Origin: Cyanobium sp. Cruz CV13-4-11
Lineage (GTDB): Bacteria; Cyanobacteriota; Cyanobacteriia; PCC-6307; Cyanobiaceae
NCBI RefSeq assembly: GCF_024346055.1
Contig: NZ_JAGQCH010000007.1
Span: forward strand, 62,001 to 126,000
Direction of reading: 5' to 3'
Length of the DNA: 64,000 bases
Below, piece after piece: positions 1 through 64,000 of this stretch. The notes beneath the pieces were generated by a model, which made no database searches, had not been told where the DNA came from, and worked only from the letters and a program-made list of their open reading frames with translations. The position numbers were made by a program, and so were the translations under genes. Each line of letters starts with the position of its first letter. Within the stretch, counting starts at the first letter, position 1.

Positions 1-535
1 CTCGAACGGCGGTGCTGCTGATGTGCCCGGAATGGGCCGCCGGCAGTTCATGAACCTGCTGACCTTCGGCTCCGTCACAGGGGTGGCCCTGGGTGCCCTC
101 TATCCGGTGGTGAACTACTTCATCCCCCCCAAGGCCGCCGGCAGCGGTGGCGGCGTCACCGCCAAGGACGAACTGGGCAACAACGTCACCGCCACCGGCT
201 GGCTGGCCAGCCACAAGGAAGGCGACCGCAGCCTGGTGCAGGGCCTCAAGGGAGACCCCACCTATCTGGTGGTGGAGGGCGGTGCCGCCATCGGCGACTA
301 CGGGATCAACGCCATCTGCACCCACCTGGGCTGCGTGGTGCCCTGGAACAGCGGCGCCAACAAATTCATGTGCCCCTGCCACGGCAGCCAGTACGACGCC
401 ACGGGCAAGGTGGTGCGCGGCCCGGCTCCCCTCTCCCTGGCCCTGGCCCACGTCAGCGTCGAGAACGACAACGTGTTCCTCACCCAGTGGACAGAAACCG
501 ACTTCCGCACCGGCGAGAAGGCCTGGTGGGCGTGA
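1..535 (+). CDS. petC: Cytochrome b6f Rieske iron-sulfur subunit (5' partial)
   Basis: Rieske [2Fe-2S] protein of the thylakoid cytochrome b6f complex, which passes electrons from plastoquinol to cytochrome f. The two cluster-binding boxes CTHLGC and CPCHGS are both present, about 20 residues apart. The single N-terminal membrane anchor follows the characteristic [14 protein letters not shown] segment, which includes a twin-arginine-like RR. A GTG at 23 could serve as a start, but the frame stays open to the window edge and encodes [15 protein letters not shown], so the true start lies upstream and the gene is cut by the window. petA follows 62 bp downstream on the same strand, the usual petC-petA pairing of cyanobacteria. 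Confidence 0.96.
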
Positions 536-597
536 TCGGCGCCTGAATCCCCCTCCCCCGCTTCCCTCTCCGACGCCCGCCACCGCCCGCCACCCCC

Positions 598-1539
598 ATG
601 CGCCGCTTCCTCTCCCCCCTCTTCGGCAGCCTCCTGACCCTCAGCCTCTCGGTGGGCGTGTTGGTCCTGGGGGCCAGCCCCAGCTGGGCCTATCCCTTCT
701 GGGCCCAGCAGAACTACGCCACGCCACGGGAAGCGACCGGCAAGATCGTCTGCGCCAACTGCCACCTGGCCAAGAAGGCCACCCGGGTGGAAGTGCCCCA
801 GGCGGTGTTCCCCGACACGGTCTTCAAGGCGGTGGTCGAAATCCCCTACGACACCTCGGTGCAGCAGGTGTCCGGCAACGGCAGCCCCGCAGGCCTCAAC
901 GTGGGTGCCGTGGTGATGCTCCCCGATGGGTTCACCCTGGCCCCCCAGGACCGGCTCAGCGATGAGCTCAAGGAGGAGACCGCCGGCGTCTACTACACCC
1001 AGTACAGCGACGACCAGCCCAACATCCTTCTGGTGGGCCCCCTGCCCGGTGACCAGCACCAGGAGATCGTCTTCCCGATCCTCTCCCCCGACCCCGCCAC
1101 CGACAGCGCCATCCACTTCGGCAAGTACCAGCTCCACGTCGGCGCCAACCGCGGCCGCGGCCAGGTGACCCCCGAGGGTCAGAAAACCAACAACACCGTT
1201 TACACCTCCCCTGCAGCCGGCACCGTCAGCGCCATCACCACCGCTGACGACGGCAGCACCGTGGTGGAGATCACCGGGGCGGCCGGCGCCGTCACCGAGA
1301 CCATTCCCGCAGGACCCAGCCTGACCGTGGCCGTGGGCGATGCGGTGGAAGCCGGTGCCCCCATCACCAACGATCCCAATGTGGGTGGCTTCGGCCAGAT
1401 CGATGCCGAGGTGGTGCTCCAGAACCCGGTGCGCATCTACGGCCTGCTGGCCTTCTTCGCCGCCGTGGCCCTGGCCCAGATCATGCTGGTGCTCAAGAAG
1501 CGTCAGATCGAGAAGGTCCAGGCGGCGGAGGGCTTCTGA
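598..1539 (+). CDS. petA: Cytochrome f
   Basis: Heme-bearing large subunit of the cytochrome b6f complex. It takes electrons from the Rieske protein and passes them to plastocyanin or cytochrome c6 in the thylakoid lumen. The 313-residue product begins with a signal peptide ending ASPSWA (cleavage near residue 31). The mature chain starts YPFWAQQ, whose N-terminal tyrosine is the axial heme ligand in the family. The c-type heme motif CANCH is at residues 52-56. A single C-terminal anchor helix lies around residues 279-300 with a short basic stromal tail. It sits directly after petC. Its stop codon overlaps a candidate CTG start for lgt. Confidence 0.97.
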
Positions 1540-2396
1540 GCGCCCTTCTCGGCCTCTTCACCTCCCCGGGACCCCTGATCTTTCAGCTGGGTCCCGTCTC
1601 CGTTCGCTGGTATGGCCTGCTGATCGCCCTGGCCGTGCTGCTGGGGTTGCTGCTGGCCACCCGCCTGGGACGCGCCAGGGGCATCGATCCCGGCCTGATC
1701 GCCGATCTCCTGCCCCTGATGGTGCTGGGGGCCGTGGTCGGCGCCCGGACGTATTACGTGGCGCTGGAATGGCGCCAGTACACCAGCAACTGGATGGACG
1801 TCTTCGCCATCTGGCGCGGAGGCATCGCCATCCACGGCGCCCTGATCGGGGGCACGCTGGTCACCCTGCTCTTCTGCCGCTGGCGCCGCCAGCCCTTCTG
1901 GCCGTTGCTCGATGTGCTCGTTCCCGCCGTGGCCCTGGGTCAGGCCATCGGTCGCTGGGGCAATTTCTTCAACTCCGAAGCCTTCGGGCTGCCCACCAAC
2001 CTCCCCTGGGCGCTGACGATTCCGATGGCCAACCGGCCGTCTGAATTCCTTGAGCAGGCCTCGTTCCACCCCACCTTTCTCTACGAGTCCCTCTGGAACC
2101 TGGGGGTCTGCGGCCTGCTGCTGCTGCTGTTCCGCCTGGGCAGCCAGGGGCGGCTGCGGCTGCCCGCCGGAGCCCTCAGCTGCCTGTATCTGATGGCCTA
2201 CAGCAGCGGCCGTTTCTGGATCGAGGGGCTGCGTCTCGATCCCCTCTGCCTGTTCTCCCAGCCGCCGTTCTGCGCCGGCGGCCTGCGCATGGCCCAGCTG
2301 ATGAGCCTGCTGCTGATCGCCCTGGGCGGGGCTGGCCTGCTCTGGCTCTATCGCTTCCGCCGTCCCCTCCCCGACCCCTCCGGCCTGACCGCATGA
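1536..2396 (+). CDS. lgt: Prolipoprotein diacylglyceryl transferase
   Basis: Integral membrane enzyme that transfers diacylglycerol from phosphatidylglycerol to the lipobox cysteine of prelipoproteins. The family signature [13 protein letters not shown], the [10 protein letters not shown] segment and the late [11 protein letters not shown] motif are all visible, along with about seven hydrophobic helices. A GTG at 1635 would remove the conserved N-terminus ([21 protein letters not shown]), which is encoded in frame upstream. No ATG, GTG or TTG occurs in that stretch. The best placed codon is CTG at 1536, which overlaps the petA stop as CTGA and gives 286 residues, close to the family norm. 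The start is therefore provisional. The stop overlaps the cobM start as ATGA. Confidence 0.9.
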
Positions 2397-3157
2397 CAGC
2401 CACCGTTCAGATCGTCGGCGCTGGCCCCGGAGCCCCGGACCTGCTCACCCTGAGGGCCGCCAGGGCCATCGAGGCGGCCGAGGTGCTGGTCTGGACCGAC
2501 TCCCTGGTGAGCCCCCAGATCGCCGCCCTGGCGCCCAGGGAGTGCGAATCGGTCCGTACCAGCACGCTCACCCTCGAAGAGGTGATGGCCGTGGTGGTCG
2601 AGCGGGCCAGGCAGGGACGGCGGGTGGTGCGGCTCCACGACGGCGATCCCTGCCTCTACGGCGCCCTGCAGGAGCAGATCTGCCGCCTGGCCGACGCCGG
2701 CCTGGCGGTGGAAGTGGTGCCTGGCCTGAGCGCCTACCAGGCCACCGCCGCCGCCCTCGGCGCCGAGCTCACCATTCCCGGCCGGGTCCAGACGATCGTG
2801 CTGAGCCGGGCGGGCGGCCGCACCGGCGTGCCCGAGCGGGAATCCCTGGCCCGGCTCGCCGCCCTGCAGGCCTCTCTGTGCCTCTACCTGAGCGCCCGCC
2901 ACGTGGAAGAGGTGCAGAGCGAGCTGCTGCAGCATTATCCGTCGGACACGCCGGTGGCGATCGGCTACCGGGTCAGCTGGCCCGACCAGTGGCTCACGGT
3001 GGTGCCCCTGGAGGCGATGGCCCAGGTCAGCCGGGAGCGGAACCTGATCCGCACCACCCTCTATGTGGTGAGTCCGGCCCTGCGGGCCGCCGACGAGGCC
3101 CGATCCCTGCTCTATTCCTCCAGCCACAACCACCTGTTCCGCGGCGGCGCCGAGTGA
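2393..3157 (+). CDS. cobM: Precorrin-4 C11-methyltransferase
   Basis: SAM-dependent methyltransferase of corrin-ring (cobalamin) biosynthesis that methylates C-11 of precorrin-4 or cobalt-precorrin-4 (CobM/CbiF). The 254-residue tetrapyrrole methylase fold starts with the family signature [19 protein letters not shown]. The [12 protein letters not shown] and [16 protein letters not shown] motifs that line the SAM and substrate pocket follow. The start overlaps the lgt stop (ATGA), and the stop overlaps the GTG start of the next gene. A CobT-like gene at 30.3-31.5 kb is the only other cobamide gene seen here. Confidence 0.92.
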
Positions 3158-3735
3158 CGACGGCCACGCCTTGCCTGCGCCACTGGCGGGGCTGGGTGGG
3201 GGCCGCGGAAGCCGATGGCTGGCTGGAGCAGCTGCTGCAGGAGGTGCCCTGGAAACAGGAGTTCATCACCGTGTATGGCCGCCGCCACGCCATGCCCAGG
3301 CTCACCTGCTGGATGGCGGATCCAGGCTGCGGCTATCGCTATTCCGGGTTGGAGAATGCCCTCGAACCCTGGACACCACTGGCGGCCACCATCCGCCGGC
3401 GCATCGGGGCGGCTGCGGCCCAGGAGTTCAATTCCCTGCTGTTGAACTACTACCGCGACGGCCGTGACGCCATGGGCTGGCATGCCGATGACGAGCCTGA
3501 GCTCGATCCGGACGCTCCCATCGCCTCCCTCAGCCTGGGCGCCAGCCGCACCCTGCGCTTTCGTCCCCGCCAGCGGGATAGGGCTCCAACCCTGGCGTTG
3601 GAACTGGGGCATGGGGATCTGCTGCTGATGGACCCGCCCACCCAGCGGCACTGGCAGCACGGGCTGCCGCGGCGCCTGAAGGTGGCCTCCCCGCGGCTCA
3701 ACCTGACCTTCCGGAGAGTGCGGCCGCCGGCCTGA
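3154..3735 (+). CDS. AlkB-like 2-oxoglutarate/Fe(II) dioxygenase
   Basis: Predicted oxidative demethylase of alkylated nucleic acid bases. In this 193-residue product the iron-binding facial triad is visible as H110-x-D112 (in GWHADDE) and H169 (in RHWQHGLPR). The 2-oxoglutarate-binding RLNLTFR segment starts at R181, and NYYRDGRDAMGWH matches the ALKBH2/3-type core. The start is GTG at 3154, inside the cobM stop (GTGA). The same frame is open far upstream through cobM, but that part is an out-of-frame reading of cobM. Genes of this type are common in cyanobacteria. The exact substrate (DNA or RNA, which lesion) cannot be read from sequence. Confidence 0.87.
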   Translation: MTTATPCLRHWRGWVGAAEADGWLEQLLQEVPWKQEFITVYGRRHAMPRLTCWMADPGCGYRYSGLENALEPWTPLAATIRRRIGAAAAQEFNSLLLNYYRDGRDAMGWHADDEPELDPDAPIASLSLGASRTLRFRPRQRDRAPTLALELGHGDLLLMDPPTQRHWQHGLPRRLKVASPRLNLTFRRVRPPA

Positions 3736-3844
3736 TTCCACGGTGGGCGGGTGCCGCCACGGCGGGCGGCCGCTGGGGGCATCCGGACGCCATCAGGATG
3801 GCAACAATGGAGGCAGTGTTCCTCTGAGCGGAGTTCCGAGGGCG

Positions 3845-4501
3845 ATGGCCAGTTGCCGTGCTCGCCGTCACCGGCGCCTCCTCCCGGTGCTGCTGGGCGT
3901 GACCCTGCTGGGGGGCGGCTGTCAGTTCACCGGGGTGAGTGAGGCCGGCCGGGAGCGCTGCCGCCGGCTCGGTGCCGCCGCCGGCAATCCCCTGGCGGCC
4001 GCCCTCAGCTACGTCCGCTGCCTGCCCGGCTCGGATTCCAGCCTGGCGGCCGAAAAGGCGGCCTCGGCCGCGGCCGCAGCCCGACGGGCGGCCCTGGAGG
4101 CCTGCCGCAGGCGGCAGGGAACAATCACCACCCTGATCGGGTCGCTGCGTCAGGCCGAACAGGAGCTGGCCGCGGCCCGCAACAGCCCGTTCAGGCCCTC
4201 CGTGGCGCCACCCCAGCCCCTGGATGCCGGCAAGGAATCCCGCTATCGCCCCGAAGACCAGCGGCTCGACCGGGACCGTTACGAGGCCGCCCTCGGCGCC
4301 TGGGAACAGCAGGTGGCCTCCCAGCGGGCCCACTGGCGACAGGAGCGCGCCGGGCGTATCGAGGCCGCCCAGGAACGGCTTGATCGGGACGCCCAGGCCC
4401 TCCGGCAGCTCCAGCCCGATCTGTTCAACGGTCCCGCGAGCATTGAGTTCGACCCCAGGGCCCTGCGGCAGGTGAGCGCCGGCTGCGACAGCGCCGGCTG
4501 A
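3845..4501 (+). CDS. Hypothetical protein, possible lipoprotein
   Basis: No family recognised. The ATG at 3845 gives 218 residues, beginning with a basic stretch and a hydrophobic segment ending LLGGGC (C26). That is an imperfect lipobox, so lipid attachment is possible but not certain. The rest is rich in Ala, Arg and Glu and probably largely helical or coiled coil: AEKAASAAAAARR near residue 70, then repeated RQAEQEL and AQERLDRD type heptads. This suggests an envelope protein with a coiled-coil body. An in-frame start at 3743 is possible but would put about 34 charged residues before the signal segment. The tRNA gene follows about 120 bp downstream. Confidence 0.7.
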   Translation: MASCRARRHRRLLPVLLGVTLLGGGCQFTGVSEAGRERCRRLGAAAGNPLAAALSYVRCLPGSDSSLAAEKAASAAAAARRAALEACRRRQGTITTLIGSLRQAEQELAAARNSPFRPSVAPPQPLDAGKESRYRPEDQRLDRDRYEAALGAWEQQVASQRAHWRQERAGRIEAAQERLDRDAQALRQLQPDLFNGPASIEFDPRALRQVSAGCDSAG

Positions 4502-4507
4502 GGGGAT

Positions 4508-4537
4508 TTGACAGTGTGATCGGCGACCGTGTAGGAG
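4508..4537 (+). promoter_or_regulatory. Candidate sigma70-type promoter
   Basis: A perfect TTGACA hexamer at 4508-4513 is followed after 18 bp by a weak -10-like TAGGAG at 4532-4537. It lies in the gap between the lipoprotein gene and tRNA-Val, about 85 bp before the tRNA. Only the -35 box is convincing. Confidence 0.25.
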
Positions 4538-4620
4538 GGTTCAGGCCACCCGGCCCGGTCAGAACCCCTGCCGCAGAAAGATCCTCTTTCAGGCGATGCC
4601 GGGGCTAAGACGGCAACGAT

Positions 4621-4692
<72 letters not shown>

Positions 4693-4802
4693 TGTCTCCA
4701 ATCCTGTTTTCCGACCGGTAACATCCCCCTGACGGAGCACTGGTCGCTCTCGGGACCGCTCGTCATACTGCTGGCTACGCAGCGCTTCAGGAGTCCCTGC
4801 CC

Positions 4803-5600
4803 TTGTCCAAATCTCCTGCCGCGACCCTGGCCGCAGAGGACGGGAGCGCGCCGATCCCGCAGCTCGTCCAACTGGGCGAACAGCTTGGCCAGGCCCGCCG
4901 AGACCAGGGCCTGAGCCTGGAGGAACTGGCCGACCGGCTGCGGCTGGGCAGCGAACAGCTGAAGGCCCTTGAGGCCGGCGACCACACCCACTTGCCGGAG
5001 GCGGTGTTCGTGGTGGCCCAGGCCAAGCGGGTGGCGGGCGCCCTGGGGATCGACGTGAGCCAGCAGATCAACGATCTGCAGAACAGCCGCCTGGTGGGCG
5101 GCAAGCGCCGCCCGGCGGCGATCTCGCCCCTGCAGCGACGACCTGCCAACGCCCCCGCCAGCCAGGGCCGCTCCCTCGGCTGGCTGTGGGGAGCCCTGCT
5201 CCTGCTGGGCGGCGGCGGCCTTGGGGTGGCCGCCCTGCAGGGGAAGGTGTTTGCCCCCCAGGCGTCCCAACCCCCATCAGCACCGGCCGCGACCACCAGC
5301 CCGGGCGTGGCTCCTGGCCAGGCCGTGGCCGCTGGGGCGCCGTCCCGGCCAGCAGCGGACGCGCTGGTGCTTCAGAGCAGCCAGCCCAGCTGGCTGGAGG
5401 TCCGCAATGGGGCCGGGGTCACCCTGTTCCGCGGCACGTTCACCGGCGAGAAGCGTTTCCCCATGGGAGAGGGCCTGAAGGTTCTGGCCGGCCGGCCCGA
5501 CCTGGTGACGGCCACCGCCGGCAGGCAGGCCCCCCGCTCCCTGGGACGGATCGATCAGGTGGTGTGGCGCAGCTTCAGGGCGACGCCTGCTGCACCGTGA
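4803..5600 (+). CDS. RodZ-like helix-turn-helix membrane protein
   Basis: The architecture of this 265-residue protein matches the RodZ family of cell-shape proteins, which link MreB to the membrane. An N-terminal Xre-type helix-turn-helix lies at about residues 20-90 (GEQLGQARRDQGLSLEELADRL). A basic linker and one transmembrane helix near residues 122-142 follow. After a Pro/Ala-rich stretch there is a periplasmic beta domain of DUF4115 type (SSQPSWLEVRNGAGVTLFRG). The start is TTG at 4803, with no ATG nearby in frame. The gene converges with ppx and the two 3' ends overlap by 26 bp. No mreB is present in the window. Confidence 0.75.
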   Translation: MSKSPAATLAAEDGSAPIPQLVQLGEQLGQARRDQGLSLEELADRLRLGSEQLKALEAGDHTHLPEAVFVVAQAKRVAGALGIDVSQQINDLQNSRLVGGKRRPAAISPLQRRPANAPASQGRSLGWLWGALLLLGGGGLGVAALQGKVFAPQASQPPSAPAATTSPGVAPGQAVAAGAPSRPAADALVLQSSQPSWLEVRNGAGVTLFRGTFTGEKRFPMGEGLKVLAGRPDLVTATAGRQAPRSLGRIDQVVWRSFRATPAAP

Positions 5601-7209
5601 GCCTCAGGCCCGTGGCCTCCAGCACCAGGTCGGCGCAGGAGCGGAGACTCCATTCCTCCAGGCTCAGGTCCTGGGGGGAGTCACCCGGCTGCGGTGCCTG
5701 CGGCTGCAGGCTGATCGTGAAGCCCCTGGTCTGAGCGGTCCGCTCAGCGTCCGCCGACACGCTGATCGCCTCGATGCCGGGCGCGGGTCTGCGGTCGAGG
5801 GCGGCCGCCAGCCGCAGCAGCAGGGCCATCGTGAACACGGTGTGGCGGTGTTGCCCGGCCTCGATCAGCTGCCACGACTCATGGCGTTTCTTGGGCAGGC
5901 CGCGACGGTGGTATCGGGCGATCGCCGCCACCATCAGGTGCTCAGCCTCGGAGTAACCGAGCAGCTCCCCATGGCGGATCAGGTACCAGGTGTGCTTGTG
6001 GTAGGCGGCGATGTTGACGTGTTTGCCACAGGCATGGAGCTGGGCCGCCGCCCACAGCAGGGCCCGGCCTTCGCCGTTGTCATCGTGCAGCAGTCCCCGG
6101 GTCTGGTCGTAGAGGCTGAGGGCATGGCTGGCGACCCGGTCGGCCCGGCCCGTGTCCACCCCGTAGGTGCGGGCCAGGTGCAGCACGGTGCGGCGACGGA
6201 TCGTGCTCTGGAAGCTGAAGCGATCGACGAGCAGGCCGTTGCGCAGCATCCAGTCGACGATCAGACCCTCCCGCAGGGCCCGCTCGCAGACCACCAGCTC
6301 CTGGAGCTGGAGGATCTCCATGGTGGTCTGGAGGATCAGGGCGCCGGGGACGATGATCTCGGCCCGGCGCTCGTTGATGGCGGTGAGGGCGCGGCGCTGC
6401 TCCGGCGTCATCGCCACCAGCCGCTCGACGATGCCATCGAGGCGGGCCCGGCCCAGGCGGTAGCCGTCGAGCTTCAGGGGGGGATTGGGATCCTGGGCGG
6501 AGGCCAGGGCGGCCATCGCCATGGCGGTGCCGCTGGTGGCCACCAGCACGGGTTTCTCCCCCGGCCGCAATTCCCGTTTCACCTCGGCCACCGCCGGATC
6601 CATCGCCCCCTGGATGTAGGCCTCAAGGAAGCCGCGGCGGGCCGGGGTGAGGGGGTCCTCCCGGCAGAACTCCCGCTGCAGGCGCACCGCGCCGATGCGG
6701 GTGCTGGTGAGGGCGCGGGCGTCGCGGCCGTCGGCGAGCACCAGCTCGGTGGAGCCGCCGCCGATGTCGAGGATGAAATAGGGCTGGTCGCCGAAGGAGA
6801 GACCCGACAGCACCCCCAGGTAGATCAGTCGGGCCTCCTCCGGTCCGCTCACCAGGTCGACCACCAGCCCCAGCTGGTCCTGGAGCCCCTGCAGGAACGA
6901 GCGACCGTTCGGGGCCTCCCGCACGGCGCTGGTGGCGGCGGTGACGATCTGCTCCACCCCGTGGCTGGTGGCCAGGTCACGGCAGTGGCGCAGGGTCAGG
7001 AAGGCACGCTCGATCGCCTCGGGTGTGAGGTCGCCGGAATCGGGATCCCGCTCCCCCAGCCGGGTGGTGGATTTTTCCGCCAGCACCACCGAGAAGCTGC
7101 GCAGGGCCGGATCGACCGCCGCGACCAGCAGGTGGATGGAATTGGTGCCGATGTCGATGGCCGCCACCCGCCGTTCCGCGGTACCGACGGTGTCGGGGAT
7201 CGGGGGCAT
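5575..7209 (-). CDS. ppx: Ppx/GppA family exopolyphosphatase
   Basis: Predicted exopolyphosphatase or guanosine pentaphosphate phosphatase of the ASKHA fold. The phosphate-1 loop AAIDIGTNSIHLL lies near the N-terminus, the phosphate-2 loop ILDIGGGSTELVL follows, and TSAVREAPNGRSF matches the conserved substrate segment. The C-terminal half has the HD-like helical domain typical of long Ppx (SHALSLYDQTRGLL, HACGKHVNIAAYHKH). The ATG at 7209 gives 544 residues. A GTG at 7239 would add ten proline-rich residues. Its start faces the prenyltransferase gene across about 130 bp, which must hold both promoters. Confidence 0.9.
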   Translation of the reverse strand: MPPIPDTVGTAERRVAAIDIGTNSIHLLVAAVDPALRSFSVVLAEKSTTRLGERDPDSGDLTPEAIERAFLTLRHCRDLATSHGVEQIVTAATSAVREAPNGRSFLQGLQDQLGLVVDLVSGPEEARLIYLGVLSGLSFGDQPYFILDIGGGSTELVLADGRDARALTSTRIGAVRLQREFCREDPLTPARRGFLEAYIQGAMDPAVAEVKRELRPGEKPVLVATSGTAMAMAALASAQDPNPPLKLDGYRLGRARLDGIVERLVAMTPEQRRALTAINERRAEIIVPGALILQTTMEILQLQELVVCERALREGLIVDWMLRNGLLVDRFSFQSTIRRRTVLHLARTYGVDTGRADRVASHALSLYDQTRGLLHDDNGEGRALLWAAAQLHACGKHVNIAAYHKHTWYLIRHGELLGYSEAEHLMVAAIARYHRRGLPKKRHESWQLIEAGQHRHTVFTMALLLRLAAALDRRPAPGIEAISVSADAERTAQTRGFTISLQPQAPQPGDSPQDLSLEEWSLRSCADLVLEATGLRLTVQQASP

Positions 7210-7337
7210 GGGGGTCGGCCCGGGCAGCGGCGGCGCCACTTTGCCACCGGCCGCCCCTTCGCCAGCGGACGGGAACGCCGTGGTCAGGAGTTGGATAGGG
7301 TGCCGGCAACCAACCGTTGCGAGCGGTGAACGTCCCG

Positions 7338-8231
7338 ATGGCCCCAGGCCATGTCCAGGCCTGGCTCGAGCTGCTGCGCTGGCACAAGCCCAGCGGCCGG
7401 CTGATCCTGCTGATTCCAGCCGGCTGGGCCCTGTGGCTGGGGCCGGCCGTGCCGCCTGCTGCCCAGCTGGTGGGCTGGATCGTGCTGGGCGGCCTGGCGG
7501 TGAGCGGCGCCGGCTGCGTGGCCAACGACCTCTGGGACCGGCGCATCGATCCCCTGGTGGAACGCACCCGCCACCGGCCCCTGGCCGATGGCCGCCTCGG
7601 GGTGGGCACCGCGACCGTCCTGCTGCTCCTCTGCCTGGTGGTGGCCCTGGCGGCCCTGCTGGCCCTGCCTACCACCAGCCGGGTGCTGTGCGTGGGGCTC
7701 GCCCTGGCCACGTTGCCCCTGGTGCTGCTCTACCCCTCCGCCAAGCGCTGGTTCGCCTATCCCCAGCTGGTGCTGGCCCTGTGCTGGGGCTTCGCCGTGC
7801 TGATTCCCTGGGCGGCCGCCCAGGGGGGCCTGCAGGGCACCCTGGGCGGCTGGCCCCTGCTGCTCACCTGGGTGGCGGCGGTGAGCTGGACCTTCGGCTT
7901 CGACACCGTCTACGCCATGAGCGACCGGGAGGACGATCGGCGCCTCGGGGTGCGCAGCAGCGCCCTGAGCCTGGGGACCCAGGCGCCCCTGGCGGTGGCC
8001 CTCTGCTACGGGCTCACCTGCGCGGCCCTGGCCGTGGCGGTGCTGCTGCAGGGGCGGGCCGGGCTGCCGTTCTGGCTGCCCTGGGCCGCCGCCGCCCTGG
8101 CCATGCAGCAGCAGGCGGCCCGGCTGCGCCGCCCCGACCTGCCCCGCAGCGCCTATGGCCGGCACTTCGCCGCCCAGGTGTGGCTTGGAGGGCTGCTGCT
8201 GCTGGCCGTGATCCTCTCCACCAGCACCTGA
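7338..8231 (+). CDS. 4-hydroxybenzoate polyprenyltransferase (UbiA family)
   Basis: Membrane prenyltransferase that attaches the polyprenyl tail to 4-hydroxybenzoate; in cyanobacteria this feeds plastoquinone synthesis. Both Asp-rich, Mg-diphosphate-binding motifs of UbiA enzymes are present: NDLWDRRIDPLVERTRHRPLA and, later, DTVYAMSDREDD. There are about eight hydrophobic helices in 297 residues. I chose ATG 7338, since MAPGHVQAWLELLRWHKP resembles family N-termini; TTG 7317 is an in-frame alternative. The gene ends seven bases before the LD-carboxypeptidase start. UbiA paralogues (for example chlorophyll synthase) have different motifs around the first Asp box, which supports the benzoate assignment. 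Confidence 0.87.
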   Translation: MAPGHVQAWLELLRWHKPSGRLILLIPAGWALWLGPAVPPAAQLVGWIVLGGLAVSGAGCVANDLWDRRIDPLVERTRHRPLADGRLGVGTATVLLLLCLVVALAALLALPTTSRVLCVGLALATLPLVLLYPSAKRWFAYPQLVLALCWGFAVLIPWAAAQGGLQGTLGGWPLLLTWVAAVSWTFGFDTVYAMSDREDDRRLGVRSSALSLGTQAPLAVALCYGLTCAALAVAVLLQGRAGLPFWLPWAAAALAMQQQAARLRRPDLPRSAYGRHFAAQVWLGGLLLLAVILSTST

Positions 8232-8237
8232 TCCGCC

Positions 8238-9185
8238 ATGAACGCCGGACCGCCGCCCCTGCAACCCCCGGCGCTGCGTCCGGGCGACCGGGTGCGGCTG
8301 GTGGCCGCCAGCTCCGCCCTTCCCGATCTGGAACGGCTGCAGGCCGGCCTGGCGGTGCTTGCCAGCTGGGGCCTGGAGCTGGATGACGATCCCACCCGGC
8401 TGCCGGTGCGCCGCTGGGGCTACCTGGCGGGCAGGGACGCCGAGCGGGCCGGCGACCTGCTCCCGGATGCCGGTCCGGGGCCGGTGGCGGCCCTGCTGGC
8501 CTGCGTGCGGGGGGGCTGGGGGTCGGCCCGGCTGCTGGAGCAGCCCCTGGAGGCGGCAGGCGGCTGGCTGCTGGGGTTCTCTGATGTCACCTCCCTGCTG
8601 TGGCACCGGCTGGCGATGGGTCAGGGGGGCGCCATCCACGGCCCCCTGCTCACCACCCTGGCGGCCGAGCCGGCCTGGAGCCGGGAGCGGCTGCGGGCGC
8701 TGCTGTTCGGCGAGCCCCTGGCGGACCTCGAGGGGGAGCCCTGGGTGGGCGGCCAGGTGGAGGGTCCGCTCCTGGCCGCCAACCTCACCGTGGCGACCCA
8801 CCTGCTGGGCACGCCGCACCTGCCGGATCTGGACGGGGCGATCCTGATCCTGGAAGACGTGGGGGAAGCGCCCTACCGCCTGGAGCGGATGCTCACCCAC
8901 TGGCGCCTCTGCGGCGCCCTGCAACGCCTGGGGGGCATCGGCTTCGGGAGCTTCGTTGGCTGCGACGACCCCCGGGATGACGACGACGACACGCCCCGGT
9001 TCAGCCTGGAGCAGGTGATCAGGGAGCGCACGGCCGATCTGGGCATCCCGGTGCTGGCCGGCCTGCCGGTGGGCCATGGCGACGTCAATGCCGCCTTGCC
9101 CCTGGGGGTGCGGGCCCGACTCGACGCTGACCGGGGCCGCCTGAGCGTGATCGCTGCGGGGCCTGGGTCCTTCAGTCGCCGGTGA
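8238..9185 (+). CDS. LD-carboxypeptidase (S66 family)
   Basis: Predicted murein tetrapeptide LD-carboxypeptidase acting in peptidoglycan recycling or remodelling. The 315-residue protein carries the S66 catalytic triad: Ser115 in GFSDVTSLLW, Glu206 in ILILEDVGE and His280 in VGHGDVNAALPLG. The N-terminal LRPGDRVRLVAASS and the RGGWGSARLL segment are also typical. No signal peptide is visible, in line with a cytoplasmic recycling enzyme. It lies just downstream of the prenyltransferase and converges with the next gene, the 3' ends overlapping by 14 bp. Confidence 0.9.
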   Translation: MNAGPPPLQPPALRPGDRVRLVAASSALPDLERLQAGLAVLASWGLELDDDPTRLPVRRWGYLAGRDAERAGDLLPDAGPGPVAALLACVRGGWGSARLLEQPLEAAGGWLLGFSDVTSLLWHRLAMGQGGAIHGPLLTTLAAEPAWSRERLRALLFGEPLADLEGEPWVGGQVEGPLLAANLTVATHLLGTPHLPDLDGAILILEDVGEAPYRLERMLTHWRLCGALQRLGGIGFGSFVGCDDPRDDDDDTPRFSLEQVIRERTADLGIPVLAGLPVGHGDVNAALPLGVRARLDADRGRLSVIAAGPGSFSRR

Positions 9186-10242
9186 GCCTCTCCTCGTCGA
9201 TGGCGGTTCGGCCCACCAGCCGGCCATCCTTCAACAGCTGACTCAGCCGCCAGCGGCGGCGGCCGTCGGGGCTGCAGCTGATGATCTCGTGGATGTCGGG
9301 ATCGCCCGGATCCCGGGCGTGCATCACCAGCAGGCTGCCGGCGGCCGGCTGCTCGCCTGGCAGGTCCATCGCCCAGCCCTGGAAGCGGTCGCTGGCGAAC
9401 CACACCCGGCCGGAATGGATCGCGCCCTGGGCTTCGAGGCGGCGCAGCGGGGCGTCCTCGGTGCCATGGAGGTTGCTCTGGTGGTAGCGCCAGAGGCCTC
9501 CCTCCTGGAACACCCGGATGGTGATCGTGCTTGGGAAAGTCTCGAGCAGCCCGCCGCCGGCGTCATAGCGCCGGAAGGTGCCCCGCCACACGCCCTGTTG
9601 CCGCACCAGGGAGGGCAGATCGTCCCCGATGGGACCCTCCACCCGATCGAACAGCAGCCAGCTGAAGCCGTCGACCTCTCCCCGCACCGAGCCATCGGCC
9701 AGCCGCAGGCTGCGGTCCCGGTACCAGAGCTGGTCGGGATGGAGGAGCATCTCGAACTCGGCGCAGACCTCACCGTCCTGGGGATGGCGGTAGCGGCAGG
9801 CCCCGGGATCCATGCGGGCGCGGAAGCGGTCGAAGGCCAGCTCCGCCTCAAAAAACAGATCGCAGCCCGGATGGCGATCGAAGGCCTCCGGCCCCAGGGT
9901 CTGCACCTGGGCGGCCGCCAGCGCCGGGCGGTCGTAGGTGGGCCCCCCGCGGAAGAACAGCTGCTCGGCCCTGACGCTGCCGCGCTGCGGATCCAGCCCG
10001 AGCACCACCACCCGCTGGCGGTGGGCCAGCTGGGGGGCGCTGGCGCGGAACTCCTGGAAGTAGAGCACCACCGCCCCCAGCTGGGGCGCCTGCAGCCGCT
10101 CCACCTCCATGGTGCGCCGTTCCCGGGTGAGCTCGGGCGCCACCGGACCGCCCCTGGCCACATGGGCGGCCACCTGGCGCCGGTTATGGAAGGAGCCCTG
10201 CCAGCGGGCGGCGATCGTTTCGAGCTGGGTGGTGCTGTCCAT
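9172..10242 (-). CDS. CpcT/CpeT-like protein with DUF3598-like C-terminal half
   Basis: The first ~190 residues resemble the CpcT/CpeT chromophore-lyase fold: ARWQGSFHNRRQ, then VVLYFQEFRAS and AHRQRVVVLG, LDPQRGSVRAEQLFF, and a cysteine-containing GACRYRHPQDGEVCAEFEMLL region. In characterised members this fold attaches phycobilins to phycobiliproteins. The second half (VEGPIGDDLPSLVRQQGVWRGTFRRYD onwards) looks like a second calycin-type barrel of the DUF3598 kind. At 356 residues it is clearly longer than a single CpcT (about 200). No phycobiliprotein genes are nearby, so a chromophore role is only a possibility. It lies eight bases downstream of ispD on the same strand. Confidence 0.6.
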   Translation of the reverse strand: MDSTTQLETIAARWQGSFHNRRQVAAHVARGGPVAPELTRERRTMEVERLQAPQLGAVVLYFQEFRASAPQLAHRQRVVVLGLDPQRGSVRAEQLFFRGGPTYDRPALAAAQVQTLGPEAFDRHPGCDLFFEAELAFDRFRARMDPGACRYRHPQDGEVCAEFEMLLHPDQLWYRDRSLRLADGSVRGEVDGFSWLLFDRVEGPIGDDLPSLVRQQGVWRGTFRRYDAGGGLLETFPSTITIRVFQEGGLWRYHQSNLHGTEDAPLRRLEAQGAIHSGRVWFASDRFQGWAMDLPGEQPAAGSLLVMHARDPGDPDIHEIISCSPDGRRRWRLSQLLKDGRLVGRTAIDEERLTGD

Positions 10243-10250
10243 CGGCGACC

Positions 10251-10958
10251 TCAGGCGCCGCGGGCCGCCAGCACCGCGCTGGCGATGGTGAGATCGAAGC
10301 GGGTGGTGAGCTTGATGTTCGATGGCGGCGCCTCCAGCACCCGCACCGGCAGCCCCAGCCGCTCGTAGAGCGCCGCATCGTCGGTGACGCTCCAGCCCTC
10401 ACGCTCGGCCCGCCCGTGGGCCTCCCGAAGCTGGGCCACCCCGAAGCCCTGGGGCGTCTGGGCGGCCCAGAGGCCGCTGCGTTCGGGGGTGGCGGTGATC
10501 AGGCCCCGGCCATCCACCTGCTTGATGGTGTCGGTGACGGGGGTGGCCGCGATGATGCCGGCCCCTTCGGCCATGGCCTGGGTCAGGGCCGTGGCACAAC
10601 GCTCCAGCAGCTCCGGTTCCGCCAGGCAGCGGGCGCCGTCATGGATCAGCACCGCCTCGGCATCGGCCGGCAAGGCCTCCAGGCCACGGCGCACCGAGTC
10701 CTGGCGGGTGTCGCCGCCGACGATCCAGGCCACCGGTTCGGCTAGGGAGCGGCGTGGCTCGGCCGCGGCCAGGATCGTCCCGATCGCCGCCTCGTCCTCG
10801 GGGCGGCCCATCACCCCGATCCAGCGGATCGCCCCGCAGGCCAGGGCGGCATCGAGGGTCCAGGCCAGGACGGGGCGGCCGGCCAGGGGCAGCAGCAGCT
10901 TGTTGGTGACGGCGCCCATGCGGCGCCCGCTGCCGGCGGCGGCGATCAGCAAATGCAC
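10251..10958 (-). CDS. ispD: 2-C-methyl-D-erythritol 4-phosphate cytidylyltransferase
   Basis: Third enzyme of the MEP isoprenoid pathway; it converts MEP and CTP to CDP-methylerythritol. The GTG at 10958 yields [15 protein letters not shown] followed by [17 protein letters not shown], the CTP-binding glycine-rich loop and catalytic lysine. [14 protein letters not shown] and AAQTPQGF follow at the expected spacing, and the protein has 235 residues as usual for IspD. An ATG at 11000 would add 14 residues not seen in the family. It is divergent from the GT9-like gene, about 80 bp apart. Confidence 0.94.
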
Positions 10959-11037
10959 AAGCGATGGGCCGCCCGGGCGGAACACTGGAATCCCCTCCAT
11001 ACAATCAGGCCGCCAGGCCCGCCCGACCCAACGCCCG

Positions 11038-11880
11038 ATGCGCGCACTGTTTCTGATCCCAGGCGATGGCGCCAGCCAGTTGCAGGCGCTTCCCGCCGTG
11101 GCGGCCACCGCCGAGCAACTCCAGTTCCAGATTCAGGTGGCCTGCCACCCCTCGCTGGCCGGCCTCTGGAAGCTGCTGCCGGCGGTGGAGAAGGTCATTC
11201 CCTTCAACTTCGGCGACGCCACCCTGGCCGATTGGGCCAACCTGCTGGGATGCGTGCGGGAGCCCGACTTTCAGGCCTGCATCAACCTGGCCAGCGGTCG
11301 CCAGGTGGATCTGATGCTCTCGATGAGTCACATCCCCAACCGCATGGCCGCCGGGGGCTTCTCCGCCACCGAGACCGTCCAGGTGCCCCAGAACATCTGG
11401 CCCGCCCAGGCCCTGGAGGCCTACCTGCGGCCGATCGGGGTGAGCCTCGATGCCGCCGCCTTCCGCCTCAGCCTGTCGAAGGGCGCCCTCGACGAAGCGC
11501 TGACCGCGTTGCCGGCCGGCGACGGTCCGATGCTGCTGCTGGCCCCCTGCGGCGGCCCGGACGACTGGCAGGCCGCGGCCTGGCAGGAGCTGCCCGGCCA
11601 CATCGCCGCCACCCTGCCCGGCCTGCGCTCCCTGCAGGTGCCGCCAGCCTCTTCAGCCCACCTGAGCGCCCGGGCCGCCCTGGTGGCCGCCAGCGACGTG
11701 GTGCTGGCCAGCGATGCGCTGACCATCGAACTGGCCCTGCTCAGCGGCACCCCGGTGGTGGCCCTGGGTCGCAGCAGCGACAGCCTTCCGACCCGCAGCG
11801 GAGTACAAGGGCTTGGTTCCCCCGGCCACCTGCGTGACCTCTCCTCCAGCGACGTGCTCAAGGCCCTCGGCCTGGTCTGA
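11038..11880 (+). CDS. Glycosyltransferase family 9-like (heptosyltransferase-like) protein
   Basis: The 280-residue protein resembles ADP-heptose:LPS heptosyltransferases in layout. It has an N-terminal Rossmann-like start [21 protein letters not shown], a middle [23 protein letters not shown], and a C-terminal half ending in [27 protein letters not shown], which matches the GT9 acceptor/donor loop (usual form D-SG--H-A-ALG-P). The usual D..H pair is altered here, so activity is uncertain. ATG 11038 is the natural start; the frame is open further upstream only antisense to ispD. The K+ channel gene follows after nine bases. Confidence 0.6.
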
Positions 11881-11889
11881 GCGGCGCCC

Positions 11890-13014
11890 ATGAGTCGCCT
11901 GTGGTTCTCCCGCAGGAAGCGCCCCCCCTCGGCCAGGTCCCGCCGTCCCTGGGTCACCCCCATGATCGCCCTGATCGTGGTGGTCAACGCCAGCGCGATC
12001 GGCTACCGGATCACCGAAGGCTGGAACTGGGGCGATTGCTACTGGATGGTGGCGATCACCATCGCCACGATCGGCTATGGCGAGGTCCACCCCCTTTCCA
12101 CCGCAGGGCGGATCATCACCGTGTTCTCCATCGGCGGAGGGCTCGTGGTGGTCCAGCTCACCGTCCAGAGCCTGGTGGGCCTCTCCGAAACCGGCTACTT
12201 CCGGCGCCTGCGGGAGCGCCGATTCCGCACCTGGGTCCAAAGCATGAACAACCACGTGATTCTCTGCGGCTATGGCCGCATCGGCAAGGAGATCGCCGAT
12301 CAGCTGATCCGGGAGCAGGTCCCGCTGCTGGTGGTGGAGATGGACGCCGGCTGCCGCGATGAGGCGGAGGAGCGGGGTCTGCCGGTGCTGTTAGCCGACG
12401 CCACCCTTGATGAGACCCTGCTGGAGGCGGGCATCCATCAGTGCCGCAGCCTGGTGGCGGCCCTGCCCAACAACGCGGCCAACCTCTACGTGGTGCTGAG
12501 CGCCCGGGGGTTGGCCCCCCGCTGCCGCCTGATCGCCCGCTCCGACAGCGCCGAGGCGGGACGCAAGCTGCGCCTGGCCGGGGCCGACCAGGTGGTGAGC
12601 CCCTACGTGGCGGGGGGCCGGGTGATGGCCGCCACGGCCCTGCGGCCGCTGGCCGTCGACTTCATGGAGCTGCTGGCCGGCTCCGACTGCGAGGTGGAGG
12701 AATTCCAGCTCAGCGACGACCCCTCCCGGCTGGGGGAGCTGCTGGGCCGCAGCCTGGCGGAGATCCAGTTCGGCCGCCGCAGCGGCGCCCAGGTGCTGGC
12801 CATCCGCACCCCGGCGCCGGCGGTGGTCAATCCCTACTCCTACCGGGGCACCACCTACGGCACCCCGGAGGCCACCCTGGTCACCAACCCCGGCGGCGAC
12901 ATCCGGCTGGAAGCCGGCCAGCTGCTGGTGGTGATGGGCAGCAAGGAGCAGCTGCAGCGCTTCGCTGAGGTGCTCGGCCCGGCCCTGGAGAGTTCCGACC
13001 AGATGGCGGAGTGA
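11890..13014 (+). CDS. Potassium channel with RCK (TrkA-N/TrkA-C) domains
   Basis: Predicted K+ channel of the two-helix pore type. A first helix at about residues 24-38 and a pore loop with filter TIGYGE (residues 60-65) are followed by a second helix, VFSIGGGLVVVQLTV. After residue 118 a Rossmann-type RCK domain begins with NNHVILCGYGRIGKEIADQL, carrying the GxGxxG nucleotide loop. A TrkA-C-like domain follows, with QVLAIRTPAP and GQLLVVMGSKEQLQRF near the end. The layout matches MthK/Kch-type ligand-gated channels. The GYG signature is intact, in contrast to the channel-like gene at 21.2-22.0 kb. Confidence 0.9.
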   Translation: MSRLWFSRRKRPPSARSRRPWVTPMIALIVVVNASAIGYRITEGWNWGDCYWMVAITIATIGYGEVHPLSTAGRIITVFSIGGGLVVVQLTVQSLVGLSETGYFRRLRERRFRTWVQSMNNHVILCGYGRIGKEIADQLIREQVPLLVVEMDAGCRDEAEERGLPVLLADATLDETLLEAGIHQCRSLVAALPNNAANLYVVLSARGLAPRCRLIARSDSAEAGRKLRLAGADQVVSPYVAGGRVMAATALRPLAVDFMELLAGSDCEVEEFQLSDDPSRLGELLGRSLAEIQFGRRSGAQVLAIRTPAPAVVNPYSYRGTTYGTPEATLVTNPGGDIRLEAGQLLVVMGSKEQLQRFAEVLGPALESSDQMAE

Positions 13015-13824
<810 letters not shown>

Positions 13825-14067
13825 TCAGGATTCGGGTGCCAGGGGCTGGCCGAGGTCTTCCCGCAGCTTGCGGATGCGCTGCAGCAGGCGCAGGCGCCGG
13901 CTGCGGGCCGTGAGGGTGAGGAACAGCCGGATCGGCACATAGACCAGGGCCATCAGCAGGCCGAGGGCGGCGATCAGCAGAAACACCATGCCGTCGGCGG
14001 TGGTGCTGGGTACCAGGGCCGACTCGGTGGCCGCGCTGTCGAGGGTCTGCTGCAGCAGGTCTTCCAT
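13825..14067 (-). CDS. Small membrane protein, unknown function
   Basis: Not recognised. From the ATG at 14067 it encodes 80 residues: a short acidic N-terminus (MEDLLQQTLDSAATES), one clear transmembrane helix (MVFLLIAALGLLMALVYVPI, about residues 26-45), then a strongly basic tail (TARSRRLRLLQRIRKLRE). An in-frame extension to 14121 would add 18 Arg/Ala-rich residues and is less likely. It is convergent with fabG and divergent from groEL. Confidence 0.6.
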   Translation of the reverse strand: MEDLLQQTLDSAATESALVPSTTADGMVFLLIAALGLLMALVYVPIRLFLTLTARSRRLRLLQRIRKLREDLGQPLAPES

Positions 14068-14112
14068 GGTGTGAAGGTACCTCCTGCGACGGGGGGCTGC
14101 AGCCGACCCTGA

Positions 14113-15861
<1,749 letters not shown>

Positions 15862-15879
15862 GGCCGGGTGAGCCGACGC

Positions 15880-16596
15880 TCAGCCGGCCATGGCCCGCAC
15901 GTAGGCGGCCACCTGCAGATCCACCCCGGTGATCGCCGTTCCCACCACGACGGCATCGGCACCACGGTTCAGGGCACGGGACGCCTCCTGGCTGGAGGCA
16001 ATCCCGCCTTCGCAGATCAGCGCCACCGCCTCGGGGAGGTCGCGCCGCAACGGCCCCAGCAGGTCCCAGGCCGGAGGTTGCAGCGAGGCGGTGGCCTCGG
16101 TGTAGCCATAGAGGGTGGTGCCGACCCATTGGCAACCCAGGGCCGCCGCCCGCAGACCGTTCGCCGCGCTGTCCACATCCGCCATCAGCGGAGCGCCCAG
16201 ATCCGTGCGGGTGCGCCTGATCAGGTCCTCCAGCGCCTGGCCATCGGGGCGTGGACGCTCGGTGGCATCGATGGCCACCACATCAGCTCCAGCCGCCCAG
16301 ACGGCACGGATCTCCTCCCAGCCGGGGGTGATGTACACGGCGCTGTCCGGGAATGGGCGCTTCCAGAGCCCCACGATCAGGGCCCCGGGGCAGCGGCGGC
16401 GCACCGCGCCGATGTGCTCTGGACTCTCGAGCCGCACCCCGGCGGCCCCCTGGCGCAGGCTGGCCTCCGCCATCGCGGCGATCACGGCCGGATCGCGCAT
16501 GGGCGAACCCTCCGGTGCCTGCACCGACACGATCAGGCGGCCGTTCAGGGCGGCGCGTTCAGGCAGGGGACGGGACGACAGCATGGACGGCTGCAA
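15880..16596 (-). CDS. nanE: Putative N-acetylmannosamine-6-phosphate 2-epimerase
   Basis: A 238-residue TIM-barrel protein with NanE features: RLIVSVQAPEGSPM near the N-terminus, the GAAGVRLESPEHIGAVR loop, KRPFPDSAVYITP, AGADVVAIDAT, and a C-terminal phosphate-binding stretch CEGGIASSQEA...GADAVVVGTAITG. The family interconverts ManNAc-6-P and GlcNAc-6-P. No other sialic acid or amino sugar catabolic gene is visible here, so its role may be amino sugar recycling rather than sialic acid use. It lies ten bases after the preceding hypothetical gene on the minus strand. Confidence 0.85.
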   Translation of the reverse strand: MQPSMLSSRPLPERAALNGRLIVSVQAPEGSPMRDPAVIAAMAEASLRQGAAGVRLESPEHIGAVRRRCPGALIVGLWKRPFPDSAVYITPGWEEIRAVWAAGADVVAIDATERPRPDGQALEDLIRRTRTDLGAPLMADVDSAANGLRAAALGCQWVGTTLYGYTEATASLQPPAWDLLGPLRRDLPEAVALICEGGIASSQEASRALNRGADAVVVGTAITGVDLQVAAYVRAMAG

Positions 16597-16605
16597 AAGG
16601 GATGA

Positions 16606-17082
16606 TCAGCTGGCGCGGCGATGCTGGGGAGCGCCGGAGAGCCAGGAGCGCAACCCGGCCAGGGTGGAGGGCGCCGGGGCCGGGGGTGTGCCCGGGGGAA
16701 GGACGCTGAGGCGGGAGGCCTCGGGCAGGGACCTCGCCGCCAATACGGGCTCGGGGACCAGCGCGACAGGCACCGGCGGCGTCGAGAAGGCCGCTTCCAG
16801 GGCCGCAAAGGCATCGTCCACGCCAGCAGCCATGGGCTTGAGGTGATCCGACCCAGGGGCGGTGGGGGCAACGGCCGGTCCCTCCAGGTGTTGGCGGAGC
16901 CACTCGCCGGCCTCGCTGCCCTGCTGGGCGATCAGGGGGCCGGTGCGGAACTGCTCAAGGGAACCCACCCCGTGGCGGTGGGCCCACTGGCGGATCAGAC
17001 GGGCCGTGGCGGTGGCATCCCTGCGGTGGACGGCCTCAAGCAGCAGGTTGGAGAGCTCGGGCCGGGAGGGGGGCAGGGACAC
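16606..17082 (-). CDS. Hypothetical protein
   Basis: Not recognised. The 158-residue product has a helical N-terminal ~65 residues (PELSNLLLEAVHRRDATATARLIRQWAHRHG) that resembles a short helical-repeat segment. A Pro/Val/Ala-rich low-complexity region and a short C-terminal STLAGLRSWLSGAP follow. No signal peptide or membrane helix. It sits 11 bases after the ABC permease gene and 10 before nanE, so it is probably cotranscribed with the ctaA-ctaB-ABC run. Confidence 0.6.
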   Translation of the reverse strand: MSLPPSRPELSNLLLEAVHRRDATATARLIRQWAHRHGVGSLEQFRTGPLIAQQGSEAGEWLRQHLEGPAVAPTAPGSDHLKPMAAGVDDAFAALEAAFSTPPVPVALVPEPVLAARSLPEASRLSVLPPGTPPAPAPSTLAGLRSWLSGAPQHRRAS

Positions 17083-17093
17083 GGGGCGGGGCG

Positions 17094-17957
17094 TCAGGTG
17101 AGCTTGCGATCCAGCATCGGGCGGATCAGCAGGAACAGACCGGCGGCCAGGCCCGCCAGGATGGCCAGGCAGGTGAGGGCCGAGAGGGATCCGTAGGGAG
17201 CCACCAGCACCACGTCGGTGAGGTGGAAGGATCCCGCGTAGGCAGCGCGGATCGGTTCAATCGCGAAGGTAAGGGGATTCAGGGCCGCCAGCCAGCCCAG
17301 CCAGGGGGGCATGAAGGAAATCGGCGCCAGGGCGGTGCTGGCGAACAGAAGCGGCAGGTTGGCCACGAAGATCACCGCGATCAGCTCGATGTGGCCCGGC
17401 AGGGCGAAGGCCAGGCCGAGGCTGAGGGCGGTGACGGCGAAGACCAGCAGCAGCAGGGTGACCAGCACCAGCAGCAACCCCGCCCCTCCGGGCCAGCCGT
17501 AGCCCAGCAGGGCCGCCGTGCCCATGATCGCCAGGCTCTGCACCAGGCTCAGGCTGGTGATGTAGAGCACCGAGGCGAAGACGATCGAACTGCGGGAGCG
17601 CAGCGGCGCCACCAGCAGCCGGTTGAGGAAGCCGAACTCCCGGTCGAACATCACCGGCAGACCGGCATTGAGAGCGGCACTGAAGGCCGTGAACACGATC
17701 ACCCCGGCCCCCAGGAAGCGGCCGTAGCTGATGCCCCCGGGCAGCAGACCCTCCGGGGCATTGGCGAACAGGGCCCCGAACAGGACCAGCCAGATCAATG
17801 GCTGCAGCACCCCCGCCACGAGGGTGGATGGACGGCGGGCCAGCTGAACAAACAGACGCCGGGTGAGGGCGAGGGTCTCCTGGGAGATCTCGGCGAAGGC
17901 CGAGGGCTCCGTGCTGGCGGAGGGGACGGGGGCGAGGGAAGGGCTGGCGCTGGTCAT
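17094..17957 (-). CDS. ABC-2 type transporter permease
   Basis: Membrane subunit of an export ABC transporter of the DrrB/ABC-2 type. The 287 residues contain six hydrophobic segments. The conserved ABC-2 regions are RRPSTLVAGVLQPLIWLVLFG after the first cytoplasmic stretch, FDREFGFLNRLLVAP in the middle loop, and PLTFAIEPIRAAY late in the protein. It lies 22 bases downstream of its ATPase partner. In the marine Synechococcus group this pair commonly sits beside ctaA-ctaB. The substrate is unknown. Confidence 0.88.
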   Translation of the reverse strand: MTSASPSLAPVPSASTEPSAFAEISQETLALTRRLFVQLARRPSTLVAGVLQPLIWLVLFGALFANAPEGLLPGGISYGRFLGAGVIVFTAFSAALNAGLPVMFDREFGFLNRLLVAPLRSRSSIVFASVLYITSLSLVQSLAIMGTAALLGYGWPGGAGLLLVLVTLLLLVFAVTALSLGLAFALPGHIELIAVIFVANLPLLFASTALAPISFMPPWLGWLAALNPLTFAIEPIRAAYAGSFHLTDVVLVAPYGSLSALTCLAILAGLAAGLFLLIRPMLDRKLT

Positions 17958-17979
17958 GGGGAATCAGGGAATCGGGTCG

Positions 17980-19002
<1,023 letters not shown>

Positions 19003-19040
19003 GCCGGGATCAATCGCGAAGGGCCGGAAGCCTGGTCAAT

Positions 19041-20036
19041 CTAGGCAGCAGCCGTGGGGGTCAAGTGGAACGCGGCGGCCACCAGGGCGCCCGGAGCGCC
19101 GGCGGTGGCCAGGGGGGTGCGCGCCAGCACCAGCAGCAAACAGATGCCGAAGAGGTAGAAAATCGACCAGCGGAACATGCTGCGGGCCCGGCGGGGATCG
19201 CCGGGGTCCTCAAGCAGGCTGGCGCTGAGCTGCAGCAGCCTGGCATTGAAGGGAAGCACCAGCAGGCCGTAGAGCCAGCCGCCGCTGGGCAGGGCAACCA
19301 CGCCGGCCAGACTCATGGCCACAGTCACCCAGCTATAGCGGCGGATCGCCTCGGCCGTGACCTCCAGGCCCTTCACCACCGGCAGCATCGGGATGCCCAC
19401 AGAGCGGTAATCCTCATACAGGAGCAGCGCCAGGGCCCAGAAATGGGCGGGGGTCCACACCATCACCAGAGTGAACAGCCACCAGCTGCTCCAGCCCAGG
19501 TGGCCGGTGGCGGCAGCCGCCCCCACCAGGGGGGGAATGGCTCCGGCGATGCCGCCGATGACGATGTTCTGGGTGGTGCGGGGTTTGAGCAGGGCCGTGT
19601 AGAGCAGCACGTAACTGCACAGCCCCAGCAGGGCCAGGGAGGCGGCCAGGGCGTTCACCCCCAGGACAAGCACCAGCACCGAGGCGACCGTGAGACCGAC
19701 GGCCAGGGCAAAGGCCTGCCGCTGGGCCAGCCGGCCCGACGGCAGCGCCCGGCGACTGGTCCGCTGCATGCGGCCGTCGAGTTCCTGCTCCCAGAGGCAG
19801 TTGAGGACACCGGCCGCCGCCGAGGCCATCGAGCCACCCACCAGGGTGCAGACCAGCCGCAGCGGATCCAGCGGCCAGGCGGCGGTGAGGGCCATGCCGC
19901 CCACCGTGGTCGCCAGCAGCAGCGGGATCAGCCGCGGCTTGGCCACCTCAAGCAAGGCCGGCAACTTCACCGAAGGTCGGATCGCGGCCGGCGGAGGGGA
20001 CGCGGCGATGGCCGACACGGCGCTGACACTAACCAT
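19041..20036 (-). CDS. ctaB: Protoheme IX farnesyltransferase (heme O synthase)
   Basis: UbiA-family membrane enzyme that farnesylates protoheme to heme O, the first step to heme A for cytochrome aa3 oxidase. The 331-residue product has [18 protein letters not shown], the first Asp-type motif [23 protein letters not shown], and [29 protein letters not shown], the heme O synthase signature. The start is ATG 20036, overlapping the end of ctaA by 8 bp. The frame stays open above this through ctaA, but there it is only a shadow of ctaA. Confidence 0.94.
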
Positions 20037-20982
20037 GGGCCACCTCAAGACGGGAAGGAACGGAAGGGGGTTGAAACGACAATCCCCAGAGGCCACCGAG
20101 CACTCCCACCAGCAGGGCGGCGGTGAGCTGGTGGGCCACGGTGACGGCGGGGACGGCCAGCTGGAGCCGCAGGGTGAAGACCCCGAGGGCCACCTGGACC
20201 GCCACCAGCGCGGCGGCGGCCAGGGCCAGGCCCTGGAGCCGCCGATGGCCGGACGGCAGGGCCAGGGAGCTGGCGGCCAGCAGCAGCACCGCGAAGGCCG
20301 CCGGATAGGCCCCCTGGCGGTGCAGCAGCAGCCAGCGGCAACCCTCGCCGGCCTGGACACAGAGATCGGCGGCCCAGCGGCTGGCCATGGCACCACCCAG
20401 CAGGCACTGGGTGCCGACGAGCAGGGCCGCCAGAACGGCCAAGGGGGCCCACCAGCGCGGCAGATCGCCGGCAGCCTCCGGTTCAGGAGGCTCCAGGCCC
20501 TGGTGCATGGCGCTCAGCAGCAGCACCAGGCTGAGGGCGGTGGCCAGGTGCAGGGTGACGGTGGGGGCAGCCAGCTGGCTGAGCACCGTGAGGGCCCCGA
20601 GTCCGCCTTGCACTGCCACCATCGCCAGGGCCAGACCGGAGCTCCAGGGCAGCCATCCCGGGAAGCGGGCCCGGAACCGCAGGCTGAGGGCGAAGAGGAG
20701 CAGGAGGGCGACCCCCACCAGGAAGGCGTCGAGGCGGTGGAACCACTCCAGGAACACCTGAAGGTTCCACTGGCGGCCCGGCCAGAGCACGCCATAACAC
20801 AGGGGCCAGTCCGGGCAGGCCAGGCCCGCCTCCATCACCCGGGTGGCACCGCCGATGGCCACAAGGGCCACCAGGGCGACCACGAGGTGGGCGGTGAGCA
20901 GGGGCACCAGGCGAACGACCCAACCGGCCCCGCTGGTGGACCGAGGACGGGGTAGGGGTTGCGCGGAGGGCGCCACGGCCAT
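20029..20982 (-). CDS. ctaA: Heme A synthase (COX15/CtaA)
   Basis: Membrane oxygenase that converts heme O to heme A for cytochrome c oxidase. The 317-residue protein has eight hydrophobic helices. It contains [21 protein letters not shown] (family motif with two cysteines), EWFHRLDAF with a heme-ligand histidine, [12 protein letters not shown], and a later cysteine pair in the lumenal loop ([10 protein letters not shown]). It overlaps ctaB by 8 bp. Its promoter side contains repeat copy 1, starting 40 bp upstream of the ATG. Confidence 0.94.
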
Positions 20983-21021
20983 GAATCAGGTGCTCTCTGA
21001 GAACCCAAGTTAGCGGTGATC

Positions 21022-21105
21022 GAAAGATGTGCGAATCAGCACATCGTGCGAAATGAATGTGAAATTTCTCCGAAATTGCTTTGCTGGCAACATCGAACAC
21101 ACGGC
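21022..21105. repeat. 84-bp direct repeat, copy 1 (upstream of ctaA)
   Basis: This segment matches 22248-22331 at 77 of 84 positions by hand alignment, without gaps and in the same orientation. Similarity drops sharply outside. Two inverted repeats lie inside: arms GATGTGC and GCACATC separated by GAATCA at 21026-21045, and arms AATTTC and GAAATT separated by TCC at 21063-21077. Both arms are intact in both copies. The element is AT-richer than the surrounding genome and starts 40 bp upstream of ctaA, so it looks like a promoter/operator segment. Confidence 0.85.
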
Positions 21106-21211
21106 GCCGTGCTCGGGCTTGCCTTATCGAACGCACCTTCGCCGGGGATGGACCGGCACTGGGACCGACCCCTGACCGACAGGCCAGGGGGGGGGCTCCG
21201 GTGATGCCGGG

Positions 21212-21985
21212 TCAGCGACTCGGAGGCTGGTGCCCCCCCCGATTGGAACGGGACGGCGGTAAGGCCCTTCCTGTGCCGGGCCTGCTGTGGAAGCGGCCCA
21301 GGATCAGGGCAATGAGGATGGCGATGTAGAGCTGGCCGGAAATGGTGATCACCACCGTGATCACTTGCCCGGTCACGTCGCTGCTGCGCAGCACCGCCGA
21401 TCCCACGGTGGTCAGGATCATGAACGAGGCGGCCATCAGCGCCGGCGCCATCGCCACGGCGTCAACGTTGCGATCCTGAAGCACCGGCAGGGCAGCAAGG
21501 TCGAAGGCGCCCGGATGCAGGACCCACAGGGCCACCAGCATCACCCCACCGGCGATGCCGACCAGGAGATAGCCGGAGGTGGCCCCCATCACCACGGCGA
21601 GCGTCACGAAGGGCTCCCGCACCAGGGTCTTCACCTTGCGCATCACGGCCAGCAGAAAGAACAGCAGCCAGGCGATCACATGCGGCACCGTGATGAGGCG
21701 CCCCAGCGGTGGATCGAAGGCCAGGGCCAGATGCCACACCCCCTCCAGGGCGAGCGCCAGGCCACCGAAGCCGTACACCAATGGCCGGGTGCTGATCAGG
21801 GGTGAGTACCGCGTCACCGTGGTGATCAACACCACCGCCAGGCTGGTCAGTAGCAGGGAGAGCAGCCAGACCTGCGACTGACAGAACGGCAGCGCCAGGA
21901 TCAGCAGGACCTCGGTGGCGAGGGTGAGGATGTAGCCGCGATGGCGGTGGCGGAGCCTCTGGATCTGCTCATGGGTGAAGGGCAT
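21212..21985 (-). CDS. Ion channel-like membrane protein with degenerate selectivity filter
   Basis: A 257-residue membrane protein with about six or seven hydrophobic segments from ATG 21985. The C-terminal part has the layout of a two-helix K+ channel pore: ASFMILTTVGSAVLRSSDVTG, where TTVGYGD would be expected, followed by the inner-helix-like SGQLYIAILIALILGRF. The GYG filter is missing, so K+ selectivity is doubtful. The tail is basic and Pro/Ser/Gly rich. The gene lies between ctaA and ctaC, two genes normally next to each other, and is bracketed by the 84-bp repeats. An in-frame start near 22030 is possible. Confidence 0.7.
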   Translation of the reverse strand: MPFTHEQIQRLRHRHRGYILTLATEVLLILALPFCQSQVWLLSLLLTSLAVVLITTVTRYSPLISTRPLVYGFGGLALALEGVWHLALAFDPPLGRLITVPHVIAWLLFFLLAVMRKVKTLVREPFVTLAVVMGATSGYLLVGIAGGVMLVALWVLHPGAFDLAALPVLQDRNVDAVAMAPALMAASFMILTTVGSAVLRSSDVTGQVITVVITISGQLYIAILIALILGRFHSRPGTGRALPPSRSNRGGHQPPSR

Positions 21986-22247
21986 GGCGGCTCCGCTCAA
22001 GGGCGGCTCGGGGTGTGAGGCACCTCGCAATCAAAGGATCCCGGCAACCGATCGCCCACAGCTGGGCGAGGGTGCGGATCATGGTTGCCGTGGCTTCAGC
22101 CGCTGCCCAGGGCTGAAGGCGGAATGACGCCACAGGAACGCTGGTGGCACGGACGGGGGCCAACGGCGCCGGCAGGGCAGCGGGGGAGGTGCCCATGGAC
22201 GGGGGCTTTGGCGGTGGCCTTGAGGGGCAAGGAAGTTTGGAGGCATT
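21986..22247. other. Non-coding gap upstream of the channel-like gene
   Basis: Together with repeat copy 2 and the ctaC leader this makes about 420 bp without a supported gene. I see no tRNA, convincing ORF or clear hairpin in this part. It probably carries the promoter of the minus-strand channel-like gene. Confidence 0.5.
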
Positions 22248-22331
22248 GAAAGATGTGCGAATCAGCACATCGCGCGAACTGAATGTGAAATTTCTCCGAA
22301 ATTGCTTTTCTGGCTACAACAAACGCACGGC
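22248..22331. repeat. 84-bp direct repeat, copy 2 (upstream of ctaC)
   Basis: Second copy of the element at 21022-21105, in the same orientation with seven substitutions. The two inverted repeats are conserved at 22252-22271 and 22289-22303. It ends 75 bp before the ctaC start and also lies about 260 bp upstream of the minus-strand channel-like gene. Retention of both palindromes argues for a protein-binding or promoter role. Confidence 0.85.
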
Positions 22332-22406
22332 CCGCGAACGGCCTTCCATAAGCTGTTGAGGCCAGGGCCCTCCCACCCTCCCGACAGCCGTCCCGCAGCC
22401 GCCGCC

Positions 22407-23306
22407 GTGCCGATTCCCTCCTCCCTGGTCACCCTCCTGGTGGGCATGGCTCTCGTCCTGTCCGGCCTCTGGGTGGGCTACAACGTCAACCTCCTGCCCC
22501 TCGACGCCAGCGTCAACGCACCTGTCTACGACTCGTTGTTCCGGGTGCTGTTCAGCATCGGCACGATCCTGTTCCTGGGCATCGTGGGTCTGGTGGTGTT
22601 CAGCCTGGTACGGTTCCGCCGGCGGGCCGGCGACCACACCGACGGGCTGGCCATCGAGGGGAACCTGCTGCTGGAGATCGTCTGGACGGCGATCCCCGCC
22701 ATCGTGGTGCTGTTCGTGGGCATCTACAGCTACGACATCTACGAGCGGATGGGTGGCATGAGCAGCCTCAACGACCATTCCGCCATGCACCGGATGCCAG
22801 CGATGGAAACCATGGAGGCCTCCGTCAGCACGGCCGGTGCTGGAGCTGACCCCATGGCAGGCACCGCTCTGAAGGCCCCCCGCGTCTGGGGGGGCATCGG
22901 CACCGGTGGCGGCGAAACCAATGTCCTGCCGGTGGAGGTGACGGCCATGCAATTCGCGTTCATCTTCCACTACCCGGAAGGGGACATCACCAGCGGCGAG
23001 CTGCACGTGCCCAATGGCCGGCCGGTGGAGCTGCGCATGAAGGCCAACGACGTGATCCACGCCTTCTGGGTACCCCAGTTCCGGCTCAAGCAGGACGTGA
23101 TCCCCGGCCAGCCCACCGTGCTCACCTTCACCCCCACCAAGGCGGGCAGTTACCCGATCATCTGCGCCGAACTCTGTGGTCCGTACCACGGCGGCATGCG
23201 CTCCACCGTGGTGGTGCACGAGCCGGATGCCTACGACGCCTGGCTGCGGAAGAACAGTCCCGTGACGGCCACGGTCGCCAGCGCCCCGAGCACCCCCACC
23301 GCCTGA
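22407..23306 (+). CDS. ctaC: Cytochrome c oxidase subunit II
   Basis: Electron-entry subunit of aa3-type cytochrome c oxidase. Two N-terminal membrane helices (about residues 6-25 and 45-70) precede a cupredoxin domain. The CuA site is complete: an upstream His in NDVIHAFWVPQFRLKQD, then CAELCGPYHGGM with both Cys, Glu, His and Met. The 299-residue start is GTG 22407; an upstream TTG at 22302 lies inside repeat copy 2 and is unlikely. A Met/Gly-rich insert between helix 2 and the cupredoxin domain is long. ctaD follows after 47 bp. Confidence 0.94.
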   Translation: MPIPSSLVTLLVGMALVLSGLWVGYNVNLLPLDASVNAPVYDSLFRVLFSIGTILFLGIVGLVVFSLVRFRRRAGDHTDGLAIEGNLLLEIVWTAIPAIVVLFVGIYSYDIYERMGGMSSLNDHSAMHRMPAMETMEASVSTAGAGADPMAGTALKAPRVWGGIGTGGGETNVLPVEVTAMQFAFIFHYPEGDITSGELHVPNGRPVELRMKANDVIHAFWVPQFRLKQDVIPGQPTVLTFTPTKAGSYPIICAELCGPYHGGMRSTVVVHEPDAYDAWLRKNSPVTATVASAPSTPTA

Positions 23307-23353
23307 TCGTCTGCTCACCTGCTTTCTTCCCCCGCCCGATCCTTCCAGACTCG

Positions 23354-25021
23354 ATGACCGTCGCTTCCCCCAACGACTTCCAGGACAGCCTCCAGCCCCA
23401 GGGCTGGCTGCGCTACTTCAGCTTCAGCCTCGACCACAAGGTGATCGGCATCCAATATCTGGTGACCGGCTTCATTTTCTATTTCATCGGTGGTGCCCTG
23501 GCCGGGGTGATCCGGGCCGAGCTGGCCAGCCCGATCTCCGATTTTGTCAGCCGCGAAACCTACAACGAAGTTCTCACGCTGCACGGCACCGTGATGATCT
23601 TCCTGTGGATCGTGCCTGTGGTGAATGGTGGTTTCGGCAATTACCTGATTCCCTTCTATGTGGGTGCCAGGGACATGGCCTTCCCCAGGCTGAACGCTGT
23701 GGCCTTCTGGATGATTCCACCGGCCGGGATTCTGCTGATCGGCAGCTATTTCATCACCGGAGCCGCCCAGTCCGGCTGGACCGCCTACCCACCCCTTAGC
23801 ATCACCACCCCGGCCCTGGGGCAGGTGGTCTGGATCGTGAGCGTGCTGCTGCTGGGGGGCAGCTCCATCTTCGGTGGCATCAACTTCATCGCCACCGTGC
23901 TCAAGCTGCGGCGACCGGGGCTGAAGCTGATGCAGCTGCCGATGTACTGCTGGGCGATGCTCGGCACCAGTATCCTGGTGGTGCTATCCACCCCCGTGCT
24001 GGCCGGCACCCTGCTGCTGCTCAGCTTCGACATCGTCGCCCACACGGGCTTCTTCAACCCGGCCCTGGGCGGCAACGTGGTGGTCTACCAGCACCTCTTC
24101 TGGTTCTATTCCCACCCGGCGGTGTACATCATGGTGCTGCCGGCCTTCGGCCTGGTGAGCGAAATTCTGCCCATCCACGCCCGCAAGCCCCTGTTCGGCT
24201 ACACCACGATGGTGTACTCAATCATGGCCATCGTTGTGCTGGGTCTGGTGGTCTGGGCCCACCATATGTTCACCAGCGGCACGCCCCCCTGGATGCGCCT
24301 GTTCTTCACGATCGCCACCTCGTTCATCGCCGTGCCGACCGGCATCAAGTTCTTCAACTGGCTGGCCACCCTCTGGGGTGGGAAGCTGGCCCTGAACAGC
24401 GCCATGCTGTTTTCCTGCGCCTTCATCGTCAATTTCGTGTTCGGTGGGATCACCGGCGTGGCCCTGGCCCAGGTTCCCTTCGACATCCACGTGCATGACA
24501 CCTATTTCGTGGTTGGTCACTTCCACTACATCGTCTATGGCGGCACGGTGTTCGTGATCTTCGCCTCCATTTATCACTGGTATCCGAAGTTCACCGGCCG
24601 GATGCTGAATGAGGATCTGGGCCGCCTGCATTTTCTGCTCACCTTCGTGGGCTTCAACCTCTGCTTCGCCCCCCAGCACTGGCTCGGTCTGAACGGCATG
24701 CCCCGCCGGGTGGCTGAATACGACCCCAGCTTCACCACCCTCAACCAGATCAGCAGTGTGGGGGCCCTGCTGATGGCCATCAGCAGCCTGCCCTTCCTCT
24801 ACAACGTGCTGGTGAGCGCCTTCCGGGGCCAGGTGGCTGGCGACAACCCCTGGAACGCCCTCACCCCTGAGTGGCTCACCTCCTCGCCGCCACCGGTGGA
24901 GAACTGGGTCGGTGCAGCGCCGCTGGTGGAACACCCTTACGGTTATGGCGTTGACGAAGACACCCTCAGCCTGGAGGCCGCCACCGGCAGGGACCTCTGG
25001 AGCGGCACCGGTCGCCGCTGA
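23354..25021 (+). CDS. ctaD: Cytochrome c oxidase subunit I
   Basis: Catalytic subunit with heme a and the heme a3/CuB oxygen-reducing centre. The 555-residue protein has about twelve membrane helices. The low-spin heme His lies in LHGTVMIFLW. The CuB His/Tyr pair lies in WFYSHPAVYIMVLPAFG, and the two further CuB histidines in VWAHHMFTSG. The heme a/a3 ligands lie in DTYFVVGHFHYI. It is second in the ctaC-ctaD-ctaE operon. The subunit would sit in thylakoid or plasma membrane for respiration. Confidence 0.97.
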   Translation: MTVASPNDFQDSLQPQGWLRYFSFSLDHKVIGIQYLVTGFIFYFIGGALAGVIRAELASPISDFVSRETYNEVLTLHGTVMIFLWIVPVVNGGFGNYLIPFYVGARDMAFPRLNAVAFWMIPPAGILLIGSYFITGAAQSGWTAYPPLSITTPALGQVVWIVSVLLLGGSSIFGGINFIATVLKLRRPGLKLMQLPMYCWAMLGTSILVVLSTPVLAGTLLLLSFDIVAHTGFFNPALGGNVVVYQHLFWFYSHPAVYIMVLPAFGLVSEILPIHARKPLFGYTTMVYSIMAIVVLGLVVWAHHMFTSGTPPWMRLFFTIATSFIAVPTGIKFFNWLATLWGGKLALNSAMLFSCAFIVNFVFGGITGVALAQVPFDIHVHDTYFVVGHFHYIVYGGTVFVIFASIYHWYPKFTGRMLNEDLGRLHFLLTFVGFNLCFAPQHWLGLNGMPRRVAEYDPSFTTLNQISSVGALLMAISSLPFLYNVLVSAFRGQVAGDNPWNALTPEWLTSSPPPVENWVGAAPLVEHPYGYGVDEDTLSLEAATGRDLWSGTGRR

Positions 25022-25069
25022 TCACCCCCCACCAGCTTCCCCACCCCGCCGTCTCCTGTCCGTCGTCCC

Positions 25070-25672
25070 ATGACCAGCCTCGCCACCAGCACCAGCGCCG
25101 TCGAAGCGGTCACCGACGAGGCCCACGGGGGCCATGCGGATCTGAGGCTTTTCGGCCTGGCCACCTTTCTGGTGGCCGACGGCATGACCTTCGCGGGCTT
25201 CTTCGCCGCCTATCTCACCTTCCGGGCGGTCAATCCCCTGCCGGCGGGCTCCACCTATGAGCTGGAACTGCTGCTGCCATCGATCAACACCATGCTGCTG
25301 CTGGTGAGCAGCTACACCTTCCACCGCTCCGGCCGCAATCTGCTGCTGGGTCGGATGGGGCCCTGCCGCAACTGGCTGCTGCTCACCGCTGGCCTCGGAG
25401 CCGCCTTCCTGGCCGGGCAGATGGTGGAGTACTTCACCCTGCCCTTCGGCCTCACCGACAACCTCTTCGCCAGCACCTTCTATGCCCTGACGGGCTTTCA
25501 CGGGCTGCACGTCACCCTCGGGGTGATCTGCATCCTCCTGGTCTGGTTCCAGACCCGCAACGGCGGTCGCGTCACCAGCGCCGCGCCCTTCGGACTGGAG
25601 GCCGCCGAGCTCTACTGGCACTTCGTCGACGGCATCTGGGTGGTCCTATACGGGATTCTTTACCTGCTCTGA
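25070..25672 (+). CDS. ctaE: Cytochrome c oxidase subunit III
   Basis: Third core subunit of the oxidase: 200 residues with five hydrophobic helices, the short bacterial/cyanobacterial form that lacks the first two helices of the mitochondrial protein. Visible family segments are FLVADGMTFAGFFAAYLTFRA, ALTGFHGLHVTLGVICIL and a C-terminal LYWHFVDGIWVVLYGILYL. It lies 48 bp after ctaD. The operon probably ends here, as the next gene is 121 bp away. Confidence 0.95.
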   Translation: MTSLATSTSAVEAVTDEAHGGHADLRLFGLATFLVADGMTFAGFFAAYLTFRAVNPLPAGSTYELELLLPSINTMLLLVSSYTFHRSGRNLLLGRMGPCRNWLLLTAGLGAAFLAGQMVEYFTLPFGLTDNLFASTFYALTGFHGLHVTLGVICILLVWFQTRNGGRVTSAAPFGLEAAELYWHFVDGIWVVLYGILYLL

Positions 25673-25793
25673 TTCCCTGACTGTTGCCTATTCAGCACAA
25701 CGATCGGCACAATCAATTCAGAAGTCTGCGTCTAACCGGCTGATGGGTGCCCAGAAAGGACCAGCCAATGAGGACAACACAGGCGGAACCGTG

Positions 25794-26171
25794 ATGCTGG
25801 AGGGCCAGGCGTTGCTGGAGAGGGCCCGTTCGCTCAGCAACCGGCCGGAGGACCAGATCGCCCGGGCCTGCGGCTATGTGGGTCCGAGCGGCAGGGTGCT
25901 CAAGAAGAATTTCTACCGAGCCCTGGTGGCGGCCAAGGGCTACACCCTGCCCTCGGGTAGCACCGGCGGCAGCGGTACCAGTGGCGTCGGGAAGGGACGT
26001 CAGGCCGAATTTCGCACCCGCGTGCACGGCAACGGCAACCTGCTGATCGGCCAGGCCTATACCCGGCGCATGGGGCTGGAACCGGGTCAGGAGTTCAGAA
26101 TCGAGATCCACAAGGAAACCGGTTCGATCTGGCTGCTGCCCCTCGATGGCGCCGGCGACGCCCTCTCCTGA
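25794..26171 (+). CDS. cyAbrB-type transcriptional regulator
   Basis: A 125-residue DNA-binding protein of the cyanobacterial AbrB type. The N-terminal part (LEGQALLERARSLSNRPEDQIARACGYV...FYRALVAAKGY) matches the cyAbrB-specific domain. The C-terminal RVHGNGNLLIGQAYTRRMGLEPGQEFRIEI is the AbrB-like swapped-hairpin region. cyAbrBs are global regulators of carbon/nitrogen status. ATG 25794 or the adjacent GTG 25791 fit the family N-terminus. Position just after the oxidase operon suggests, without proving, a regulatory link. Confidence 0.85.
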   Translation: MLEGQALLERARSLSNRPEDQIARACGYVGPSGRVLKKNFYRALVAAKGYTLPSGSTGGSGTSGVGKGRQAEFRTRVHGNGNLLIGQAYTRRMGLEPGQEFRIEIHKETGSIWLLPLDGAGDALS

Positions 26172-26189
26172 GCCGGGCCCTGCGCGCCG

Positions 26190-26789
26190 TCAGTCCTCTT
26201 CGGGGTGGAAGCTGGCGCTGAAGCGCAGCAGGTCGATGCCGCTGAACAGGAAGCTGATCCCCACCAGGGTGCCCACCACCCAAAGCAGGCTCCAGAATTT
26301 GAGCGTGAGGATCAGCAGGCCCAAGGCCAGCGTCACCAGACCATTCACCAGCCCCCAGCGCCAACCGGCGATGTGACGGTGGGAGGTGGCCACCAGGGCC
26401 TCCACCACCCCCTCCACCACAAACACCACGCCGATGGCCAGGGCCAGCCCAGCCATCGGAATCGCCGCCGCCGCCGGGCCGGCGGCCATCTGCTGGATCA
26501 TCCACACCCCCAGGACCAGGAACAGGGTGGAGGTCACCAGACGCCAGAAGGTGACGGCCTTGCTCAGCCCCGGGGAGCGCAACAGGGAGCTGATCCACCC
26601 CACCAGGCCTCCCACCAGGAAGGCGATGGCCACCACGGCGGTGACCCACTTGGAGGCCAGCACGGGAAACACGAGGGCCAGCACCCCCAGCACCAGGAGC
26701 ATCACCCCCTCCGCCAGGGTGAACGCGCGCAGGGCCGCTCCCATGGCCTGGCGGGAGGACGGGGCTTCGGGGGTGAGCATCGGTGCCAT
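26190..26789 (-). CDS. HdeD/DUF308 family membrane protein
   Basis: A 199-residue protein with six transmembrane helices arranged as three hairpins, as in the HdeD/DUF308 family. Repeated patterns such as LAEGVMLLVLGVLALVFPVLA, VGGLVGWISSL and VEGVVEALVA are typical. E. coli HdeD is linked to acid resistance, but the family function is not established. ATG 26789 is the likely start (GTG 26825 is in frame). The stop lies 18 bp from the cyAbrB stop (convergent). Confidence 0.8.
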   Translation of the reverse strand: MAPMLTPEAPSSRQAMGAALRAFTLAEGVMLLVLGVLALVFPVLASKWVTAVVAIAFLVGGLVGWISSLLRSPGLSKAVTFWRLVTSTLFLVLGVWMIQQMAAGPAAAAIPMAGLALAIGVVFVVEGVVEALVATSHRHIAGWRWGLVNGLVTLALGLLILTLKFWSLLWVVGTLVGISFLFSGIDLLRFSASFHPEED

Positions 26790-26882
26790 TGGCGCTGTCG
26801 TCAGCGTGACAAGGGAGCCCGCCACTGACCACGGCCGTTGATGACTCGCAGCATGTGAAGGTCTGGGTCGCGCAACGGCTCC

Positions 26883-27524
26883 CTAACCCCAGCCGTGTTC
26901 GGCCAACCAGGCGGAGGAGAGGGTGGCCTCCGGCGGCGCCATCCCGGTCGTCCGCAGCAGCCGCTCGGTGTACTTGGCCAGCAGATCGGCCTCCAGGTTG
27001 ACCGTCTCTCCCACCCGGCGTCCCGCCAGGGTGGTGCCGTTCCAGGTGGTGGGAATCACGGCGATCCAGAAGCGGCTGCCGTCGGCCTCGCAGCCGGCCA
27101 CCGTGAGGCTGATGCCATCCAGGGCCACGCTCGCCTTCTCGCACACATAACGGCCGTAGGCGGGATCCTGCCAGGCGACCTCCAGCAGCCAGGCGTCCGG
27201 CTGCCGCTGGATGGCGGTGATCTCGCCGAGGCCATCGACGTGACCGCTCACCAGGTGGCCGCCGAGACGGTCGACCAGACGCAGGGCCGGCTCCAGGTTC
27301 ACCCAGCCTCCGCCGGCGGCCCGTTCGGCCAGGGTGCTGCGGCCCAGGGTCTCCTGGCTGACATCGGCCCGGAAGCCATCGGCGAACAGCTCGGCCACCG
27401 TGAGGCAGACCCCATCGACGGCAACGCTGTCCCCCAGGGCCAGGGGTCCGAGGTCCGTGCGCACCCGCACACCGGCCGGACTCCGCTCCAGCCTGCCGAT
27501 GGCCTGTACCAGTCCGGTGAACAT
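26883..27524 (-). CDS. ribE: Riboflavin synthase alpha chain
   Basis: Dismutates two 6,7-dimethyl-8-ribityllumazines to riboflavin. The 213-residue product shows the internal duplication of the family. The first half has MFTGLVQAIGRLE, GDSVAVDGVCLTV and SQETLGRSTL; the second repeats VSGHVDGLGEI, ASVALDGISLTVAG and PTTWNGTTL. The start is ATG 27524, from the invariant MFTG(L/I)V N-terminus. It is divergent from the bifunctional nuclease gene across 69 bp. I see no FMN riboswitch in that gap. Confidence 0.96.
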   Translation of the reverse strand: MFTGLVQAIGRLERSPAGVRVRTDLGPLALGDSVAVDGVCLTVAELFADGFRADVSQETLGRSTLAERAAGGGWVNLEPALRLVDRLGGHLVSGHVDGLGEITAIQRQPDAWLLEVAWQDPAYGRYVCEKASVALDGISLTVAGCEADGSRFWIAVIPTTWNGTTLAGRRVGETVNLEADLLAKYTERLLRTTGMAPPEATLSSAWLAEHGWG

Positions 27525-27593
27525 CCCCTGAGGCGGCGGCACTGGCCATAATCGTTTCACGGGAACCATCACGTGCGAGGAGCGGGCCCGACC

Positions 27594-28145
27594 ATGGTTG
27601 AAATGTCTGTCGCCGGGATTGCCCTGGATGCGGCCAGCCGAAGTCCGATCGTCCTGCTGCGGGACCCTGCCGGCCGCAGGCAGGTGCCGATCTGGATCGA
27701 CCAGGCCCAGGCGCAGAACATCCTTTCGGGCCTGAACAGGGAACGGCCCCCCCGGCCCCTCAGCCACGACCTGATGGCCAACCTGCTGGAGGCCGGCGGC
27801 CTGCAACTGGAGCGGGTGATCATCCACGCGATTGAGGACAACACCTTCCGGGCCGTGCTCAAGCTCCAGGACGGCACCGACCAGCCCATCGAGCTGGACG
27901 CCCGGCCGAGCGATGCCATTGCCCTGGCCCTGCGCACCGACAGCGGCATCTGGATGCTGGAGGAGGTGGTGGCCGATGCCTCAATCCCGGTGGATGCGGA
28001 GGCCGATGCCGAAGACCAGGAGGATTTCCGCCGCTTCCTCGACCGCACCAGCCCGGCCGACCTGATCCGCCACATCGGCCGAACGGTCGCTGAGCCCGAT
28101 CTCGGCCCGGAGGAAGCCCCCGAGGGTGGTGGCCCTGGCGCCTGA
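27594..28145 (+). CDS. Bifunctional nuclease family protein (DUF151)
   Basis: The 183-residue protein matches the DUF151/bifunctional nuclease family: VAGIALDAASRSPIVLLRD, RQVPIWIDQAQAQNI, HDLMANLLEAGGLQLERVIIH, and LDARPSDAIALALR, the conserved RPSDA(I/V)A motif. Characterised plant members have DNase and RNase activity. The C-terminal ~50 residues are acidic. ATG 27594 gives the family N-terminus. The end overlaps the aldo/keto reductase start by 20 bp. Confidence 0.9.
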   Translation: MVEMSVAGIALDAASRSPIVLLRDPAGRRQVPIWIDQAQAQNILSGLNRERPPRPLSHDLMANLLEAGGLQLERVIIHAIEDNTFRAVLKLQDGTDQPIELDARPSDAIALALRTDSGIWMLEEVVADASIPVDAEADAEDQEDFRRFLDRTSPADLIRHIGRTVAEPDLGPEEAPEGGGPGA

Positions 28146-29310
28146 CCCCCAGGCCCCACCGCCGCAGGCGGCACGGCGACCGTTCGGACGCGGCAGGCCG
28201 GTGTCCGCGTTCACCCTCGGCACGATGCGGGCCCTGGACTCCCCGGAGGCCATGGACGCCGTGCTGGTGGCGGCCCTGGAGGCCGGGATCAACCACATCG
28301 AAACCGCCCCCGCCTACGGCCCGGCCGAGGCCTTCCTCGCCCGGGCCCTGCATCGGCTGGGGGAGCGCGACCCTGCCGGCCGCGCCGCCCTGGTGCTCAC
28401 CAGCAAGCTGCTGCCAGGCCCGGATCTCGACGAAGGCCGCACACAACTGCGGGCCTGCCTGCAACGGCTGGGGATCAAGCGGCTCGACAACCTGGCGGTG
28501 CATGGCCTCAACCGGCCGGAGCATCTGGCCTGGGCCCTGTCGGGGCCAGGGGCCGAGCTGCTGGCCTGGGCCACGGGGGAGGGGCTGGTGGGCCAGGTGG
28601 GCTTCAGCAGCCATGGGGACACGGCCCTGATCGATGCGGCCCTGGACAGCGGCCGCTTCAGCTTCTGCAGCCTGCATCTGCATCTGTTCGACCGGGAGCG
28701 GCTGCCCCTGGCCCGCCAGGCCCTGGCGGCCGGGATCGGCGTGATGGCCATCTCCCCGGCCGACAAGGGCGGCCGTCTGTATGCGCCCCCCGCCGAACTG
28801 ACGGCCGACTGCGCCCCTTTCGCGCCGCTGGAACTCGCCTACCGCTTCCTGCTGGCCGAGGGGATCAGCACCCTCACCCTGGGGGCCGCCCAGCCCGAAG
28901 ACCTGGGCTGGGCCGTTCGCCTGGCCGGCGTCGAATGCCCCCCCAGCGCCGCCGAACGGCAGGATCTCGCGGTGGCACTGGCCCGCCTGGAGGCGGCCGG
29001 GAGGGGGCGGCTTGGGGGCGACCGCTGCGGCCAGTGCCGCCAGTGCCTGCCCTGCCCCAACGCCGTGCCGATCCCCGCCCTGCTGCGACTGCGCAACCTG
29101 GCGGTGGGCCATGGCATGGAGCCGTTTGCGAGCGAGCGCTACAACCTCATCGGCCGGGCCGGCCACTGGTGGGAACAGTTGGATGCCTCCGCCTGTGGCC
29201 GCTGCGGCGCCTGCCTGCCCCGCTGCCCGCTCCAGCTGCCCATCCCCGATCTCCTGGCGGACACCCACCGGCGGTTGGCAGCCGCGCCACGCCGCCGTCT
29301 GTGGGGCTAG
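28126..29310 (+). CDS. Aldo/keto reductase with C-terminal [4Fe-4S] ferredoxin domain
   Basis: A 394-residue fusion. Residues ~25-290 form an AKR-like TIM barrel (FTLGTMR, HIETAPAYGPAE, VLTSKLLPGPD, LDNLAVHGLN, GQVGFSSHGD). The C-terminus holds two ferredoxin-type cysteine clusters, CGQCRQCLPCP and CGRCGACLPRCP. Such AKR-ferredoxin proteins are widespread but their substrates are unknown. The catalytic Tyr position appears as AYG in ETAPAYG. It starts with GTG inside the nuclease gene and its last four bases overlap the convergent solute-binding protein gene. Confidence 0.88.
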   Translation: MVALAPDPQAPPPQAARRPFGRGRPVSAFTLGTMRALDSPEAMDAVLVAALEAGINHIETAPAYGPAEAFLARALHRLGERDPAGRAALVLTSKLLPGPDLDEGRTQLRACLQRLGIKRLDNLAVHGLNRPEHLAWALSGPGAELLAWATGEGLVGQVGFSSHGDTALIDAALDSGRFSFCSLHLHLFDRERLPLARQALAAGIGVMAISPADKGGRLYAPPAELTADCAPFAPLELAYRFLLAEGISTLTLGAAQPEDLGWAVRLAGVECPPSAAERQDLAVALARLEAAGRGRLGGDRCGQCRQCLPCPNAVPIPALLRLRNLAVGHGMEPFASERYNLIGRAGHWWEQLDASACGRCGACLPRCPLQLPIPDLLADTHRRLAAAPRRRLWG

Positions 29311-30329
29311 CCGGCAGCAACGGGGGCGGCGCCATCCCACAGCTGCTGCAGCCTGCGGCGCTCGGCGGCGGCGAGGGGCGGCAAGCTGACACAGCGCTCC
29401 AGCACCGACTGGGGGGGCAGCAGCAGGGCGGCGATCGCCGCCGGGAAGTCCGCCAGGGCCTGCTGCAGCTGGTCCCTGGGCAGGGGCGGCACCCAGCCCC
29501 CCGCCAGCAGAGCCGGCAGCAGGGGGGGCTCCAGGGCCTCCCCCAGCCATTCCAGCGGCGGCTCCGGATGGGGACCCGCCGGCCGAAGCAACAGGTTCCA
29601 GCTCAGGGGTGAGCCGGCCTCGGGCAGCAGCACCTGCAGCCGGGGATCGCGGCGCAGCAGGCCCACCACCCGCTGGCGGGGCAGCACGGCGGCCTCGGCT
29701 TCGCCGGTGAGCAGCAGGCTCAGGCCATCCCGTTCGTCGTAGGCCAGGGCTGAGCGCCGCAGACGCCGCAGCCGTTCCGGGTCCTCCCCCACCAGGGCAA
29801 TCGTCACCCGGGGGGAGGAGGGCAGCACCAGCCGGCCGGCCAGGCTGGGGTCGAGCAGCAGATCCCAGCCCTCGGCCCGGCGCCGGGCCAGGTCGGGCCG
29901 GCTGCGCAGCACCAGCACCCAGGGGCCATAGGACCAGGGGAACGCCAGGGGGCCGGCGCCGGGCGGGCCATGGAGTCGCGCCAGCGGAGCCGCCATCGGC
30001 GCGAGCCGCTCGATCAGGGCTGGCGTGCCGATGGGCTGCAGGTCGGCAGGCTTCAGCTCGCCGGCCCAGCCGTCGCTGAGCTGCACAAGACCCGTCAGGG
30101 GAGCGGCCGCCCGGACCAGCACCTGGGCGGGGTCCTCCAGGAACTGGCTGCGCCAGGGCTTGGGCAGGCGGCGAACCCAGGCGGCGGGCAGATCGCCCCG
30201 ACTGCCCAGCAGCAGCGGCTCCTGGCGGTCGCAACCGGCCAGCAGGGTGAGGGCGGAAGCGGCACCGAGGCGCAGCAGGGTGCGGCGGCTGAGGCCCGGG
30301 GATGGCGGTGGGGGGAAGGGGGCACCCAT
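29307..30329 (-). CDS. Extracellular solute-binding lipoprotein (PotD-like), orphan
   Basis: A 340-residue predicted substrate-binding lipoprotein. The N-terminus combines a twin-arginine motif (LSRRTLLRLG) with a hydrophobic core and lipobox LLAGC, so Tat export followed by lipid modification is likely. The body resembles the spermidine/putrescine type of binding protein (FPWSYGPWVLVLRSRPDL, GWDLLLDPSLAGRLVLPSSPR, LLTGEAEAAVLPR, AGSPLSWNLLLRP). No cognate permease or ATPase is adjacent. It begins directly after the CobT-like gene stop on the minus strand. Confidence 0.75.
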   Translation of the reverse strand: MGAPFPPPPSPGLSRRTLLRLGAASALTLLAGCDRQEPLLLGSRGDLPAAWVRRLPKPWRSQFLEDPAQVLVRAAAPLTGLVQLSDGWAGELKPADLQPIGTPALIERLAPMAAPLARLHGPPGAGPLAFPWSYGPWVLVLRSRPDLARRRAEGWDLLLDPSLAGRLVLPSSPRVTIALVGEDPERLRRLRRSALAYDERDGLSLLLTGEAEAAVLPRQRVVGLLRRDPRLQVLLPEAGSPLSWNLLLRPAGPHPEPPLEWLGEALEPPLLPALLAGGWVPPLPRDQLQQALADFPAAIAALLLPPQSVLERCVSLPPLAAAERRRLQQLWDGAAPVAAG

Positions 30330-31490
30330 TCAGCGGACCGTAGGCGGCGGCGGCCCCAACAGCGTGGCGCAGGACTGGTCGCAGAGGCGGGCCAGGGCAG
30401 GTCCTGGGCGGCCGCTGAGCTGCCACAGCAGGGCCAGCCCCCCCGCCCCCACCCCCTCCTTGACGTAGCCCCGCTCGTAGGCCGCCAGGGCCGGATGGCA
30501 GGGATCGGTGAAGCGCAGGTCGGCCGCGAAGGCCAGGGGCTCCACCCCCCAGCGCTCGCCGATGCGACGCAGCAGCAGCGCCAGGTCGCTGCCCGCCTCG
30601 TCGGCCACCCAGGCGGTGGTGCCCAGGGCGGTGCCGGCGGCGATCGCCGGGCGCAGGGAAGGGGGCGCCAGGGCCAGGGCCAGGGCCAGCACCGCCGCCA
30701 TCTGGCTGCCGCCCGCCAGCAGCACGGGCCGGCCAGCGGCGGCGGCGGCCAGCACCATGGCGGCGGCCAGGGCCTGCATCGGATCCCCGAGGGCGGCGGC
30801 CACCCGTACCGCAGCGGCCCCATCCCCTGCGGCGGTACCGGAGAGGCCCGCCGCCCCCAGCCCCCGTTCCACCAGCGCCGCCTTGCGGCCATGGTCGGGG
30901 TGGCGCAGGCTGCCGCTCACCAGCCCGTGGGCCGCCACCCCCAGCCCCACCAGCACGGCCAGGGCGGTGCTGGTGCCCCCGGGAACGCATTCCGCCAGCA
31001 GCAGGGGGCGCCCGGGGGAGAGGCGCTCGCCCCAGCGGCGGCCCAGGGCCAGCAGGGCCTCCAGCCGGGGCGGATCGAGGGCCTGGCCGCCGCTGAGGCA
31101 GCGGGCAGGGCCACCCCCGGCCAGCCCTGGCAGCCGCAGATGGGCCACCGCCGGGGCCACCGGGCAGCCCAGGTCGACCACCAGGGGGTCCAGGGCCAGC
31201 TCCCGCAGCACCACATGGCTGATCAGGGCGGGGGACACCCCGGCGGGCAGGGGCGGCAGGGCATGGGGACGCTCCCCGGCGGGACCGAGCACCAGCAGTT
31301 CGGCATCGGCCGCCGCCGTGCGGAGCCGGGAGCTGGGGGTGGCACCGGCGGCGGAAATGCCGGGAACGGCGGCGGTGTCGGTGGCCGCCAGCAGCACCAG
31401 CACCTCGCTGTGGCGCCAGCCCTGCCGCCAGGGCCCGCACCAGCGGTCGGCGGCGGCCGCGGAACCGGAGATCCGGCGCAGCTGGCTCAA
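30330..31490 (-). CDS. CobT-like nicotinate mononucleotide-dependent phosphoribosyltransferase
   Basis: The 386-residue protein resembles the CobT superfamily branch found in cyanobacteria and archaea (TIGR00303 type), thought to act in the nucleotide-loop part of cobamide assembly. Supporting segments are TDTAAVPGISAAGATP, LAECVPGGTSTALAVL, LAGGSQMAAVLAL, and the late LRFTDPCHPALAAYERGYVKEGVGAGG. The start is TTG 31490, forming a TTGA overlap with the DUF2232 gene stop. Cyanobacteria often make pseudocobalamin, so the base may be adenine rather than dimethylbenzimidazole. Confidence 0.8.
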   Translation of the reverse strand: MSQLRRISGSAAAADRWCGPWRQGWRHSEVLVLLAATDTAAVPGISAAGATPSSRLRTAAADAELLVLGPAGERPHALPPLPAGVSPALISHVVLRELALDPLVVDLGCPVAPAVAHLRLPGLAGGGPARCLSGGQALDPPRLEALLALGRRWGERLSPGRPLLLAECVPGGTSTALAVLVGLGVAAHGLVSGSLRHPDHGRKAALVERGLGAAGLSGTAAGDGAAAVRVAAALGDPMQALAAAMVLAAAAAGRPVLLAGGSQMAAVLALALALAPPSLRPAIAAGTALGTTAWVADEAGSDLALLLRRIGERWGVEPLAFAADLRFTDPCHPALAAYERGYVKEGVGAGGLALLWQLSGRPGPALARLCDQSCATLLGPPPPTVR

Positions 31491-32143
31491 AGGGGGTCGA
31501 GGGCCACCAGACCGCGCAGGGCGGGCGGCGGTTCGCTGATCGGCAGGTCGAGCCTTGGGAAGATCCAGTAGGCCACGGCATGCAGGGCCAACAGCACGAT
31601 CAGGTTCTGCAGCAGCACCAGCAGCAGGGCCGCGACCTGGACCTGGGCCAGGTCGAAGCCACCAGCCAGGCCCACCACCCCCGCCAGGCGGTCGAGCAGG
31701 TTGGCGGCGGCGGTGGTGATCACCACCCAGAGGTTCTCGCCCACCAGCACCGAAAGCACCGCCACCCGCACCAGGAAACCGCCGGCACCGATCAGGCCGC
31801 CCACCCCCAGGGTGAGCCACCAGCTGCTGCGGCGGCGCCAGCCCCAGCCCAGCCAGAGGGAGAGCAGGCCATAGGGGAACAGCACCAGGGGGCCCCGGAT
31901 CGGCCCCATCAGGGCCACCAGCAGCAGGGTCGTTACCACCACGCCCTCCAGGGCGCAGCGCCAGCCATGGCGCAGCTGCAGCAGGGCCAGGGGCAGGGGC
32001 AGGGCGAGGCGGAACAGGGGGCTGCCCACTGGCAGGTAGTAGAGCGCCACCCAGAGAAGGGCGGTGGCGGCCGCCAGGTAGGCGGTGTCCATCAGCTGGC
32101 GCGCCTGGCGAGGGCTCAGCTGCCGCCGGGAGGGAGGGGTCAT
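31487..32143 (-). CDS. DUF2232 family membrane protein
   Basis: The 218-residue integral membrane protein has seven or so hydrophobic segments from ATG 32143. It matches the DUF2232 type found in cyanobacteria: LFRLALPLPLALLQLRHGWRCALEGVVVTTLLL, GPIRGPLVLFPYGLLSLWLGWGW, LGVGGLIGAGGFLVRV. The function is unknown; some members resemble substrate-capture components of ECF transporters. In-frame sequence upstream to 32209 is Pro/Arg-rich and probably not translated. The CobT-like gene overlaps its stop. Confidence 0.75.
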   Translation of the reverse strand: MTPPSRRQLSPRQARQLMDTAYLAAATALLWVALYYLPVGSPLFRLALPLPLALLQLRHGWRCALEGVVVTTLLLVALMGPIRGPLVLFPYGLLSLWLGWGWRRRSSWWLTLGVGGLIGAGGFLVRVAVLSVLVGENLWVVITTAAANLLDRLAGVVGLAGGFDLAQVQVAALLLVLLQNLIVLLALHAVAYWIFPRLDLPISEPPPALRGLVALDPL

Positions 32144-32147
32144 CGGC

Positions 32148-32657
32148 TCAGCGCGGCGCCGGCGCCGGACGGGAGCTGGGGGCCGCGCTGCCGCTGGCGG
32201 GGGCGGCACTGCCGGTGGCCGGGGCGGGGGGCTCGGTGTCCGAGGTGCCGGCCGCTGGCATGCGCTCGATCGTCTCCACCTCGAACGGCACCCCGGCGGC
32301 CCGCAGCGCCTTGGTGACCACCTCGGCCGGGGCGGAGGGATCCGCCAGGGGCAGGCGGATGGTGACGCGATAGGGGGCCGGCCGGACAGCCGGGGCCACG
32401 GGGGTCACCGGGGCGGCCGGAGCCGCGGGACGGGCGATGGGTTCCGCAGGGCGGGCCGGGGCGGCCGGGGACGGCCCTGGGGTGGCAGGGGTGGCCGTCC
32501 TGGGCGCGCTGGCCGGCGGTGAGGCTGGGGCGGCCGGGGCACGGGAAAAGCTTCGCGACAGGGCGTCGCCGAAGGTCGTACCGCCGCAGGCCGAGAGCAG
32601 CAGGGGCAGCGTCAGCAGGGTTCCCGCCAGCGGAAGGGAGGGGCGGGGCGGTGCCAT
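32148..32657 (-). CDS. Proline/alanine-rich lipoprotein, unknown function
   Basis: Not recognised. The 169-residue product has a clear lipoprotein signal peptide ending LLLSAC (Cys24). A ~60-residue Pro/Ala repeat-like linker follows, then a compact segment YRVTIRLPLADPSAPAEVV...AAGVPFEVETIERMP, which resembles a small alpha/beta domain that may bind a partner, and a second Ala/Ser/Pro tail. The ATG overlaps the topA stop by one base, and the DUF2232 start lies four bases after its own stop. Confidence 0.7.
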   Translation of the reverse strand: MAPPRPSLPLAGTLLTLPLLLSACGGTTFGDALSRSFSRAPAAPASPPASAPRTATPATPGPSPAAPARPAEPIARPAAPAAPVTPVAPAVRPAPYRVTIRLPLADPSAPAEVVTKALRAAGVPFEVETIERMPAAGTSDTEPPAPATGSAAPASGSAAPSSRPAPAPR

Positions 32658-35386
32658 CAGCTGCCCGCGGGTTTGATCACCCGCACGGCGCTGGCCCGCA
32701 GCCGTCCGGACTTGGTGGTGGCGGGGGGCTTCTTGGCGGTGGCTGGCTTGGGGGTCGCCTTTTTGGCCGCCGTCGCCTTGGTGGAGGGCTTGGCGGTAGC
32801 CCTGGTGGCGCTGCGGGCCTTGGCGGCGCTCTTGCTGGTGGCAGCCTTGGCGGCCAGCAGCTCCACCGCCTGGTCCAGGGAGATGGTGTCGGCGGTGGTG
32901 CCCTCGGGCAGGGAGGCGTTCACCTTGCCCTGCTTGACGTACAGCCCGTAGGGACCGTCGAACAGCTGGATCGCTTCCTCGGAGCCCTCCGGGGCACCGA
33001 GATCCTTCAGCGCGGTGCGGCCACCGCGACCCTTCTTGGGCATGGCCAGCAGCTCCAGGGCCCGGCCCAGGCCCACGGCCAGCACGTCATCTTCGGCCTT
33101 GAGGGAGCGGTAGTCCTTCTCCCCCTTGCCCTTGTCGTGGACCACGTAGGGGCCGAAGCGTCCCAGCCCGGCCTGCACCTTGCCCCCATCCGGATGCTCG
33201 CCCAGGTGGCGGGGCAGCCGCAGCAGCCCCAGGGCGTCCTCCAGGCTGAGGTCCTCGGGCTTGACGCCCTTGGGCAGGGAGGCCCGCTTGGGCTTGGGCA
33301 CCTCCTCGCTCACCTGGCCGCGCTGCACATAGGGCCCGTACTGGCCGAACAGCAGGTACACCTGCTCGCCGCTCTCGGGGTCCTCTCCGAGCGATTCGGG
33401 GCCTTCGGCCTTCTGGCGCAGCAGCAGCTCGGCCTTCTCGGCATCGAGATCGGCCGGCGTGATCTCCTGGGGCAGGGTGGCCTTGAGCAGCTCCTCGCTG
33501 CCGTCCTCCGCCACCCGTTTGGTCTCGAGGTAGGCGCCGAAACGGCCGATCCGCACCACACAGGGCAGACCTTCCAGAACCACCGTGCGGGAGATGCCGG
33601 GGTCGATGTCGCCCTCCCGTTGCTGCACCTGGGTCTCCAGGCCCTTCTCGCCCTTGTAGAAGCCCTCCAGGTAGGGCAGCCACGACACCTTGCCCGTGGA
33701 GATCTCGTCGAGGGTGTGCTCCATCTTCGAGGTGAAGGCCGTGTCCACCAGGTCGGGGAAGTGCTCCTCCAGCAGGGCCGTCACAGCGAAGGCCGTGAAG
33801 CTGGGGGTGAGGGAGTTGTTCTGCAGGGTGGCGTAACCCCGGTCGACGATGGTGCCGATGATGCTGGCGTAGGTGGAGGGCCGGCCGATGCCCTCCTTCT
33901 CCAGGGTCTTGACCAGGGCCGCCTCGCTGTAGCGGGCGGGGGGCTGGGTCTGGTGGCCGAGGGCCTCGACGCCACGGCAGAGGGGCGCGTCGCCGACGGC
34001 GAGCGAGGGCAGCAGCACCTCCTGGCCCTCCAGGGCCGCATCGGGGTCGTCGCTGCCCTCCACGTAGGCGCGGAAGAAGCCGGCGAAGTCGATGCGCTTG
34101 CCGCTGGAGCGGAAGGTGGCACCCGCCGCTTCGATGTCGACGGCCAGCAGGGTGAGCCGGGCATCGGCCATCTGGCTGGCCACGGTGCGCTTCCAGATCA
34201 GCTCGTAGAGGGCCAGGTCGCGGCCGTCGAGTCCGGTGTCCTTCGGCGTACGGAAGCTCTCGCCGGCGGGCCGGATCGCCTCGTGGGCCTCCTGGGCGTT
34301 GCGGGCCTTGGTGCTGAACTGGCGCGGCGCCGGGCTGAGGAACTCCTTGCCGTACATCGCGCCGACGCAGTTGCGCGCCGCCGTCAGGGCCTGGTCGGAG
34401 AGGTGCACCGAGTCGGTGCGCATGTAGGTGATGAAACCCCGCTCGTAGAGGGCCTGGGCCGTGCGCATGGTGTCGCGGGCCGAGAGCCGCAGCTTGCGGT
34501 TGGACTCCTGCTGCAGGGTGCTGGTGGTGAAGGGGGGCACGGGCTTGCGCACCGTGGGCTTCTCCTCCACCGCCGCCACGCGCCAGGGGGAGCTTTCCAC
34601 GGCAGCCTTGAGCGCCGCCGCCTCCGCCTCGCTGAGCAGCTTCACCTTGCTGCCGGTCTTGAGGCCGCCGGTGGTCTCGTCGAAGTCGGAGCCGCCGGCG
34701 ATGCGCTCGGCCCCCACGTGGGTGAGCTTGGCCTCGAAGGGCGAGGCCGTCTGCTCCAGGCGGGCCTTGAGATCCCAGTAGCTGCCGCTGCGAAAGGCGC
34801 GGCGGGCCCGTTCGCGCTGCACCAGCAGCCGCACCGCCACCGACTGCACCCGTCCGGCGGACAGGCCCCAGGCCACCTTCTTCCAGAGCAGGGGCGAGAG
34901 GGTGTAGCCCACCAGGCGATCGAGAATGCGGCGGGTCTCCTGGGCATGGACCAGCTCCATGTCGAGGTCACGGGTCTGGTCGAGGGCGCGGCCGATCGCC
35001 TCCTTGGTGATCTCGTGGAACACCATCCGCTTCACCGGCACCTTCGGCCCCAGCAGCTGCAGCAGGTGCCAGCTGATGCTCTCCCCTTCCCGGTCTTCGT
35101 CCGTGGCCAGCAGCAGCTGGTCGGCGTCCTTGAGGGCGTCCTTGAGCTCCTTCACCACCTTTTTCTTGTCCTTCGGCACCACGTAGAGGGGCTCGAAGGC
35201 GTTGGCGGTGTTGACGCCGAGGTTGGCCCACTTCTCCCCCTTATGGGCCGCAGGAATTTCGCTGGCATTGTTGGGCAGATCGCGCACATGGCCCATCGAC
35301 GCCTCCACCCGGAAGGTCTTGGGCAGGAACGCCCGGATGGTGCGGGCCTTGGTGGGGCTCTCGACGATGACCAGGGTGTGGGCCAC
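32657..35386 (-). CDS. topA: DNA topoisomerase I
   Basis: Type IA topoisomerase that relaxes negative supercoils. The 909-residue protein starts at GTG 35386 ([17 protein letters not shown], the Toprim start). It contains the Toprim acidic motif [15 protein letters not shown], the active-site Tyr in [16 protein letters not shown], and the [20 protein letters not shown] motif. After the core come several TopoI C-terminal repeats ([28 protein letters not shown]). A Lys/Ala/Thr-rich basic tail of about 60 residues ends the protein. It is divergent from ndhB across 121 bp. Confidence 0.96.
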
Positions 35387-35507
35387 GGGAAGGCGCGATA
35401 CCGCTTCCTTCTTTATCGCATCGGCGTACCCGGCGGGTATCGGGGCACCAGACCGCCCCCCCAGATGGCGGCTACAGTCCGGCACATCGCGTGCCTCCCC
35501 GAACCCT

Positions 35508-37112
35508 GTGGCAGACCTGTTTCTGGCAGCAGCGAGCTCCGTCACCACGGCCGCTTCCGCCGCCGAGGCCATTGCCTCGGGTCTGGGCACCGGCGCGCTG
35601 GCCCTGCAGCTGAATGCCGGGGCGATCGCTCCGGAAGTGGCCGTCCTGCTCACCATGATGGTCTGCCTTGTGGTCGACCTGACCGGTGAAAAGGCTGCCA
35701 GCCGCTGGGTGCCGCCCATCTGCTACGGCGGCCTGAGTGCCTCCCTGGTGCTGCTGGCCCTGCAGTGGAACAGCCCCCTGGAGCCGTCGTTCCTCGGCTC
35801 CTTCCTGGCCGACAACCTGGCCATCGCCTTCCGAGCGGTGGTGGCCGCCTCCACCTTGATCTCCCTGCTGCTGAGCTGGCGCTACGTGGAGCGCAGCGGC
35901 ACACCGATGGGCGAGTACGCCGCGATCCTGCTGGCCGCCACCCTCGGGGCCATGTTCCTGTGCGGCTCCACCGACCTGGTGAGCATCTTCATTTCCCTGG
36001 AAACCCTTTCGGTGGCCAGCTATCTGCTGGCGGGCTACATGAAGCGGGATGCCCGCAGTTCCGAGGCGGCTTTGAAGTATCTGCTGGTGGGATCGGCCGC
36101 CGCGGCGGTGTTCCTCTACGGCGCCTCCCTGCTCTACGGCCTCAGCGGCGGTGCCACCAGCCTGGCCACCATCGGTCTGGCCCTCCAGACCAGCGCCTCA
36201 CCGATCACAGCCCTGGCCCTGGTGTTCGTGCTGGCCACGGTGGCGTTCAAGATCGCCGCGGTTCCTTTCCATCAGTGGACCCCCGACGTCTATGAGGGTT
36301 CCCCCACACCGGTGGTCGCCTTCCTGTCGGTGGGATCCAAGGCCGCTGGTTTCGCCCTGGCGGTGCGGCTGCTGGTGGGCTGTTTCGAAAGCTTCGATGC
36401 CCAGTGGAAGTTCCTGTTCACCGTGCTGGCCGTGCTGAGCATGGTGCTGGGCAACGTGGTGGCCCTGGCCCAGACCTCGATGAAGCGAATGCTGGCCTAT
36501 AGCTCCATCGGCCAGGCCGGCTTCGTGATGATCGGCCTGGTGTGCGGCACCGAGGACGGCTTCTCGGCGATGGTGCTCTACATGGCGGCCTATCTGTTCA
36601 TGAACCTGGGCGCCTTCGCCTGCATCATCCTGTTCTCGCTGCGCACCGGCAGCGACCGAATCGCTGACTACGCCGGCCTTTACCAGAAGGATCCCCTGAT
36701 CACCCTGGGGCTGAGTCTGTGCCTGCTCTCCCTCGGTGGCATCCCGCCCATGCTGGGCTTCTTCGCCAAGATCTACCTCTTCTTCGCCGGCTGGGCCGAC
36801 CACCAGTACCTGCTGGTGGTGGTGGGTCTGGTCACCTCGGTGGTGTCGATCTACTACTACATCTCGGTGATCAAGATGATGGTGGTCAAAGAACCCCAGG
36901 AGGCCTCCGATGTGGTCAAGGCCTACCCCGCCATCACCTGGAATCTGGCTGGCATGCAGCCCCTGCGGGCGGCCCTGGTGGGCTGTGTGGTGATCACCGC
37001 CGTGGGGGGAGTTCTCTCCAGCCCCCTGTTCGACTGGGCCACCTCCACCGTGGCCGGCACCCCGATCCTGCAGCAGGCCATCGCCGCGGCGGCCATCGCT
37101 CCCCTGGGCTGA
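35508..37112 (+). CDS. ndhB: NAD(P)H-quinone oxidoreductase subunit 2
   Basis: Antiporter-like membrane subunit of photosynthetic/respiratory NDH-1, which moves electrons from ferredoxin to plastoquinone and pumps protons. The 534-residue product has about fourteen helices. Conserved elements include [34 protein letters not shown] (channel Glu and Lys), [32 protein letters not shown] and [19 protein letters not shown]. The start is GTG 35508 ([11 protein letters not shown]); the frame is open above that only antisense to topA. Confidence 0.96.
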
Positions 37113-37143
37113 GTCGAGGTCTGGTTTCCCTAGCCTGGCGGCC

Positions 37144-37827
37144 ATGGATCTCCCCAATCCCCCGGTGGCCGAGCTGGTCCACGTCTCGAAGGTCTACGGC
37201 AGCGGCGACACGGAGGTCCGCGCCCTCGACGATCTCTCCCTGACCGTCCAGCAGGGCGACTATCTGGCGGTCATGGGGGCCAGCGGCTCCGGCAAGAGCA
37301 CAGCGATGAACATCCTCGGCTGCCTGGACCGCCCCAGCTCCGGCAGCTACCGGCTGAACGGCACCGATGTCGACAGCCTCGACGACGATGCGCTGGCCGA
37401 CCTGCGTAACCAGCAACTGGGCTTCGTGTTCCAGCAGTTCCATCTGCTGCCGCAGCTGAGTGCCATCGACAACGTCATGCTGCCGATGATCTATGCCCGC
37501 GTCCCGAAGGAGGAGCGCCGGCGGCGGGCCCTGGCCGCCCTCGATCGGGTGGGCCTCTCCCACCGGTTGGAGAACAAGCCCAACCAGCTCTCGGGCGGCC
37601 AGCAGCAGCGGGTGGCCCTGGCCCGGGCGATCATCAACGATCCAGCCATGCTCCTGGCCGACGAACCCACCGGGGCCCTGGATTCCCACACCACGGAGGA
37701 GGTGCTCAGCCTCTTCGGTGATCTCAATGCCCAGGGCATCACGATCCTGCTGGTGACCCACGAAAACGAGGTGGGTGCGAGGGCCGATCGGGTCGTGCAC
37801 TTCCGCGACGGCCGCATCAGCGGCTGA
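37144..37827 (+). CDS. ABC transporter ATP-binding protein (MacB/LolD/DevA type)
   Basis: The 227-residue stand-alone ATPase has Walker A GASGSGKST, the Q-loop FVFQQFHLLPQLSAIDNVMLP, the signature LSGGQQQRVALARA, Walker B MLLADEPTGALDS and a switch His in VTHENEVGARADRVVHFRDG. This set is typical of MacB/LolD/DevA ATPases that power membrane-fusion exporters or FtsX-like permeases. No permease lies next to it. It is 31 bp after ndhB and convergent with the M23 peptidase gene. Confidence 0.92.
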   Translation: MDLPNPPVAELVHVSKVYGSGDTEVRALDDLSLTVQQGDYLAVMGASGSGKSTAMNILGCLDRPSSGSYRLNGTDVDSLDDDALADLRNQQLGFVFQQFHLLPQLSAIDNVMLPMIYARVPKEERRRRALAALDRVGLSHRLENKPNQLSGGQQQRVALARAIINDPAMLLADEPTGALDSHTTEEVLSLFGDLNAQGITILLVTHENEVGARADRVVHFRDGRISG

Positions 37828-37834
37828 GGTGCCC

Positions 37835-39085
37835 TCAGCCCGGTGCGGGCACGGGCAGCCGCTCCCCGGGCAGGGGCAGGGGCGAGCGGGGGCGCTCCAG
37901 GGTGGCGATGAGCTGGCCCATCAGCAGGGCCACCGCGTCGGTGGACCCACGGCCATCCGGGCCGGCCAGGCCGGCGAACAGGCTGCCGCCGGGGTCGAGA
38001 TCGCCCGGGTCGGTGGCGACCCAGCCGCCATCCTGGGGCAGGCGCAGCTCGAAATGCAGGTGAGGACCGGTACTCAGGCCCGTGCTGCCCACCCGGCCGA
38101 TGACCTCACCCTGGCGCACCATCTCGCCGTCCTTGACGTAGAGCTCGGACAGGTGGCCGTAGAGGGTGCGGCGGCGGGGGCGTTCGTGCTCGAGCTCCAC
38201 CGCCAGGCCATAGCCGCCGGCCAGACCACTGCTGACGACGCGGCCGGAGAGGGCCGCCACCACCGGGGTGCCCTCGGGGGCCGCCAGATCGCGGCCGGCG
38301 TGCATCAGCCAGCTGCCGATGACGGGATGCAGGCGCCAGCCGAAGCCGCTTGTGGTGACCGCTGAGCCGATCAGGGGGAAGAGCAGCCGCAGGTTGCCGT
38401 TGCCACCGATCGGGGCGGGACGGGGGGTGACCCGGAACACGTCGGTGAGCCGAAAGCTGCCGTCGGCGCCTGTGAGCAGGGCGCTGACGGGGACGGTGAT
38501 CGGCGGCAGGGGGGAGGCGCCGAGGCCGAAACCGCCGAAGCCGTCGCCGCGCCCCCCGGCCACCAGATCACCCTCGCCCAGGCCGTCCGAAAGGCCATCC
38601 TTGCGGCCACGGCCGATGATGATCACGCCGCTGTTGCATTCCTGCACCGAGAGGGCCCCGGCACGGCAGGCCTTGCTGCGGGTGGCCGCCTCCTGGGGCG
38701 AGAGCAGGGAGCCGCGCACCCGCACCCGTTCGCCCGGGGTCACCACCCCTTCCCGCACCAGGGCATCGAGGGAGGCATCGAAGCGGCGAACCGGTTCGGG
38801 ACGGCGCTCCGCCGTTCCAGGACGCAGCGTCGCCGGTGCGGCCTCGCCGCTGACCGGTGGCGGCGGCGCCAGGGGTTGGACGGGGGCCTGGAATTCGGGT
38901 CGGGTGACCGGCGCGGCGATCCTCACCGAAGGGCGCAGCACCGGGGTCGGGTCTGGGGCCTGGGCCGGCGGGGCCGTCGGTTCGGCCCCAGGAACGGCCT
39001 GGGCCAGAACGAGGGGCATGGCCAGCCAGGAGACCGTGGCGCCGGCCGAAAGGGCCGTCAGGGCGGTGAGGGGCTTGGGGGCCAT
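37835..39085 (-). CDS. M23 family peptidoglycan endopeptidase
   Basis: A 416-residue exported LytM-type metallopeptidase. A signal peptide (hydrophobic to about residue 29, then AQAVPG) is followed by a Pro-rich linker. A middle domain contains GVVTPGERVRVRGSLLSPQEAAT and two spaced cysteines. The catalytic domain starts at SGFGWRLHPVIGSWLMHAGRD (zinc-binding His and Asp of HxxxD) and ends with LSTGPHLHFEL (HxH). It probably cleaves cross-links during growth or division. Confidence 0.92.
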   Translation of the reverse strand: MAPKPLTALTALSAGATVSWLAMPLVLAQAVPGAEPTAPPAQAPDPTPVLRPSVRIAAPVTRPEFQAPVQPLAPPPPVSGEAAPATLRPGTAERRPEPVRRFDASLDALVREGVVTPGERVRVRGSLLSPQEAATRSKACRAGALSVQECNSGVIIIGRGRKDGLSDGLGEGDLVAGGRGDGFGGFGLGASPLPPITVPVSALLTGADGSFRLTDVFRVTPRPAPIGGNGNLRLLFPLIGSAVTTSGFGWRLHPVIGSWLMHAGRDLAAPEGTPVVAALSGRVVSSGLAGGYGLAVELEHERPRRRTLYGHLSELYVKDGEMVRQGEVIGRVGSTGLSTGPHLHFELRLPQDGGWVATDPGDLDPGGSLFAGLAGPDGRGSTDAVALLMGQLIATLERPRSPLPLPGERLPVPAPG

Positions 39086-39121
39086 GTCAGGAAAAGGCGA
39101 AACACACTGTAAGGGGGGTCC

Positions 39122-39922
39122 TCATCCGGCGCCGAAACAGCGGTGCAGCACCCGCTCCCGGGGACCGTGAACCAACCGCAGACCGCCATCGCTCGCCAGC
39201 CCGGCCGGACGCCAGTCGTGGCCGTCGAGGCGGATGGGGCCAGCGGGCAGCAGCAGGCGCCGCTCGGCCTGGCGGCGCACCTCCTCGGGCCGCCCGGCCC
39301 AGGCCATGGCCCACTCCAGGGCCGCCAGCACTTCCCCACTCCAGCGCAACGGATCGGCGCGCCCTGGGCCCAGCACCGTTGCCACGGCCACCGCACCGGC
39401 AGGCACCCGGTTGGCGGCATTGAGCCCCACCCCCACGCGGGCCCAGCGGCAGGCTCCCCCCCGCAGCCGCAGCCGGGGCAGCAGGCCCGCCAGCTTCAGC
39501 GGTGCGGCACCACCGTTGGCTGGGTCGGAGGGGACCAGCAGCAGATCGTTGGGCCACTTGAGTCGCACCGGCAGGCCCCGGGCCTCCAGCCGCAGGCACA
39601 GGCCCACCGCCATCGCCAGGCCAGGCGCGGCGGCCAGCTCAGCAGCGGCAGGCCAGGGCAGGGCCGCACTCACCCAGACCCCTCCGCTCGGCGAGCACCA
39701 GGGGCGGTCCTGCTGGCCGCGGCCGAAGCGCTGGCGGCCGGCGATCACAGCCCGGGGGGTCCGCAGCGGCCCGGCACCGGCGAGGCGTGGATCAGCGGCC
39801 AGCCAGCGGTCGAGCTCCGTCTCGGTGCTGGCGCACACCGGCAGGGCCCGCAGCCGCCAGGCAAGGGGAGACGGCGGGGCGTCCGGCAGTGCCCGCCGAT
39901 GGGCCCCGATCGCGCCGATCAA
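39122..39922 (-). CDS. birA: Biotin-[acetyl-CoA-carboxylase] ligase (no HTH domain)
   Basis: Attaches biotin to the carboxyl carrier protein of acetyl-CoA carboxylase. The 266-residue protein has the biotinyl-AMP loop GRQRFGRGQQDRPWCSPSGG (usually GRGRxGRxW), KWPNDLLL with the catalytic lysine, and a C-terminal SH3-like region. There is no N-terminal helix-turn-helix, so this is the non-regulatory class. The loop has Gln in place of one of the usual Arg/Lys residues, a mild deviation. It overlaps the aminotransferase stop by four bases (ATGA). Confidence 0.88.
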   Translation of the reverse strand: MIGAIGAHRRALPDAPPSPLAWRLRALPVCASTETELDRWLAADPRLAGAGPLRTPRAVIAGRQRFGRGQQDRPWCSPSGGVWVSAALPWPAAAELAAAPGLAMAVGLCLRLEARGLPVRLKWPNDLLLVPSDPANGGAAPLKLAGLLPRLRLRGGACRWARVGVGLNAANRVPAGAVAVATVLGPGRADPLRWSGEVLAALEWAMAWAGRPEEVRRQAERRLLLPAGPIRLDGHDWRPAGLASDGGLRLVHGPRERVLHRCFGAG

Positions 39923-41130
39923 AACCGACGCAGCCAGTCGCCGATGCGGGCCGCCCCTGCCTCCAGGTCTGCGGCCGGGTGGACCAGCGCCAGCCGCTGC
40001 CAGCCCTCGCCGCCGGGGCCGAAGCCGTTGCCAGGGGTCAGGCAGACGCCACTTCCCTCCAACAGGGCGGCGCAGAACCGCTCCGAATCCAGACCCCGAG
40101 CCCGCGCCACTTCAGGGATCTGCAGCCACAGGTAGAGCGCCATCGAGGGCAGCCGCACTGGCCAGCCCTGGGCCTCGAGGGCGGCGGCCATGCGGTCGCG
40201 GCGCTCCCGGTAGACCGCCCGCAGCTGCTCGGGCCAGTGGGGGGCCTGCTCCAGGGCGGCAATGGCTCCGGCCTGCAGGGCCAGGGACTGGTTGAAGTCC
40301 ACCACCCCCTTGAGCTGGCGCAGGGCGGTGATCAGGTCCTCGGCGCCGATGGCGAAGGCCAGCCGGTACCCCCCCAGGCACCAGCTCTTAGAGAAAGAGA
40401 AGAACTCGATCCCGCAACGTCGCCAGGCGGGATGGCGCAACAGGGCGGGGGCCTCCCCCTCCAGGGCCAGGTCCACGTAGGGGTTGTCGTGGGCGAGCAC
40501 CACGTCGTGGCGCAGGGCCCGCTCCACCGCCGCATCCAGCCAGGCCTGCTCGCCGGTGGTGGCCGTGGGGTTGTGGGGGAAGCCCAGCACCATCAGTTTG
40601 AGGGCCTGCCACTGGCTGAGGGCCAGTCGGTCGAAATCCGGCCGCCAGCCGGCCTCGGCATCGAGGGGCAGCAGCACCGGATCGGCGCTGGCCAGATGCA
40701 GACCGCCCATGTGGGAGGGGTAGTAAGGATCGAGCAGCAGGGCCGGATCGCCCGGGTTGAGCACCGCCAGCGGCAGGTGGGCCGTGCCCTCCTGGGAGCC
40801 CACCAGCAGCAGCACCTCCGTTTCCGGATCCACCGCCACATCGAACCGGCGCCGCGCCCAGGCCGCCACCGCCTCGCGGAAGGGCAGGGTGGCGGCGTGG
40901 AGGCAGTAAGAGGCGCTCTCCGGCCGGCCCAGGCCCGCAGCGATGGCCTCAAGGGCCACAGGGGGGGGCTGCAGGTCGGTGGAGCCGAGGGAGAGATCCA
41001 GCAGCGGCGGCAGGGGAGCGCCATCCGGGGCGCAGCCGTCGGCGGCACGGGCGCTGTAGGCGGCCTTGCGCTGATCGTTGCGGGCGAAGACGCCGCTGCC
41101 GAGCCGCGACAGGCGCTCAGAGATGGGCAT
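39919..41130 (-). CDS. PLP-dependent class I/II aminotransferase
   Basis: Fold-type I aminotransferase of 403 residues from ATG 41130. It shows LLDLSLGSTDLQPPP, LVGSQEGTAHLPLAVLNPGD, GFPHNPTATTG (cofactor/substrate Asn-Pro), AHDNPYVDL, the PLP lysine in FFSFSKSWCLGGYRLAF, and a late PGNGFGPGGEGWQRLAL. It resembles succinyldiaminopimelate/alanine-type aminotransferases, but the substrate cannot be fixed. It overlaps the thioredoxin gene end by 14 bp and birA by four bases. Confidence 0.88.
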   Translation of the reverse strand: MPISERLSRLGSGVFARNDQRKAAYSARAADGCAPDGAPLPPLLDLSLGSTDLQPPPVALEAIAAGLGRPESASYCLHAATLPFREAVAAWARRRFDVAVDPETEVLLLVGSQEGTAHLPLAVLNPGDPALLLDPYYPSHMGGLHLASADPVLLPLDAEAGWRPDFDRLALSQWQALKLMVLGFPHNPTATTGEQAWLDAAVERALRHDVVLAHDNPYVDLALEGEAPALLRHPAWRRCGIEFFSFSKSWCLGGYRLAFAIGAEDLITALRQLKGVVDFNQSLALQAGAIAALEQAPHWPEQLRAVYRERRDRMAAALEAQGWPVRLPSMALYLWLQIPEVARARGLDSERFCAALLEGSGVCLTPGNGFGPGGEGWQRLALVHPAADLEAGAARIGDWLRRF

Positions 41131-41467
41131 CAAGGAACGCCTTGAGCTGGGACTGGGCCATGGCACCTTCGTGGCGGGCCACTTCCAGGCCGGCCCGGAA
41201 CAGGATCAAGGTGGGCAGGCCCTGCACCTTGAGGCTGTCGCGGCTGATGGGGTTGGGATCGGCCTCCAGCTTGCCGACGGTGAGGCTGCCCCCGGAAACC
41301 TCGGCGTAGGCCGTGGCGGCCCAGGTCATCAGGGGCGCCATCAGGCGGCAGGGGCCACACCAGGCCGCCCAGACGTCCACCAGCACCGGTCCTGGAGCCT
41401 CGAGAACCGACGCCTGGAAGTTGGCATCGGTGAGTTCTAGGACGGGGGAGTCGACGTCGGCGGGCAC
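41117..41467 (-). CDS. Thioredoxin-like protein
   Basis: A 116-residue thioredoxin fold protein with active site WCGPC (residues 36-40) after VLVDVWAA and the cis-proline in GLPTLILF (Pro85). It differs from canonical TrxA in the central region (LEADPNPISRDSLKVQ), as in several divergent cyanobacterial thioredoxins. There is no signal peptide, so it is cytoplasmic. It lies between vipp1 and the aminotransferase gene. Confidence 0.9.
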   Translation of the reverse strand: MPADVDSPVLELTDANFQASVLEAPGPVLVDVWAAWCGPCRLMAPLMTWAATAYAEVSGGSLTVGKLEADPNPISRDSLKVQGLPTLILFRAGLEVARHEGAMAQSQLKAFLDAHL

Positions 41468-41502
41468 GGCGTTCGGGACGGCAGTAGTCCGATTGTATGA
41501 AT

Positions 41503-42276
41503 TCAGAGCTTGTCGATGGACTGGCGCAGTTCCTCGAGTTCGGCATTCACCTCAGCCACCTTGACCGGCTCCAGCTGGGGGGCCGGACCGCCCTCCATCG
41601 GCAGGGAGATGGGGGTCTTGCCGCCTTCCAGCCGGTTCTTGAGGGCCGCCAGCTCCTCGTCGACGTTGCTGCCCTCCAGCGCGGCGAACTGGCTTTCCAG
41701 ATCGGCACCGGCCAGCTCCGCGGCGGCCTGGCTGCGGGCCTCCATGTTGAGCACCTTCTCCTCCATCTGGTCGAAGGCGGCCATCGAACTGTTGGTGTTC
41801 AGGCTGCCCACGGCGTTCTGGAGCTGCTCCTGGGCCTGGGCCGCCTGGGCGCGGGCCTTGAGCATGTCCTTCTTGGTCTTGGCCTCGGCGATCTTGCCCT
41901 CAAGGGCGGTGAGGCTGCGCTTGAGGGTGTCGACCTGGCCGGCCTGGCCGTTGAGCTGGGCGTTGAGGGCGGCGGCGGTGTCGGTGTAGGTCTTGCGGCG
42001 GGAGAGGGACTCCCGGGCCAGATCCTCCTCCCCCTTCTTGAGGGCCAGCTCGGCGCGCTCGTACCAGGTGCGGCTCTGGGCCTCGGCCTGCTCCGCCTGA
42101 TTCTGCAGCCGCTTCTGGCTGGCGATGGCGGTGGCCACCGCCTGGCGCAGCTTGACCAGATCGGCCTGCATGTCGGCCACGGACTGATCCAGGATCTTGG
42201 CCGGATCCTCAGCCTTGCTCACCAGGTCGTTGAGGTTGGCGCGCAGGAGGCGGCTGAGCCGATCGAAGAAACCCAT
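41503..42276 (-). CDS. vipp1: Vipp1/PspA (IM30) membrane-remodelling protein
   Basis: ESCRT-III-like protein needed for thylakoid membrane biogenesis and protection. The 257 residues begin MGFFDRLSRLLRANLNDLVSKAEDP (amphipathic helix 0) and continue as long coiled coil through about residue 190 (DMQADLVKLRQAVATAIASQK, LNTNSSMAAFDQMEEKVLNMEA). A C-terminal extension of about 30 residues ends AELEELRQSIDKL, the extra helix that separates Vipp1 from PspA. It is divergent from the DUF721 gene across 95 bp. Confidence 0.93.
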   Translation of the reverse strand: MGFFDRLSRLLRANLNDLVSKAEDPAKILDQSVADMQADLVKLRQAVATAIASQKRLQNQAEQAEAQSRTWYERAELALKKGEEDLARESLSRRKTYTDTAAALNAQLNGQAGQVDTLKRSLTALEGKIAEAKTKKDMLKARAQAAQAQEQLQNAVGSLNTNSSMAAFDQMEEKVLNMEARSQAAAELAGADLESQFAALEGSNVDEELAALKNRLEGGKTPISLPMEGGPAPQLEPVKVAEVNAELEELRQSIDKL

Positions 42277-42371
42277 GGAAGCGGGGCTATTGCAGAAACT
42301 GACAGTAGCCAGAACCGGCCGCGGGAGCCTCCCCGGCGGCCAGCGGATTGCCGCACCCCTAGCGTGGAGCG

Positions 42372-42947
42372 ATGGAGCCCTCCCGTTCTCGCCAGCGCCG
42401 CCAAGCCGACAGCGGCGGCGCCCGTCGCAGGATCAGCGAGGCGGTGCAGACCCGGCGGGTGGGCAACATCTCGCTGCTGATGCCGCCCCCCCGAGCGCCG
42501 GCCAGCGCCCTTTCAAGTTGCCTCGAGAGCCTCCAGCAGGACTGGCGCCGCGACGGCCACCTGGCCAGTCTGTGGCGGGAGTGGCCCCGCATCGCCGGCC
42601 CCCAGCTGGCCCCCCATTGCCGCCCCCTGCAGCTGCAGGGGGGTCTGCTGACCGTGGGTGCGGCGCCAGGGCCGTGGCTGCAGGCCCTGCAGTACAACCG
42701 CCACCAGCTGCTGGGTTCGCTGCGGGCCGCTGGCTTCGCGGTGCGGGACGTGCGGGTGCAGCAGCACCACCCCGGCGCCCCCGGCACGCCGGGCGGCCAG
42801 AGCGAGGCGGACGTGTGGGCCGTCCATCCCAGCCGCTGCGATGTCCATGGGATGGCGGACTGCCCGGCCTGCGGCCGGCCGGCCCCGGCTGGGGAGATGG
42901 CCCGCTGGGGCCACTGCAGCTTCTGCCGCCGCGCCGAACTGACCTGA
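42372..42947 (+). CDS. DUF721/DciA-like protein with C-terminal zinc-ribbon-like region
   Basis: The 191-residue protein has a basic N-terminus, then a DUF721 core: SLWREWPRIAGPQLAPHCRPLQLQGGLLTVGAAPGPWLQALQYNRHQLLGSLR (about residues 68-120). This is the fold of DciA, the ancestral loader of replicative helicase DnaB. The C-terminal ~40 residues add CPACGRPAPAGEMARWGHCSFC, a four-cysteine zinc ribbon pattern not part of the basic domain. The role in helicase loading is inferred from family. Confidence 0.78.
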   Translation: MEPSRSRQRRQADSGGARRRISEAVQTRRVGNISLLMPPPRAPASALSSCLESLQQDWRRDGHLASLWREWPRIAGPQLAPHCRPLQLQGGLLTVGAAPGPWLQALQYNRHQLLGSLRAAGFAVRDVRVQQHHPGAPGTPGGQSEADVWAVHPSRCDVHGMADCPACGRPAPAGEMARWGHCSFCRRAELT

Positions 42948-42966
42948 CGGTCGCAGCCGGGGCCGT

Positions 42967-43488
42967 TCAGGGTCCGCCAGCCGCCCTGCGATCGTCGAAC
43001 AGGGCCCGCCAGGCCTGCTCCTGGACCGCCGCGGCCTCGGTGCCTTCGAGGGGGAACCCGGTCAGGAAGTCCTTGTCGGCGGCGGGCTCGTAGGGCCCCT
43101 GCTTGATCTCCATCAGCACCGCATCGGCGCTCAGGGCCACCAGGGTGTGGATCACTCCTTCGGCCAGCTCAATCCCGAAAAGGGGCCCGCCGGCACTGAT
43201 CCGCTCCCGGCCCAGCACCCGTCCGGCGCCATCGAGCAGCAGCAGCCCCACCTCCCCCTGCAGCACGAGGAAGAATTCGAAACCCTCGCCGGGCTGCGCG
43301 CGTCGGTGACGGTGGGGCCGCACGTAGGTGCCCGGCTGCAGCACATTCAGGAAGCGCTGCACCCGATCGGCGGGGGCGTGGAAGTTGTGGTTGCGGCGCC
43401 GGCGAGGGGAGTCGGCGGCGGCGGCGGTCACCGCATCGAAGAGGTCCTGGTCGATGCGCTGAAGAGGGGACGGGGCGGCGGAGTCCAT
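42967..43488 (-). CDS. WbuC family cupin-fold metalloprotein
   Basis: A 173-residue small-molecule cupin. HNFHAPADRVQRFLNVLQPGTYVRPHRHRRAQPGEGFEFFLVLQGEVGLLLLD contains the metal-binding histidines and Glu of the cupin motif. IELAEGVIHTLVALSADAVLMEIKQGPY is the conserved WbuC C-terminal motif. E. coli WbuC is encoded among O-antigen genes, but its activity is not established. ATG 43488 is preferred over an upstream GTG-like extension to 43539. Confidence 0.85.
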   Translation of the reverse strand: MDSAAPSPLQRIDQDLFDAVTAAAADSPRRRRNHNFHAPADRVQRFLNVLQPGTYVRPHRHRRAQPGEGFEFFLVLQGEVGLLLLDGAGRVLGRERISAGGPLFGIELAEGVIHTLVALSADAVLMEIKQGPYEPAADKDFLTGFPLEGTEAAAVQEQAWRALFDDRRAAGGP

Positions 43489-43562
43489 CGCAGGGACGGC
43501 GGGCGAACCGTTGTCTAGCTGTGCTGGGCAGCGGCCCATAGATTGGGCATCCCTCCAACGGC

Positions 43563-44747
43563 ATGGACGTCATGGGCGCTGGTCCGCGGGTGTCCTGGCA
43601 GGCGGCCGCACCCCTTGTTCTTCTGCTCGGCACCGGCCAGGCCCTGCCGGCCCTCGCGGCGGCGGCCGAACCGGGGGCCAGGCCGGCGGCGCCGGTCGCC
43701 ACCTACACGATCGAGGCCACCACCACGGCGGGGATGGGGGCGATGGGCGGCGCCGGCATGCTGCAGATGATGCTGGGGGGACGGCCGGCGATGGGCGCCA
43801 CCAGCCGCCAGCTGGAGCTGCGGCTGCAGTCCCCGCAGACCACCGCCAACCCCTCGGCCGAGCACCGCATCCCTGCCGCCCTGGCGATGGGGACGGCCCT
43901 GCCGCTGAAGAGCGGCGCCGACAGCCCTGGGCAGACCGGCCAGAAGTGGAAGGAGGAGGACATCCCCGAGGCGAAGGGCCGGCTGCTGATCTTCCGCGGC
44001 TGTGCCGAGAGCGCCGGCGCCGGCCAGCCCGAGATCATCACCCTGAAGGGGCTGACCACGGAGCAGCGGCCCCAGGTGCTGTCGGGCCTGAAGCAGCTGG
44101 CGGCGGCCACCGGCCCCGCGGGCACCTCGGGCCTCTGGCCGTCGGGCGAGGAGGCGCCGGTGGTGCCGCCGCAGGCCTCCCTGGTGGGGAATCATGTGGT
44201 GGCCAGCAACTACGCCCCGGAGATCCGCTTCCAGGTGGGCAGCGGCCACGATTTCCTGGCGCCGGTGAAGCTGACAAGCACCCAGGCTGGCGGCGCCCAG
44301 CGACTGAGCTGGCCGACCATCCCCACCGCCCTCGGCTACCAGGCAACCGCCACCGGCATGGGTCGCCAGGAGGGCGACATCGTGATGTGGAGCTCCAGCG
44401 AGCTGCCCATGGTCGACAGCGCCGTGCCGGATGAGCTGCGGGCCCCCGAGGCGGCCCGACTGGTGCAGCGCGGGGTGCTGCTGGCTCCGGAGCGCACCAC
44501 CTGCGCGGTGAGCGCCCAGGCCATGGCGGCGATGGGGGCAGCGGTGGTGACCTTCACCGCCTACGGCGACACGCTGCTGCTGAGCAGCCCCCAGGGCAGC
44601 CCCGCCTGGCGGCTCAGCCTGGAGCGGCGCTCCACCGCCACCCGTCTGCTGGGGGAAGGCATGGAGGGCCTCGATCCGGGCTCCGGCGAAAGCAAGGAGG
44701 CGCCGGCCCAGAAGGGTGGGGGCTTCAACCTTTTCAAGCTGTTCTGA
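43563..44747 (+). CDS. Exported hypothetical protein, Met/Gly-rich N-terminal segment
   Basis: Not recognised. The 394-residue protein begins with a signal-peptide-like stretch (APLVLLLGTGQALPALAAAA, cleavage near residue 33). A Met/Gly-rich stretch follows (TTAGMGAMGGAGMLQMMLGG, near residues 53-72). Then come beta-rich segments with LELRLQSPQTT, ADSPGQTGQKWKEEDIPEAKGRLLIFRGCAE and LSWPTIPTALGYQATATG. The C-terminal end is Gly/Lys rich with a terminal FNLFKLF. There is one cysteine per half, possibly a disulfide pair. It is a periplasmic or surface protein by inference only. Confidence 0.65.
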   Translation: MDVMGAGPRVSWQAAAPLVLLLGTGQALPALAAAAEPGARPAAPVATYTIEATTTAGMGAMGGAGMLQMMLGGRPAMGATSRQLELRLQSPQTTANPSAEHRIPAALAMGTALPLKSGADSPGQTGQKWKEEDIPEAKGRLLIFRGCAESAGAGQPEIITLKGLTTEQRPQVLSGLKQLAAATGPAGTSGLWPSGEEAPVVPPQASLVGNHVVASNYAPEIRFQVGSGHDFLAPVKLTSTQAGGAQRLSWPTIPTALGYQATATGMGRQEGDIVMWSSSELPMVDSAVPDELRAPEAARLVQRGVLLAPERTTCAVSAQAMAAMGAAVVTFTAYGDTLLLSSPQGSPAWRLSLERRSTATRLLGEGMEGLDPGSGESKEAPAQKGGGFNLFKLF

Positions 44748-44792
44748 TCGGTTCCACGCCCGTCGGCCGGACTGCCGGTCACGACCCTGCCG

Positions 44793-45299
44793 TCACCGGC
44801 CGCGTCGCTGCTGGCGGAGCTGGATCCCACCTCCCGGACCCACCTCGATCCGCACCTCTTCCCCGTACTGGCCGTTGGTGACGTAGCCCTCGGCCGCCCG
44901 CAGGCGGGTGCCTTCGGCCAGCTCGCCCTCGATCGCGACATGGGCATCGGACACGATGCGGAAGGAGCGGCTGAGCGACGCCCCATCCGCGATCGGCTCG
45001 AAACGCAGCGTCTGCCAGGGCAAGGACACCTCCAGGGACGTGATCGTGAGCCCGCTCCTGTTGGTGACCGTGAGCCCGTTGCGGGTGTGCTCCCGGAACG
45101 CCACGCCGCCGCCGATGGCCGCCGCCAGACCCGCGGCCGTCGCCAGCGCCAGGATCGAGCGTCGAGGCAGGCAGGGCGCAGGGGGGCCTCTGGCAGGGCC
45201 GGAGCCGGCGGCCCGGGATCCGGCGTCCGTAGCCTGGGCCGGCTCGGCACCCGATTCGCCGCCCGCAGGAGTCCGCCCCTTGGCCGCAACGCGCCACAT
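44793..45299 (-). CDS. Membrane-anchored hypothetical protein
   Basis: Not recognised. From ATG 45299 the 168-residue product has a Gly/Ala/Pro-rich N-terminus, one membrane helix (SILALATAAGLAAAIGGGVAF, about residues 49-69), then a ~95-residue exported beta-rich domain (NGLTVTNRSGLTITSLEVSLPW, FRIVSDAHVAIEGELAEGT, GQYGEEVRIEVG). The start is uncertain; this choice overlaps the divergent SDR start by 20 bp, so a shorter protein starting nearer the helix is possible. Confidence 0.5.
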   Translation of the reverse strand: MWRVAAKGRTPAGGESGAEPAQATDAGSRAAGSGPARGPPAPCLPRRSILALATAAGLAAAIGGGVAFREHTRNGLTVTNRSGLTITSLEVSLPWQTLRFEPIADGASLSRSFRIVSDAHVAIEGELAEGTRLRAAEGYVTNGQYGEEVRIEVGPGGGIQLRQQRRGR

Positions 45300-46275
45300 C
45301 CTGCTGACCGGCGGCAATTCCGGCATCGGCTTCGAAGCGGCCGTGGTCCTCTGCCGGGCCGGCCACCGCCTCACCCTGCTCTGCCGGGACCGGGCCACCG
45401 CCGAGGCGGCCGGAGGCCGGGTGCTGGAGCGGGCCGGCGCCAGCACACCCCCCGCCACCGCGGTCTGCGACCTGGCGGATCTGGAGAGCGTGCGGGCCTG
45501 TACCACCGCCCTGCTCGCCCGGGGGACCCCCATCGACACGCTGGTGCTCAATGCCGGCCTGCAGTACGCCGGTGCCAGCGAGCCGCGGCGCACCGCCCAG
45601 GGCCATGAGCTCAGCTTCGGGGTGAACCATCTGGGCCATGTCCTGCTGACCCACCAGCTGGGGCCCCTGCTGACGGCCGGACCATCGCCACGGCTGGTGG
45701 TCACCGCCAGCGAGGTCCACGACCCCACCACCGCGGGGGGAAAGGTGGGCGCCCCGGCGGGGCTCGGAGAACTGGCTGGCCTGGTGCCTGGCCAGGGCAC
45801 CACGATGGTGAACGGCACGGACAAGTTCAATGCCGACAAGGCCTACAAGGACAGCAAGCTCTGCAACGTGCTGTTCGCCCGCGAGTTCGCCCGGCGGCTG
45901 GAGGCAGGGGGCACGCCCTATCCGGTGATCGCCTGGAGCCCGGGGCTGGTGATCCCGCCCACCAGCACAGGCGGCTTCTGGCGCTACAGCCGCCAGTCGA
46001 ATGAGCTGGGGCAGCGGCTGTTCGCCCTGGCGGCCCGCTCGCTGCTGCGCCTCACCGAAAGCGTCGAGAACGCCGGGGCCCTGCTGGCCGCCCTGGCCGT
46101 CGATGACGCCTACGCCGCCAGCGGCTTCACCTACCACCGCAACCGTGTCACGGCCCCGGGCCGGCACCTGTTCGAGGCCAGCGCCACCAGCACCGAAGGG
46201 CAGGACCCTGAGCTGGCCCGGCAGCTCTGGGAGGCGAGTGCGGCCCTGGTGGGCGTGGGGGCGGATTGGCCGTGA
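45280..46275 (+). CDS. SDR oxidoreductase resembling light-dependent protochlorophyllide reductase
   Basis: A 331-residue short-chain dehydrogenase from TTG 45280. The cofactor motif TGGNSGIG is near residue 10, then NAGLQYA. The catalytic region AYKDSKLCNVLFAREFARRL holds Tyr, Lys and the Cys that is conserved in LPOR enzymes. Flanking segments also look LPOR-like: FGVNHLGHVLLTHQL, GGKVGAPAGLGELAGL and a C-terminal ARQLWEASAALVGV. It may be a POR paralogue or a related SDR of the retinol dehydrogenase kind; pigment activity is not shown. The stop overlaps a GTG of the following pseudogene. Confidence 0.75.
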   Translation: MAATRHILLTGGNSGIGFEAAVVLCRAGHRLTLLCRDRATAEAAGGRVLERAGASTPPATAVCDLADLESVRACTTALLARGTPIDTLVLNAGLQYAGASEPRRTAQGHELSFGVNHLGHVLLTHQLGPLLTAGPSPRLVVTASEVHDPTTAGGKVGAPAGLGELAGLVPGQGTTMVNGTDKFNADKAYKDSKLCNVLFAREFARRLEAGGTPYPVIAWSPGLVIPPTSTGGFWRYSRQSNELGQRLFALAARSLLRLTESVENAGALLAALAVDDAYAASGFTYHRNRVTAPGRHLFEASATSTEGQDPELARQLWEASAALVGVGADWP

Positions 46276-46608
46276 GCGGCCGGCCCGAGCGGCGGCTGTT
46301 CCTCCCTGGCGCCTCGGGCGATACGTCCTTCTGGCGCCCCCTGGAGCAGCGGCTGGCCTGCCGCGCCGAGCGGCTGCATCTGGGCTGGCCGGGTTTCGGC
46401 GACACCCCGCCCGAGTCAGGAGTCTCGGGCTTCAACGACCTGCTGGCCCTGGTGCTGGAGCCGCTGGATCGCCCCTGCGCCCTGATCGCCCAGTCGATGG
46501 GTGGGGTGCGTCACCTCCGGCGGCCTGCAAATGGCGAAGCTGGGGGCCACCGACTGGCGGGCCGGCTTCCGCACCCAGGCCGGGCTGACGTTTCTTCACA
46601 CGGTCTGA
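46272..46608 (+). pseudogene. Alpha/beta hydrolase, deletion-frameshifted remnant
   Basis: The frame from GTG 46272 encodes a normal hydrolase start: RLFLPGASGDTSFWRPLEQRL, LHLGWPGFGDTPPES, and the nucleophile elbow IAQSMGGV ending at about 46508. The expected next strand is missing. The downstream conserved segment (TSGGLQMAKLGATDWRAGFRTQ) resumes at once but in another frame (from 46507), ending at TGA 46606-46608. So about 20-25 codons and the frame were lost at the junction, and the C-terminal half with the catalytic His is absent. The GTGA overlap with the SDR gene suggests the two were once cotranscribed. Confidence 0.75.
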
Positions 46609-46702
46609 TCGAAAGGCGACCGCCCCTTGCAACTCTTCCTACCCGATGGGGTGCCCGCCGGCACCTTCTGCCTAGTCTCCCGGCAAACCGTCTTCCCGAG
46701 CG

Positions 46703-47476
46703 ATGGCCGTGTCTCTGATGCAGGATCCCTCCGGTGGATCCTCCCTGAAGGTGATCGAAGCGGTGAAGGAGGGGTGGCAGGCCTTCGGCCGGGCCCCCTG
46801 GGTGTTCATCGGTTTCACCCTGCTGGCGGGGGTGCTGAGCAGCCTCTGCTCCCTGATCCAGGGCCAGGTCGACCCCGAAGCCGCCGACGCCATCACCACA
46901 CTTCAGCTGGGCCGGATCGTGCTGGGCTCGATCCTCAGCGTGCTGGTGAGCCTGTGGAGCACCACCGGACTGGTCCGGGGCGCCTGGAGCGCCCTGGCGG
47001 GGGGGAAGCCAAGCCTTGCCACCTTCCTCCGCTGGGATGGCCAGGCCAGCTGGCGGCTGTTCCGCAACGGACTGGTGCTGGGGATCCTGTTCGGCGCGGT
47101 CCTGGTGGTGGCGGCCCTGGTGGGGGTGGCCGCTGCCCAGCTCAACCAGGTCCTGGCCGTGCTGCCCTTTCTGGTGGCGTTCGCCGTGCTGATCTACCTG
47201 GCGGTGAACCAGAAGTTCATGGCCCAGATCGCCCTGCTGGAGGGACTCGGACCGATCGAATCGATCAACCGGGGGCGCACCCTGCTCGATCCCCAGTGGG
47301 GCTCGGTGCTGTTGCTGGCCCTGGTGGAATTCGCGATCGCCCTGCTGGGCCTGCTGGCCTGCTTCGTGGGGCTGCTGGTGGCGGTGCCCGTGATCCTCTG
47401 CACCAGCACGGCCGCCTACCGCCAGGTGTTCGGCAGCGAGGACCTCACCGGGCTGCTGGCGGAGCCAGGGCTCTGA
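46703..47476 (+). CDS. Multi-pass membrane protein, unknown function
   Basis: A 257-residue integral membrane protein with five to six hydrophobic segments (VFIGFTLLAGVLSSLCSLI, IVLGSILSVLVSLWSTTGL, LVLGILFGAVLVVAALVGV, VLAVLPFLVAFAVLIYLAV, VLLLALVEFAIALLGLLAC). The opening VIEAVKEGWQAFGRAPW and the pairing of soluble SINRGRTLLDPQW with late helices resemble DUF975/GlpM-like bacterial membrane proteins, but I cannot name a family. ATG 46703 is the first suitable start. It lies between two pseudogenes and appears intact. Confidence 0.7.
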   Translation: MAVSLMQDPSGGSSLKVIEAVKEGWQAFGRAPWVFIGFTLLAGVLSSLCSLIQGQVDPEAADAITTLQLGRIVLGSILSVLVSLWSTTGLVRGAWSALAGGKPSLATFLRWDGQASWRLFRNGLVLGILFGAVLVVAALVGVAAAQLNQVLAVLPFLVAFAVLIYLAVNQKFMAQIALLEGLGPIESINRGRTLLDPQWGSVLLLALVEFAIALLGLLACFVGLLVAVPVILCTSTAAYRQVFGSEDLTGLLAEPGL

Positions 47477-47520
47477 GACAGAGGGCTGATCCCCACGGCC
47501 AGGCCATCTCCAGGCTCCTT

Positions 47521-48252
47521 CCCCTTGACGCCGCCGACGACGAGGAGTCCGTTCAGGATCCATCCCTGTCGGGACCGGAGGAGCAGATCCTGACCTCCTG
47601 GATCGGCAACACGGCGACCTGGACCCTCGCCGTGCGCCGCGGCGAGATCTTCAGCCGTGAAAGGGTCACCAACAAAGCGATCCTTGAAGCGATCGCCCGC
47701 TGGCCCCCCCGCACCCTGCTGGATCTGGGCTGCGGCGAAGGTTGGCTGGCCCATCACTGCGCCCTGAACGGCATCGAGGTGCTCGGCATCGACGCGGTGG
47801 CCGAGCTCACCGCCATCGCCGCCGACGCTGCCCCGCCCGGAGCCCGCTTCCAGACCCTCTCCTAACAGGAGATCGCCGCCGGCGGCCTGATGCAGCACTT
47901 CGATGGGGTGGTGGCCAATGTCTCCCTGCTCGGGGATCGCTCCCTCGAGGAGCTGTTCGCAGTGCTGCCACGGCACGCTGCCCCCGGGGGCAGCGTGCTG
48001 GTGCAGACCCTCCATCCCGTTCTGGCCTGCGCCGATCAGCCCTACCGGGAGGGTTGGCGACAGGGCTCCTGGGCCGGCTTCTCGCCAGCCTTCCGCGATC
48101 CGGCCCCCTGGACCTTCCGCACCCTGGCCTCGTGGCTGGGTCTGTTCCAACGCCATGGTCTGATCGTCCAGGAGCTGCTCGAGCCCATGGAGCCGGCCAG
48201 TGGACAGCCCGCCTCGGTGATCTTCCGCGCCACCCCCTTGAACACCGCCTGA
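47521..48252 (+). pseudogene. Class I SAM-dependent methyltransferase interrupted by a stop codon
   Basis: One frame encodes a methyltransferase: QILTSWIGNTATWTLAVRRGEIFSR, motif I TLLDLGCGEGWLAHHCA, GIEVLGIDAV, GARFQTLS, then TAA at 47863-47865. The same frame goes on with QEIAAGGLMQHFDGVVANVSLLGD, VLVQTLHPV and PYREGWRQGSWAGF to TGA at 48252. Homologous proteins usually have Tyr at the TAA position, so a single TAC or TAT to TAA change would explain it. In addition, no ATG, GTG or TTG lies in frame between 47461 and 47631, so the start is also lost or non-canonical. The 5' boundary is approximate. Confidence 0.8.
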
Positions 48253-48268
48253 AGGCCCTGCCGCCGGC

Positions 48269-49381
48269 TCAGCGCAGGCAGGCCATCGGATGGCGGGGTG
48301 CCACCCCAAGAGCCTTGGCCACCCCGGGATGGCAGACCGCCCCATCGACGGTGTTCAGGCCGGAGAGCAGTTCGGGCCGGTCGGTGACAGCCTCCAGCAG
48401 GCCCCGTCCCGCCATCACCAGGATGTAGGGGAGCGTGACACTCACCAGGGCTTCGGTGGAAGTGAAGGGCACGGCGCCGGGCATGTTGCCCACGGCGTAG
48501 TGCTGCACCCCATGGATGGTGACCACCGGATCGGTGTGGGTGGTCTCGCGGCTGGTGGCGATGCAGCCCCCCTGGTCGATGGCCACATCCACGATCACTG
48601 AGCCTGGCCGCATGCGTTGCACCAGTTCCTCCCCCACCAGGGTGGGGGCCCGGCCGCCCGGCAGGAGAACGGCGCCGATCAGCAGGTCGGCCCCCGGCAC
48701 CAGCCGCTCGATCAGGCTGCGGCTGCTCACCAGGCCCGTCATCCGGCCGCGCCGGGCGGCTTCCAGCCCCCGCAGGCGGTGCGGCGAGCGATCCAGCAGG
48801 AACACCTCCGCATCCATCGCCGCGGCGATGCGGGCCGCGTTCCAGCCCACCGTGCCGGCCCCCAGCACCACCACCCGGGCCGGCCGCACGCCGGTGCAGC
48901 CCCCGATCAACACGCCACGCCCCCCGTGGGGTTTCTCGAGCAGGTGGGCCCCCACCTGGGCCGCCAGCCGGCCGGCCACCTCGCTCATCGGGGCCAGCAG
49001 CGGCAGGCTGCCGTCCTCGAGCTGCACCGTCTCATAGGCCACCGCCGTAGTGCCGGCCTCCAGCAGGGCCCGGCCCACCTCGGGGTAGGCCGCCAGGTGC
49101 AGGTAGGTGAACAGCACCAGATCGCTGCGCAGGAAGGCGAATTCCTGGGGCTGGGGCTCCTTCACCTTCACCACCAGATGGGCGGCCCAGGCCTCCTCAC
49201 AGCTGACGATGCGCGCGCCCGAGGCGCGGTAGTCGTCGTCGCTGATGCCGGCCCCCAGCCCGGCCCCCTCCTGGACCCGCACCTCCATGCCCTGGGACAC
49301 GAGCTCATGGACGCCGTCGGGGGTGAGGGCCACCCGCTGCTCGTCACGCTTGATTTCCGTGGGCACACCGATGCTCGCCAT
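48269..49381 (-). CDS. ald: Alanine dehydrogenase
   Basis: NAD-dependent L-alanine/pyruvate interconversion. The 370-residue enzyme starts MASIGVPTEIKRDEQRVALTPDGV. It has the substrate Lys/His region (VKVKEPQPQEF, LFTYLHLAA), the NAD loop VVVLGAGTVGWNAARIA, IVDVAIDQGGC, and a C-terminal NMPGAVPFTSTEAL typical of Ald. ATG 49381 is chosen; upstream in-frame sequence to 49492 is not family-like. It converges with the methyltransferase pseudogene, 16 bp apart. Confidence 0.95.
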   Translation of the reverse strand: MASIGVPTEIKRDEQRVALTPDGVHELVSQGMEVRVQEGAGLGAGISDDDYRASGARIVSCEEAWAAHLVVKVKEPQPQEFAFLRSDLVLFTYLHLAAYPEVGRALLEAGTTAVAYETVQLEDGSLPLLAPMSEVAGRLAAQVGAHLLEKPHGGRGVLIGGCTGVRPARVVVLGAGTVGWNAARIAAAMDAEVFLLDRSPHRLRGLEAARRGRMTGLVSSRSLIERLVPGADLLIGAVLLPGGRAPTLVGEELVQRMRPGSVIVDVAIDQGGCIATSRETTHTDPVVTIHGVQHYAVGNMPGAVPFTSTEALVSVTLPYILVMAGRGLLEAVTDRPELLSGLNTVDGAVCHPGVAKALGVAPRHPMACLR

Positions 49382-49460
49382 CGGGGAGGCCAGGGGTGCC
49401 GGGCCGGAAGCTGGCATGGCGCAGGAAGAATTGCCGCCCGAAGGCGATCGTGGCCAAACC

Positions 49461-51173
49461 CTAGGCCGAGGCGATGGGCATCCGCCAGCCACTGCCGAAG
49501 GCCCGGTCGCTCACCTTGAGCACCGGTGCCGCCTGGCGCCGCTTGAACTCGGCCCGCCGCAGCAAGCCGGCCACCCGGTCCACCAGCTCCCGGTCGGCCC
49601 CCTGGGCCACCAGCTCCTCCGGCGTGCGCATCTCCTCGATGCAGGCCTTCAGCAGGGGGTCAAGCACCCCGTAGTCGGGCAGGGAATCGCTGTCGCGCTG
49701 GTCGGGGCGAAGCTCGGCGCTGGGGGGCTTGGTGCGGATCGCCGCGCCGATCAACTCCCCGTCAGGCGGCAGGCCAAGGGCGGCGCGGCAGGGGCCGGAG
49801 GCCGCCCCATCCAGCCAGTCACAGAGGCCGGAGATGGTGGTCTTGTAGAGGTCGCCGATCACCGCCAGGCCACCGTTCATGTCCCCGTAGAGGGTGCAGT
49901 AGCCCACCGCCAGCTCCGACTTGTTGCCGGTGGAGAGCAGCAGGCCCCCCTTCTGGTTGGCCACCGCCATCAGCAGCGTGCCCCGGATCCGCGATTGCAG
50001 GTTCTCCTCGGTGACCCCCCGCGGTGCCCCCCCCAGCTCGGGGGTGAGGGCGGCGGCGAAGGCCTCCATCAGGGGCGCGATCGGCAGGGTGGCGGTGCGC
50101 AGGCCGAGCCGCCGGGCCAGGCCGTCGGCATCGTCGAGGGAGCCGGCCGAGCTGAACGGGGAAGGCATCCGCAGCCCCTCCACCCGGTCGGGACCGAGGG
50201 CCGCGGCGGCGATCACCGCCACCAGGGCCGAATCGATGCCGCCGCTCAGCCCCAGCAGGGCCCGCTGGAAGCCGCATTTGGCGGCGTAGTCGCGCACCCC
50301 CAGCACCAACACCCGCAGCAGTTGCTCCCAGGGGTCCGGCGGCGCCGCGGCGGGTGTCGTGGCGGCGGTGGCCGGGGCGACGTCCTCCCTGGCGGGGGCG
50401 GCGTCCCAGAAGCCCAGGTCCTCGGCGGCACAGGCCAGCCGCAGCAAGGGCCGCCCCGATCGATCCACCACGAAGCTGGCGCCGTCGAAGACCAGCTCAT
50501 CGTTGCCGCCCACCTGGTTGAGGTAGACCACCGGCGCCCCGAGCCGGGCCGCCGCCCGGGCCGCCAGGGCCTGGCGCACCTCCCCCTTGCCGCGGCCGAA
50601 GGGGGAGGCCGAGAGGTTGAGCAACAGGTCGATCCGGCTCGGCACCAGTTCGACGATCGGGTCCACCGCATCCGGCCAGCGGCTGTGGAGGTTCTCCTCC
50701 ACCCACAGGTCCTCGCAGATGGTCAGGCCCAGCCGCCAGGAACGGCCGCCGGCCTCCAGCTCCAGCACGGACGGGGCGTCGCCGGGCAGGAAGTAGCGAC
50801 GCTCATCGAAGACGTCGTAGCTGGGCAGGAGGCGCTTGCGGCAGACAAGACGCCAGCCTCCCTGCTCCACCAGGGCCAGGGCGTTGTACAGGCCGGGCTG
50901 GCGCCGGCCAGCCGCCGGCTCGGCCACCCCCACCAGCACCGCCAGATCGCCTGGGCAGGCTGCCGCCAAGGACGCAAGTACCCGCTCCTGGCGCTGGATC
51001 AGGGCTGGGCGCAGCAGCAGGTCCCGGGGCGGGTAGCCCCACAGCGAGAGCTCGGGGGTGAGCACCAGGTCGGCCTCGCCGGCGCGGGCCCGCTCGGCGG
51101 CCGCCAGGATCCTGCGGCCGTTGCCCTCCAGGTCGCCCACCAGGGGATTGAGCTGGGCCAGGGCGAGGCGCAT
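49461..51173 (-). CDS. nadE: Glutamine-dependent NAD+ synthetase
   Basis: Last step of NAD synthesis; it amidates nicotinate adenine dinucleotide using glutamine. The 570-residue protein joins an N-terminal nitrilase-type glutaminase domain (Glu in LVLTPELSLWGYPP, Lys in VCRKRLLPSYDVFDE, Cys in LGLTICEDLWV) to a C-terminal synthetase domain. The latter carries the PP-loop GLSGGIDSALVAVI, KSELAVGYCTLYGDMNGGLAVIGD and PPSAELRPDQRDSDSLPDY. Its start overlaps the nadD stop by one base, so two consecutive NAD steps are encoded together. Confidence 0.96.
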   Translation of the reverse strand: MRLALAQLNPLVGDLEGNGRRILAAAERARAGEADLVLTPELSLWGYPPRDLLLRPALIQRQERVLASLAAACPGDLAVLVGVAEPAAGRRQPGLYNALALVEQGGWRLVCRKRLLPSYDVFDERRYFLPGDAPSVLELEAGGRSWRLGLTICEDLWVEENLHSRWPDAVDPIVELVPSRIDLLLNLSASPFGRGKGEVRQALAARAAARLGAPVVYLNQVGGNDELVFDGASFVVDRSGRPLLRLACAAEDLGFWDAAPAREDVAPATAATTPAAAPPDPWEQLLRVLVLGVRDYAAKCGFQRALLGLSGGIDSALVAVIAAAALGPDRVEGLRMPSPFSSAGSLDDADGLARRLGLRTATLPIAPLMEAFAAALTPELGGAPRGVTEENLQSRIRGTLLMAVANQKGGLLLSTGNKSELAVGYCTLYGDMNGGLAVIGDLYKTTISGLCDWLDGAASGPCRAALGLPPDGELIGAAIRTKPPSAELRPDQRDSDSLPDYGVLDPLLKACIEEMRTPEELVAQGADRELVDRVAGLLRRAEFKRRQAAPVLKVSDRAFGSGWRMPIASA

Positions 51174-51742
51174 CAGGGCTCGGAGAGGCCGTAAAGATTG
51201 TGCTGCAGCAGCACGGGCCAGAGTTCGGACGGTACCTGGGCCGGATCGGGCCGCTCCCGGATCCGGGAGCTGGCGCTGGGCGGAATCGCCAGGGGCAGCA
51301 GGTCGAGCGTCGCCCCCATTGTGCGCAACCGCTCCAGATCGTCCGCCTCCAGCGGCCAGCCCTGGCGCTGAGCGATGCCGAGCCGGCAGCTCCGCAGCAG
51401 CGCGTCGGCCCGCTTCCAGCGGGGAATCTGGCCGGCCAGGTCGCTGCCCACCACGAAGACCAGTTCCCGGTCAGGCCAGCGGGCCCGGGCCCGCTCCAGG
51501 GTCTCCACCGCCCAGGGGCTGCTGAGGTCCTGCTCCAGGCTGAGCCGCGGGTCGTCGATGGCGGCCACCAGGGCGGCCAGCAGGGCGGTGCGCACCTCCA
51601 GGGGGGCGCCGTGCTGCTTGAGGGGGTTGTCGCTGGCCCAGGTGACCACCGCAGGGAACAGGCCCAGCAACCCCTCCAGCAGGGCCCGGTGGCCGCGGGT
51701 GGGGGGATCGGCGCTGGTGCCGAACAGGGCGAGACGGGTCAC
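51173..51742 (-). CDS. nadD: Nicotinate-nucleotide adenylyltransferase
   Basis: Adenylylates nicotinate mononucleotide. The 189-residue protein starts at GTG 51742 with LALFGTSADPPTRGHRALLEG, the nucleotidyltransferase G(T/S)xxPxxxGH motif. WASDNPLKQHGAPL, FVVGSDLAGQIPRW and the C-terminal IPPSASSRIRE (usual ISSTxIR region) follow. The GTG lies inside the stop of the upstream GTPase gene (GTGA). nadE follows with a one-base overlap. Confidence 0.92.
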   Translation of the reverse strand: MTRLALFGTSADPPTRGHRALLEGLLGLFPAVVTWASDNPLKQHGAPLEVRTALLAALVAAIDDPRLSLEQDLSSPWAVETLERARARWPDRELVFVVGSDLAGQIPRWKRADALLRSCRLGIAQRQGWPLEADDLERLRTMGATLDLLPLAIPPSASSRIRERPDPAQVPSELWPVLLQHNLYGLSEP

Positions 51743-53079
51743 GGGTGGAGACCGCCGCCGGCGGTCCCCTCCGCCCCCTGCTGCTGCCATTCGCTCAGCC
51801 AGCGGCGGGTTTCCGGATCCTGCCGCACCAGCCTCTGCAGCAGGGCCCCCGGCTGGCCGGCGGCGGTGGCGGCGCGCAGCAGCTCGGCGGCCGCCAGCCG
51901 GCCCGTGCGCCGGGTGGTGTGGACCGCCAGCGCCGCCTGGGCCAGGGCCACCGGGGCCGCCGGCGCCAGGCTCAGTCCGCCGCTCAGGGGCGCCGCCAGC
52001 AGCAGCAGCTGGCGCAGGCCACTCAACAGGAGCTGCAGGCCCAGCTGGGCGCCTCCCAGCAGGGCGTTGTGGCCACTGAGACGGGTAAGCAGGGCGCGGG
52101 CGCCGCCGCGGGTCATGGGCAGGCCGTAGAGCTGGCAGAGCTGGACCACCAGGGCGCTGTCGCAGGCCAGGCCGCCGGCCAGATCGAGCAGCAGCAGGGG
52201 GTTGGCCGCCACCCCCGTGGCCTTGAGGGCCGCGAAGCGGCCGATCAGGCCCTGGGCCTGGCGGCGACCGTGGCGCAGCCGGCAGCGGTGCAGGGCCTGG
52301 CTGAAGCGGTCGGCGGCCCGCAGGGCATTGAGGGCCAGCAGCAGCTCACCATGGCGCTCGAGCAGGCCGGTGAGTTCACGGCGCAGGGGCTCCACCCGGG
52401 GAGGGACCGGCTCGCTGCGCACCCGGCCGTCGGCCCGCAGACGGGCCTCGCGGGGGGCGGCCGCCACGGCCAGGGGGCGAAGGTTGCGGGCCCCCGCCGG
52501 CAGGCGCCGGCCGATGCTGGCCAGCAGGGCGTCGCGCTCGGCCTCCGGCCAGCAGTCGCTGCGATTGAGCACCAGCAGCAGGGGCTTGCCGGAGGCCAGC
52601 AGGTCGTCGAGGGCCTCGGCGTCCATCACGGTGAGGTCGCTGTCGATCACCAGCAGCACCAGGTCGGCGCCCACCGCCACCCGGGCCGCCAGGCGGGAGC
52701 GGGCGGCGGCGGCGATCTCATCGATGCCGGGGGTGTCCACCAGGTCGACCCCCTCCAGGCCGGCCAGGGGCTGGCCCCAGGTCTGCTGCTGCTGGCGGCG
52801 GGTACAACCGTGGGCCACGTCGGTGGCGAAGTGCTCCTCCCCGAGCAGGGCATTCAGCAGGCTCGACTTGCCCACCCCCACCCGGCCGAACACCGCCACC
52901 CGTGGCCGCCGGCGCCGCAGACGGTCCAGCTGGCGGTCGAGGCTGGCCAGTTCCGGCGCCAGGGCCGCCTGCTCCCGGCCGCTGAGCACCAGCCCCGATC
53001 GCCAGCGGGCCAGCAGCTGGCGGCAGCGCTCGGCGGCGGGGGGGGCGTCGAACGCCGGTGCCGGTGCCGCCGTCGTCAC
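51739..53079 (-). CDS. Era/dynamin-like GTPase with C-terminal membrane-associated domain (YcjF/DUF697-like)
   Basis: A 446-residue GTPase from GTG 53079. It has G1 FGRVGVGKSS (near residues 64-73), G3 DTPG (115-118) and G4 NRSD (172-175). The C-terminal half is helical and partly hydrophobic (VAANPLLLLDLAGGLACDSALVVQLCQLYGLPMTRGGARALLTRLSG), as in DUF697/YcjF proteins that act at membranes. The function is unknown. It is tied by four-base overlaps to the DUF21/CBS gene before it and nadD after it. Confidence 0.82.
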   Translation of the reverse strand: MTTAAPAPAFDAPPAAERCRQLLARWRSGLVLSGREQAALAPELASLDRQLDRLRRRRPRVAVFGRVGVGKSSLLNALLGEEHFATDVAHGCTRRQQQQTWGQPLAGLEGVDLVDTPGIDEIAAAARSRLAARVAVGADLVLLVIDSDLTVMDAEALDDLLASGKPLLLVLNRSDCWPEAERDALLASIGRRLPAGARNLRPLAVAAAPREARLRADGRVRSEPVPPRVEPLRRELTGLLERHGELLLALNALRAADRFSQALHRCRLRHGRRQAQGLIGRFAALKATGVAANPLLLLDLAGGLACDSALVVQLCQLYGLPMTRGGARALLTRLSGHNALLGGAQLGLQLLLSGLRQLLLLAAPLSGGLSLAPAAPVALAQAALAVHTTRRTGRLAAAELLRAATAAGQPGALLQRLVRQDPETRRWLSEWQQQGAEGTAGGGLHP

Positions 53080-54089
53080 GGCGTGGCCTCCACGGTGGCG
53101 GAGGGCCGGCGCCACCAGCCCGCCAGCACGGCCAGCACGGCCTCGGGCCCGATCACCCCCACGAAACCGCCGAACTCATCCACCACCACCCTCACCCTGG
53201 AGCCGTTGCGGCGGAAGCTGGTGAGCAGCCGGTCGGCCCGGATCATCTCCGGCACGAACTCCACCGGCTCGCAGAGATCGGCGGCCTGGCTGCCCCCCCT
53301 GCCCTCCACCAGGGCGGTGAGCAGCTGCTCGCGGCTGGCCACCCCCAGCACCTCATCCACCTCCTCCCCCAGCACCACCCACCAGGCAGTGGCATGCCGC
53401 AACAGGGTGGAGCGCTGCGCATCGAGGCTCTGGCGGCCCGCCAGGGTGGGGGCCGACACCCGGGGCAGCATCAGGTCCCGGGCGGTGAGGTCGTTGAGCT
53501 GGAACACCTTGGCGATCATGGCGGCTTCATCGGCCTCGATCTGGCCCTTCTGGGAACCCAGCCGCGCCAGCAGCCGGATTTCCTCCTCGTCGGTGCTGAT
53601 CTCGTTCTCAGCCGTGATCGCCGGCAGGATCCGCTCCAGCAGCAGAACCAGCGGCAGCATCAGCCCTGTGAACACGCCAAGGGCTGGGGCCGTGGCGAGG
53701 GCCACAGGCAGGGCCAGCTTGCTGCCGATCGCCTTGGGCAGGATCTCCCCCAGCAGGATCACCAGCACGGTGAGGGCCACCGAGAACAGGGGCAAGACCG
53801 GGCCGCTGACGCCGTAGCGGGCAAAGACGACGCTGGCGAAGCCGCCCACCATCAGGCTGCCGAAGATGTTGAAGATGTTGTTGGCGATCACCAGCACTGC
53901 CAGGGTGCGGCCGAGGCGCTGACGCAGGGCCTCCAGCCGCCGGGCCCCCGGCACCGGCCTGGGGCGGCTCGCCAGTTCATGCACCTTCACCGGATTGACG
54001 GTGAGCAGGGCCGCCTCCACCCCCGAACACAGAAAGGACCCCATCAGCATCCCGACCACCGCCAGCACCAGGAGCAGGAGATCGTTCAT
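53076..54089 (-). CDS. CNNM/CorC-type transporter-associated protein (DUF21 + CBS pair)
   Basis: A 337-residue protein of the hemolysin/CNNM family linked to Mg2+ or Co2+ handling. The N-terminal DUF21 domain has four hydrophobic segments (LLLVLAVVGMLMGSFLCSGVEAALLTVNPVKV, LAVLVIANNIFNIFGSLMVGG, LTVLVILLGEILPKAIGS). The CBS region (VFQLNDLTARDLMLPR, REQLLTALVEGRGG, VRVVVDEFGGFVGVI) follows. The C-terminal CorC/HlyC domain is missing, so this is the short form. ATG 54089 is the natural start. A pepP gene lies divergently 103 bp away. Confidence 0.88.
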   Translation of the reverse strand: MNDLLLLVLAVVGMLMGSFLCSGVEAALLTVNPVKVHELASRPRPVPGARRLEALRQRLGRTLAVLVIANNIFNIFGSLMVGGFASVVFARYGVSGPVLPLFSVALTVLVILLGEILPKAIGSKLALPVALATAPALGVFTGLMLPLVLLLERILPAITAENEISTDEEEIRLLARLGSQKGQIEADEAAMIAKVFQLNDLTARDLMLPRVSAPTLAGRQSLDAQRSTLLRHATAWWVVLGEEVDEVLGVASREQLLTALVEGRGGSQAADLCEPVEFVPEMIRADRLLTSFRRNGSRVRVVVDEFGGFVGVIGPEAVLAVLAGWWRRPSATVEATP

Positions 54090-54192
54090 CCGCGGCTGAT
54101 CGAAACAGACAGGATCGGCACGTGCAGGTTCGGGGGGATCACGTGTATTTAATCGGCTGTGCCATCTTCTCGCTGTACATCCCTTCACCGCG

Positions 54193-55524
54193 ATGCCGCC
54201 GACCTCCCCGATCGACGCCGCCCTGCTGGCCCGCCGTCGCCAGCGGTTTCTGCAGCAGCTGGGTGGCGTGGCCGCGGTGATCCCGGGGGCGGCGTTGGTG
54301 ACCCACCACGCCGATGTGGAGCACGGTTTTCGCCAGAACAGCGACTTCTGGTACCTCACCGGCTTCGATGAGCCCGGTGCCGTGGCGCTGTTCCTGCCCC
54401 ACCGACCCGACAACCCCTTCGTGCTGTTCGTCGAGGCGAAGGATCCCGGTGCCGAGGTGTGGAATGGCTTCCGCTGGGGTTGCGAGGGGGCCGTCACCAG
54501 CTTCGGCGCCGACCTGGCCCACCCCCGCAGCGAACTGGCCGAACGGCTGCCGGAGTACCTCGACGGCGCCGAAGGGATCGCCTTCCGGGTGGGCCGCCAT
54601 CCCCAGGTGGAGCCCCTGGTGCTCACCGCCTGGGCGCGCCAGCTGGATCGGGCCCCGCGCAGCGGCAAGGCCGCCCTGGGTCTGGTGGCCCCCTGCCCGC
54701 TGCTGCACGAGTTGCGGCTGCGCAAGGAACCCGAGGAGCTGGCCCGGTTGCGGGAGGCCGCCCGCATCTCCGCCGAGGCCCACGAACTGGCCCGGCGGGT
54801 GGTGCGGCCCGGCCTCAGCGAACGGCAGGTGCAGGCCGTGATCGAGCAGCACTTTCTTGAGCAGGGAGCGCGCGGGCCTGCCTATGGATCGATCGTGGCC
54901 GGTGGCGACAACGCCTGCGTCCTCCACTACACCGCCAATGCCGATGTGCTGCGGGACGGCGACCTGCTGCTGATCGATGCCGGCTGCAGCCTCGACGACT
55001 ACTACAACGGCGACATCACCCGCACCTTCCCCGTCAACGGGCGCTTCAGCGGCGAGCAACGGGCCCTCTACGAGCTGGTGCTGGCCGCCCAGGAGGCAGC
55101 GGTGGCGGTGGTGGCCCCCGGCCAGACCGCGGAGGGGGTGCACGACACCGCCGTGCGGGTGCTGGTGGAGGGGCTGGTGGAGCTGGGCCTGCTGAACGGC
55201 GCGGTGGATGGGCTCATCGAGCAGGGGGCCTACCGCCACCTGTACATGCACCGCACCGGCCACTGGCTCGGCCTCGATGTCCACGACGTGGGGGCCTACC
55301 GGCTGGGCGAACACCATGTGGCCCTGGAGCCGGGCATGGTGCTCACGGTGGAGCCCGGCCTCTACGTGAGTGACCGGCTGGCGGTGCCCGAGGGCCAGCC
55401 CGCCATCGCGGAGCGCTGGAAGGGCATCGGCATCCGCATCGAGGACGACGTGGCGGTGGTCGACCACGGCCATGAGGTGCTCACGGCCGCCGCCCTCAAG
55501 GCGCCGGTGGCGATGGAGCGCTGA
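54193..55524 (+). CDS. pepP: Xaa-Pro aminopeptidase (M24B)
   Basis: Metalloaminopeptidase that removes N-terminal residues before proline. The 443-residue enzyme has the AMP_N domain (GAALVTHHADVEHGFRQNSDFWYLTGF). All five metal ligands of the pita-bread fold are present: Asp in LLIDAGCSLDDYYNGDITRTF (two), His in MHRTGHWLGLDVHD, Glu in VLTVEPGLY, and Glu in GIRIEDDVAVV. Its 3' end overlaps the convergent HAD gene by 29 bp. Confidence 0.94.
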   Translation: MPPTSPIDAALLARRRQRFLQQLGGVAAVIPGAALVTHHADVEHGFRQNSDFWYLTGFDEPGAVALFLPHRPDNPFVLFVEAKDPGAEVWNGFRWGCEGAVTSFGADLAHPRSELAERLPEYLDGAEGIAFRVGRHPQVEPLVLTAWARQLDRAPRSGKAALGLVAPCPLLHELRLRKEPEELARLREAARISAEAHELARRVVRPGLSERQVQAVIEQHFLEQGARGPAYGSIVAGGDNACVLHYTANADVLRDGDLLLIDAGCSLDDYYNGDITRTFPVNGRFSGEQRALYELVLAAQEAAVAVVAPGQTAEGVHDTAVRVLVEGLVELGLLNGAVDGLIEQGAYRHLYMHRTGHWLGLDVHDVGAYRLGEHHVALEPGMVLTVEPGLYVSDRLAVPEGQPAIAERWKGIGIRIEDDVAVVDHGHEVLTAAALKAPVAMER

Positions 55525-56293
55525 ACAACTCCAGCACCTGGCGGGTGGAGCCCAGCACCCGGTCGGCACCTGCCTGGTGCAGCTGCGCTTCATACCGCAG
55601 GCGGTCGGCCTGCCGTCCGGGCCCGTGCAGGTGGGGGGGGGCCACCGCCAGGGCCTCAAACCGCTGGCCGGGCAGCCGTTCGCGGGCCCGGCGCACCGTC
55701 TCCACATCGGCCACCGTGTCACCGAGGTAGGCCACGGGCGGGGCACCGGCGCCCAGGGGCACCCCCGCCAGGGTGGCCGCCAGGGCCAGCAGGCCGGTGG
55801 GGTCGGGCTTGTCGGGGGCCTGGCCCATGGCGATCAGGGGCGGCGCCACCAGGCCCAGCCGCTGCTCCAGCACGAAGCGGGCCGAGGGGGGCTCGGCGCC
55901 GCTGACGAAGCCCCAGGCGATGCCCCGGTCGCTGAGGGCGGCAAAGAACGGCCCATCCACCAGCAGGGGCTCGCTGCCGATGAAGCCGCGCCAGAGGCCG
56001 GGATCCCCGTCAGGATCGCCACCGAAGTAGTGGCCGCTGAACACCGCCACCAGCTCCTCCCAGGCGGGCAGGGGGGCCATGCCGCGGCGGCGCAACAGCT
56101 CCATCGAGGCCTGCCAGTCGTTGTTCCAACGGCCTTCGCCCTTGAGGGCATCGATGGCGGCGGGCTCCGGAGCCCAACCGCTGAACTGCCGCACGGTTTC
56201 GACGATGGCGCGCCGGTAGCTGCCGCCCACATCCCTGATCACGCCGTCGATATCGAAGAGCAGGACGGCGCGGGGGGCGGCGGGGGCGGCCAG
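55496..56293 (-). CDS. HAD-superfamily IA hydrolase
   Basis: Predicted phosphatase. The first catalytic motif LLFDIDGVI (DxD) lies upstream of the in-frame GTG at 56242, so the GTG alone would break the active site. The open frame upstream contains no ATG, GTG or TTG before a stop; a CTG at 56293 gives LAAPAAPRAVLLFDIDGV and 265 residues and is the best candidate. Other motifs: SDRGIAWGFVSGAEPP, KPDPTGLLALAATL and YLGDTVADVE. It resembles the subfamily with RDVGGSYRRAIVETV and WNNDW motifs common in picocyanobacteria. Start codon uncertain. Confidence 0.8.
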   Translation of the reverse strand: MAAPAAPRAVLLFDIDGVIRDVGGSYRRAIVETVRQFSGWAPEPAAIDALKGEGRWNNDWQASMELLRRRGMAPLPAWEELVAVFSGHYFGGDPDGDPGLWRGFIGSEPLLVDGPFFAALSDRGIAWGFVSGAEPPSARFVLEQRLGLVAPPLIAMGQAPDKPDPTGLLALAATLAGVPLGAGAPPVAYLGDTVADVETVRRARERLPGQRFEALAVAPPHLHGPGRQADRLRYEAQLHQAGADRVLGSTRQVLELFSAPSPPAP

Positions 56294-56335
56294 GGGGGTT
56301 GCTGCGAATCGGCTGGTAAATTAATCGTTTGCTAG

Positions 56336-56824
<489 letters not shown>

Positions 56825-56842
56825 TCCCCACGCCCCCCGGCC

Positions 56843-57505
56843 TCAGGGCCCCGCTGCGTCCCGTTCGAACTGCCCGGCGGCCGCGGCGGTGTCCGGGCTG
56901 GCGAACAGCGCCTCGGCAATGGCTGGACTGATCGTGTGGTGGGCCAGGCCGGCGGCCGCCAGCCGGGCCAGATCCCCCGGCTGCCTCAGACTGGCCACCA
57001 GCAGGCGGGTGCTGGAGCCGACCCCTTCGAGGGCCCGCTGCATGGCGATCAGTTCTTCGTGGCCGTCGCGGCCGAGATCGCCGATGCGCCCCAGGTAGGC
57101 GGCGATGCCATCGGCGCCGAGGGCGGCCGCCACCAGCACCTGGGCCACCTCGTAGCAGGCGGTGAACGTGACGGGCACCCCTTCGGCGATCAGCTGGCGC
57201 GCCACCTCGGCCCCTCCCCGGGTGATCGGCACCTTGACGAACACCCGCTGGGGATCAAGGGCCGCCAGGGCGCGGCCGGTGGCCAGCTGCTGCTCCCCAT
57301 CGGCGCCCCAGGTCTGCAGATGCAGCTCCCGGCAGCCCAGGGCCGCAGCCCGCTGAGCCAGCTGGCCCAGGTGGTCGAGGTTGCAGGGCTGACCGGCCCG
57401 CCGCAGCAGGGTCGGGTTGGTGGTGACGCCCTGGAACAGGCCACTGGGCAGCCAGCGCTCCCACTCCAGGGGATCGGCGCAATCGAGCAGCAGACGCAGG
57501 GCCAT
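56843..57505 (-). CDS. Transaldolase / fructose-6-phosphate aldolase family protein
   Basis: A 220-residue class I aldolase of the small transaldolase (FSA/TalC) type. GVTTNPTLL is in the first strand region. VFVKVPITRGG holds the Schiff-base lysine. VTFTACYEVAQVLVAAALGADGIAAYLGRI matches the family, as does LVASLRQPGDLARLAAAGLAHHTIS. It acts on sugar phosphates in family members; substrate specificity is not fixed. It starts five bases after the PP2C gene stop and is probably the last gene of the signalling operon. Confidence 0.87.
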   Translation of the reverse strand: MALRLLLDCADPLEWERWLPSGLFQGVTTNPTLLRRAGQPCNLDHLGQLAQRAAALGCRELHLQTWGADGEQQLATGRALAALDPQRVFVKVPITRGGAEVARQLIAEGVPVTFTACYEVAQVLVAAALGADGIAAYLGRIGDLGRDGHEELIAMQRALEGVGSSTRLLVASLRQPGDLARLAAAGLAHHTISPAIAEALFASPDTAAAAGQFERDAAGP

Positions 57506-57510
57506 GGGTG

Positions 57511-58845
57511 TCAGGGGGTGGTGGCGGCCGGGGTGAGGGCCCATTGGCGGCTGAGGGCCTCGCGCAGGGCCGGGCAGGCGCCGAGGGCCTGAAGGGGGCG
57601 GCGGGCTTGAGCCGCAGCAGGTTTGGACGCAGGGGCTGGGGCGTTGGACCGTTGGTCTGCGGGAAGATCCGCCGCGATCAGGGCGGCCAGGGGATCGGTG
57701 GCGGCTGCGGCTTTCAGTTGGCCTGGATCCTGCCGGCCCTGGCGCAGGGCGACGAACAGATCGCGGCGGCGGCGCAACTCCAGGGGAATGGTGACCGGCT
57801 GACCGCAGAGGCGCTCCACCTCGGCCAGGGCGGCCCGCAGCCCGGGGGAGGTGGGCGCCGCCTGCGGCTGGGGCTGGGTTCGGGGCCAGACCAGGGCCAG
57901 CAAGCCCGCGCCGGCGGCGGCAAGGGCCAGGCCGATGGCCAGCGCCCGGCCGATCGCCGGGCGCTGGCGCCGGGGGGGAGAGGCCTGGGCGGCCGGCGGC
58001 GGGGAGGGCGCCAGGGCCGTGGTTTGCGTCGCCTGCGCTTCCCCAAGCGCTCCAGCGCGCCCGATCGCCACGGTCACGTCGTCGCCACTGCCCTCGCGGC
58101 TGATCCGATCCAGCGCCTCCGGCAGGAGGCCGACCCCCTCGCCGCCGCTGCGGGCCAGCCAGGCCGCCAGGGTGAGGAAGTCGCCGTCGGTGGCGCAGGA
58201 CTTGCGGATGCCGTCGGTGCAGAGCACCAGGGCGAAGTCGCCCTCCTCGAGCGCCAGGGGATACAGGGCCGCCCGGCGGGCGAACAGGGACGCCGCCTGG
58301 GGCTGGCAGAGGCTGCAGGTGGCCTCACCGAGGACCGTGGGTTCGTTCTCCTCCTCCAGCAAACGGGCACGGCCGTCCGCCTCCACCCGCACCAGGTCCC
58401 AGTCGCCGAGACCCGTATGGCCCCACCAGCGGGCCGTCATCACCACCAGGCCCAGGGTGCTGCCATAGAGCAGGGGCTCGAAACCGCCCTCGCCGGGATC
58501 GCTCTGCCAATGGGCCTGCACGGCCTCCAGCCAGCGGCCCTGAACCGCCTCGGGCAGGTCGTGGGCCAGCCAGCGGCTCCAGGCCCCCTCCCCGTCCTCC
58601 GGGGGCGCCGAGGCCAGGGCCGCACTCGCCACGGCCAGGGCCGTCTCGCAGGCCAGGCGGCTGCCCACCTCGCTGCGCCGGTAGCGGCGCCCGCCGTGGC
58701 CATCGGCCACCGCCATCAGCATCACGGGCTGGCCATCGGTGTCGCGCAGCTCGCGGTAGAGAACGGCGTCCTGGCAGGGGCGGCCAGCCCTGAGGTGGGC
58801 GGCCCCGGCCCGGCTGGCAGCGATCGGCGCCGCCCAGCGGTTCAC
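57511..58845 (-). CDS. PP2C-family protein phosphatase with membrane helix
   Basis: A 444-residue Ser/Thr phosphatase from GTG 58845 (overlaps the vWA gene stop as GTGA). Metal-binding Asp residues are seen in GRPCQDA (Asp26) and AVADGHGG (Asp48); LCTDGIRKS and GDDVTVAIGR are the later conserved Asp motifs. After the catalytic domain a Pro-rich stretch and one transmembrane helix (AIGRALAIGLALAAAGAGLLAL) precede a soluble C-terminal part with ERLCGQPV and helical content. It is a candidate partner phosphatase for the kinase two genes upstream. Confidence 0.87.
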   Translation of the reverse strand: MNRWAAPIAASRAGAAHLRAGRPCQDAVLYRELRDTDGQPVMLMAVADGHGGRRYRRSEVGSRLACETALAVASAALASAPPEDGEGAWSRWLAHDLPEAVQGRWLEAVQAHWQSDPGEGGFEPLLYGSTLGLVVMTARWWGHTGLGDWDLVRVEADGRARLLEEENEPTVLGEATCSLCQPQAASLFARRAALYPLALEEGDFALVLCTDGIRKSCATDGDFLTLAAWLARSGGEGVGLLPEALDRISREGSGDDVTVAIGRAGALGEAQATQTTALAPSPPPAAQASPPRRQRPAIGRALAIGLALAAAGAGLLALVWPRTQPQPQAAPTSPGLRAALAEVERLCGQPVTIPLELRRRRDLFVALRQGRQDPGQLKAAAATDPLAALIAADLPADQRSNAPAPASKPAAAQARRPLQALGACPALREALSRQWALTPAATTP

Positions 58846-59579
58846 CACACCAGGGGACCGACGTCGTCGGTGGGATCCAGCACGGTGGGGGGCAGATCGG
58901 GCAGGGGAATGTTGCCTGCCGCGGGCTCCAGGGGTGTCTCGCTCACCCGGCTCGCCGGCATCGAGGCGGCCCCCACCACCGCCGTGGAGGCCCACTGGAT
59001 GTACTGGGCCAGGGAGGTGGCGTTGCTGGCCTGCAGGGGGCGGCGGGGCGAGCGGCCCGCCGTGGCCGGCTCGCTGCCGATGAACCGCTGCAGCACCTCA
59101 AGATCGGCGTCGTGGCCGAGGGCGATGGCCAGGCGCACTGCCTTCTGGGCCCAGGGCACCCGCAGCAGGGCCTCGAGGCCGGCGGCGAAATCATCGGTGG
59201 GCTGGCCATCGGAGATCAGCACCAGCACCGGCGGCAGGGCGCGCACCTCCATCGGCGGGGTCTGCAGGGCCGCCGCCACCAGCTTCAGGGCCTCCCCCAT
59301 GGCCGTGATGCCGCCGGCCTGCAGATCGCGCCATTCCAGCTGGTCCACCGGCGTGGGGGTCTCGATGTGCCAGGCGGCATGGTCGGCGAAGCGGACGGCC
59401 CGCACCAGCACCCGCGCCTCCGGGTTGTCCCGGGCCACCGCCGCCATCCCTGGCAGCGACTGGCGGATGGCCTGGTTGAGGGCCTGCATCTTGCCCGACG
59501 CCGCCATCGAGCCGGAGCAGTCGCAGAGGTAGAGGAAGTGGAGCGGCCGGTTGGCCAGCTTGACGTCGGGAAACGGCAT
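58842..59579 (-). CDS. TerY-like von Willebrand factor A domain protein
   Basis: A 245-residue vWA protein. The MIDAS metal site is complete: DCSGSM (Asp20, Ser22, Ser24), Thr92 in GGITAMGEAL and Asp124 in ISDGQPTDD. It resembles TerY of the tellurite-resistance-linked systems in size and in the start VKLANRPLHFLYLCDCSGSM. The C-terminal ~40 residues are Pro-rich. No membrane helix. It is sandwiched between phosphatase (4-bp overlap) and kinase (3-bp gap), the typical TerY-P triad order. Confidence 0.88.
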   Translation of the reverse strand: MPFPDVKLANRPLHFLYLCDCSGSMAASGKMQALNQAIRQSLPGMAAVARDNPEARVLVRAVRFADHAAWHIETPTPVDQLEWRDLQAGGITAMGEALKLVAAALQTPPMEVRALPPVLVLISDGQPTDDFAAGLEALLRVPWAQKAVRLAIALGHDADLEVLQRFIGSEPATAGRSPRRPLQASNATSLAQYIQWASTAVVGAASMPASRVSETPLEPAAGNIPLPDLPPTVLDPTDDVGPLVW

Positions 59580-59582
59580 GGA

Positions 59583-60938
59583 TCAGGCGGCGGGGGATGG
59601 CCGGGTGGGGCGCTGCACGGCGATCGGACCCGACGGGGACTGGATCCGGGCGAGTGCGGCGAGGCTACAGCTCTCGCCAGGCTGCACCGGCTGGACGCGG
59701 CCGTCGTGGGTCTCGGCGCTCCAGGCGGCCGATGAGAGGTTGCGCAGCCCCAGCCGCCTGTGGTCCTGGGGATGGGCCACCACCCGGGCCAGCGGCCGGC
59801 GCAGATCCTCCCCGGCCAGGGCATCGAAGTGGTGGGGGTGGAGCTCGTTGTCGGGCGCCGCCAGCACGGCCCCACGGGCCAGCAGCAGCGTGATCGGCTC
59901 CGGCAGGGGGGCGCCGCAGCTCCAGCACAGCGCCGGGGCGCCGCTGGCCTGGAAGTTTTCCTGGCCGCAGGCGGGGCAGAGGGCACGGCGGTCGAGGGTG
60001 CGGGCCAGCTCCTGCTTCCACTGGCCGGTGAGGGCCCGCCGGGAGGGCTGCTTCATGCCGCGGCAGAAGGTCTGCTCGAACAGGGCCTGGAGGGGGCGGG
60101 GGTAGATGGGCCAGGTGATCAGGGCGGCCGCATGCTCGATCGGGTCGGGCCGGTTGCGGTCGTCCAGCGGATCGAAGATGAACACCGGATCCTCACCGCA
60201 GAGGCGGCGGCGGGCTGGCTCGTCAAGGCAGCGGATCGCCAGCTCCATCTGGCCCTTGAGCGGATCGTGGCGGGTGAGCAGCCGGAACAGCAGCACCGCC
60301 AGGGAGAAGAGGTCGCTGTCGGCGCCGGGCCGGGCCTGGCCCAGCAGCACCTCCGGGGCCATGAAGCCCGGGGTGCCCAGCACCGCGCCATGGTCGGCGC
60401 CATCCACCGCCACGTTGTCGTTGTCGCAGATGAGGATGCCGCCGCTGCCGGGCTCCAGGAAGAGGTTGCCCAGCGAGACGTCCTTGTAACAGAGCCCCGC
60501 CAGGTGCAGGGCGTGGAAGGCGTCGGCGAGGCCGAAGCAGGCCCGCAGCACCTGGCGCAGGCCGATCGCCAGCCGGCCGGCGGCATGCTCGCAGGCGCCC
60601 ACGTAGGCAGGCGGGCGCAGGGGCATCAGGTAGCCGAAGCTCTCCTGGCGGAGGCGGATCAGGGGGCGGCTGGCGGGGCTGGCCCGCAGCAGGGCGATCG
60701 GCCAGAGGAAATCCTCGTTCGGGGCGGTGGCCCGGATGCTCGCCTCCAGGCGCCGCTCCAGGCCCCCGTCACGGGCGATGCAGGCCGGCAGGTACCACTT
60801 CAGAGCCAGCCGCTCCCCCTGCAGGTCCACCTCGTACACCTGGCCCTGGGTGCCGCCCCCGAGGCCACGGATGATCTGGAGCGGGGCCGCCAGACCCTCG
60901 AAGCCCAGGCTGGCGCCCTCCGGCAGGATCCAGTTCAT
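59583..60938 (-). CDS. Ser/Thr protein kinase-like protein with zinc ribbon (TerY-P triad kinase)
   Basis: A 451-residue protein from ATG 60938. The kinase domain shows the Gly loop GLGGGTQGQVYEV, the lysine in LALKWYL, a catalytic loop YKDVSLGNLFL (Asp and Asn kept, HRD replaced by YKD), DND in place of DFG (ICDNDNVAVDG) and an APE motif. After about residue 320 comes a four-cysteine zinc ribbon (CPACGQENF and CWSCGAPLP), then a C-terminal beta-rich domain of FHA-like look (RLGLRNLSSAAWSAE). ATGA overlap joins it to the FHA gene upstream. Confidence 0.85.
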   Translation of the reverse strand: MNWILPEGASLGFEGLAAPLQIIRGLGGGTQGQVYEVDLQGERLALKWYLPACIARDGGLERRLEASIRATAPNEDFLWPIALLRASPASRPLIRLRQESFGYLMPLRPPAYVGACEHAAGRLAIGLRQVLRACFGLADAFHALHLAGLCYKDVSLGNLFLEPGSGGILICDNDNVAVDGADHGAVLGTPGFMAPEVLLGQARPGADSDLFSLAVLLFRLLTRHDPLKGQMELAIRCLDEPARRRLCGEDPVFIFDPLDDRNRPDPIEHAAALITWPIYPRPLQALFEQTFCRGMKQPSRRALTGQWKQELARTLDRRALCPACGQENFQASGAPALCWSCGAPLPEPITLLLARGAVLAAPDNELHPHHFDALAGEDLRRPLARVVAHPQDHRRLGLRNLSSAAWSAETHDGRVQPVQPGESCSLAALARIQSPSGPIAVQRPTRPSPAA

Positions 60939-61627
60939 GGCCGCCGCCCCGCCGCCGGGCCCATGGCCCTGCGGATGCCGTTGCGGTGGGCCAGGGCCGT
61001 CTCGAGGCTGTCGAAGCGGTGGCGGTAGGCCAGGCCGTCCTGCAGCGTCACCTCCAGCAGGTGCTCCCAGCGGGAGCCCAGCAGGATCCAACCCGCCAGC
61101 GCCCCCAGCTGCAGGGGCCAGAACAGCCAGGGGAAGGGAAGCAGCAACAGGCCGCCCAGGCAGAGCAGCAGCCACCAGCTGAAGGCCTGGGGATGGCGCC
61201 GGCGGCTGCGCACGTAGGCCGAGCGGATCCGGTCGAGGGGCAGGGATTGGCCGGCGAAATCCAGCTGGCCGGCGGCCGGCGGAGCCACCAACGGGGCCGC
61301 AGGGCGGCCACTGGTGGAGGCGCTGAACTGCAGCACCGGCCCCTGCAGGCCCAGCCGGATCTCGTCGCCGTCCGAGAGGGGCCGGCAGTCCCGCAGCCGG
61401 GCGCCTTCGAGGTAGGTGCCGTTGGCGCTGCCCAGGTCGCAGAGCAGCCACTGGCCGGCCCGTGTTCGCGACACCCGCACCAGGGCGTGGTGGCGGGAGA
61501 CGCCCTGGGCCTGGCTCAGGCAGAGGTCGCTGGCAGGATCGCGACCGATCGAAAGGGGCGTGCGGGGATCCAGCGGCACGCTGCGGCCGGGATCGTCACG
61601 CAGCAGCAGCCGGGGGTGGGGGCTCAT
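60935..61627 (-). CDS. FHA-domain membrane protein
   Basis: A 230-residue protein with an N-terminal forkhead-associated domain, which binds phosphothreonine: LSIGRDPASDLCLSQAQGVSRHHALVRV and LCDLGSANGTYLEGARL carry the conserved Gly-Arg, Ser-Arg-His and Asn-Gly residues. Two membrane helices follow (FSWWLLLCLGGLLLLPFPWLFWPLQLGALAGWILLG). A short basic tail ends RAMGPAAGRRP. Its start overlaps the small membrane protein stop (ATGA) and its stop the kinase start. It may tether phosphorylated kinase targets at the membrane. Confidence 0.88.
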   Translation of the reverse strand: MSPHPRLLLRDDPGRSVPLDPRTPLSIGRDPASDLCLSQAQGVSRHHALVRVSRTRAGQWLLCDLGSANGTYLEGARLRDCRPLSDGDEIRLGLQGPVLQFSASTSGRPAAPLVAPPAAGQLDFAGQSLPLDRIRSAYVRSRRRHPQAFSWWLLLCLGGLLLLPFPWLFWPLQLGALAGWILLGSRWEHLLEVTLQDGLAYRHRFDSLETALAHRNGIRRAMGPAAGRRP

Positions 61628-61908
61628 CGCGGATCCTCACCGGCCTTGCGCCGGCGGCCCAGGCGCCGGTCGGCCAGGAACCGGCCCCACAAGCCCATCG
61701 GTTCCCCTTCGCGCCAGGGGATCACCCGCCCGGGGAACAGCAGGGCCGAGGTCGCCAGGGCCAGGGCCACCAGCAGCAGCAACAGCAGCACCCAGCCGGG
61801 GATCGCCCCCACCCAGGTGGCGGCAAAGGTGGCCCGCAGCGCATACACCCCGATGGTCAGGGCGGTCCAGATGCGGAAGGGTGCCCATGGATCCCGGCGT
61901 TGCTCCAC
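61624..61908 (-). CDS. Small membrane protein, unknown function
   Basis: Not recognised. From GTG 61908 the product has 94 residues with two hydrophobic segments (IWTALTIGVYALRATFAATWV, WVLLLLLLVALALATSALLF) and a basic C-terminus (LADRRLGRRRKAGEDPR). A longer frame to 62013 would run into the divergent penicillin-binding protein gene and is less likely. It is the first gene of the phosphatase/vWA/kinase operon. The start is uncertain. Confidence 0.6.
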   Translation of the reverse strand: MEQRRDPWAPFRIWTALTIGVYALRATFAATWVGAIPGWVLLLLLLVALALATSALLFPGRVIPWREGEPMGLWGRFLADRRLGRRRKAGEDPR

Positions 61909-61967
61909 CTGGCCGGCCGCTCCGATCGCTGCGGGTAGCGTATGGGAGCAAGGCAGAAGGGCCGGGG

Positions 61968-64000
61968 ATGGGGGGGACGACGGAGCAGGCGTCGCCTGGT
62001 CACGGCTCCGCACCCACGCCCGCCACGGGTTGGCTCCGCCTCTGGCAGGCCCTTCGCCGCCCCGCTCCGGATGGCGGCCGTCGCCGGGCCGTGACCACGG
62101 CCCTGGGGGAACTGAACCGCCATGGCGCCTGGCTGGAACTCTGGATCGGCGGCCAGTGCCGCCGGCAGGTGGCCCTGGAGGGCGGTCGTTACCGCATCGG
62201 CCGGGATCCCCTCTGCGAGCTGCAGGCCGACGCCACCGGCGTCAGCCGCGTGCACGCGATCGTGGAGCAGGAGCGCCCGGGAGATCCGGACTATGTCGGC
62301 GAGGATTTCAGCTCCGCCAACGGTCTGTTTCACCGCGATCGCCGCATCCGCGCCATTCACCTGCGGGACGGGGACCGGCTGCAGCTCGGCTCGCCCCTGA
62401 AGGGGGAGGCGCCGACCCTGGTGTACCGCCATCCCCGCAGTCCCCTGGGGCAGCTGGTGCACTGGGGCGCCATCGGCGCCCTCATCGGCTCGGGCGTGGC
62501 CCTGGGGGGCCTGCTGCTGGCTACCACCGTCTCCGGAGGCTCCGCGATCCGGTCGGTGAGCGGGCCGGTGAAGGTGTTCTCCACCGATGGCCGCCAGATC
62601 GATGCGGCCGAGGGCTCTTCGACGGCCCTGCCCACCCTGGCCGACTACCCCCTGCACCTGCGCCAGGCCCTGATCGCCTCGGAGGACTCCCGCTTCGGCT
62701 GGAACAGTGGCATCGACCTGTTCGGCACGCTGCGCTCCCTGGTGCAGGGCACCGGCGGCGGCAGCGGCCTGGCCCAGCAGGTGGCCCGCATGGTCTACCC
62801 GGCCGTGGGCACCGATGTGTCGGTGGCCCGCAAGCTGCGGGAGCTGTGGGTGGCCTGGCAGCTGGAGGCGGGCTTCAGCAAGAACCGGATTCTGAAGATG
62901 TACCTCGACCGGGCCTACCTGGGCCTGGGGGCCGAAGGGTTCGAGCAGGCAGCCCAACTCTACTTCCGCAAGTCGGCCAGCGCCCTGGACGTGGCGGAGT
63001 CGGCGTTCCTGGTGGGCCTGCTGCCGAGCCCCAACAGCTACAGCCCCTGCAACCGGGAGAACCCCACCTGGGGAAGGGAGCGCCGCGACCTGGTGCTGGG
63101 GCGGATGCACGCCGAGGGCTATCTGTCCGATCAGGCGTTGATCGACGCCCGCCGCCGACCGCTGAACATCGATCCCTCCGCCTGCGGCGCGTCCACCTAC
63201 TCCAGCTATCCCTTCTTCAGCGACTACGTGATCGGCGAGCTGGAGGGTCGACGCTTCGCCCTCGACCTCAGCAGTGCGGAGGCCCGGGGCAACTACGCGG
63301 TGATCAGCAGCATCGACCCCCGCCTGCAGGCCATCGCCCAGAAGCAGCTGAAGGCGTTCCTGGAAGGGCCCGGGGCCCGGGCCGGGCTCACCCAGGGCGC
63401 CCTGATCTCGATCGACTACGGCACCGGGGCGATCCTGGCCTACGTCGGCGGCGGCGACTACAGCCGCTCGAGCTTTGACCGGGTGCAGGCCCTGCGCCAG
63501 CCTGGATCCACCTTCAAGCTGTTCGCGTTCCTGGCGGCCCTGGAGGCCGGCGTCAAGCCCGGCGATGCCGTCTCCTGCGCCCCCCTGGCCTACGTGGCCG
63601 GCTGCCGGGGCGGGGCTGGCAGCACCAGTGTGGCGGCGGGCTTCGCCAGCTCCGAGAACGTGGTGGCCCTGCGGCTGGCCCAGCAGGCCGGCCTGAACAA
63701 GGTGGTGGCCAAGGCCCGCCAGCTGGGCATCAGCACGCCGATGGAGGAGAGCTTCTCGATGGTGCTGGGGGGCAAGGAGACCTACCTCTACGAGCTGGCG
63801 GGGGCCTATGCCGTGGTCGCCAACGGCGGTCGCTCGGTGCCCCTGCACGGTGTGAAACGCATCTACGACCTGGGCATCTGCGGCTCGGTGCGGTCCCTGG
63901 CCGACTGCCCCCCCAGCGGCGTCACCACACCGGTGGGCGAGCAGACGCGGCAGCTGATCGAACCGGCGGTGGCCGCTGAGATGGATGCCCTGCTGCGGCA
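61968..64000 (+). CDS. Class A penicillin-binding protein with N-terminal FHA domain (3' partial)
   Basis: Bifunctional peptidoglycan glycosyltransferase/transpeptidase cut off by the window end after 677 codons. ATG 61968 follows a purine-rich ribosome-binding stretch. An FHA domain lies at about residues 55-135 (YRIGRDPLCEL, GVSRVHAIVEQ, SSANGLFHRD). One membrane helix is near 166-190. The GT51 domain starts near 239 (EDSRFGWNSGIDLFG) and includes GGGSGLAQQVARMVYP. The transpeptidase SxxK motif is PGSTFKLF (Ser near 514), and SxN is SEN near 562. It is divergent from the FHA/kinase operon by about 60 bp. Confidence 0.93.
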   Translation, partial: MGGTTEQASPGHGSAPTPATGWLRLWQALRRPAPDGGRRRAVTTALGELNRHGAWLELWIGGQCRRQVALEGGRYRIGRDPLCELQADATGVSRVHAIVEQERPGDPDYVGEDFSSANGLFHRDRRIRAIHLRDGDRLQLGSPLKGEAPTLVYRHPRSPLGQLVHWGAIGALIGSGVALGGLLLATTVSGGSAIRSVSGPVKVFSTDGRQIDAAEGSSTALPTLADYPLHLRQALIASEDSRFGWNSGIDLFGTLRSLVQGTGGGSGLAQQVARMVYPAVGTDVSVARKLRELWVAWQLEAGFSKNRILKMYLDRAYLGLGAEGFEQAAQLYFRKSASALDVAESAFLVGLLPSPNSYSPCNRENPTWGRERRDLVLGRMHAEGYLSDQALIDARRRPLNIDPSACGASTYSSYPFFSDYVIGELEGRRFALDLSSAEARGNYAVISSIDPRLQAIAQKQLKAFLEGPGARAGLTQGALISIDYGTGAILAYVGGGDYSRSSFDRVQALRQPGSTFKLFAFLAALEAGVKPGDAVSCAPLAYVAGCRGGAGSTSVAAGFASSENVVALRLAQQAGLNKVVAKARQLGISTPMEESFSMVLGGKETYLYELAGAYAVVANGGRSVPLHGVKRIYDLGICGSVRSLADCPPSGVTTPVGEQTRQLIEPAVAAEMDALLR

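Follow-up and report, generated by a model that had tools for sequence, protein, structure and literature searches.

Direct repeats around a channel-like gene between ctaA and ctaC in Cyanobium: a probable duplicated control region with complementary decay

In Cyanobium sp. Cruz CV13-4-11 the minus-strand genes ctaB-ctaA and the plus-strand genes ctaC-ctaD-ctaE are separated by one recognised gene, and a nearly identical sequence stands on either side of that gene. We asked where this repeat comes from and why both copies are still there. The window analysed is a stretch of 64,000 nucleotides (contig NZ_JAGQCH010000007.1, positions 62,001 to 126,000), and all coordinates refer to it. The oxidase genes are ctaA (heme A synthase, 20029–20982, minus strand; Pfam COX15-CtaA, E 1.2e-30), ctaC (cytochrome c oxidase subunit II, 22407–23306, plus; CoxB TIGR02866 over cut-off, and COX2), ctaD (subunit I, 23354–25021, plus; COX1, E 3.3e-159) and ctaE (subunit III, 25070–25672, plus; COX3, E 3.6e-26), so that Pfam or NCBIfam bears out the names that the first-pass annotation had given to ctaA and ctaC. 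Translation of ctaC probably starts at the GTG at 22407 rather than at the first TTG of the ORF (22302), because distant relatives align only from about residue 30–40; several close relatives align to the ORF from residue 1, and the frame stays open upstream in them. Directly 3' of ctaCDE, on the same strand, lies a gene for an AbrB-like transcriptional regulator (25743–26171; Pfam AbrB-like, E 8.7e-24), which could act as a local regulator of the oxidase genes. At gathering thresholds the sole Rfam match in the whole window was a tRNA (4621–4692), with none at the repeat element.

The repeat had been described as 84 bp long, and this was reproduced: 21022–21105 and 22248–22331 are identical at 77 of 84 positions, ungapped and in the same orientation. 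A 99-nt version, made up of the left, ctaA-side copy (21007–21105) and the right, ctaC-side copy (22233–22331), is 87% identical; the copies are spaced 1226 bp from start to start and enclose the single recognised gene (21212–21985, minus strand). Both inverted repeats claimed for each copy were found in each: the palindrome GATGTGC-N6-GCACATC (21026–21045 and 22252–22271) and AATTTC-TCC-GAAATT (21063–21077 and 22289–22303). The latter lies within the second conserved block (see below), and its palindromy is not kept in more distant members of the genus. When the whole genome was searched by BLAST with the 99-nt left copy, the right copy was recovered at E 6.4e-29 and the next match came at E 1.9 (5 of 5 candidates scored), so that there is no third copy of the element in this genome.

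To place these copies we turned to relatives. A ctaC match was obtained in all 42 genomes of the genus survey, and the stretch upstream of it was compared in each. The order ctaA, copy, channel-like gene, copy, ctaC occurs in 12 of the 42 (G000, G198, G257, G235, G175, G304, G148, G217, G090, G132, G286 and G330). Five further genomes, all close relatives (G005, G208, G113, G226 and G274), have one copy and no channel-like gene, and this single copy carries both of the −10-like blocks described below. The single-copy, gene-less arrangement that the first-pass annotation predicted for the ctaA–ctaC interval of relatives therefore exists in 5 of the 17 element-bearing genomes. Anywhere in these five, the best match to the channel-like protein has an E value of 3e-19 to 5e-15 at 32–36% identity, and they thus hold no orthologue. 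Two outcomes that had been named in advance as contrary to a duplication were not encountered: none of the 12 two-copy genomes lacks the gene, of which G090 has broken remains, and there are exactly two copies in the 12 and exactly one in the five, all candidates having been scored. In G090 (locus L104) the channel-like gene is in two pieces with both flanking copies kept, which is decay in place and a second route of gene loss.

Further out, the arrangement without the gene prevails. In all other 25 genus genomes the channel-like gene is absent from the fetched stretch upstream of ctaC; ctaA was recognised in 20 of them (all except G298, G355, G364, G367 and G325), and 15 of the 25 have a recognisable palindrome (no more than 5 mismatches to the window's 20-mer). 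We also inspected named loci, taking the best 80 of 479 CtaA relatives; ctaC was not found in 4, and among the 76 with both genes, 68 lack the channel-like gene (ctaA–ctaC gap 104–341 bp) and 8 carry it (gap 1143–1510 bp). Outside the genus, 400 genomes of the family gave only weak matches to the element (E > 0.004). A record titled as a Bifidobacterium breve MAG (L260, CALPNT020000005.1) holds a cyanobacterial ctaA and ctaC with the genus-type palindrome; its title looks wrong.

What has been kept in each copy was read from block conservation, calculated as the mean pairwise identity over the 12 two-copy genomes with positions counted from the start of the palindrome. The two copies share a conserved core, namely the palindrome itself (left 99%, right 95%) and a second block at +32 to +56 (TGTGAAATTTCTCCGAAATTGCTTT; the TGTGAAATTT block; left 92%, right 90%), with the intervening +20 to +31 at 81% and 71%. 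Outside the core they go opposite ways. The block at −19 to −11, which faces ctaA, is 100% identical among left copies and 49% among right copies, while conservation toward ctaC rises on the right and falls on the left: 81% (left) and 94% (right) at +61 to +74, 46% and 94% at +84 to +95, and 37% and 81% at +96 to +111. The +61 to +74 block reads GCTACAACAAACGC in the window's right copy and GCAACATCGAACAC in its left. For scale, identity at fourfold-degenerate sites is 75% in ctaA (12 genomes), 75% in ctaC (11 genomes) and 82% in the channel-like gene (10 genomes). Of the two −10-like blocks each copy thus retains the one next to its own gene, and the core is retained in both.

In the window, the ctaA-facing block (21007–21015) is invariant in the 12 left copies and decayed in right copies; it contains a putative −10 hexamer TAACTT, read on the minus strand (21007–21012). 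Its counterpart is a putative ctaC −10 hexamer TAAGCT (22349–22354, plus strand), in a block kept in right copies and also in single copies and decayed in left copies. Both hexamers were read by eye as TAnnnT-type elements and are predicted only. In every one of the 15 distant genus genomes with a recognisable palindrome, the ctaA −10-like block stands at offset −19 from it, and this geometry therefore predates the duplication; the ctaA start is 43–49 nt away from the palindrome in two-copy and 44–45 nt in single-copy genomes. With this spacing the palindrome would overlap the ctaA −35 position, which would suit a repressor or an activator that replaces the −35 contact, and it would lie about 88 bp upstream of the putative ctaC −10.

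The pattern points to a putative divergent promoter region that was duplicated and whose copies then decayed in complementary ways. We envisage an ancestral state in which ctaA and ctaC(DE) stood back to back over about 200 bp, with two promoters and a control core common to both. A duplication of nearly the whole region, in some ancestor of the group, would have left two copies in the same orientation on either side of a K+-channel-derived gene. Thereafter the core would have stayed in both copies, while the ctaC −10 decayed on the ctaA side and the ctaA −10 on the ctaC side, so that each copy retained only the −10 of its adjacent gene. Homologous recombination between the near-identical direct repeats could later delete the gene together with one copy and leave a working single-copy region. 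We regard this explanation as a whole, including removal of the gene by way of the repeats, as probable. The proposal of the first-pass annotation that a bidirectional oxidase control element was duplicated when the channel-like gene arrived is supported by the single-copy relatives and by block conservation. Its further phrase, that both operons kept their operator, fits as well, in the sense that the shared core was kept twice and each copy retains only its own gene's −10-like block. Conservation of the core in both copies suggests that each operon needs it, presumably as an operator bound by a regulator; since the core lies at the ancestral distance for each operon, both probably need the same regulator at the palindrome.

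The duplicated piece was probably longer than what is now recognisable. In this genome similarity ends near 21007/22233 and 21105/22331, sharply, as had been noted, and these are probably not the original boundaries, as a longer in-register similarity is seen in G304. There the left and right copies resemble each other over about 195 bp, nearly the whole ctaA–ctaC intergenic region; the left extension (−57 to −14 from palindrome start) is in register with 6 of 1000 shuffles as good, and the right extension (+80 to +139), likewise in register, with 1 of 1000, out of 24 such shuffle tests in all. For the left extension some signal, not fully in register, was found in G132 (12/1000), G198 (19/1000) and G257 (31/1000), and in the remaining genomes at least 58 of 1000 shuffles were as good; for the right extension the next best after G304 was G217 (52/1000). 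Apart from G304, extension past about 99 nt is weak or absent in most genomes, and in some other genomes ctaA-side and ctaC-side profiles align beyond the present ends. A search for a relic of ctaA coding sequence left of the right copy (Smith-Waterman against dinucleotide shuffles) was suggestive in G132 (1/200), G304 (9/200) and G257 (14/200) and not suggestive in the other 9 of the 12 two-copy genomes. The duplicated unit was thus probably a stretch of about 195 bp, a figure resting mainly on one genome, the MAG G304, that covered almost all of the intergenic region together with the start codon of ctaA, rather than an 84-bp element, and the present ends probably mark the limits of what selection (or conversion) preserved. 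The longest exact runs shared by left and right copies are 15–57 bp per genome; the run of 57 bp belongs to G175 (L098), the other 11 genomes having 15–31 bp, which suggests recent gene conversion between the copies in G175.

Trees were built from the 17 close genomes with one of the 25 other genus members as outgroup (three in one run), using marker sets that overlap (ctaA, ctaA+ctaC, rpoB+nadE and rpoB). On all four of these overlapping sets three single-copy genomes (G005, and G208 with G113) are nested inside the two-copy group. A single clade of the 12 two-copy genomes was rejected by the AU test (p = 1.4e-5 for ctaA, 1.4e-6 for ctaA+ctaC, 3e-69 for rpoB+nadE and 0.009 for rpoB), as was a clade of G005, G208 and G113, a group chosen after the first trees (p = 0.022, 0.016, 0.0005 and 0.041 in the same order). 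The copy state has therefore changed several times within the group; most simply, there was a single gain, followed by two or more clean losses through recombination of one repeat with the other. The remaining single-copy genomes, G226 and G274, fall outside on ctaA (support 88/96, not starred), ctaA+ctaC and rpoB, and inside, beside G304, on the nadE tree; rpoB+nadE leaves their placement unsettled (AU 0.32 for keeping both outside). The case for a single-copy ancestor comes from ctaA, ctaA+ctaC, rpoB and the distant genus members, and not from nadE.

The gene between the copies has a history that is partly its own. Its DNA identity is 89–94% in 17 of 18 compared pairs (66 possible), the exception being G175–G235 at 98.8%. 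This is so for pairs with similar flanks as well as for pairs with dissimilar ones. Between G175 and G217 identity is 97.3% left of ctaA, 91.6% in ctaA, 94.3% in ctaC and 91.1% in the channel-like gene; between G217 and G257 the same four values are 88.9%, 85.9%, 90.0% and 91.2%. At silent sites, compared across 36 pairs from 9 genomes, the gene is more alike than ctaA in 33 pairs, than ctaC in 28, than nadE in 15 and than rpoB in 5. The gene tree and the ctaA tree are in conflict (AU 0.037 and 0.008, for groups chosen after the trees). Taken together, the near-constant identity, the silent-site excess over ctaA and ctaC and the tree conflict make it likely that the interior has been exchanged between species to some extent. 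Since the gene tree disagrees with the ctaA tree, the nested single-copy genomes need not be losses, and gains by transfer and losses are indistinguishable in these data. The earlier idea of a duplication holds up with additions: the element was copied, as a unit probably longer than 84 bp, in an event that is reversible or with a gene that spreads. The channel-like gene may also move as a cassette. A speculative extension, to which we lend little credence, is that the region serves as a transposase-free docking site, the gene and one copy leaving as a circle and entering a single-copy region elsewhere in a Campbell-type manner. If so, both oxidase operons would always be left with a complete control region, and the gene would be a regulation-neutral mobile cassette with a host promoter region as its attachment site.

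The gene itself (21212–21985, minus strand) is predicted to encode a membrane protein of 257 aa. It has no match in Pfam or NCBIfam at E 0.001 (with E up to 10, Pfam returned only DUF5654 at 0.089), and a sequence search of solved structures (PDB) gave no match up to E 10. Relatives at 28–32% identity have a GYGD (L059, L060, L062) or GLGD (L063) filter, and L059 and L060 score in an Ion_trans_2 scan, which the nearer relatives L046 and L048 do not. At the aligned place the window protein has TTVGSAV and no TxGYGD-type selectivity filter; its subfamily reads TTVGSAV, TSVGSAV, TTVGTAV or TSVGSEV there, and relatives at 39–51% identity are likewise without GYGD. Together with L046–L054 the window protein makes up a genus subfamily of K+-channel-derived proteins in which GYGD is replaced by VGSAV, VGGGL, VSNTV and similar. 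An AlphaFold2 model (pLDDT 80.9) aligns over residues ~124–235 with Kir, HCN and plant K+ channels at Z 8–9.6, a range to be read with care: below Z 13, alignments of helical models may be unspecific, and on residues 1–124 of the same model unrelated helical bundles score up to Z 8.9; Foldseek E values exceed 0.05. Compared with known Ion_trans_2 channels, the pore module of the model aligns with Kir2.2 (rmsd 2.5–2.6 over 95–100 residues, Z 8.4–8.6), while the window protein, unlike these, has a VGSAV filter and no Pfam match over cut-off. From this we infer that the gene descends from K+ channels and has lost the selectivity-filter motif. Ten of the 12 gene copies (not G090 and G286) give a near full-length match with no in-frame stop, and among these ten, identity is 94% at codon positions 1+2 versus 82% at fourfold sites, which indicates present or past selection on the protein. 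No leftward −10 remains in the copy upstream of the gene, and the gene therefore probably has its own promoter and is not simply controlled with the oxidase. Relatives of its product at 51–54% identity sit at other locations in five genomes, and no consistent neighbour that might link the gene's relatives to a second oxidase was seen in the six stretches inspected by their ORFs.

Could the two copies be alike for reasons other than need? Gene conversion might mainly keep them alike, and there are signs of it: left–right identity within a genome slightly exceeds that across genomes (87.5 versus 86.5, permutation P 0.018), G175 has its 57-bp exact run, and by eye clade-specific states beside the palindrome are common to both copies. 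Suggested conversion of this kind means that likeness of the core is not due to selection alone. As the whole story we consider it rather unlikely, since conversion alone does not account for interspecies conservation of the core (92–99% left, 90–95% right, against ~75% at silent sites) and leaves the decay of the flanking −10-like blocks in opposite copies unexplained. Alternatively, the left copy may owe its survival to its ctaC-facing half, if transcription antisense to the channel-like gene still starts there. Left copies do keep the TGTGAAATTT block at 92%, and most keep GGCTACAAC, including a second possible −10 (TACAAC); this proposal nevertheless fares poorly, as the +61 to +74 block is less conserved on the left than on the right, with GCAACATCGAACAC replacing GCTACAACAAACGC in the window, and the −10-like block near +97 is lost from left copies. 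We think it improbable.

The other two rivals concern the gene. Direct repeats around an accessory gene that only some relatives possess might point to transposition: the gene would have come with an insertion element or an integron-like cassette, and the repeats would be the ends of that element or a target-site duplication. Here the repeat is the pre-existing ctaA–ctaC region, single in gene-less relatives, and present in exactly two copies in every two-copy genome; its length of ~99–195 bp is far above the target duplications of known insertion sequences, which are far shorter. The repeats are thus neither element ends nor a short target duplication. No relative of the channel-like gene was confirmed in viral contigs and the locus had no megablast match in plasmids; the family scan of ORFs between the copies covered the channel-like ORF alone. 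This origin is, in our judgement, the least credible of those considered. Scarcely more plausible is that the gene is ancestral at this place to the whole genus and that every single-copy genome lost it by recombination between repeats: some nested single-copy genomes (G005; G208 and G113) do look like losses, and against this stand the absence of the gene upstream of ctaC in the 25 remaining genus genomes (20 of them with a recognised ctaA) and in 68 of 76 of the named loci (from the best 80 of 479), as well as the location elsewhere, in five genomes, of the relatives at 51–54% identity.

If both operons depend on the palindrome, a regulator should recognise it. Exact GATGnGC-N6-GCACATC occurs solely at the cta locus in 10 of 10 genomes searched, and in these ten genomes one-mismatch palindromes away from the locus number 24, versus 9 for a reversed-pattern control. 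The exact palindrome therefore looks dedicated to the oxidase, and there may be a wider regulon of weaker sites. As an RNA hairpin the palindrome is disfavoured, because in most of the distant members with the palindrome its arms are GATGAGC and GCACATC, so that one base pair would be lost. CRP/FNR-type operators have a TGTGA-N6-TCACA-like dyad as consensus; the TGTGC-N6-GCACA of the palindrome has the same geometry with another base. Upstream of ctaA in other Synechococcus records we noticed a dyad, GGTGAGGG-TT-CCCTCACC, perfect in L244 and L247 and imperfect in L219, which is perhaps a diverged form of the same operator. In Synechococcus elongatus PCC 7942 the same two oxidase operons, ctaAB and ctaCDE, are listed in a table of the review PMC13421787 as targets of one regulator, RpaA; that is another genus, and RpaA at the palindrome is only a candidate here.

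Among the titles and abstract openings listed by literature searches there was no description of this duplication of the ctaA–ctaC control region. Its use may lie in three directions. Nature has in effect dissected the promoters: when the two copies are compared across species, the need for an operon's own −10 can be separated from that for the seemingly shared core. The search for the oxidase regulator is narrowed to a 20-bp site whose exact form occurs at the cta locus only (10 genomes searched). Finally, the arrangement offers a route for inserting and removing a gene between divergent operons while each keeps its control region.

Two known processes come close. Homologous recombination between direct repeats deletes the intervening gene and leaves one repeat and no scar. 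The loss proposed here is alike in that one repeat remains and the junction is scarless; it differs in that the remaining repeat would regulate both flanking operons and be functional after the deletion. The other is subfunctionalisation under the duplication-degeneration-complementation (DDC) model, in the outline given in PMC2213666. The likeness is that a two-function unit is duplicated, each copy loses one function and the pair equals the ancestor: a single unit with both −10-like blocks, as expected of the ancestor, is seen in the five close genomes, the distant members with ctaA being gene-less, and sub-elements have been lost in complementary fashion (ctaA −10, left 100%, right 49%; ctaC −10, left 37%, right 81%), each copy being predicted to perform one ancestral function. 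The differences lie in the unit, a bacterial region of divergent promoters that includes no gene itself, in the accessory gene that splits its copies, and in a state that looks reversible by recombination between the copies.
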